Positions 1 to 28,402 of a stretch of 28,402 bases of DNA are shown piece by piece. Source of the DNA: a virus; IMG/VR virus record IMGVR_UViG_3300032287_002785, positions 1 to 28,402 of that record. One strand, written 5' to 3'. The translations under genes and the position numbers were made by a program. The notes under the pieces were generated by a model, which searched no databases, was not told where the DNA came from, and saw only the letters and a program-made list of their open reading frames with translations. Each line of letters begins with the position of its first letter. The stretch's first letter is position 1.

Positions 1-1103
1 AGTAAAGATAAAACTTGCGTCCAGAGCTTTTCCATTTGGCTGTTGACGTTGTTGCTTGCCGCTCCAAAGCTCGATAAAGGCCCTTCCGTCTGCTTCGCTC
101 GGTCGATCATGTTCAGTTCGGTGTTGACTTGTCTGTTTGCTTCGACGACTGCCAACCGTCCCGAGTATTGCGTTAAACGTTCTGCTTCCGACAGGAACAC
201 ATCGCTAAGAGCTTTTGCTGCGAGTGCTGTGGCTGCGAATGCTGCCGCGACTGCCGCGACAGTAATTGCGACAGGATTTGCAAGCGCTGCTACACCTGGA
301 CTAACTGCAGCGCCTCCCGCTGCTCCAGCTCCAGCACCTCCGGTTGCAGTCGTTCCAGCAGCGCCAGCGGATGCAGCGGCACCTCCGGCAGTAGTGCCGG
401 ATCCCCCTGATGCCGCCGCACCGCTCGCAACTGGAAACCCAAGTTTCTTTCCGACAGCCCCCACCGTCGCTTTGGCGAACCCTGTACCCTTTTGAACAGC
501 TTTTCCAACAGATCCACCCGCTAGCCGATTCATAATCGGTTTGGCTGCCCTGGTCGCCGTCGCAATGTTCCTGCGAGTTTTTTGGTAGGTTTGAAGTGCT
601 TTGCTGCCGATGGGAGACTTTCGCATAAAGCTCTCTACCCAACTAGGAACAGCACCGGCATCGGATTCCGTTTCCCTGCTTCGTCGCTTCGACTTGCTTT
701 CCGATTCAGGTTCCTGCGGTCGAACGTGATCGACCATTGGTTTCGCTTCAACATCAGTTTGAACAGGGGGAGGGACAAGCGTATTGCCTTTGTCATCCCG
801 AGGATCCAACGCGTTGATGAGTCGCTCGATCGGTTCTTGGAATGCCTTCGGCGTAAACCGCTGGTAAAGACTCAGCATCGCATCGCGTAGCTTGTCCATT
901 CCGTCTACCCACCTGGACGAAGTAACCTCCGTGGCGCTGCCTTCCTTTGCGTTTGCGCCGGTAGTTTTGTTCGCGTCTGCCTTTGGTGTCTGGACAGGTG
1001 GCGGAACAGGCCCACCGTTGTTGAACGTTGGCGTATTGTCTAGGGCTGCTTGTTCCTCCACCGTCGCATCGACTAGGCGGATGGTCATCTCCGCGTTAGC
1101 CAT
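1..1103 (-). CDS. Tail tape measure protein, N-terminal part (runs off left edge)
   Basis: The frame is open without a stop from the ATG at 1103 to the window edge, giving at least 367 residues. I checked every in-frame codon. The protein starts MANAEMTIRLVDAT, followed by a Pro-rich and charged stretch (about residues 30-145). An Ala/Gly/Thr-rich segment (about 215-290) leads into a strongly hydrophobic Ala/Val run and then a helical part. Tape measure proteins set tail length, fill the tail tube and help DNA delivery; they are long, helical and carry hydrophobic patches. The gene follows a chaperone-sized gene and the tail tube gene, which is the usual order. The start overlaps the upstream stop by 8 bases. 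The ribosome site is weak, which suggests translational coupling. The function rests on position and composition, not on a conserved motif. Confidence 0.75.
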   Translation of the reverse strand, partial: MANAEMTIRLVDATVEEQAALDNTPTFNNGGPVPPPVQTPKADANKTTGANAKEGSATEVTSSRWVDGMDKLRDAMLSLYQRFTPKAFQEPIERLINALDPRDDKGNTLVPPPVQTDVEAKPMVDHVRPQEPESESKSKRRSRETESDAGAVPSWVESFMRKSPIGSKALQTYQKTRRNIATATRAAKPIMNRLAGGSVGKAVQKGTGFAKATVGAVGKKLGFPVASGAAASGGSGTTAGGAAASAGAAGTTATGGAGAGAAGGAAVSPGVAALANPVAITVAAVAAAFAATALAAKALSDVFLSEAERLTQYSGRLAVVEANRQVNTELNMIDRAKQTEGPLSSFGAASNNVNSQMEKLWTQVLSL

Positions 1104-1431
1104 AAGCGATCTTCGTTACTTGCTGTTGGAGATCGGCAGTAATTCGAGCGAACTGGATGTTCACTACGTTGTATATTTTGTAGGCCGCATCGCATGTGCA
1201 ACCAATACAACCAAGTTCTTGGAGTCGATCGGCTAGCGCGTCACAAAACGGAGCGGTCGGGCGCTTCACCATGTCGGTAAGCTCTCCTTTTTCGTCTATG
1301 ACTCGCATTTCGAATTGTCGCTCGAGGTCTTCCGCGATGAGCTTCACCTCGAGGACATCGTACTCCCATCGAGTGATATTGCCATCATGTTCGATTTCAA
1401 ACGCTTCTCGACCTGTAGATAGTTTCAGCAT
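1096..1431 (-). CDS. Putative tail assembly chaperone
   Basis: This 111-residue acidic protein starts MLKLSTGREAFEIEHDG, with AGGAAATC just upstream of its ATG. It lies between the tail tube gene and the tape measure gene. In siphophages this slot holds the tail assembly chaperone (lambda G/GT type), which keeps the tape measure soluble until the tube polymerises around it. The stop TAA at 1096-1098 overlaps the tape measure start by 8 bases. I see no second chaperone frame and no obvious slippery sequence, so the usual programmed frameshift is not supported here. It has three cysteines (a C-I-G-C-T-C cluster around residues 75-80), which is unusual for this role. The assignment is mainly from gene order. 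Confidence 0.55.
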   Translation of the reverse strand: MLKLSTGREAFEIEHDGNITRWEYDVLEVKLIAEDLERQFEMRVIDEKGELTDMVKRPTAPFCDALADRLQELGCIGCTCDAAYKIYNVVNIQFARITADLQQQVTKIAYG

Positions 1432-1465
1432 GATTTCCTACTGGGGGGATGTTAGGAACGTGATA

Positions 1466-1999
1466 CTAGGTTTCTGTGCCGTATTCGCCGCCGCCTTCAC
1501 CCGTGGATTGCGTTCGTGCTGTCGGATAGTGCCGGAATTTGATTGGGAGATCCCGCAAGTTTGCTCCGAACAATTCGCGCACAGGATAGTTCTCGGCTAG
1601 GATCGTCCTGGGTAGCGTCCGAGTCGCTGGAGTGACCGAGGTAGCTCCTGTTCCACCGTTTGCGTTGATGATCGTCGCGGTCAAAAGCGACGTTAGAACG
1701 AGAGACTTGGCGACGCCATGCTTTACGTCCAAAACTCCAGGATATGCGTTCTGGATGTTCGTGGCCGCTCCGTTGTACGGGCGGATGATGTCAACCATCG
1801 CGGCGGCATCGTACTCCAGGAAAGTGAGCATGGACGAAAGATCCATACCCATGTGGATCCCATCCTGCGCGGCTTGTCCCATCCAATCGCCTGTGATTAG
1901 CCGCTTGAACATTGTGCGATCAAACACAAGGCCCTCGGCTGTTTGCCCACAAACCTTGGCGTTGTAGCCAATCAAATACATACCTGCGACGAAACTCAT
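1466..1999 (-). CDS. Putative major tail tube protein
   Basis: This 177-residue protein begins MSFVAGMYLIGYNAKVCGQT and has AAAGGA nine bases before the ATG. Its size suits a tail tube subunit, as does its place between the tail terminator region and the chaperone/tape measure pair. The C-terminal third is rich in Thr, Ala and Gly (GGTGATSVTPATRT) and ends with a Gly/Glu tail. It could instead be another minor tail protein. I recognise no diagnostic motif, so the call depends on synteny. Tail tube proteins stack as hexameric rings around the tape measure and form the DNA conduit. Confidence 0.5.
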   Translation of the reverse strand: MSFVAGMYLIGYNAKVCGQTAEGLVFDRTMFKRLITGDWMGQAAQDGIHMGMDLSSMLTFLEYDAAAMVDIIRPYNGAATNIQNAYPGVLDVKHGVAKSLVLTSLLTATIINANGGTGATSVTPATRTLPRTILAENYPVRELFGANLRDLPIKFRHYPTARTQSTGEGGGEYGTET

Positions 2000-2005
2000 A
2001 ATGTT

Positions 2006-2518
2006 TTATCCTTTACTTCCTAAGCTATAACCCGCCGATCCGGCGTTGATTCGATTGGCTTCCGTTAAGCAATCAATGCAATTGCAAATCGTTCGATCGC
2101 CTGTAGCGAGTTCGTGATTAGTTACGGTAGATATTTTCGCTCGCTTGTTTTCCGTGTCGCATGCGATCCGATACCGTAATCCGCCGGATCCCTCAATGAG
2201 CCCTTTTCGATCTCTGACAAGAAGGTGCGTCTTGGCTAGCATCCCAACGAATGGAGCTTTGGTGGCTCCGCACTTTGGACATGGCATTAACGTATGCTCG
2301 ATCTCAAAGCGAAACTCTTGACCGTTCTCCGAGCATTCTGGATTCGCGCAAAAAGCATAGTTCCGCTGCTTGTGCGTTCGTTCGCCTGGAATTGTGATAC
2401 CGTTGGTCGCTTTGGTAGGCAACGGATTCATCGCTGCAAGTATCGCCACTGCTTTCTCTGCGTTCGGTGTGACGGTACTTCGGAAGACTGGATGACAGGT
2501 AACGCTTTTCATTCTCAT
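2006..2518 (-). CDS. Zinc-ribbon protein in the tail gene cluster, function unknown
   Basis: This 170-residue protein has two cysteine groups. The first is C57-x4-C62 paired with C80-x2-C83 (the latter in MPCPKCGA), a typical zinc-ribbon layout. The second is C120 with C145-x-C147-x2-C150. Its ATG overlaps the upstream stop by four bases (ATGA at 2515-2518), with GAGGG nine bases before. It sits between the tail terminator-like gene and the tail tube gene. Zinc ribbons usually bind nucleic acid or protein partners, and some virion proteins use structural zinc. I do not recognise the family and cannot say whether it enters the virion. The coupling suggests it is made together with the tail proteins. 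Confidence 0.65.
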   Translation of the reverse strand: MRMKSVTCHPVFRSTVTPNAEKAVAILAAMNPLPTKATNGITIPGERTHKQRNYAFCANPECSENGQEFRFEIEHTLMPCPKCGATKAPFVGMLAKTHLLVRDRKGLIEGSGGLRYRIACDTENKRAKISTVTNHELATGDRTICNCIDCLTEANRINAGSAGYSLGSKG

Positions 2519-3099
2519 GGCGATACACCCTCATCGTAGGCAATTTGCGTCACCGTTTGGATGCGTCGCATACTCCCGAAGTACACACTCCGAGCCATGG
2601 CAATGAAAGGAGTCGTTCCTTTTCCGCCGATTTGCGTACCCGCAAAAATGTCGTTCGAAACCATTCTCGGTTTGGCATCGATCCGTTTTAGAACTAAGGG
2701 ATGAATGAATGGTTGGTTGTTCGGGAAGTCGCCATGCAGCAAATGATTGACGTAGCTCAGAACGTCCAGTTGCCAGTCGATCGCGCTGATAATGTTGGCG
2801 ATTTGCTGATTGATGCCTGTGAGTCGTTCCAGGAATAGGGATCGACGTTTGTCCCGCGCTGCTACCGCGCGATTGATGACTAGCACCTGTACGCTGTGAA
2901 CAACATCGTGAACGCCTCCAGATGTGTTATGCGTTGGACCAGGATCGAAACCGCCGCCGATGACAGCGAGATAGATATCGTCTGCGATCGTCGGCACCTG
3001 CTCATCGAACTCGCATTCGCATTGGTTTTCGGCTAGCCCGAGCTTGTTGCGTAGAATGTCTCGCACACCCTCGAGGACGTAGGTTTCTCCCTCGAGCAT
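2515..3099 (-). CDS. Putative tail terminator / head-tail completion protein
   Basis: This 194-residue protein is preceded by a strong GGGGAGG site eight bases from its ATG. The N-terminal half has the look of a tail terminator: an acidic segment followed by V-P-x4-D-D-I-Y-L-A-V-I, then strand and helix segments (HSVQVLVINRAV). Tail terminators cap the growing tube and join it to the head. It follows the gpG-like morphogenesis gene and precedes tail genes, as expected. The C-terminal half (residues 120-194), with I-H-P-L-V-L-K-R-I and A-M-A-R-S-V-Y-F, is not something I recognise. The stop overlaps the next start as ATGA. Confidence in the role is moderate. Confidence 0.5.
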   Translation of the reverse strand: MLEGETYVLEGVRDILRNKLGLAENQCECEFDEQVPTIADDIYLAVIGGGFDPGPTHNTSGGVHDVVHSVQVLVINRAVAARDKRRSLFLERLTGINQQIANIISAIDWQLDVLSYVNHLLHGDFPNNQPFIHPLVLKRIDAKPRMVSNDIFAGTQIGGKGTTPFIAMARSVYFGSMRRIQTVTQIAYDEGVSP

Positions 3100-3101
3100 C
3101 G

Positions 3102-3917
3102 TTAGAACCTCCCCTCAACGAGAGATCGACGCATGCAAATGGCGATCGCTTGGATCCCAACATCTGCTAGTCGCTGCATCCAAACGGTCGGGATGTTCTT
3201 TGGGAATATCTCGCGCTTTGGATAGCCTGGTCTTTTCGGATTGTCATGGGCTCCAGCGTAGGGAACATTGGTCCCAATGAGTACGCCATCGGTCAGAGTC
3301 GTGAATACTTGCTGCTCCCCGCCATCCCCCTGTGGTTTTTCGTATTCGTTGCCATCGAAGTAGCCTGGGGAGATCGAGTTGAACAACACTCCCGTATCGC
3401 GCAGGATATCGACTTTGCGATCCCCGAAAACCTCGAGCATTGTCTTGGCTCCCTCGGCTTTTAGCTGGTTCCATGCCATACCCGCCGCAATGCCTTTGGC
3501 TACTCCAATGTCATATCGTGCGGCCAACCAAGTGAGGTTCTGACCGAATAGCTTCTGCCATCGCTTCTGTTGCTGTGCTGTCAACAGACCACGCTTACCA
3601 CCAATACCCTTGCTGTGTTGCCTCCCTAGTCCCGCTGCTTGTTTTAGCGCCGTCTTTTCTCCAGGACCGAACCGACGTTGATAGGCTAGATACTCTTTCG
3701 ACAATGGCGGCCAAGTGATTCCAGCTTCGTCCGTTCCGCCTTTGGACTTCGTGACGAATGCCTCGGAAACATCCGACAGGGCTTGGAAACCGAGTGCAGA
3801 AAAGACGCTTCGAGCCAACCCGCCTTGGTCTGGAGTTTTTCCAGTCAATCTTCCGATTACTTCTTTGATAGCTCGTCGCGCGTCTTCGGCGGTTCCACGA
3901 AATGCGATATCAACCAT
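3102..3917 (-). CDS. Virion morphogenesis protein (Mu gpG-like)
   Basis: I chose the ATG at 3917 (271 residues) because GGAG lies eight bases upstream and the 8-base overlap with the previous gene fits coupling. A start at 3947 is also open but has no better site. The C-terminal half carries the family pattern: I-L-R-D-T-G-V-L-F-N-S-I, then G-V-L-I-G-T-N-V-P-Y-A-G-A-H-D-N-P, then P-K-R-E-I-F-P. Proteins of this type (phage virion morphogenesis, tail completion) act in head-tail joining. It is longer than the usual 150-200 residues because of an N-terminal helical domain and a basic insert (about residues 95-125) with the motif G-R-Q-H-S-K-G-I-G-G-K-R. Confidence 0.75.
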   Translation of the reverse strand: MVDIAFRGTAEDARRAIKEVIGRLTGKTPDQGGLARSVFSALGFQALSDVSEAFVTKSKGGTDEAGITWPPLSKEYLAYQRRFGPGEKTALKQAAGLGRQHSKGIGGKRGLLTAQQQKRWQKLFGQNLTWLAARYDIGVAKGIAAGMAWNQLKAEGAKTMLEVFGDRKVDILRDTGVLFNSISPGYFDGNEYEKPQGDGGEQQVFTTLTDGVLIGTNVPYAGAHDNPKRPGYPKREIFPKNIPTVWMQRLADVGIQAIAICMRRSLVEGRF

Positions 3918-4440
3918 CGACACGCACTCCAATATGATCTGTCGCAAAGTCTCGCTCGAGTCCCGAGTTTGCTTTCATGCTGGTTCCGCGAACAACTCGG
4001 ACCTTCTCGTTCCAGTAGCGTCGATCGACTTGTAGGTTCGAAACGATCGGAGCTTGTGCCCCGATGCCAGCAATGAGATTGCCGTTTTGGTCGTACAAAA
4101 GAATTTGGCTATTTGCGATTTGATCGAGCAATCCGCCTTTCTCAAGAATTTCCTGGTATCGCATTTCCAACGATTCAGGAATCGGATTGCCGCGGCGCGT
4201 GCAAAGAACTCGAGCGGCGATGACCGTAGCCATTTCCTGGAGCAGTACCGCTCCACCCAGTCGAGATGCTGGATAAACACCAGCTAAACGCCCTAAAAGC
4301 ATTGCCGAAGCGTAATTGATGCACTCGCGCACAATTTGCGTTGTACAGTTCTGCGAATCCTCTTCAGTGAACGAAGCGACTCCGTACACTGTCAGGAAAC
4401 TATTGAGCCGCGAACAAGTAGTGAGTGCAACGAGTGCCAT
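3910..4440 (-). CDS. Head-tail connector, DUF1320/gp36-like
   Basis: This 176-residue protein follows the capsid gene. It has the helical pattern of the Mu gp36-like (DUF1320) group: an N-terminal helix, an I-x-N-Y-A-S-A-x-L-x-G-R-L segment, an L-x-E-M-A-x-x-I-A-x-R-V-L helix, then Y-Q-E-I-L-E-K-G-G-L-L-D-Q-I-A. Proteins at this place usually form an adaptor ring between portal and tail. The C-terminal 50 residues (from about V-R-V-V-R-G) are likely extended or unstructured. The stop overlaps the start of the gpG-like gene by 8 bases. The Shine-Dalgarno sequence is weak. The family call is from memory of the pattern, not from a search. Confidence 0.6.
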   Translation of the reverse strand: MALVALTTCSRLNSFLTVYGVASFTEEDSQNCTTQIVRECINYASAMLLGRLAGVYPASRLGGAVLLQEMATVIAARVLCTRRGNPIPESLEMRYQEILEKGGLLDQIANSQILLYDQNGNLIAGIGAQAPIVSNLQVDRRYWNEKVRVVRGTSMKANSGLERDFATDHIGVRVDG

Positions 4441-4485
4441 TTTCGGTCCAGCTTATGGGGAGCAAAGGAAACTGGCCCAACACTC

Positions 4486-5631
4486 TTAGAACACGCAGGT
4501 TCCGTAAGCGACGGACCTCGGAATGTGGTTTACAACCAATGCGTTGTCGAGGACGAACAAATCGGTCGATGTTGGGTTCGATCGTTTCACCGACCATGCG
4601 GCCATACCGACCTTGACATCCTCTGGACCCGCGTCATGCTCTGCGATCGGTTCCGATCCTTCGTAGCATGTCAAAACGTTGTCGCCTGGTTCGAAACCGA
4701 TGAACAACGCTTTATTTGGTTCGATGATCTTCGTGTACGTCTCGGATCCAGGAGCGCCCACTTCGAGCCCTTCGTCCGTGATATACCAAACAACGTTCGG
4801 CAGAACATTGAGTTTTGCACGGAAGACGTTTCGCATTGTCTTTCCGAGCGCGGAATCGTATTCGTGCTCGAGCGAAACAAAAGGCGGGTTGCTTGTGCCA
4901 TGCATCGCTTGCACGAATGCGTTCTGAATCACATTGTTCCAAACACCCCAGTTTGTGACGATCGCCCCGAGGTGACCACCGCACAATTGTTGGAACGCGG
5001 CATTGATATTGCCGAGTTGCAATGGAATGTCTGTGGAATCACTCGCCCATGTGGCGCTGATGATGTTGCCAGCACCAAGCATATTGAGTTGCGACTTGTT
5101 ACCCGCTGGCATTTGAAAGTTGATACGGAAACCATTTGCAGATGGATTTGTGTACGTGAAATACTCGTCATCCCCGCTCATGCCAACGTAAAGCTCATCT
5201 CGCAGCATCCCGACAAGCATGGCTTTTCGCCAGTTGCTTGCGAGTTGTGCCAATGTGTTGGTTTGCCTGGAAATCATTTCCGCTCCAGCTTTATCCCGAA
5301 CAGCCGGATCGTTGATTTTCCCGAGATTGTGCAACACTTCGGCGGAAAGACTGATCGAGTCGTGCATACGCGGATAGGTGAACTGGACTCGGCCCATTGG
5401 GTTTGCTGCCCGTCGTCCGGCAGAAGTGCCAGGAGCGCGGCCTTTCGCCACCTTACGAACGTTGTCGTAGATATGGAATGCGCCGTCGCGTCCATGCCCT
5501 TCGTGAACACAATTCGGTCCACCGGGTTGAAGCCCGAAAAGCGTTTGCAACCAATCGGAACTTGCCGCGACCTGACTAATGGTCCTCGTCAATACCTGTG
5601 GGTCTAGCAAGAGCTGTAATGCTGCGGCCAT
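4486..5631 (-). CDS. Major capsid protein
   Basis: This 381-residue protein lies directly downstream of the decoration gene. It has the architecture of lambda gpE-type capsid proteins (HK97 fold): a helical N-terminus, a segment M-G-R-V-Q-F-T-Y-P-R-M-H-D-S-I, a long spine helix region (about residues 100-140, with A-E-M-I-S-R-Q-T-N-T-L), then a mixed beta region. The C-terminal part contains the Y-I-T-D-E-G-L-E-V-G pattern and a P-loop-free beta domain. It forms the icosahedral shell. Position after protease/scaffold and decoration genes supports the call strongly. A terminator-like hairpin lies in the 55-base gap upstream. A long open frame on the opposite strand is a shadow of this gene. 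Confidence 0.85.
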   Translation of the reverse strand: MAAALQLLLDPQVLTRTISQVAASSDWLQTLFGLQPGGPNCVHEGHGRDGAFHIYDNVRKVAKGRAPGTSAGRRAANPMGRVQFTYPRMHDSISLSAEVLHNLGKINDPAVRDKAGAEMISRQTNTLAQLASNWRKAMLVGMLRDELYVGMSGDDEYFTYTNPSANGFRINFQMPAGNKSQLNMLGAGNIISATWASDSTDIPLQLGNINAAFQQLCGGHLGAIVTNWGVWNNVIQNAFVQAMHGTSNPPFVSLEHEYDSALGKTMRNVFRAKLNVLPNVVWYITDEGLEVGAPGSETYTKIIEPNKALFIGFEPGDNVLTCYEGSEPIAEHDAGPEDVKVGMAAWSVKRSNPTSTDLFVLDNALVVNHIPRSVAYGTCVF

Positions 5632-5647
5632 TTTCTATTTATCCGTT

Positions 5648-5672
5648 AAAAAAGGGTTTGGGTTTACCAACC
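5648..5672 (-). terminator. Possible weak intrinsic terminator or attenuator before the capsid gene
   Basis: On the minus strand, GGTTGG, a TAAAC loop and CCAAACC (one bulged A) are followed at once by six T residues. The stem is short (6 bp), so termination would be partial at best. It lies in the 55-base gap between the decoration and major capsid genes. This could tune their ratio, or it may be chance. Confidence 0.3.
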
Positions 5673-5686
5673 GTTGTTTGCTAAGG

Positions 5687-6520
5687 TTAGGTTGCGAGTG
5701 TCTGAGTCAATAGCGTTCCAGTGCTGAATGGCGCTGGTACGATTTCGGCAAGCCACCGGAGGGCAGCGCCAACATAAATTCCAGTGACTCGCACTCGAGC
5801 CCCGATGCGGTTTCCAGCGGTCGAATAGGTGATCGAATCCGCTGTCATGTCGTTACCGACAATCACGTTGTCGCCTTCTGCGGAAGCAACTACCAGGTTA
5901 TGGTCTGAGCATCGAATGAAATCGAATTGCAAACCTGCCTTGATCGCTGGTAACGTAAACGTGACATTAGCTGTAGTCGCCAAAAAAACTTGTCCGTTAT
6001 CATCTGCGAGCACGACGTAATCTGTGATCTTCGTGCTAAAGCGACGATTAGTTCCAGCTTTGAATCCCTGTGGGTCATCGTCGAGAACGCATCCTTGATC
6101 GTGCAATTCTCGTCGCGCTAAGTATTCGTCTGCCGAACCGATCAACGGACTTCCTTCGATTAGCAACGCACTTGCTTTGAGTGGTGCCGATACAATAACT
6201 GGTCCGAATCGATCGACAGCGGTGCCCGTCCCATCGACCATATAATGCTCTACTGGCAAAACGCTGGTCAGTTGCTCGGATCCGTCCGAACCGTCTGGGT
6301 TCCACTCTTTTAGCTCTCCAGTGGCAGTGATTTTGCCTAACAACATCCCTTTACGCAGGAGCGTAGTCGGAGTATTGCCTGCATCCGCCGCCGTACTGCT
6401 AATGACCCCAGATTGGCGAAGTACAGGGATTCGGGATTCATCACCACCCCAAAGCAACTCTGCATCGTAGGTAGTTTGTGCCGCCGAAACTCCTGGCATT
6501 CCGAATTGACCTGCGTACAT
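5687..6520 (-). CDS. Head decoration protein with extra C-terminal domain
   Basis: This 277-residue protein has AAGGGA eight bases before its ATG. Residues about 50-125 match the lambda gpD-like decoration pattern: L-L-R-K-G-M-L-L-G-K-I-T-A-T-G, then N-P-D-G-S-D-G-S-E and V-L-P-V-E. Decoration proteins bind the outer capsid as trimers and stabilise the expanded shell. Lambda gpD is about 110 residues, so this protein has a second beta-rich domain (about 165-265) containing V-F-L-A-T-T-A-N-V-T-F-T-L-P and I-G-A-R-V-R-V-T-G-I-Y-V. I recall similar C-terminal domains on several phage surface proteins. They may project outward, but that is inference. The gene sits just upstream of the major capsid gene. 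Confidence 0.75.
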   Translation of the reverse strand: MYAGQFGMPGVSAAQTTYDAELLWGGDESRIPVLRQSGVISSTAADAGNTPTTLLRKGMLLGKITATGELKEWNPDGSDGSEQLTSVLPVEHYMVDGTGTAVDRFGPVIVSAPLKASALLIEGSPLIGSADEYLARRELHDQGCVLDDDPQGFKAGTNRRFSTKITDYVVLADDNGQVFLATTANVTFTLPAIKAGLQFDFIRCSDHNLVVASAEGDNVIVGNDMTADSITYSTAGNRIGARVRVTGIYVGAALRWLAEIVPAPFSTGTLLTQTLAT

Positions 6521-6535
6521 GGATCTATCCCTTGC

Positions 6536-7834
6536 TTAACGATTGGTAAGGAGCTTTACGCCCTGTTTGATTTCTTCCTCGGAGAATCGCTTATCCCCCG
6601 AGAATTCGACTGAAGTTGGAGCGTCAACAACGTGGGTTGCCATTCGCTTCACTTTTTCACTTGCGTTCCAGCAACTACCCTTCGGTGTCGCCTCGCGCGA
6701 TTGGATCCAGATTTCAACTTCACCCGCCTTGACTTCGTTGGTCTTGTTCAAAGACATCTTGGTCGTGCTCAGTCGCTTGGCTAAAACGCCATGCTCATGA
6801 GGGGTAATGCGTCCAGATTTGAGGCAATCGTCCAATCGCTTGTGGATAGCCTTGCGACCATCCTCGAGCTTGGAACGCTCTAGTTCACGGATCCTGGCGC
6901 TCATTGCCGCGATCTGTGGAGAATCGACTTGCATCGGCTGCTCTGGTGGCAACTCGGCTGCGAGTTCTGGTTCTTGTGGTTGTGCTTTCGATGAGATCGA
7001 TGTCATCAACGCAGGACGCAAACGGTCGAGAAAGTTTGCCGTCGTGGTATCATCGGGAAGCATGATCTGAAGTTGTGCTAAAAGGCCAACAACATCCGAA
7101 ACGCTTGTGGCCGATGTGACATCGTTCGCTGTTTCGTTGCCGGTGGAACCGCTTGGTTCGTCGCCCATGGTGAAGTCTTGCGACTTGCTCGAGGATTCTG
7201 AGTCGCTTGAGGATTCAGATTCGTTGGAATCCGAAGATGATTCGTTGTATTCCCCGTCGCCGTCGCCGTCTTTTTTCTTCTTGGCAAAAGGATTGTCTCC
7301 GAGGCGGAACACTTGTTTTGGTTTCGTGCTCATGCGAATAACACACGACATTCGTCGTTGCTCCACGGGTACAAACGGGCCTTGGGAGTGATCCACCGGG
7401 TAGTCAACGAGGTCAACCGATCCGATGGTGTCGCTGTAAGAGTTGCCAGCGCCGTCTTTCCATTCACTGAACAGAACAGGGGAAACGAACACGGCATTCG
7501 ACTGAGCTTTTTGCGTAGCTTCTGGGGTCAATGTTTCGACGGTTAGCTCGGCGGATTTACCGTTCTTCGAGACATCGAACGACACAAGTTTTCCGACCGT
7601 GTTCTTGGCCGATCGAGATTGGTTCTGCCGAAGCGTGTCCATCTTGATTGGCTCGAGTAGATCGACAGCATCGTTGCCAGCATGGTCCCAGTGCATGGGG
7701 ATTGCATAGCCAGCTTTCTGGAGCTTGCCTACTTGTGATTGCCAGTGTCGCAAACGTGCAGGCGTAACTTCCACGGTCCCGTCAGGGCTGTGGTAAGTGC
7801 CAATGTTGAGAACTGCTTTGCGAAAGAAACTCAT
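6536..7834 (-). CDS. Prohead protease-scaffold fusion (Mu gpI-like)
   Basis: I place the start at the ATG at 7834 (432 residues); a TTG two codons earlier is possible. The N-terminal domain (1-165) resembles Mu I-like prohead proteases: G-T-Y-H-S-P-D-G-T, G-Y-A-I-P-M-H-W-D-H (H48, H51), N-T-V-G-K-L-V-S-F, and N-A-V-F-V-S-P-V (S118, candidate nucleophile). A basic KKKK patch and a Ser/Asp/Glu-rich linker (about 185-235) follow. A helical C-terminal part (about 240-432) with R-I-R-E-L-E-R-S-K is probably the scaffold. Such proteins assemble inside the prohead and are cleaved once the shell is formed. The upstream ribosome site is poor. The gene precedes the decoration and capsid genes, as expected. 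Confidence 0.7.
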   Translation of the reverse strand: MSFFRKAVLNIGTYHSPDGTVEVTPARLRHWQSQVGKLQKAGYAIPMHWDHAGNDAVDLLEPIKMDTLRQNQSRSAKNTVGKLVSFDVSKNGKSAELTVETLTPEATQKAQSNAVFVSPVLFSEWKDGAGNSYSDTIGSVDLVDYPVDHSQGPFVPVEQRRMSCVIRMSTKPKQVFRLGDNPFAKKKKDGDGDGEYNESSSDSNESESSSDSESSSKSQDFTMGDEPSGSTGNETANDVTSATSVSDVVGLLAQLQIMLPDDTTTANFLDRLRPALMTSISSKAQPQEPELAAELPPEQPMQVDSPQIAAMSARIRELERSKLEDGRKAIHKRLDDCLKSGRITPHEHGVLAKRLSTTKMSLNKTNEVKAGEVEIWIQSREATPKGSCWNASEKVKRMATHVVDAPTSVEFSGDKRFSEEEIKQGVKLLTNR

Positions 7835-7916
7835 GTGCAAAGCATGAAGGGTGCATAAGCACTCGCAAAACCATAATGCCGCAAACGCCTAAAACGCCGG
7901 AATTTGCTGGAATTTA

Positions 7917-8495
7917 CTAATCGTCCATTAACGGTCGAGTGTAATCGATTTCGTAGGTAGGCCGAACGGCATTGAGGAATCGATCCCAAACACTGTTGGA
8001 TACACCAATGGTAAATCTGTCTTCTTTGCCCATGGTCATTGTGCCGAACGTACTTGCGAATATCCCTCTTGGGGGCATTGCTCCACGAAGTTTGTATTTC
8101 CCAAACCATCTCAAGTCGTCTTGTATCCAGCCTTGCGATGTGCCACCATCGGCGGCCATCAATGCTTCAGGATTACTCGAGTGAGACGTTCCGTTTCCGA
8201 TATGGCCGAATTCGTGGACAGCTACCTTAGCGCACCGGCGGCGATCTAAGCCAAACCGGAACGTGGGTGAAATGAAAATTGTGTTTCCAGTCGTCCATGC
8301 GGCCCAATTGTTTCGGTTGACGTTCGACTGGATGACACGAACCTGACCGCCGGATCGCACTCTAGGCATCGACAATCGGAAATAGCGGCATGTGAGATCG
8401 AACGCCGGTTGAATGACATTGAAGTCATACGTGCTATTGTAGGCTCCATCCCTGAACAGAGTCGCTAAAGACCACGTTATGATCCTATCGCTCAT
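7917..8495 (-). CDS. Metzincin-like zinc protease with shared flanking domains
   Basis: This 192-residue protein carries H94-E-F-G-H98-I-G-N-G-T-S-H105 followed by E-A-L-M113. That suggests a matrixin/metzincin site: two His and the catalytic Glu on the helix, a third His, and a Met-turn. The third His is one residue farther than in the usual HExxHxxGxxH, so it is a variant. There is no signal peptide. Residues 1-45 and about 139-182 match the two halves of the 97-residue protein encoded at 18902-19195, which lacks the core between them. The GTG/ATG-type coupling is ATGA with the beta-rich structural gene upstream. I infer a virion-associated or host-surface protease. The protein substrate is unknown. 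The 82-base gap to the next gene shows nothing convincing. Confidence 0.65.
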   Translation of the reverse strand: MSDRIITWSLATLFRDGAYNSTYDFNVIQPAFDLTCRYFRLSMPRVRSGGQVRVIQSNVNRNNWAAWTTGNTIFISPTFRFGLDRRRCAKVAVHEFGHIGNGTSHSSNPEALMAADGGTSQGWIQDDLRWFGKYKLRGAMPPRGIFASTFGTMTMGKEDRFTIGVSNSVWDRFLNAVRPTYEIDYTRPLMDD

Positions 8496-9646
8496 GCTGC
8501 ACTAAGGCTTTCTGAATTGGATCCCCAAGCAAGGTTCGTAATGGTCGTCGAGCGCTGTGGATCTACAAACTTACCTCCTTGCCGCAAAGTCAGTGTCGTT
8601 ATCGTTCTCGCTCGTAGATCGGAACAATCTAGAGTGCCAGGCCCAACATTGGCCGCTGTAATCGTGGAGGCAGACTTGTAAATCACCGTTCCGTTGTCGA
8701 TATCGATATTCGTCGCTTGCCCCATCGATCGACACGTACCACCGCGAACATTTAAGTTTGTGACGGTATTCTCATGCATCATTGTTCCTTCAGACTGAAT
8801 CGTGGTGTGCGAACAGCCAACGCCACAATGAACGTTCGTATTTGCAGATGTCTTAATTGTCGTGAATCCCGCTGCTTCATCCGCTCGAGGCGCGAACGCC
8901 ACGCTGCCACCTTGGACGAATGCTGTCGCAGCGGATCCCCCAATGATTTGCAAAGCGAATTCATCCTCATTCGACTGGAATCCAGTGCTATTGACTACCA
9001 GAGTTGTCGCTGTCGCCTTTAGGTCGATCTTGCTTGCCAAAGCGCTTGCACCTGCTGCGAATTCCAATTCGGAAGTGTTGATCGACCAATAGCGTTGGCG
9101 ATATTCTCGATACCCCGCTGCGTTGGTTTCTGGCAACCCAATCTGACTTCGAAAGCCTGATTCAATGACGACTTTGGCGAATAGAGCGGTATTGGAGGTT
9201 AGCCCGTAGAGAATCGCTGGCGCGTTATCTTCTGCGATGATTATGTCGCTTGTCGTTGGCAGAGTCGCCCCACTCCAATTGGCAGCAACATCCGCGTAGT
9301 TAGGGCCTGTGCTTGTCGTCGGGGTAGCGACCGTAGCCGTCATCGAACCGCTCGGAGTTGTGGATACCACAAACGGTTGTCCAGCGGTCCTAGCTGTTCC
9401 TGTCACCGTTGCCGTGTTTACCGTCCAAGTGACATCGCGAAACTCAAGCGGCGCTGTACTCGCTGCCAAGGCTGCTTGGAGCTGTGTTGCCGTCGTCGAT
9501 AAACTTGTGGATGTGGCGACGATCGTCACTGTCGAGTAGCCAATCGTGACTGTCAGTGTATCGTTAATTGCGACCGTTCCACCGATAACAATCGTCGATA
9601 CCTGTGCTCGCGCCGTGACTCCACCGAGCCATTTTCGTGTCGCCAT
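8492..9646 (-). CDS. Beta-rich phage structural protein (probable beta-helix)
   Basis: This 384-residue protein begins MATRKWLGGVTARAQVST. It has an N-terminal beta domain of Thr/Val/Ile repeats (residues 15-110), then G-P-N-Y-A-D-V-A-A-N-W-S-G-A-T-L-P. A long C-terminal part with regularly spaced T-N-x-N-V / T-I-T-x-L-x-L segments suggests a parallel beta-helix. I recall similar proteins in planctomycete prophage regions, but I cannot confirm this by search. It could be a fibre, spike or decoration protein. It lies where a portal gene would normally be found, but neither its size nor its composition fits a portal. The stop overlaps the metzincin start as ATGA, so the two may work together. 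Confidence 0.6.
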   Translation of the reverse strand: MATRKWLGGVTARAQVSTIVIGGTVAINDTLTVTIGYSTVTIVATSTSLSTTATQLQAALAASTAPLEFRDVTWTVNTATVTGTARTAGQPFVVSTTPSGSMTATVATPTTSTGPNYADVAANWSGATLPTTSDIIIAEDNAPAILYGLTSNTALFAKVVIESGFRSQIGLPETNAAGYREYRQRYWSINTSELEFAAGASALASKIDLKATATTLVVNSTGFQSNEDEFALQIIGGSAATAFVQGGSVAFAPRADEAAGFTTIKTSANTNVHCGVGCSHTTIQSEGTMMHENTVTNLNVRGGTCRSMGQATNIDIDNGTVIYKSASTITAANVGPGTLDCSDLRARTITTLTLRQGGKFVDPQRSTTITNLAWGSNSESLSAA

Positions 9647-9650
9647 GGTC

Positions 9651-9929
9651 CTATTCGTTCCCTGTTAAATTTGTGATTCTTTTCATAACTTCTGGATCGT
9701 CAGCAAAAACGGAATTCTCAAGTATTCTTGCAACCTCGCTCTTTCTGACTTTGTAAAGTTTCCCAACCCTAACTGCTTTTAGTAAACCTTCGTCAATCCA
9801 GCGGCCAATAGTCCTACCGTCCCGGCCTATGCAACGACCGACTGTCGTAAGGTGCAATAATGGATCTTTTTCGTGAGTGGAAATATCAGCGATTAGATCG
9901 CGTTGTGACTTGCCTTGGTCCTTGGCCAT
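9651..9929 (-). CDS. Small helix-turn-helix DNA-binding protein
   Basis: The best start is the ATG at 9929 (92 residues, MAKDQGKSQ), because AGGAG lies eight bases upstream. A longer frame to 10028 has no such site. Residues about 30-72 read L-T-T-V-G-R-C-I-G-R-D-G-R-T-I-G-R-W-I-D-E-G, then a V-R-V-G-K-L-Y-K-V-R-K-S-E-V wing. This is the pattern of excisionase or MerR-like winged helix proteins (HTH_17 style). It overlaps the 3' end of the large terminase gene by 44 bases. Possible roles are regulator, excisionase-like architectural protein, or packaging accessory. The position downstream of the terminase is unusual for a regulator. Confidence 0.65.
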   Translation of the reverse strand: MAKDQGKSQRDLIADISTHEKDPLLHLTTVGRCIGRDGRTIGRWIDEGLLKAVRVGKLYKVRKSEVARILENSVFADDPEVMKRITNLTGNE

Positions 9930-11442
9930 TGCTTGTACTCCTAAAACTATTGGGGTTGTGGGGGAGTGTTCCGCCCCACACCATCGCCTGTCGCCGCGAT
10001 AGATGTGCTGCGTAACTGATCGTATCAATCTGGTCGGCTGGTTCGCTTTGCAATCCTTTCCAGGACAGCACTTCGTTCAGCCATGGTAATATCCAAGGGG
10101 AATCATCTCGAGGGATGAATATCTTTCCTTGTTCGAATCGTGCTAGCATGCCGGACGCTATCGCCCGTTCAAGTTTCGCATTTTCGCCATGGTCGCCCAT
10201 GCCTGAGATAACTGGGCCAATTAGCTCTACAGGACAGCATCGCACCTCGCATGCGAGTGCTTGCCCAAAGTGGGCATTTTCGATGTAGGCTTTCGTGACG
10301 TTCCATGTTTCTAGTTCGCTGTTGATGCCTGATCGGAGTTGATTCCAATCGACTTGCTTTCGCCAAACATTGCGTAGGAACAGGAATTCACCCAATCGCA
10401 CTTGAACGCCATCGACCGTCGTGTTCCACATCTCGAGCGTGTCCCAGATGGAGCACACACTCCATGAGGGTTCTCGAGTGCCTCGCTGTACTTGTGACTT
10501 CTCTTTCGATGTTCCTGCCGTGTCGATCGTCGCAATCCTGCGAGTCTTAGAGAACGGTATTTTGTAAAACTGCCCCTGGAATACGATGTGAAACTCGGCT
10601 TGATTACACGTAAATCTGTGGATCCATGAAGGATCGATTTGCGCACCCTCCGAGACTTTCCAGTTGCCGCCAAGCAATCGATCGCGTTCGATTCGGGAAA
10701 GCGACATCAACCGAGCGCGATACCCTGGATCCTTCTTTTGGAGAACCACGTTGTCGGCTAGCGATGCGGCGATGAACGTCACGCTCAGGATGTCGTCAGG
10801 CTCGTACTCTGGGAACTCTGCGATCAGTTCTTCCTTCGTGCTTCCCCAGTACAGTTCGCTGTCGCCACCCCGAATAAAGTATCGCAGCTTTCCCGATCGT
10901 TCTGGGATCGCGGTCCCAAGCTCAGGATCGATCCACCACGAAAGGAAATCAGCCACCCACCCAGGCTCAGGATTACACGTAGCTCGAACATACGGACGAA
11001 TTCCGCAAGTCGATCGATTCCGCGACAGCATGTAAAAGAATTGCGACTCTGTGAAGTGCGTTAATTCATCGAATCCGAGATAGCAGAATTGATGCCCCTG
11101 ATATTCGTATTTTGTTTTTTCGTGCTGTAGGTGAAGGAATGCGACGTTTGCGCCGCTAGGAAATGTCGCATCGAGTTCTTGGCCTTCGCGTAGATGCGCA
11201 TCGCACCCGCGATATACCTCTTGGCACTCGTCCCAGATCCCTCCCTGGCCTTTAAGTTGCGGATACGTCCGGCGGAAGATGCCACCTCGGAAACCGGGAT
11301 TGTGGATCCTGCGCAGAACCTCGTGGACCAATAGCCAAGACTTTCCTCCACCAGCCTGTCCGCCATAAATGAGGATGTCCGCTTTTGATTCCAGCGCCAT
11401 GACTTGCGGACCTGGCTGTGGCCGAACGTCTATTTCAACCAC
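9886..11442 (-). CDS. Terminase large subunit
   Basis: The start is set at the GTG at 11442 (518 residues). GGGAGG lies six bases upstream, and the 8-base overlap with the small terminase gene fits coupling; an ATG at 11511 would overlap far more. The ATPase domain has a Walker A motif G-G-Q-A-G-G-G-K-S (residues 27-35), Walker B Y-L-G-F-D-E-L (D125, E126) and a coupling motif R-A-T-C-N-P (about 153-158). The C-terminal RNase H-like nuclease shows R-I-A-T-I-D-T-A-G-T (D307), A-Y-I-E-N-A and D-Q-I-D-T-I-S-Y-A. The protein cuts concatemeric DNA and pumps it into the prohead through the portal. The N-terminal half resembles the Terminase_6 style. Confidence 0.92.
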   Translation of the reverse strand: MVEIDVRPQPGPQVMALESKADILIYGGQAGGGKSWLLVHEVLRRIHNPGFRGGIFRRTYPQLKGQGGIWDECQEVYRGCDAHLREGQELDATFPSGANVAFLHLQHEKTKYEYQGHQFCYLGFDELTHFTESQFFYMLSRNRSTCGIRPYVRATCNPEPGWVADFLSWWIDPELGTAIPERSGKLRYFIRGGDSELYWGSTKEELIAEFPEYEPDDILSVTFIAASLADNVVLQKKDPGYRARLMSLSRIERDRLLGGNWKVSEGAQIDPSWIHRFTCNQAEFHIVFQGQFYKIPFSKTRRIATIDTAGTSKEKSQVQRGTREPSWSVCSIWDTLEMWNTTVDGVQVRLGEFLFLRNVWRKQVDWNQLRSGINSELETWNVTKAYIENAHFGQALACEVRCCPVELIGPVISGMGDHGENAKLERAIASGMLARFEQGKIFIPRDDSPWILPWLNEVLSWKGLQSEPADQIDTISYAAHLSRRQAMVWGGTLPHNPNSFRSTSNGQGPRQVTTRSNR

Positions 11443-11803
11443 TCTTCGCCTCCCGACCGTCGTCTGGAAGGTAAATATGAAACACCGCTTTCTGCGATAC
11501 GTTCGCTTCAACTTTGACTTGTTTTCCGTACCCGCGATGTTGCGCTTTGCGATCTAGATAGTTGACCGCTGCTTTCCAATCGGTCTTTAGTGCTGACTTC
11601 AGACAAATTTCCGCCGTATCGTTTGCCTCTTCCTCGACAGCTTCAAACGCTTCCTTAATCCACGCGATCTCATCGCGATACTTGCGTACCGTATCGCGAT
11701 TGATACCCAATTGCTTCGCAACAAACGTAATCATTCCAGCGTTATCATCGATCGCTTTCAGCCATGCTTCTTTGTCGATTTTCATCTTAGGACGCGCCAT
11801 CAT
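11435..11803 (-). CDS. Terminase small subunit (putative)
   Basis: This 122-residue protein directly precedes the large terminase. Residues about 8-50 form a helix-turn-helix: A-W-L-K-A-I-D-D-N-A-G-M-I-T-F-V-A-K-Q-L-G, then I-N-R-D-T-V-R-K-Y. A helical oligomerisation part with A-N-D-T-A-E-I-C-L-K-S-A-L-K follows. Small terminases recognise the packaging site (pac or cos) and activate the large subunit. The first two codons are both ATG and either could be used. The stop overlaps the large terminase start by 8 bases. Upstream is a 120-base gap with three spaced GTAARG repeats, a possible binding site. Confidence 0.75.
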   Translation of the reverse strand: MMARPKMKIDKEAWLKAIDDNAGMITFVAKQLGINRDTVRKYRDEIAWIKEAFEAVEEEANDTAEICLKSALKTDWKAAVNYLDRKAQHRGYGKQVKVEANVSQKAVFHIYLPDDGREAKSG

Positions 11804-11883
11804 TTAATCTCGCGATAGACCTTGAATGTTGTTGGAAGTGCCTTTTGGTATGGGGGGCTAACGCCACACTCTTTTCTTCGCTT

Positions 11884-11906
11884 GTAAGGTCTGTAAAGTA
11901 GTAAGG
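11884..11906 (+). repeat. Three spaced GTAARG repeats upstream of the terminase genes
   Basis: GTAAGG at 11884, GTAAAG at 11893 and GTAAGG at 11901 are spaced 9 and 8 bases apart on the plus strand. They lie in the only gap of more than 100 bases in this part of the window (11804-11923), just before the small terminase gene. This could be a packaging recognition site or an operator, but the repeats are short and may be chance. Confidence 0.3.
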
Positions 11907-11923
11907 ATTGGTTTTGCGTACAT

Positions 11924-13138
11924 TTAGAAACGATTCCTGGTTAAGTTCAAAATAGAGAAGCAACCGAAAGTCAGGTCGCAAGTATAAGCCCCACCCGCAA
12001 GACTTCGTGCTTCGATCCACACTTGAACCGCACCGCTTACCGTAAATCTTGCTTGAATTCCTATGACTGTCGGTTGATTCGTCTGCGTCAGGAAAAAACT
12101 GTTCTCTTGCGTATAGACTCGCATCAGGCAATTGCTCATGTTCGCTAGCGACATCAGCCCTGTTACGATAACTTCGTCACCAACTTCAAGCACACCAGGT
12201 GAAACCGATGCTTGGTGGTATAACTCCATCGTTGCTGATTGGCTTATTACTGCTAAAGCTCTATTTCCTCGAATCGGATGCGTACCTGTAGCAAGTGCTG
12301 AAAATGTTGGCAGAGAAAAACCAGCCCAACCGTCTGGCCTGTTGTTTGTATCCCCATCAGTTAGACAAAGTGGATTCGACAGTACGTTTGAATTTGTTCG
12401 AGGAACCCAATAGTTTGACTCGATACCTAACAACTGATCCGCAATCATTTTTCCTGCGGTATAGTAGGCTGCATTTGCTGGATGATCTCCATCAATTGAT
12501 GCACCAATAGACCATGTTCCATCGGTATCTGTTAGCTTTCCCCACGGATCGCAAAAGTACAATCCCTCGTCGATACACCACACGCGTTCAGCAACTGAGT
12601 AAGAGTCTATTAAGGCTGTTGTCGTGTCTCTTGGTGGTGATGCGATTACGATCGGTGTCACTCCGCGAGAAAGTAAAATAGCCACAGCAGCTTTCATGTT
12701 TGCGATGTGCGTTGCAACTGTAACTCCTGCTGCTGCGTCATTAGTCCCTTCCATCACCAAGCATGCTGTGCCCGCAGGTACGTTAGCTGCCTGTGCCGCC
12801 AGTGCTGAGCTTGATGCACCACCTACTCCAAAGTTTTTGTGCATCGGAACTCCAAGGAATCCGATAGCTGTGCGCGACAAACCCAAGCTGTTCTCAAACA
12901 AAGAATTACCGATTGATGAGACTGACTTCCATTGATTGACTGGTCTGCGTTTTACAACGGCATCAGCACCTATCAACGTCCTCATCCCAGCCGCATCCAC
13001 CCCGACAGGATTTGCAAGCACCCCGCTAGGATTCGCAAGCACCGTACCCGCTGCAATCGGCACCGCGTTACCCGCAGGCCCAGCAGGGCCGACAGTGCCA
13101 CCGAACTCGACTGTTATTTCACCTTCTACAAAGCTCAT
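11924..13138 (-). CDS. Tail fibre/tip protein with SGNH (GDSL-like) esterase domain
   Basis: This 404-residue protein starts with a short beta segment and a collagen-like G-P-A-G-P-A-G stretch (about 17-23), common in trimeric phage fibres. Residues about 70-232 carry the four SGNH blocks: S-I-G-N-S79-L, F-G-V-G-G-A-S (block II), M-E-G-T-N133-D (block III), and D216-G-D-H219 (block V). These give a Ser-Asp-His catalytic set for ester hydrolysis, typically deacetylation of surface polysaccharide. The C-terminal part (about 245-404) is beta-rich and may bind carbohydrate. There is no signal peptide. It overlaps the upstream gene as ATGA. The substrate is inferred, not known. Fibre esterases often modify host capsule or O-antigen during adsorption. 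Confidence 0.75.
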   Translation of the reverse strand: MSFVEGEITVEFGGTVGPAGPAGNAVPIAAGTVLANPSGVLANPVGVDAAGMRTLIGADAVVKRRPVNQWKSVSSIGNSLFENSLGLSRTAIGFLGVPMHKNFGVGGASSSALAAQAANVPAGTACLVMEGTNDAAAGVTVATHIANMKAAVAILLSRGVTPIVIASPPRDTTTALIDSYSVAERVWCIDEGLYFCDPWGKLTDTDGTWSIGASIDGDHPANAAYYTAGKMIADQLLGIESNYWVPRTNSNVLSNPLCLTDGDTNNRPDGWAGFSLPTFSALATGTHPIRGNRALAVISQSATMELYHQASVSPGVLEVGDEVIVTGLMSLANMSNCLMRVYTQENSFFLTQTNQPTVIGIQARFTVSGAVQVWIEARSLAGGAYTCDLTFGCFSILNLTRNRF

Positions 13139-13800
13139 CGCGTTGCGTTCCTGTCTATAAAATTACGACCCTTCATGAACCTATGCGGACGACCCAAAGT
13201 GTCCACCATCTCCCAGTCGTAGTAGAAAATCGAGTCTTTGTCTTTTACAGTTTTGCCGACCGTGAGTGCGTCCGTCGTTGTTGCAGCAAGCGAGACAGTG
13301 ACCGTATGCTTATTCGGGTCTGCGATACTCACCGTAAAAGTAAACGAGTAAGCAATACCAGTCGACGGACCTAAGTCTCGTCTAGCTTGTCCACGAAACA
13401 CTATCTGGCTTAAATCGATATAGACTCCAGCCGTATCGACGAACGAGATCGGCACCGACTCCCAGTAGGCACCTTGGAAAATCGTAAAGTCCCTCACGAG
13501 ACTCGTGTGAGACAGATTGACGCCTTCACCGCACGCTGGGTCAAGCAACGTGATCGAACTATCCGATATCGCTTCGACAAAGAACGTACCCACGCTAGCC
13601 TCGAATCCCGTTGGAGTCGTACCACCTTCAAACACTGCCCAGTTGCCCGCGAATAAATCGCCCGTCCATCGACCTGTATTCGGTGCTGAACCTTCGGTAA
13701 GTCTTACCTTTTGCGTTGCCCAGTTCGCAAGCGTGCCAGCCACTGGAAAGCAATCTACGATTGTGCCTGGCGGTGAGTTTGTATAAGTGACGATTGCCAT
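13135..13800 (-). CDS. Tail fibre-region protein, function unknown
   Basis: This 221-residue beta-rich protein starts at an ATG preceded by AAGGTAA. Segments such as I-F-Q-G-A-Y-W-E-S-V-P-I-S-F-V, then I-V-F-R-G-Q-A-R-R-D-L, resemble phage virion proteins of the BppU or baseplate upper type, in which a DFTIxQG-like start is followed by a short Ig-like domain; here the pattern is V-R-D-F-T-I-F-Q-G (about residues 102-110). The C-terminus has W-E-M-V-D-T-L-G-R-P-H-R-F-M-K-G. It lies between the coiled-coil protein and the SGNH fibre and overlaps the latter as ATGA. The role is probably adaptor or baseplate-like, but the family is not certain. Confidence 0.55.
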   Translation of the reverse strand: MAIVTYTNSPPGTIVDCFPVAGTLANWATQKVRLTEGSAPNTGRWTGDLFAGNWAVFEGGTTPTGFEASVGTFFVEAISDSSITLLDPACGEGVNLSHTSLVRDFTIFQGAYWESVPISFVDTAGVYIDLSQIVFRGQARRDLGPSTGIAYSFTFTVSIADPNKHTVTVSLAATTTDALTVGKTVKDKDSIFYYDWEMVDTLGRPHRFMKGRNFIDRNATR

Positions 13801-13809
13801 AGTGTTACC

Positions 13810-14454
13810 TTACGTGTAGGCTTCCTCTTTGCTTGCGTCCTTCATCACCGCATCGACTTCAGCTTGATTGAACACTGCCGACGCTAGAACGAACCCTACC
13901 AGTTGCTGGAAATCAGTCGAGTCGAGAATCACCGGCCACTTGTTGGCTCGGTATGCTTCGATTGTTTTGCCAACGATAACGAGTTGCGGGTTATCGCTGG
14001 TCAGTAGCGTTACCATGTCTTCTTTCGAAACACGGTTGTAGAACGCTTCACCTTTGAGGATGCGTGGGTTGAATGGGCGGTATTGTTCTAGGTCCGCGAC
14101 TCGTGTTTGAAGCGTTGCAATTGTCGCATTAGCCGTAGCTAAATCCGTTGTGAGTGCTGCTTTCTCACTCGTAAGCGTTGTTACCTGCGTTTGAAGTGCG
14201 TCACGTTCCGAGGTTCTGGTTGCTAGATCGGTTGTGAGTTGAGTCTTTTCGGTAGTGAGTTCTTCGACTTGTCCAAACGCACCTAGATTAAACTCGCTCG
14301 CATAGTCCGCAACCAACGCAGGATCGAGCGGAACAATCGTCTCAAACTCTTTGCCACTTTCCGTAACTTCAAGCGTCTGCAACGATGCCGCTGCAACTCT
14401 ATTCTTTGCTTCGATTGGAAAGACCAAAACGATTCGATCAGTGTAAGTTGTCAT
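13810..14454 (-). CDS. Coiled-coil protein of the tail fibre cluster
   Basis: The start at the ATG at 14454 (214 residues, MTTYTDRIVLVF) is supported by its ATGA overlap with the tiny gene upstream. Residues about 62-124 form a long heptad region (V-E-E-L-T-T-E-K-T-Q-L, then L-A-T-R-T-S-E-R-D-A-L) with a repeated L-T-T-D-L-A-T. The C-terminal domain is globular and helical, with F-Y-N-R-V-S-K-E-D-M-V-T-L. It probably trimerises or acts as a spacer or chaperone in fibre assembly. I recognise no family. A frame extending to 14541 is a shadow of the neighbouring 55-codon gene. Confidence 0.6.
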   Translation of the reverse strand: MTTYTDRIVLVFPIEAKNRVAAASLQTLEVTESGKEFETIVPLDPALVADYASEFNLGAFGQVEELTTEKTQLTTDLATRTSERDALQTQVTTLTSEKAALTTDLATANATIATLQTRVADLEQYRPFNPRILKGEAFYNRVSKEDMVTLLTSDNPQLVIVGKTIEAYRANKWPVILDSTDFQQLVGFVLASAVFNQAEVDAVMKDASKEEAYT

Positions 14455-14618
14455 TGTCTCCATGTCCCTGTTACTTTGATTGCCGGTGTCGCTGTCTTCC
14501 AGACCCCACCAACTCGAATATAAACAGTCGTCTCTTTCCAAACACCACCGACCTTCAACCAGAATTTAGTCGAAGGTGCTGGCGGTGGACCTTGCGGTGA
14601 AAGTAAAGTTAAAAGCAT
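14451..14618 (-). CDS. Tiny tail protein with V-G-G-V-W-K repeats
   Basis: This 55-residue gene starts at the ATG at 14618 and ends with a TGA that overlaps the next start (ATGA at 14451-14454). It lies three bases after the preceding tiny gene. After a Pro-rich linker (P-Q-G-P-P-P-A-P) it contains F-W-L-K-V-G-G-V-W-K-E-T, Y-I-R-V-G-G-V-W-K-T and I-K-V-T-G-T-W-R-Q, three copies of a short beta motif. I recall the same (K/R)-V-G-G-x-W-K motif repeated in many phage tail and fibre proteins, where it may form a binding or capping strand pair. The gene is easy to miss because of its size. Coding is supported by the exact overlaps and the motif. Confidence 0.7.
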   Translation of the reverse strand: MLLTLLSPQGPPPAPSTKFWLKVGGVWKETTVYIRVGGVWKTATPAIKVTGTWRQ

Positions 14619-14621
14619 CGA

Positions 14622-14786
14622 TTAGACCAAAGTCAAAAGTAGGTTTCTGGTTTCTGTAGTTTTAGCCATCTGCAAATCGATTGACTCAATTTGTGAGATA
14701 TCACCGAGTGCGGACGCACTAGAACGAAGCTGTCCAAGGTAAACCAGTCTCCGTTCGCACAGTTCAATCAGTTCAGAGATAGACAT
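14622..14786 (-). CDS. Tiny protein of the tail fibre cluster, unknown
   Basis: This 54-residue protein begins MSISELIELCERRLVYLGQL and ends in a Leu-rich tail. Its ATG overlaps the TAA of the kelch-like gene (TAATG at 14784-14788), and its stop is three bases before the next tiny gene. It is predicted to be mainly helical. The helical first half, E-L-I-E-L-C-E-R-R-L, could pair with another coiled coil. I recognise no family. Coding is supported by the overlaps and by the fact that it fills the only gap in this stretch. Confidence 0.6.
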   Translation of the reverse strand: MSISELIELCERRLVYLGQLRSSASALGDISQIESIDLQMAKTTETRNLLLTLV

Positions 14787-16222
14787 TAGATCACCATTTG
14801 TCGGTACATAAGCGTTGAAGTGTTCATCAGCATGTAGACGTAGTTAATTTCCGTTGCACCGTCGTAGTACGTCGCATCGAAAGCCGTGTCTCCCACAATT
14901 GCAGCACCCTGAACGACTGGCATAGTTGTCCAGCCCATCATTGCTTGATCCGCGATGTCGTACTCAAACCAACGATTCGTCGCATCTTTCTGGATGTAAA
15001 TTTTGTCGGCAATGTATGTGTACTTTGTACCAGTCGTAAAGGTTTCGGTAAGCGGTGCGTAAGTGACACCAGAAACCCATGTGTTGGCTGCAATGTCGTA
15101 GTAGTCTAAGACAGCACCAGCGTTACCTCTAAACGAGAGAATGCGTTGACCGTTAATGATTGTGTTTTCATTAGTCCAAACAGTGTTAGTCTCACCATAC
15201 ACCCAATGAGCGGATAAACCCGCACCTGGTGCCGCTGCTCTGGCTGCTGTTGGTGACAAAGTAGACCAACTATTCCCACTGATCGAATACCGATACATGG
15301 TTACTGCGTTGTTGCCCATGTAGTAAATAAAATCATCGTTGCCCTCAATCGAGTACACCGAAGTCGCATCGGGTTGTGTCGTCCAAGCTGAACCCGTAGT
15401 AATCACCGTTGCCGTGTTGGAAGCAATCGTTCTGATTTGCCCTGCACCAGTGCCAGACACAATACGAATCTGGTAATTAGTCCACGAGTTCACTGTCCAG
15501 TTCTTACCAGAGTTGGTTAGTGTGGATGCACCACCGGCTGTTGCTGTACCCGTGGCGAATGCTCGATAGTCAGTGTTGATCCAGCTCGGAGTAGATACCA
15601 ATTTTCCATCAGTAGCCAGCGATGCAGGCAAGCCAGTATTAACTAGCGTTGTCCAAGTATTCGTTGCAAAGTCGTATTTTCGAAACGACCCAGAAGCAAG
15701 AGTTCCAGAACCGACGACGTACCAGACTGGAGTACACAATCTATAAACTGTCGAAGCAGTAAACGCTGATGCCTGCGTTGCAACTGTGATAGTCGCGTTG
15801 GTTCCAATCGTGTTGGATAAAATCGGTAAAGTAACCCCAGCATTGGGTCCAGAAAGAATGTGCACCGAGTAGCCAGCAATTGATCGTGCTAGCGTCTGGT
15901 TGGTCACAATCGTTGAAGTACTTCCACCAGTTGCAGTCAACGAACTCGCAGCAACCGTTGTACCTGTAGACCATGAACCAGCTACACCTGCCGCACCTGC
16001 TGCTAATGTTCCCGCAAGTGCCGGGGACGGAGTTTGCACCCACCCATCTTCGAATGGATTATAGATATACGCAACCGTCAAAGCTTGGACGTACAATTGT
16101 TGCTGCCGAAAATGCCTCGACGAAGTAATAAACGAACCCGCCGCTGATGCAACCGGAGCCGGTGTTACTTGTTCCCAGCGTTTAAGATCCAGTAGTTTAC
16201 GATTTCCGTTTGTTGTTGCCAT
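14786..16222 (-). CDS. Kelch-like beta-propeller tail protein
   Basis: This 478-residue protein has repeated kelch-type segments: F-R-K-Y-D-F-A-T-N-T-W-T-T-L, M-Y-R-Y-S-I-S-G-N-S-W-S-T-L, L-D-Y-Y-D-I-A-A-N-T-W-V-S-G and W-F-E-Y-D-I-A-D-Q. Each gives a strand with a Y-D-x-x-x-N-x-W core, so it probably folds as a beta-propeller. Between these lie Thr/Ala/Gly-rich repeats related to I-V-S-G-T-G-A-G-Q-I-R-T-I-A-S-N-T and I-L-S-G-P-N-A-G-V, likely an inserted beta-helix domain. Similar proteins are found in phage tails and may bind host surface. It is followed by a TAATG-coupled tiny gene. The substrate is unknown. Confidence 0.7.
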   Translation of the reverse strand: MATTNGNRKLLDLKRWEQVTPAPVASAAGSFITSSRHFRQQQLYVQALTVAYIYNPFEDGWVQTPSPALAGTLAAGAAGVAGSWSTGTTVAASSLTATGGSTSTIVTNQTLARSIAGYSVHILSGPNAGVTLPILSNTIGTNATITVATQASAFTASTVYRLCTPVWYVVGSGTLASGSFRKYDFATNTWTTLVNTGLPASLATDGKLVSTPSWINTDYRAFATGTATAGGASTLTNSGKNWTVNSWTNYQIRIVSGTGAGQIRTIASNTATVITTGSAWTTQPDATSVYSIEGNDDFIYYMGNNAVTMYRYSISGNSWSTLSPTAARAAAPGAGLSAHWVYGETNTVWTNENTIINGQRILSFRGNAGAVLDYYDIAANTWVSGVTYAPLTETFTTGTKYTYIADKIYIQKDATNRWFEYDIADQAMMGWTTMPVVQGAAIVGDTAFDATYYDGATEINYVYMLMNTSTLMYRQMVI

Positions 16223-16223
16223 A

Positions 16224-16655
16224 TTATGTTACCGATATATTCCTTCTCAAATTGTCTGCTGTCATACGTTCGAAAGAGGGTATTTGCGAGTTAGCAGATT
16301 GCCCACCAATCGTTGCAAGGTTCGTTATATTCCATGTGCCCGATTGTGTTGCCGCCACAGTACCCGATACTGGTTGAGTCACACCAGCACCATCGACTAA
16401 AATTCTTCCAGTCAACGGGTTGACTTGAGCCAGCCCAAGTGTTCGATTTAGCGATTGTATAGCCATACGCATGGCTTCAATTGCTTCGATCAGTTCGCCC
16501 ATTGCCTTGATTGGATACGGGTTGCTGTCTGATGTCTCGTGAGCTACTCCGTCTACCCCATGAGCTACTTTGACTCGTTGATACAGCACACCACCAATTT
16601 CATCGGCTGCTATCGTGGCTCCAGATCCTGGAGTGTATGCTACGTTGTCTGCCAT
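16224..16655 (-). CDS. Conserved phage structural protein, tail fibre cluster
   Basis: This 143-residue protein begins MADNVAYTPGSGATIAADEI, then G-G-V-L-Y-Q-R-V-K-V-A-H-G. I recognise this N-terminus from many phage structural proteins of unknown function, usually near tail or fibre genes. AGGAC precedes the ATG by six bases. A helical middle (A-M-G-E-L-I-E-A-I-E-A-M-R-M) is followed by a beta segment with T-Q-P-V-S-G-T-V and T-Q-S-G-T-W-N-I. It ends one base before the kelch-like gene. It may be a small virion component or an adaptor to the fibre. Confidence 0.65.
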   Translation of the reverse strand: MADNVAYTPGSGATIAADEIGGVLYQRVKVAHGVDGVAHETSDSNPYPIKAMGELIEAIEAMRMAIQSLNRTLGLAQVNPLTGRILVDGAGVTQPVSGTVAATQSGTWNITNLATIGGQSANSQIPSFERMTADNLRRNISVT

Positions 16656-16664
16656 GTTTTAGTC

Positions 16665-18905
16665 CTATGTGTATTGTAAATAAATATCGCCATCGACACC
16701 GCCACTGGGTGCAGCAGTGCCTGATGTGATTGTTTTTTGTGGTTGCACGCTGCCACCTGAAACCAACCAGTTTGTTCCGTTCGAATAAACAGTGACTCCG
16801 AGCGAACCGCCAGCCGATGCGACAGCTCCAAAGGTTCCCACGTTGCTGTCTGTGACGTATGCAATTGCCCGTGTGTTTGCTGATGCACTTGGGAGAGTGC
16901 CTACTGTGTAGGTGCCGAGTGTTACCGTGCCGGATGCGGTTATCGATGCTGTTGCAAGTAATCCTGTAGACAGATTGAGGTTTAGTCGTTCCGTACCTGC
17001 GGCTAGTGTTGCCGTTGGAGACTGCCGAAACGAAATCGAAGCACCATCGGAACCTATCACAAAAGCAGTGCTATTTGAAGCAAATCCGTAATGTGCTGTC
17101 GCGACATTATTCTGCGTGATGGACTGGCATACTCTAGTGTTCTGCTCGCTGATCAAATGTTGATCTCCGAAGTTAGCAAAATCCCAAGCTAGCGTGCCAG
17201 TGCTGGCATTTGTATGTACACGAAACCTTCCTTGAACTAAGGTGTTTCCGATTAACTGATTATTGGTTGTTCCGGTTGGAAGCGTTGCTGTCCCTCCGTT
17301 GGTTATAATCCCCCCAGTATCAGACACACTAAAACGACTAACTCCAGCTTTCTGCAAATCCAATAGATTACCAAGAAACGCACCGGGAGAATTCACCCCG
17401 ATACCAGTACCGCTAGTGCTCCAGCCGGTTGATGTTGTTCCCGTTGGTTCAACGAGTAATTGCGGTTTTGTTGTAGTTGAACTTCCACCTGTGAACCATG
17501 TGCCAACTAGCGTTGATGCCGGTGTTGATGCGGCTCCGTTGGCTGTGCTGGAGATAGTGCCGGATGCGGTGAGGTTGCCTACTGGGCTTATTGACGCAAC
17601 AACAGTTCCACCGCTATTTTGCCAATCTGTGAGACTTGCAGTCTGCGAAACAGCACCTCGGAAAATTGCCACAGGAGTAGGACTATCTCGTCCTACGACG
17701 GATAGCTGTGCAACTGGCCCGTCTAAATTTACTCCTCCGTTTATGTAAACATTACTCTTGGTAGAATCGACGCGAAAACGTGCATCAGACGCTCCAACCT
17801 GCAAAATGCCTCCGCCGCTCAAACTCAAACTCGTCCCACTAGCCGCCCCAATATTCGGAGTCACTAGCGTAGGACTAGTAGCACGCACCAAACCGCCAGT
17901 GCCAGTAGACGAAGCACCGCCAAGAGTATCTACCATCGCCGCAACGGTAGCATCATCCAAAACAGTCCTAGCCGCTGCCGTAATCGTCGCAGTCTCAGGA
18001 ACTCCAGTAGATGCTGTTGTTCTACCGATGAATTGATCTTGCTCTAGGTTAGCCATCTTCGCGAGAGTGACGGCTGCATTTGCAATCGTAAGTGCCGTCG
18101 CTCCGGTAACGTCGCCGGTGTGGGTTGCGTTGCTGGTTACATCACCGACATACAACACATTACCGTCCGATACTGCCGCATCTAGCTGTGCCTTTGTAAA
18201 GCTACCCAACACCGCCGCATTGCCGACGCTAGTCACGTGACCAGTGAGGTTTGCATTCGTTGTGACATTGCCCGCAGTGAGTCCCGATGCCGTGCCAGTT
18301 AGGTTCGTTGCAACGCCCGATATAGGCGTTCCGAGTTCTACGCCTTCAGGAAAAGTGACAACGTTTGTACTGTTGATATTGATTGCTGTTGTACTACTGA
18401 CACCAAGTCGTAACGGCACAGCGTCAGAGTTAAAGATAGACGATCTGTTGTTTCCTGACGAAATGTCTAAACCGCTACCGGAACGCGCGGTATGCCGAAC
18501 CGACAAACCAGGGCTACCTGTCGAACCGTCAATTACTAATTTTCTATCTGGTGAGTTTGTTCCAATCCCTACGAAACCATCGTCTGTTACGACAACAGAA
18601 CTGTCTTGGATTAACTTGCCAGTGGTGGCATCAAACCGAGCAACAGCATTATCGGTAGAAGAAGCTGGACCAACGACTTTGTTGGCAATAGATGGCGCAT
18701 CGTTGTCAATCGTCCACGTAGCACCGCTAGCCGATACCGTAATATCGCCTTTGTCGCCATCGGTGACACCAGAACTTTGCACTGTCACGACTGAACCAGC
18801 AACCGACAACGAACCGTTGGTGAAAACTAGCTCCGACGTAATTACAGATGGACTCGAATCGACTTCGCGAACCTTTAGTCCCCTTGGAATGAAAAAGTTC
18901 GTCAT
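16665..18905 (-). CDS. Long tail fibre protein
   Basis: This 746-residue protein is rich in Ser, Thr, Gly, Val and Ala. It carries fibre-type repeats such as S-S-T-D-N-A-V-A-R-F-D-A-T-T-G-K-L-I-Q, then V-G-I-G-T-N-S-P-D-R-K-L-V-I, and A-Q-L-S-V-V-G. It ends with A-A-P-S-G-G-V-D-G-D-I-Y-L-Q. These are common in phage long fibres and host-recognition proteins. The N-terminus (M-T-N-F-F-I-P-R-G-L-K-V) probably joins the tail. I see no peptidase S74 or other autocleavage domain at the end. The start overlaps the metzincin-like short gene as ATGA. It is the largest complete gene in the window and probably sets host range. Confidence 0.75.
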   Translation of the reverse strand: MTNFFIPRGLKVREVDSSPSVITSELVFTNGSLSVAGSVVTVQSSGVTDGDKGDITVSASGATWTIDNDAPSIANKVVGPASSTDNAVARFDATTGKLIQDSSVVVTDDGFVGIGTNSPDRKLVIDGSTGSPGLSVRHTARSGSGLDISSGNNRSSIFNSDAVPLRLGVSSTTAININSTNVVTFPEGVELGTPISGVATNLTGTASGLTAGNVTTNANLTGHVTSVGNAAVLGSFTKAQLDAAVSDGNVLYVGDVTSNATHTGDVTGATALTIANAAVTLAKMANLEQDQFIGRTTASTGVPETATITAAARTVLDDATVAAMVDTLGGASSTGTGGLVRATSPTLVTPNIGAASGTSLSLSGGGILQVGASDARFRVDSTKSNVYINGGVNLDGPVAQLSVVGRDSPTPVAIFRGAVSQTASLTDWQNSGGTVVASISPVGNLTASGTISSTANGAASTPASTLVGTWFTGGSSTTTKPQLLVEPTGTTSTGWSTSGTGIGVNSPGAFLGNLLDLQKAGVSRFSVSDTGGIITNGGTATLPTGTTNNQLIGNTLVQGRFRVHTNASTGTLAWDFANFGDQHLISEQNTRVCQSITQNNVATAHYGFASNSTAFVIGSDGASISFRQSPTATLAAGTERLNLNLSTGLLATASITASGTVTLGTYTVGTLPSASANTRAIAYVTDSNVGTFGAVASAGGSLGVTVYSNGTNWLVSGGSVQPQKTITSGTAAPSGGVDGDIYLQYT

Positions 18906-19195
18906 ACATTTTCCTTCATCGCATACGTCGGACGAACCAAGTCCATGAAACGACTCATAAAACTATTTGCTTCACCGTGCGGCATGTCGTCGTCTTGCGA
19001 TTCTGTCACCGACTGAACACCAAACGTCGTCGCGAAAATTTCCGCCGGTGGACCAGCCCGCAGCATCGACAGTTGAAAGTATTGACAAATCAAATCAAAT
19101 GCAGGTTGGATAACTTCGAAAGTGAACGTGCTGTTATACGAATCGTTTCGAAACAGTGTCGCAAGCGACCATGTGATTCGTCTATCGCTTGTCAT
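18902..19195 (-). CDS. Short relative of the metzincin protein, lacking the protease core
   Basis: This 97-residue protein matches both ends of the 192-residue metzincin-like protein at 7917-8495. Residues 1-46 align with its N-terminus (shared I-T-W-S-L-A-T-L-F-R, Y-N-S-T and V-I-Q-P-A-F-D-L; about 33 of 45 positions identical by eye). Residues 48-91 align with its C-terminus (P-P, I-F-A-x-T-F-G, R-F and V-R-P-T-Y). The HEFGH core is absent, and the two conserved halves join directly. It overlaps the holin-like gene and the long fibre gene, both as ATGA. Either the core was lost here or it was inserted in the other copy. The shared ends may bind a tail component; that is inference. Confidence 0.75.
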   Translation of the reverse strand: MTSDRRITWSLATLFRNDSYNSTFTFEVIQPAFDLICQYFQLSMLRAGPPAEIFATTFGVQSVTESQDDDMPHGEANSFMSRFMDLVRPTYAMKENV

Positions 19196-19533
19196 TTCTT
19201 ATCGTCCTTGTGTGCGTACTTCGTACCGTTGACATCGATAAACGCAAGATTCGTCTCTAAGACTTCAATCTTGCCTCGCATCAACGCACACTCCGTTTTC
19301 AAATCACCCCGTTCCACTTCGCACTTGTCTGCTTTGGCGCTTATCGTTGCGACTTCGTTTTTCAGTCCTTCGATATGCTTTGCGTTCTCGTTCTCTCTCA
19401 ACTTAAAAAGCCAAGCTACGGTTGAAGTAAGAGTCGCAATTACTGACGCAATGCCTGCCAGCATCCATCCCGTGAGCGAGTTCTGTTCGACTGTCACTTG
19501 CAGCACAGCTTTCTGATTCTCTGGAGTAGACAT
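19192..19533 (-). CDS. Single-pass membrane coiled-coil protein (holin or inner-spanin candidate)
   Basis: I prefer the ATG at 19533 (113 residues, MSTPENQKA) over an earlier GTG at 19557. One hydrophobic segment (about residues 21-43, with W-M-L-A-G-I-A-S-V-I) is followed by a charged coiled coil (about 46-97, L-K-N-E-V-A-T-I-S-A-K). One membrane anchor plus a coiled coil fits an inner spanin or a simple class III-like holin, but similar proteins also occur in tails. It overlaps the end of the six-Cys secreted gene by 40 bases and the next gene by four. With the two secreted genes upstream it may form a lysis cluster. No endolysin is recognisable beside it. Confidence 0.5.
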   Translation of the reverse strand: MSTPENQKAVLQVTVEQNSLTGWMLAGIASVIATLTSTVAWLFKLRENENAKHIEGLKNEVATISAKADKCEVERGDLKTECALMRGKIEVLETNLAFIDVNGTKYAHKDDKK

Positions 19534-19724
19534 GCTCGCTTCGCTTTCACTTTGCACGCAACGTTTTCAGCCATAGCGTCCACGACATTGGCAGCGACAA
19601 CAACCGGAGCCACAGCAACCTTTCGAACAACGTCACAGCGTCCGTTCTGGCATTCGACTTCTTGCGAGTAGCTAAGCGTACTAAGCACGACCAAAGCGAT
19701 AAGAGTATTGATGATTTTCAGCAT
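19494..19724 (-). CDS. Small secreted six-cysteine cationic protein
   Basis: This 76-residue protein has a signal peptide (hydrophobic residues 4-18, likely cleavage after S-Y-S near residue 20) and no lipobox. The mature part has six cysteines (C25, C30, C57, C65, C74, C75) and a basic C-terminus with K-V-K-A-K-R-A-C. The C-Q-N-G-R-C motif resembles the C-x-N-G-x-C motif I recall in planctomycete secreted proteins, which is one hint at the host. The ATG overlaps the upstream stop as TAATG. The role is unknown. An envelope-active peptide, a disulfide-stabilised structural protein, or an outer-spanin-like partner of the downstream coiled coil are all possible. Confidence 0.55.
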   Translation of the reverse strand: MLKIINTLIALVVLSTLSYSQEVECQNGRCDVVRKVAVAPVVVAANVVDAMAENVACKVKAKRACLLQRIRKLCCK

Positions 19725-20422
19725 TATTCCAATCCTTTCACGATTGCGTCATAGGCTTCGAGGCCTTTCGTGACGCTGGTAATTTTCGAGTCTGAAATAA
19801 ACTTAGCGTTCGGCAGTCGCCAAACCTCTTCCCAATTTGCGTCTCTTGATTCACCTCGCGGTCGAGCTAGTAACACAGCTTCCATCGTGCCAATAAAGCG
19901 AGATTGTGCAGCCGCTAGTGTTGGACACTGATTCGAATCACATAGCGATTTAAGTTGTGCCACAACAGGCTTCAGCGATGCTAACAATGAAGCTCGCGTC
20001 TTCGGGTCGTTTAACGCCAGACTGTTCGCTCGGCTGATTTGTGTCAGCTTGGCAAAGTCGCCTGGTTGAGTGACTGGAGGCGGTTCAGGTTTCGGAGGGT
20101 TGACAACCGAATCACCAATCACCACCGTATGCTTGGCGTAGTCAATCGCTGCCGTCTTGTCGCTGACAATTAGGTAGAAGGTATAGCTGCCAGCTCGCGG
20201 AGTTGCAAAGAACACCTGCGAGTCAATCGCCGTGCATCCTGCTTGTGCCGTCGAGATTCCTTCCGGTGTAATCCACTTGTGATTATCCCCTTTCGATTTG
20301 CTAGAGTTAAGCACCACCAGTTCTCCTGGCAGTGCTTTATCTGGTGCAACAATAATCGCTTCGACCTGCGCGAACGCGATCGAACAAAACGACCATATTG
20401 CTAAAGTCAAAAAGGGTTTCAT
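19724..20422 (-). CDS. Secreted PKD-like protein
   Basis: This 232-residue protein has a signal peptide (M-K-P-F-L-T-L-A-I-W-S-F-C-S-I-A-F-A, cleavage after residue 18). Residues about 20-107 look like a PKD/Ig-like beta domain: A-P-D-K-A-L-P-G-E-L-V-V-L-N-S-S, K-W-I-T-P-E-G, and A-G-S-Y-T-F-Y-L-I-V-S-D. A Pro-rich hinge (about 110-121) leads to a helical C-terminal part. PKD domains mediate extracellular binding. A phage gene for an exported host-envelope protein is notable. It could be a lysis-related or superinfection protein, or a moron. It is coupled by TAATG to the small six-Cys gene. Confidence 0.6.
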   Translation of the reverse strand: MKPFLTLAIWSFCSIAFAQVEAIIVAPDKALPGELVVLNSSKSKGDNHKWITPEGISTAQAGCTAIDSQVFFATPRAGSYTFYLIVSDKTAAIDYAKHTVVIGDSVVNPPKPEPPPVTQPGDFAKLTQISRANSLALNDPKTRASLLASLKPVVAQLKSLCDSNQCPTLAAAQSRFIGTMEAVLLARPRGESRDANWEEVWRLPNAKFISDSKITSVTKGLEAYDAIVKGLE

Positions 20423-20430
20423 AGTGATTA

Positions 20431-21108
20431 CTAAACCTTCGTGTTTTCACCAGAAGCTGGAACTGTCGAAGGAGTGTCTGGAGAATCCTTACTTGGTGTT
20501 CCAACTGAATTAGGAGATGGCTCAGAAATTTGAGCTTCATGCAAATTCAAAGGAGGAACAACCACACCAAGATGCTCGTGAGCAGGAATCGAAATTCCAA
20601 CATTCAACTCTGTTCCGTTACCAACGTAGGTCAGCAACAACTCTTCGACATAAAGCATGTGCTCTTCAAATCGTGTAATGTCTCGGTCACCGATTCCGTA
20701 TTGAAGTTTTGCGGAATCAGAAAACAAAATCTTTTGCATCAAAGTCGAAAGAGCTGTGATAACTCGACGGCACTTGACGTTGCCAGTCCTGAGTTGTTCG
20801 TTGTCTGTGATTGCCAATACAGTCAAGAGTTTTTCTTGTGCTGCGGGTGCCAGGTTACGATACTTCTTAGCCAAATCCCATTCCAGCTTGGCACGAGTCC
20901 AATCGGAGTTGATAGCTTCTGAATCAGCAACAACCATTTGACCCGTGGAGTTGTTGCTATCCATCTCCAAGATAGCCATTTGCAGTCTTGAAACCACATA
21001 GCAAAACTGTTGCAAATGTTGGTTGTTCAATTGCCACTTATGAACGGCAATTTTTTCGCCACCGATGACGACTTGTTCTTGTAAACTAAGTTCAGTAATC
21101 ATTCCCAC
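20431..21108 (-). CDS. Hypothetical protein, helical with a Pro/Ser-rich tail
   Basis: The frame starts at a GTG at 21108 with AAAGGTG six bases upstream; an ATG at 21102 is the alternative. It gives 225 residues. An N-terminal part (M-I-T-E-L-S-L-Q-E-Q) leads into a long helical domain (about 25-150, with M-Q-K-I-L-F and F-E-E-H-M-L-Y-V-E-E-L). The C-terminal 45 residues are rich in Pro, Ser and Thr and probably disordered. There is no signal peptide or membrane segment. I recognise no family. It lies between the subtilase and the secreted PKD-like gene. Confidence 0.55.
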   Translation of the reverse strand: MGMITELSLQEQVVIGGEKIAVHKWQLNNQHLQQFCYVVSRLQMAILEMDSNNSTGQMVVADSEAINSDWTRAKLEWDLAKKYRNLAPAAQEKLLTVLAITDNEQLRTGNVKCRRVITALSTLMQKILFSDSAKLQYGIGDRDITRFEEHMLYVEELLLTYVGNGTELNVGISIPAHEHLGVVVPPLNLHEAQISEPSPNSVGTPSKDSPDTPSTVPASGENTKV

Positions 21109-21134
21109 TTTTTCACCTTTTTAGAAAAAAGAAT

Positions 21135-22052
21135 TTAAGCCAGTAACAGTTCCGACCGCAGCAGCGATTGGAGTAACGAGTCAGCGACAGGAATGCCGTG
21201 ACCAAATCTAGGATCAAAACCAGGTGCACCAGCGTCCTTCAGATTCGCTTTGAAGAACGCTCTTACCGCGTCAGTAGCTTTCCACTGTGGCTTACCCTGC
21301 CGACGCATCACCTCGACGATGCACGCAAGTAGACCGCTGCCAAACGGAGTTGCCATCGATGTACCACTCATCGAAGTGTAGCCGCTACCATTCTTTGAAA
21401 ACGAGATGATGTCTTGCCCAGGACAAGCCCAGTCAAGTTCCTTCCCACCCGAAGAGAAGTTCGCAATCTGACCACTTGCTTGATACGCACCGCAGCATAG
21501 ACAACCGTTGTATCGTGCAGGCCAACCAATCGTGTTTGAACCGTTGTAGCCAGCATTGCCTGCCGCCGCGTTCACGATGCAACCGAGGCTAAATGCGTAG
21601 TCGATTGCTCGATTCGTTTCGTTATCCGAACCACCACCACCGAGAGACAGACTAATGATGTCCGCACCTTGCTCCGCTGCCCAACGAATACCGTTTGCGA
21701 TGCCAGTCGATGAACCGCTACCCTGGTCGCTTAGGCACTTAAAGACAATCAACTCAGCATCAGGAGCGACACCGATTCCATTGCGTCCCAATGCCGTTCC
21801 TGCACAGTGAGTGCCATGTCCATTTCCATCACGCTCAGCAGACTGACCGCTGATGAACGACTTAGCCGCAATCGGGACAGGACCGTCTACGTGCTTGGTG
21901 TAGCCTGTGTCTCCGATGGCAATCTTGATTGATTTACCTGTCGCAATCTTACCGACTCGCTCGGCCAATTCTGCCGTCCAGTGCCATAGCCGAGGAGCCA
22001 TCGCATAGAGATCGTTGTTGTAGATCGTGTCGTCTGGAATGTGGTAATCCAC
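21135..22052 (-). CDS. Subtilisin-like serine protease (family S8)
   Basis: This 305-residue protein has a complete S8 catalytic set: D48 in I-G-D-T-G, H79 in G-N-G-H-G-T-H-C-A-G, oxyanion N166 in A-A-A-G-N-A-G, and S232 in S-G-T-S-M-A-T-P. It lacks both a signal peptide and a long propeptide, so it is likely made in the cytoplasm. The start is a GTG at 22052 with AGGGA upstream. It follows the unknown 194-residue gene by one base. It has six cysteines (three clustered, C-L-C-C, near residue 184). Subtilases in phages are uncommon. It might process virion proteins, degrade host protein, or act on the envelope after lysis begins. The role is inferred only. Confidence 0.85.
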   Translation of the reverse strand: MDYHIPDDTIYNNDLYAMAPRLWHWTAELAERVGKIATGKSIKIAIGDTGYTKHVDGPVPIAAKSFISGQSAERDGNGHGTHCAGTALGRNGIGVAPDAELIVFKCLSDQGSGSSTGIANGIRWAAEQGADIISLSLGGGGSDNETNRAIDYAFSLGCIVNAAAGNAGYNGSNTIGWPARYNGCLCCGAYQASGQIANFSSGGKELDWACPGQDIISFSKNGSGYTSMSGTSMATPFGSGLLACIVEVMRRQGKPQWKATDAVRAFFKANLKDAGAPGFDPRFGHGIPVADSLLQSLLRSELLLA

Positions 22053-22053
22053 G

Positions 22054-22638
22054 TTAGTTCCCTTGTCGCGCTAACCAAAGCGCAAGGAGCTTCATAACGA
22101 TTGGAATCCAAATCGAAGGGCTAAGTGCCACAGCTTGCGAGTCCTCAACCGTGAGCACATCAAGAGCGAGCAAACAACCATCCATCGTCGAAGGAAGCTC
22201 ATCCGACTGAAGAGTCACCATGAACCCACTTTCGATGAGAGCGGAGGCTTCACCAAGTGCCGATGCCGCTTCTCTTCCGTTTTTTACGAAACTGAAATCG
22301 CCAGCCCGGAAATTCTTTACCAACGCAACAACATGATCAAGCGGTATGCGTGCTTCAAAATCATAACTAGCCATAACATTAACCTCAGAAATGAGAACGA
22401 CGGGTTCGGACAGATCGTCCAGAAAGTTTTGCTTGATCGGCTCCGAAACACCCTTCGCCAACCACAAATCCCGAAGCTGAACCGCTCGAGCGAGAAGCTC
22501 GCCCTGAATCCGCCCGTTCAAATCAGCAAAACGGGGGTCTAGCCGCACTCTAGACGAAAATCCGTCCAGAGTCCCATCCGAGTCGTAGGAGTCGGCAGCG
22601 AGGCGATGGCAAAGCTGTAACGCGGTGGGGTCAAGCAT
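22054..22638 (-). CDS. Hypothetical protein upstream of the subtilase
   Basis: This 194-residue protein begins MLDPTALQLCHRLAADSY. Its ribosome site is poor (an A run before the ATG), so the true start might be internal, for example near M-A-S-Y-D-F. The middle part (E-A-R-I-P-L-D-H-V-V-A-L-V-K-N) looks like a small globular domain. The last 18 residues (I-W-I-P-I-V-M-K-L-L-A-L-W-L-A) are hydrophobic and could anchor in the membrane. It is placed one base before the subtilase start, which suggests coupling and a possible partnership, for example as inhibitor, chaperone or membrane anchor. I recognise no family. Confidence 0.55.
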   Translation of the reverse strand: MLDPTALQLCHRLAADSYDSDGTLDGFSSRVRLDPRFADLNGRIQGELLARAVQLRDLWLAKGVSEPIKQNFLDDLSEPVVLISEVNVMASYDFEARIPLDHVVALVKNFRAGDFSFVKNGREAASALGEASALIESGFMVTLQSDELPSTMDGCLLALDVLTVEDSQAVALSPSIWIPIVMKLLALWLARQGN

Positions 22639-22705
22639 TTTTTCGGCATTCGTGCGAGTAGGGAAACAAACTCGAGATATCCGAATCTACTCGACGCGAA
22701 AGACG

Positions 22706-22909
22706 CTACGTGTCATCCGAATCCGAATGTCTCGCAGCGTCCTGCCAGGTTTCAATTTGTCGAAGCGACCAGAACGGACGATTTTTGTCCCAGATCAGAG
22801 GCTCAGGAATTTTTCCATCGTTGCGCCATCGCAGGATTGTTCTTCGCGACACGCCCAACGCTCGAGCGAATTGATTTTGATCGAACAGTCGAAAACGGTT
22901 ATCCTCCAT
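22706..22909 (-). CDS. Small helix-turn-helix DNA-binding protein (AlpA/excisionase-like)
   Basis: This 67-residue protein has F-A-R-A-L-G-V-S-R-R-T-I-L-R-W-R-N-D-G-K-I-P-E-P (about residues 14-37), a MerR-type winged helix seen in AlpA, excisionase and phage regulators. W-S-L-R-Q-I-E-T-W follows as the end of the domain. The ATG has a weak ribosome site. The 67-base gap to the next gene (22639-22705) shows no clear promoter. It sits between the replication genes and the subtilase and structural genes. It may therefore regulate the switch to late genes. No integrase is visible, so a true excisionase role is not supported here. Confidence 0.7.
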   Translation of the reverse strand: MEDNRFRLFDQNQFARALGVSRRTILRWRNDGKIPEPLIWDKNRPFWSLRQIETWQDAARHSDSDDT

Positions 22910-22922
22910 GAATCGATTCTCG

Positions 22923-23153
22923 CTATGTGAATGGGACTATCGGGGCGATGGTGAAACCGTGCTTGATGGCCAACATCTTCAAATCAACCACAGCCTCTTC
23001 AACGCTCGATGATGCCTCGATCAAAAGCGCTACCGCGTGCATTGCTTCAATCAACGCCTCTTTGCTCGGGCAGCCTAGTTGAACGCCTTGCCCGTCCACC
23101 TCTCCAAAGGCAAGGACAAACAATTTCTTTTCTTCTCTGATCGCTACTATCAC
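22923..23153 (-). CDS. Small hypothetical protein
   Basis: This 76-residue protein has a GTG start that overlaps the stop of the RusA-like gene (GTGA at 23150-23153). It begins M-I-V-A-I-R-E-E-K-K-L-F-V-L-A-F-G, then has a helical part (E-A-L-I-E-A-M-H-A-V-A-L-L-I-E) and ends with a short beta strand. The alternation of strand and helix suggests a compact alpha/beta fold. There are no motifs I recognise. The coupling suggests it belongs with DNA replication or recombination functions. Confidence 0.55.
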   Translation of the reverse strand: MIVAIREEKKLFVLAFGEVDGQGVQLGCPSKEALIEAMHAVALLIEASSSVEEAVVDLKMLAIKHGFTIAPIVPFT

Positions 23154-23668
23154 ACCACCTCCCGTATCTCGACATCGACTCTTTCATGCTCCGTCGTCCA
23201 TCGCCGTTCGATGAGCTTGTACCGAAACACTTGCTTGTCATCCTGCCATGCGATTCCAGTCAACGCATCTTCAAGACATCGCACTAGCTTTGCTAGATCG
23301 GGCGATTGTGCGTGATGTTTAGGTGATGATGATTTCACCACGTTGGCATTCGAACCGCTGCCATAGTGCGATTGTGGACGTTTGAACCAGAAGATTATTG
23401 ATAGTTCGATTGGATTCGTAAGCATCTTGAAGGATTGTTGATCCATCGCGAGCAACGCAACCGATTTTACTTCTTGCATGTACGACAAAGATTTTGGATT
23501 ATCATCTTTCGCAAACGTTAGTACTCTCCCATTCTTCGTGATTGGTTGGCCTTGGTTGTTGTACCGCACTAAAGCCTGCTTGCTTCCACGTTGCTGACCG
23601 CGACCGAGGACAGTGAACCGCAATGCTCGATCGACTTGTGTCGTTGGTTCGAATAGGAAATCGTTCAT
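23150..23668 (-). CDS. RusA-like Holliday junction resolvase
   Basis: The start is the ATG at 23668 (172 residues), because it overlaps the previous stop as ATGA. A longer frame to 23842 only shadows the neighbouring gene. The RusA family pattern is present: an N-terminal R-F-T-V-L-G beta strand, a basic middle segment, and S-P-D124-L-A-K-L-V-R then L-E-D134-A-L-T-G, W-Q-D143-D-K-Q-V. The Asp residues would bind the metal. RusA cuts four-way junctions made during recombination and replication. It is longer than classic RusA (about 120) because of an N-terminal extension and a loop around residues 95-115. It sits with the replication gene and the RecT/YqaJ pair. Confidence 0.75.
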   Translation of the reverse strand: MNDFLFEPTTQVDRALRFTVLGRGQQRGSKQALVRYNNQGQPITKNGRVLTFAKDDNPKSLSYMQEVKSVALLAMDQQSFKMLTNPIELSIIFWFKRPQSHYGSGSNANVVKSSSPKHHAQSPDLAKLVRCLEDALTGIAWQDDKQVFRYKLIERRWTTEHERVDVEIREVV

Positions 23669-24501
23669 GCGACTGCGCTCTCCTCGATCGTAACAGACTT
23701 CGGTGTGGGGGCTGGCACCGGAGGGACTAGCTTCCGAAGTTTGTCCCAACTCTCGCCGTTCGACTCGCAAACCTTTCTCACGATCGCTTTCAAGTACGAT
23801 TCCGGCCTCGAGACTTCGCCTGGTTGCTTGAGTCGATCGCATGCATCGTCCACCGAGTCACGATCGAACTCAACGCCGATCCAGCACGCCTGCCAAACGA
23901 GCTCCCGATCGAGCTTGACTTTCAGCCTAGCGAACCGATTGGCGGATTCCACCACCCGATCAACAAAACTTTTTTCAACAACACCCACCGACCAACAAAC
24001 CGACCAATCGCGGGTTGGGTTGGGTTGGGTGTGGTTGGGTTGGAATTGGTTGGGTTGGGTTGGGTTGGGTTGGGTTGGGTTGGGTTGGGTTGGGTTAGGC
24101 AACGATTTTCCAGGAATGTCCTGGACAGTCGCGGACAATGGCGGACATTCACCGGACAGATTAGAAATCCCTGTGTTTTTTGAACGCTCGGCACGCTTGC
24201 GGACACGGTCCGACAAGTAGTCAGGTCGATGATCTTCCCAGTCATGTATCGACAGCGTCTGGTCGTTGCGGTCGAGCCATCGACACGCTATCAGAGCCTC
24301 CACAAGCTGTTTTTCATCCCCTTCCCATCCTGCGTAATCAGCGATTTCTTGATTCGAAAATCGCGACAAGTCTCCATCTTCAGCGAACTGCGCGGCTAGC
24401 ATCCACAACGATTCCAATAGCCCGACGACAGCGTAAGAAGGTAGTCCTAACTCACGTTGTAGCCGTCGGAATTTTGGATGTGTTGTTGTGCCAATCTTCA
24501 T
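23665..24501 (-). CDS. Replication initiator or helicase-loader-like protein with NPTQP repeat linker
   Basis: This 278-residue protein begins MKIGTTTHPKFRRLQRELGL. The N-terminal 105 residues (Y-A-V-V-G-L-L-E-S-L-W, F-S-N-Q-E-I-A-D-Y-A-G-W, L-I-A-C-R-W-L-D) form a winged-helix domain like phage replisome organisers and DnaD-type loaders. A repeat linker (about 135-163) reads NPTQP three times, then NQFQP, NHTQP and NPTR. The C-terminal domain (about 175-265) contains S-Y-L-K-A-I-V-R-K, a helix typical of the DnaD-like tail. It would bind the phage origin and load the helicase. AAGGAAGG precedes the ATG. The linker is encoded by a pentanucleotide repeat, so a change of repeat number not divisible by three would break the frame. 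Confidence 0.6.
   Translation of the reverse strand: MKIGTTTHPKFRRLQRELGLPSYAVVGLLESLWMLAAQFAEDGDLSRFSNQEIADYAGWEGDEKQLVEALIACRWLDRNDQTLSIHDWEDHRPDYLSDRVRKRAERSKNTGISNLSGECPPLSATVQDIPGKSLPNPTQPNPTQPNPTQPNQFQPNHTQPNPTRDWSVCWSVGVVEKSFVDRVVESANRFARLKVKLDRELVWQACWIGVEFDRDSVDDACDRLKQPGEVSRPESYLKAIVRKVCESNGESWDKLRKLVPPVPAPTPKSVTIEESAVA
24012..24094 (+). repeat. (TTGGG)n telomere-like repeat inside the replication gene
   Basis: On the plus strand TTGGG repeats run from about 24012 to 24094. Nine GGG tracts are perfectly spaced every five bases (24052 to 24094), with four more at 24012-24029 and one at 24036. The unit encodes N-P-T-Q-P when read in three-unit periods on the minus strand. GGG tracts two bases apart are a strong G-quadruplex motif on the strand opposite the mRNA sense. 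A five-base unit can slip and shift the frame. Confidence 0.9.
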
Positions 24502-24547
24502 TCCATTTGACCTTCCTTTTCTCGGTCCCTATGTTCATTTCCTAAGT

Positions 24548-24579
24548 GCAGGGGCAACGCACATGCGACGTTCCCCTGC
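24548..24579. promoter_or_regulatory. Inverted repeat (hairpin) upstream of the replication gene
   Basis: GCAGGGG C AACG and CGTT CCCCTGC pair with one bulged C, giving an 11-bp stem and a 9-base loop. It lies in the 118-base gap (24502-24619) before the replication gene. No T run follows on the minus strand, so it is not a standard terminator. An operator or an mRNA control element is more likely. Nothing else convincing lies in the gap. Confidence 0.4.
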
Positions 24580-24619
24580 TTCACCGATTGCAGCTATGAA
24601 TCTCTGCGGCTCTGAGTGC

Positions 24620-24922
24620 TCACCAGCGTTTCGAGTCCGACTTCCCCGGACACACCGACGCCCTCGGTATGCTCTCAAAAAGTTCCATTTGTGTTTGAGC
24701 TACCTCACCTCGAGGCACGCTTATCATTCCTTTGTCATCAATCGTGAGTTTTCCTTTGTTTGCAAGCAACTCGAGCTCGCGTATCCAGTGTTCGAAGCTA
24801 GCCCTTGGCCAATCCGCTCCGAAGTTCCCGAGGTGATGCAATTCCGATGCTGCCTCGGTTAGTTTGATAGGCTCGCGGTAGGATCTGATGAAATCAATCA
24901 AGTCTTGCGATTGTTGACTCAC
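24620..24922 (-). CDS. Small hypothetical protein, helical
   Basis: This 100-residue protein starts at a GTG that overlaps the upstream stop (GTGA at 24919-24922). It begins MSQQSQDLIDFIRSYREPIK, followed by L-T-E-A-A-S-E-L-H-H-L-G, then a helix with W-I-R-E-L-E-L-L-A-N-K-G-K-L-T-I-D-D-K-G. The last part resembles a winged-helix wing, so it could bind DNA. It lies between early genes and the replication gene. The family is unknown. Confidence 0.6.
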   Translation of the reverse strand: MSQQSQDLIDFIRSYREPIKLTEAASELHHLGNFGADWPRASFEHWIRELELLANKGKLTIDDKGMISVPRGEVAQTQMELFESIPRASVCPGKSDSKRW

Positions 24923-25317
24923 GGATTCACCTCGATCTCAATCCCAAATAGTGTGCCGTCCTCAAAGGTGTATAACTCAAACGCTTCTTGCCAACTATGA
25001 ATGCGACACAACAGCATAAGAGTATCTGAATACCAATTAACTCTAGCTCTTAAACTGCCTTTGTTAATCAGCCACTTTTCACGATACGGATCAAACTCCG
25101 CTGCACTAGCGAATGGTCGATACTTTGGTTCAACGACTTGCTCTATTAGGTCTTCCCACATCGGTCCACCTTGCGTCAACACACGGCCATCATGTAGCAA
25201 AAGACAGAGCGATCCATTTTCTCGCTCGACGACCATATCGACCGAATTCACATAACGTACTGTTACAGTCTCATTGTTACGCATCTTCCACTTCTGCCCA
25301 ACTTCGAACTTGCTCAC
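24919..25317 (-). CDS. Small hypothetical protein, early region
   Basis: This 132-residue protein has a GTG start overlapping the previous stop (GTGA at 25314-25317). It begins MSKFEVGQKWKMRNNETVTV, and continues V-R-Y-V-N-S-V-D-M-V-V and L-L-H-D-G-R-V-L, an N-terminal SH3-like or small beta-barrel pattern often seen in phage proteins (K-V-G-Q-x-W-x-x-R-x-G style). The C-terminal half has W-Y-S-D-T-L-M-L-L-C-R-I-H-S-W-Q-E-A-F-E-L-Y. No catalytic motif is visible. It is part of the early gene string between the RecT gene and the replication gene. Confidence 0.6.
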   Translation of the reverse strand: MSKFEVGQKWKMRNNETVTVRYVNSVDMVVERENGSLCLLLHDGRVLTQGGPMWEDLIEQVVEPKYRPFASAAEFDPYREKWLINKGSLRARVNWYSDTLMLLCRIHSWQEAFELYTFEDGTLFGIEIEVNP

Positions 25318-25673
25318 TCAATCACCTCATAAACCGTCGCATTCTTCCCACTCACCTTACAGACTCGCGTCCCGACGATGCGAATCTTCGGCCCACCGAA
25401 CATGCGATCGCTAATGAGATCGCTTGCACGCCTGCGGTACGTGTTACGTTTCGCGAAGTTAGAAGTGCATCGTTCCGCCACTTCGTTCGATGTCGCTTGA
25501 CCTAGCTCACGTAGGCACCGTAGAAACGTGTGATGCATTCCCCCAAGTTGCTTCTGAATGCCAGCGGCGGCTTGCTTGCTTGTCTCAGGATCGCTAGAGC
25601 GTGCTAGCGACTCTGCCCAAGAGAACAGGTCGGGCGCTGGTAACGTTTCCGCTTGTTCAAGAGCGTCCATCAC
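25314..25673 (-). CDS. Winged-helix-like early protein
   Basis: This 119-residue protein begins with GTG then ATG; the GTG overlaps the RecT stop by one base (TAGTG). The segment D-P-E-T-S-K-Q-A-A-A-G-I-Q, followed by H-H-T-F-L-R-C-L-R-E-L-G and A-T-S-N-E-V-A-E-R-C, and A-K-R-N-T-Y-R-R-R-A-S-D-L, matches a small phage winged-helix type I have seen next to recombination genes. It probably binds DNA. The C-terminus forms a strand pair (I-R-I-V-G-T-R-V-C-K-V-S-G-K-N-A). The function in the phage is unknown. Regulator or recombination accessory are possible. Confidence 0.6.
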   Translation of the reverse strand: MMDALEQAETLPAPDLFSWAESLARSSDPETSKQAAAGIQKQLGGMHHTFLRCLRELGQATSNEVAERCTSNFAKRNTYRRRASDLISDRMFGGPKIRIVGTRVCKVSGKNATVYEVIE

Positions 25674-26479
25674 TACGCATCCTGTGGGCTGGAGGCTTGT
25701 TCGTCGCTTGTCGCTTCAGGCTTGGAAAGCATGCCATCGAGTTGCGACTCTAAGAACGCCGTTCGGTTTCCGTTCATCGGTTGAACCTGGACAGCATCAA
25801 CAATTCGATCGTCATCGCGTTCGAATGCGTCATTGATGTCGGGAGACAGTGGCAGCCACTTCGAACAACGTCGAAACGCAGTCTTTTTAGCCATTTCGCA
25901 CCAATCGGTTACCCATGGACCACTGCCACCAGCCTTGGATCGCTTGCGAATCGATTCGACTTCATCCTTCGACATCACTTCCGATTTCGTCACACCATCT
26001 GCCATCTGAACGAAGCAATACGCTGCGATGATGTCACCAGACTCAGGAGGACGATTGCCGTCCGTTCGGTATGCCCATGGAATATGTTCCTCGACTTCCC
26101 CGAGGTTGTAGCGAAAGAGATCGCCTTGCCGAACCACATCGGCATGAATCTTCTTGACCACTCCCGAGCGATATGCCAGGACAACCAATCCTTTGTAGTC
26201 AAGAATCAACGTGCATTCCTTCCCGTAGGGGATGAGATGTGCATCGCGTCCGTTCGGTTCTAATCCCCATGCCGAGAGATCGAGCAAGCAGCGAACAAAA
26301 CTCTCTTGAGTGCAATCGTTCAACTTTGGAACCCGAGTCAGAGCAGTGATCGCGATGCGCATCATCCGCTCTGGTTTCATGTGCTTTGGTAGCACTTTTG
26401 CCACTTCCGATTTCAGTGCATCGGATTGCAACCAACCCTTGAGGCTCGTTGGTTTCTGTTGTGTTGTGATTGCCGTCAT
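25673..26479 (-). CDS. recT: RecT-type single-strand annealing protein
   Basis: This 268-residue protein shows the RecT pattern: an N-terminal helical part (W-L-Q-S-D-A-L-K-S-E-V-A-K-V-L-P-K-H), then R-M-M-R-I-A-I-T-A-L, the core C-L-L-D-L-S-A-W-G-L-E-P-N-G-R-D-A-H-L-I-P-Y-G, L-I-L-D-Y-K-G-L-V-V-L-A-Y-R-S-G and the end of the core W-C-E-M-A-K-K-T-A-F-R-R-C-S-K-W-L-P. RecT pairs with an exonuclease to recombine DNA by strand annealing. The partner YqaJ gene lies two bases upstream. The C-terminal 50 residues are low-complexity and probably disordered. Together they form a Red-like recombination system used in replication, repair and gene exchange. Confidence 0.9.
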   Translation of the reverse strand: MTAITTQQKPTSLKGWLQSDALKSEVAKVLPKHMKPERMMRIAITALTRVPKLNDCTQESFVRCLLDLSAWGLEPNGRDAHLIPYGKECTLILDYKGLVVLAYRSGVVKKIHADVVRQGDLFRYNLGEVEEHIPWAYRTDGNRPPESGDIIAAYCFVQMADGVTKSEVMSKDEVESIRKRSKAGGSGPWVTDWCEMAKKTAFRRCSKWLPLSPDINDAFERDDDRIVDAVQVQPMNGNRTAFLESQLDGMLSKPEATSDEQASSPQDA

Positions 26480-26481
26480 AG

Positions 26482-27372
26482 TTACTTCTTACCCTTTTTC
26501 ATACGCATGACTCGAAACGTTGCTTCCTGCACTTGATATGCTGCTCGCGTCTGTGCGAAGTAGCTGAATCCCGAACCATCGGGAAACGTGGCTTGTTCGG
26601 CATCGCCTAGCGCTGCCAAGAGTTGCGATTCGATCGCTTCTTTCTGATCGGTTAGTTCCTTGATCGCTTCTTTCTTTGCGGCAAGGTTCTGGGAAAGAGC
26701 CCACTCCGTCGGGCTCAGTTCCACAGTCTTCTTTGGCTCGCGCTTGAGTCGCTTGACGATCTCCAGCGTAGCCTTATCCCTCGAGGGCTCGACATCCTTC
26801 GTTACGTGCTTTTCCCACCAATCATTGAGGATATTCGCCAATTGATCGCAAAGTTTGTCAGAGCGTTCGATCTCAAACTGAACTACTCCTCTTCCAGGCA
26901 GTAACGCGAACAGATACGCCAGGTCTGCTTTCGTGCAAAGCAATTGAGCATGCACTTGCACTAGGTAGTTTTGCGGAACCTCATCCGTTCCTTCTGTTCC
27001 CCAGTCGCCGTAGACAGGACCAGCAAGTCCGGTCGTCTTGGCTTCCACAGGTCGCAGGGATCCAATGACTTGCGCATCGAGGGTAGCGGCGATCGGCAGA
27101 GTCTCATGGACGATACGTATGTTACGCCGTAGTTCGCCTAGCTTCTCTTCTGCCACATCGAGAACCGCCCGTTCAAAATGCTGCCCGAGCCTTGTGGCAG
27201 TGTTTCCTTGCCAGTCCGATAATCTGCCAGTCTTGTCCGCCCAAACGTCCCACGCTGATTGCCATGGGCTTACACCGAGGATTGCCGCAACGTCGCTAGC
27301 TCCGATCGCGTTTCTGCGTTCGGCAATCCATGCTGCTCGATCGAATACGGGTTCAACTTCAACTACACTCAT
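26482..27372 (-). CDS. YqaJ-type viral exonuclease
   Basis: This 296-residue protein has AAGGTGA six bases before its ATG. It carries the YqaJ/lambda-exo pattern: R-N-A-I-G-A-S-D-V-A-A-I-L-G (about 20-33), R-L-G-Q-H-F-E67-R-A-V, T-L-D99-A, V-E110-A-K112-T-T and Q-V-H-A-Q-L, which give the catalytic Glu, Asp, Glu, Lys and Gln set of the PD-(D/E)XK fold. It resects double-stranded ends 5' to 3' to give the single strand that RecT anneals. Residues about 215-260 (L-A-A-K-K-E-A-I-K-E-L-T) form a coiled coil, likely for oligomerisation or RecT contact. It is followed two bases later by RecT. Confidence 0.88.
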   Translation of the reverse strand: MSVVEVEPVFDRAAWIAERRNAIGASDVAAILGVSPWQSAWDVWADKTGRLSDWQGNTATRLGQHFERAVLDVAEEKLGELRRNIRIVHETLPIAATLDAQVIGSLRPVEAKTTGLAGPVYGDWGTEGTDEVPQNYLVQVHAQLLCTKADLAYLFALLPGRGVVQFEIERSDKLCDQLANILNDWWEKHVTKDVEPSRDKATLEIVKRLKREPKKTVELSPTEWALSQNLAAKKEAIKELTDQKEAIESQLLAALGDAEQATFPDGSGFSYFAQTRAAYQVQEATFRVMRMKKGKK

Positions 27373-27387
27373 AGGTCACCTTGGTCG

Positions 27388-27582
27388 CTATATTGCATTC
27401 AACTCATCCACCAATTCAAGCAACTGATCCGCCACAGATGACGCCAGTACATCCATACCATCGCCTCTCGCGTGAAGCCACTCGTCTGCAAGCTGCTTCA
27501 CCTTCGCAACCAACTCGGCATCAGACGGCAATTCGCCTCCGTCATATAACCACACATCGACTGGGCATCGTTCAGTTGCCAT
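27388..27582 (-). CDS. Small acidic hypothetical protein
   Basis: This 64-residue protein has GGAG nine bases before its ATG and overlaps the end of the upstream gene by 11 bases. It begins MATERCPVDVWLYDGGELPS, then is mainly helical (E-L-V-A-K-V-K-Q-L-A-D-E-W) and ends in L-L-E-L-V-D-E-L-N-A-I. It is rich in Asp and Glu. The function is unknown. It precedes the YqaJ gene by 15 bases. Confidence 0.65.
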   Translation of the reverse strand: MATERCPVDVWLYDGGELPSDAELVAKVKQLADEWLHARGDGMDVLASSVADQLLELVDELNAI

Positions 27583-28063
27583 ATTCGAACTCCGCTCCTA
27601 CCGCGTCAATGAGTCGATCGATCTCTAAGTCCACAGGATCTTTACATTTGCCAGATAGAAACTCTTTCCACTGTTTGAAATGACTCTCAACAGGATCCCT
27701 GACATTCTCGATCCATTGTTCCGCTGTCCATTCTTTAGAGCGACTCCGCAAAAATGCGATTGCACCCTCCCAGAACTCATCAGTGTTGCCAATCGTTACA
27801 TAAGTCTGGTTGCGGCCTATTGGGGTGCTGGCCTCGATGAAGCCTAGGGACCATGGTTGAAGCAATTCAGGAAATGGAAACTCATGCGGATCCATCTTGG
27901 CCCCTCGCAGCATCTTGAAGCGGGCTTCTGCCATCGATCCACTCGCCGGACCAGCTGCAATCTTTGCCTGATCGAATGGGATCGCTTCGTTCAAAGCCTT
28001 TGCGATTATCCGATACCCTTGCTCGAGCCCCTCAAGAGCAAATGCCGCCGCATCATCGTTCAT
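27572..28063 (-). CDS. Hypothetical early protein
   Basis: The start at the ATG at 28063 (163 residues, MNDDAAAFALEGLEQGYRII) is supported by AAAGGA six to eight bases upstream. A frame to 28192 would add 43 residues, some hydrophobic, but has no better site and crosses a hairpin cluster. The middle (P-W-S-L-G-F-I-E-A-S-T-P-I, then T-Y-V-T-I-G-N-T-D-E-F-W-E-G-A-I-A-F-L) looks like a compact alpha/beta domain. A charged helix (S-R-S-K-E-W-T-A-E-Q-W-I) follows. I recognise no family. It belongs to the early gene string before the recombination pair. Confidence 0.6.
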   Translation of the reverse strand: MNDDAAAFALEGLEQGYRIIAKALNEAIPFDQAKIAAGPASGSMAEARFKMLRGAKMDPHEFPFPELLQPWSLGFIEASTPIGRNQTYVTIGNTDEFWEGAIAFLRSRSKEWTAEQWIENVRDPVESHFKQWKEFLSGKCKDPVDLEIDRLIDAVGAEFEYGN

Positions 28064-28346
28064 AGTTTGGTCCTTTTCGAGAATGCGTGGCATCGTGACT
28101 CGATCCGCGGACCAACACGAACGACTCACGATGCAAGGGGGAGCTACCCCCAACACGCATGTGAGAAACATTGTTACGTTGCGCCACATCATGCGTCACC
28201 CCCTTCGCTGCCCAGAATGGCAACTTCGGTCTCTGCGCTCGTCTGTGGGGCGTTTGTGAAGTTTGGCGCGGCGTTGGCCGATCGTCGCTGTATCCTTGCT
28301 CCTTTAACAGCCTGCATTCACGTTGATTTAGTTCGTAGACGTTCAC
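28053..28346 (-). CDS. Possible small early protein, basic
   Basis: This 97-codon frame starts at a GTG that overlaps the stop of the partial gene at the right edge (GTGA at 28343-28346), with GGGAAGG upstream. The N-terminal part (M-N-V-Y-E-L-N-Q-R-E-C-R-L-L-K-E-Q-G-Y-S-D-D) looks coding. It becomes Arg/Gln/His-rich and then unusual (S-H-M-R-V-G-G-S-S-P-L-H-R), where it runs through strong inverted repeats. It overlaps the next start by 11 bases. The second half may therefore be wrong, for example after a sequencing error or a recent frameshift. Confidence 0.45.
   Translation of the reverse strand: MNVYELNQRECRLLKEQGYSDDRPTPRQTSQTPHRRAQRPKLPFWAAKGVTHDVAQRNNVSHMRVGGSSPLHRESFVLVRGSSHDATHSRKGPNYER
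28090..28151. repeat. Inverted-repeat cluster before the gene at 28063
   Basis: GCATCGTGACTCG (28090-28102) and CGACTCACGATGC (28122-28134) pair over 13 bases with a single C/C mismatch around a 19-base loop. Next to it, GGGGG AGCTA CCCCC (28137-28151) forms a second hairpin. A further ACGCATG/CATGCGT pair lies at 28155-28196. The cluster ends about 25 bases before the start at 28063. It could be an operator, an mRNA control structure, or a phage replication or packaging element. It does not fold as a tRNA. Confidence 0.45.
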
Positions 28347-28402
28347 GACTTCACCACCTTCCCTTCAAGGATTCGATGCATAAAATCATCGAACACTTCC
28401 TC
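28343..28402 (-). CDS. C-terminal end of an early gene (cut by right edge)
   Basis: The last 19 codons before a TGA at 28343-28345 are open to the window edge and read E-E-V-F-D-D-F-M-H-R-I-L-E-G-K-V-V-K-S. The TGA overlaps the GTG start of the next gene (GTGA), which supports coding. It is too short to identify. Confidence 0.5.
   Translation of the reverse strand, partial: EEVFDDFMHRILEGKVVKS

Follow-up and report, generated by a model that had tools for sequence, protein, structure and literature searches.

The window analysed here is the whole of a virus contig from IMG/VR, 28,402 bp long, and contains on its minus strand a gene for a leaderless subtilase (B), accompanied by a small helical protein (A), an exported protein (C) and a protein with a single hydrophobic segment (D). 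The features to which we refer are the following.

21135..22052, minus strand: B, leaderless S8 subtilase, GTG start, 305 aa; Pfam PF00082 (Peptidase_S8), E 8.5e-44
22029..22040, minus strand: IPDD motif, residues 5–8 of the N-terminal extension of B, which is like that of the intracellular subtilisins (ISPs); 43 residues before the catalytic D48
22054..22374, minus strand: A, probable true coupled gene, 106 aa, predicted to form four helices, of which the C-terminal one, PSIWIPIVMKLLALWLARQGN, is hydrophobic
22375..22638, minus strand: in-frame upstream extension of the A open reading frame, for which no homolog was found; probably untranslated as part of A
20431..21108, minus strand: 225-aa gene separating B from C, confined to the closest relatives (L002, L007, L008)
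19724..20422, minus strand: C, with signal peptide, PKD-like domain, Pro-rich linker and helical domain; family C, 52 matches
19494..19724, minus strand: 76-aa protein with a signal-peptide-like N-terminus, conserved in L002–L008
19192..19533, minus strand: D, 113 aa, one hydrophobic segment and a coiled-coil-like tail, conserved in L002–L008
18902..19195, minus strand: paralog of 7917..8495 that, by alignment, is without the metal-binding core
7917..8495, minus strand: metzincin-like protein with HEFGHIGNGTSH, perhaps another protease of the phage; Pfam M10, E 3.2e-4, just below the curated cut-off

The Pfam match of B spans its full length, and comparison with the PHROG protease family phrog_3677 gave an E value of 4.8e-53. 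The Asp-His-Ser triad and the oxyanion Asn are present within S8 motifs, and D48, H79, N166 and S232 are unchanged across the nine phage homologs aligned, which bears out the complete catalytic set described in a previous sequence-only reading of this DNA. That reading had also reported the absence of an export signal and a location next to replication genes, and both descriptions hold: on inspection the N-terminus of B is charged or polar with no signal peptide seen, and the gene has RecE/RecT, RusA and a replication initiation protein to one side of it and, to the other, tail-like genes together with terminase and head genes. The dN/dS of B against close relatives is 0.05–0.09, i.e., the gene is under purifying selection. 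We also considered whether B could belong to the host, at the border of a prophage and without conservation among phages, and rejected this because the DNA is from a virus contig and many other viral contigs have kept the gene. B is a real gene and a member of the known S8 family, with an architecture like that of the intracellular subtilisins. Two other genes of the window deserve mention. The replication initiation protein (23665-24501) carries a tandem PNPTQPNPTQ repeat that on the other strand reads GLGWVGLGWV, and a tail-region protein (11924-13138) carries a GDSL lipase/acylhydrolase domain.

The ISPs of Bacillus and Planococcus (PDB 2wv7, 2x8j, 6f9m, 7xr8) are, like B, leaderless enzymes with the S8 triad and a short N-terminal extension, in which a Pro-containing motif precedes the catalytic Asp by almost as many residues as in B. 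In the Planococcus ISP the LIPY/F propeptide motif corresponds to residues 6–9 and the catalytic residue is Asp49 (PMC6220982). Among the phage proteins, a [LIV]P[PD][DFY] motif was detected in 24 of 27 members of the subtilase family, 43–48 (usually 43) residues ahead of the catalytic Asp. The spacing matches and the motif resembles LIPY/F, yet it is not LIPY/F itself but IPPD, LPPD or IPDF. Besides, subtilases of the large phages show profile similarity to ISPs, and one of them aligns with ISP chains from near their N-terminus (7xr8). The statement of the sequence-only reading that there is no clear propeptide was therefore not quite right, and this short conserved extension is an ISP-like propeptide candidate that, by analogy with the cellular enzymes, may inhibit the phage protease. 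Inhibition by the extension is, unlike in the ISPs, only predicted, and B differs from them also in being phage-borne and in an operon with A and C. The S8 proteases of Bacillus phages (SP-15, Goe3 group) and of Moorella phage MTATph1 are 31–39% identical to B, but their genomic setting is another one and A, C and D were not seen among their neighbours.

B had been described as coupled to a gene with a hydrophobic C-terminus that extended over 22054-22638. The coupling and the hydrophobic end stand, A and B being translationally coupled in the window group, but not the extent of the gene. Homologs of the longer open reading frame align solely from residue 83–89 onward, the A genes of the relatives start where this homology begins, and a GAGG is found 5' of the ATG at 22374 and none 5' of the ATG at 22638, so that the coupled gene is probably 22054-22374, with 106 aa rather than 194. 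The AF2 model of A (pLDDT 75.7) consists of four helices, the last of them hydrophobic, with no significant fold match in the PDB. We had considered the label amphipathic for this C-terminal helix, and dropped it in favour of hydrophobic because its amphipathic character exceeds chance in one subgroup only. Profile-profile comparisons between A subgroups gave moderate E values of 9.5e-5 and 2.6e-5, the second one mainly over the C-terminal helix. The dN/dS of A and C is 0.05–0.22.

The AF2 model of C (pLDDT 86), a secreted protein by its signal peptide, matches the PKD domain of collagenase G (7.3e-5) and consists of a PKD-like domain and a helix bundle. Between C subgroups, profile comparison gave a moderate E value of 1.3e-5 over the C-terminal part. 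D is holin- or spanin-like by its mere shape. D-type transmembrane (TM) and coiled-coil proteins are located near B in the window and in many relatives; they fall outside the known holin families, and no holin or spanin family was recognised in the module. The metzincin-like gene does not adjoin the module, and its paralog keeps both ends of the protein, the metal-binding core being gone.

Our scans of viral contigs retrieved ten relevant contigs to begin with and later about 55, and about 45 of these IMG/VR contigs have leaderless subtilases with 41–97% identity in a shared setting. Iterated profile searches over the 1,718 proteins called from the subtilase loci revealed the families A (43 matches) and C (52 matches), which within these locus proteins appear solely near the subtilase. 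The pair of A and subtilase noticed in the window recurs in other phages, A being located at −1 from the subtilase in 20 loci, at +1 in 11 and at +2 in 8 (39 of 39). C is downstream in 45 of 50 cases (+1 in 15, +2 in 19 and +3 in 11), and in the other five, the largest phages, it is found at −5/−6. The phages bearing the module range from about 45 to 190 kb and their gene order varies. As the partners are constant while their order changes, common descent of a fixed block is unlikely to be the only reason for the association. Families A and C, together with the module, appear to be undescribed in the open-access papers and libraries that we searched. Two of the module-bearing phages also contain open reading frames of at least about 3,700–4,000 aa (L220 3-11129 and L226 2-12061), and a Pfam match to the Erv1/Alr sulfhydryl oxidases (1e-10) was found in the phage proteome G018 (L230-L232).

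Subtilases are not the only proteases found beside C. In phages of 101–190 kb, another protease, which has the motif Q-GDC...H...NSW, comes after C, and its profile matches the cathepsins weakly (1.4e-4) over the His and Asn region; no Pfam family was given for this papain-like protease. When it was used alone to search the viral contigs, 79 loci were retrieved, and 67 of them have a C homolog, either adjoining or at a distance of one or two genes; A and the subtilase are present as well in five of the 67. A matrixin with a peptidoglycan (PG)-binding domain adjoins C in three further C loci, and searching the viral contigs with a narrower C alignment turned up no more than a few loci that lack a subtilase. 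The protease partners of C therefore belong to three unrelated clans, an indication that proteolysis is the activity that the module requires. Some of these loci have peculiarities of their own. A LAGLIDADG homing-endonuclease-like domain is found inside the papain-like protease open reading frame in L310 (5812-7836). In L244 (2182-4588) the C homolog lies between a 209-aa protein of no familiar family and the matrixin, which has, together with its PG-binding domain, a PRCGCPD cysteine-switch-like motif.

The cellular genomes offer an indication about the host. The papain-like protease profile found matches in 12 of 392 Planctomycetota genomes versus 0 of 398 Pseudomonadota, and in at least 6 of the 12 (G323, G234, G379, G373, G161 and G361) the gene is near terminase, portal, capsid or tail genes. 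C could be recognised beside it in G323 (1.7e-8), G413 (3.4e-6) and a second locus of G361 (6.4e-6). The C profile by itself retrieved from the Planctomycetota genomes one clear prophage match (G323), the rest being weak or restricted to the PKD domain. In another member of the phylum, G409, a TM/coiled-coil gene and a leaderless subtilase are found upstream of terminase, portal and capsid genes, in a locus that prmC and prfA flank. The A-like gene beside this subtilase was the best in the list with a non-significant E value of 0.066. In G379 a related cluster of terminase, portal and capsid genes is found, the papain-like protease being located in that general region. A Gemmataceae MAG contig (L020) codes for a full-length relative of the subtilase, and chromosomal leaderless subtilases occur in Planctomycetota; the first scan of genome contigs retrieved mostly ordinary secreted subtilisins. 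Judging from the module, the window phage probably infects Planctomycetota; the other genes of the window found no match in the planctomycete prophages examined.

Planctomycete sacculi are made of lysozyme-sensitive peptidoglycan (PMC4432640), and for this reason a PG hydrolase would be expected in their phages. We searched all 40 module-bearing viral records (the window and 39 relatives) for four families, Amidase_2, Phage_lysozyme, SLT and NLPC_P60, and found them in 0 of 40, with the control genomes positive each time, a count that includes contigs most of which may be incomplete and four records without detected C (shown in 35 of the 39 viral records searched with its profile). Amidase_2 was present in 7 of 16 viral records that have a subtilase match without the module (Fisher p 5e-5 versus 0 of 40), a p value that overstates independence, as the 16 controls are a convenience set including several related Firmicutes prophages. 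A near-complete relative of 53 kb carries polymerase, ligase, helicase, terminase, portal, capsid and tape measure genes, and among its 61 proteins Pfam detected no PG hydrolase, only an M10 (matrixin) protein and the subtilase. Similarly, none was found in a relative of 70 kb and two prophages among the 25 families listed for them. A divergent PG hydrolase may have escaped the search, and missing known lysin families are not the same as a missing lysin function. Either an unrecognised lysin is also present or the loss of envelope proteins suffices for lysis.

The endolysins of phages, as usually described, hydrolyse peptidoglycan. The module resembles the phage lysis cassettes (holin, endolysin and spanins) in that a leaderless hydrolase is found beside an exported protein in the lysis/tail region, often with a small TM/coiled-coil protein close by. 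It differs from them in that the hydrolase is a protease, B containing an S8 domain only and no PG-hydrolysing domain, and in the absence of a recognised holin or spanin family. We propose that the module is a variant of the phage lysis cassette, with a predicted lytic function. The leaderless enzyme, the exported helper, the frequent small membrane protein, the lysis/tail position and the absence of the common lysins make it somewhat probable that B is the lytic enzyme, or one of several, in a lysis-like module of phages that probably infect Planctomycetota. In Moorella and Bacillus phages similar subtilases are found without a module of this kind around them, which counts against this proposal. 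Of the three roles that had been suggested for B, release at lysis as a protein active on the envelope has the best support, from the conserved module with its secreted C, the frequent TM protein, the swapped protease clans and the missing lysins.

By comparison we infer that the module is lytic, that D or A acts as a holin and that B is controlled as a zymogen, and likewise its substrate and the window phage's host; the mechanism would be as follows. B would be synthesized in the cytoplasm without export signal, like the canonical endolysins, and would be kept inactive by its ISP-type N-terminal extension, perhaps also by the co-translated helical A. D, or the hydrophobic helix of A, would permeabilise the inner membrane, and B would then reach the periplasm, where its activation could take place through calcium as in the ISPs. 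Once active, it would break down envelope proteins, and the exported C, with its PKD and helical domains, would assist at the envelope, e.g., as a spanin-like or substrate-binding factor. The protease would in this way replace, or help, a PG endolysin.

Other explanations have to be weighed against lysis. B could be a virion-associated protease, packaged or tail-bound, that trims host surface proteins during adsorption or entry. Its module adjoins tail-fibre-like genes in the window and is found amid baseplate and tail genes in the phages of 100–190 kb, as a virion role would also predict. But the constant partner C has a signal peptide, needless for a virion protein, the proteases are leaderless and zymogen-like, and their order relative to the structural genes is inconstant, so that we regard this explanation as unlikely. 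The same lack of a signal peptide, together with the ISP-like extension, would suit an intracellular protease of host takeover, with host regulators or defence proteins as its substrates, as the ISPs of Bacillus act in the cytoplasm. The ISP-like proteases of Moorella and Bacillus phages are located near replication or unassigned genes, and the leaderless subtilases on Planctomycetota chromosomes would also be consistent with such a role. However, a takeover protease leaves unexplained why the link to the secreted C is so tight, why proteases of three clans go with C and why the lysins are missing, and we give it a small chance.

In bacterial gasdermin systems a small partner gene adjoins the protease gene. 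The logic of these protease-activated proteins could be extended to the module as a two-component toxin, or abortive or superinfection system, in which B would cleave A and free its hydrophobic helix as a membrane-damaging peptide. The location of A within two genes of B, its hydrophobic C-terminal helix and the translational coupling in the window group would fit. Unlike the gasdermin partners, A is a helical protein of about 106 aa, without detected sequence or fold relation to them, and C is also present. A was not found in any PADLOC family, and PADLOC gave only a generic subtilase match, on which account we rejected a known defence system. The hydrophobic helix is moreover the terminal end of A and not an internal masked segment, and the module is located in regions that are clearly phage backbone, all of which makes a toxin very unlikely. 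Proteases also serve in phage prohead maturation, but a role of B in the maturation of head or tail proteins, one of those suggested in the sequence-only reading, is hardly credible, as in a near-complete module-bearing relative other proteins match the families of head maturation proteases, the module is generally unlinked to head genes and B is tied to secreted proteins.

The planctomycete cell wall has long been disputed, with proteinaceous and peptidoglycan models opposed, and a lysis-like module with proteases bears on this dispute and supplies enzymes that might act on the planctomycete envelope. Returning to the reading of the module as a lysis cassette, we tentatively suggest, as a possibility that we still consider doubtful, that the phages of Planctomycetota as a guild may lyse their hosts by a modular protease cassette instead of a PG endolysin. 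The cassette would comprise an exported PKD/helical protein or lipoprotein, a small membrane protein and whichever protease is available (S8 with A, papain-like or matrixin). If this were true, protein, beside peptidoglycan, would hold the planctomycete envelope together. An entire set of phages in which proteases are exchanged in a lysis-like module and no PG lysin is recognised would mean a different way of opening bacteria. In the open-access literature that we searched, lysis by means of proteases is not reported for any planctomycete phage. As a marker, the module could help to assign orphan metagenomic phages to Planctomycetota hosts.

Finally, a compact terminase-portal-capsid-tail cluster of ~17 kb was found on Planctomycetota chromosomes (L210 3831-14000, L229 1-6997, L342, L343 and L344). 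It contains a protease module, no integrase was seen in the genes examined, and in G409 it is flanked by the housekeeping genes prmC/prfA. This cluster is a candidate gene-transfer agent (GTA) or domesticated prophage. In L339 the papain-like protease module is parted from the head genes by cellular genes, and in L340 recognised phage genes are absent within about 10 kb of it, layouts that are as expected for dispersed clusters of the GTA type.
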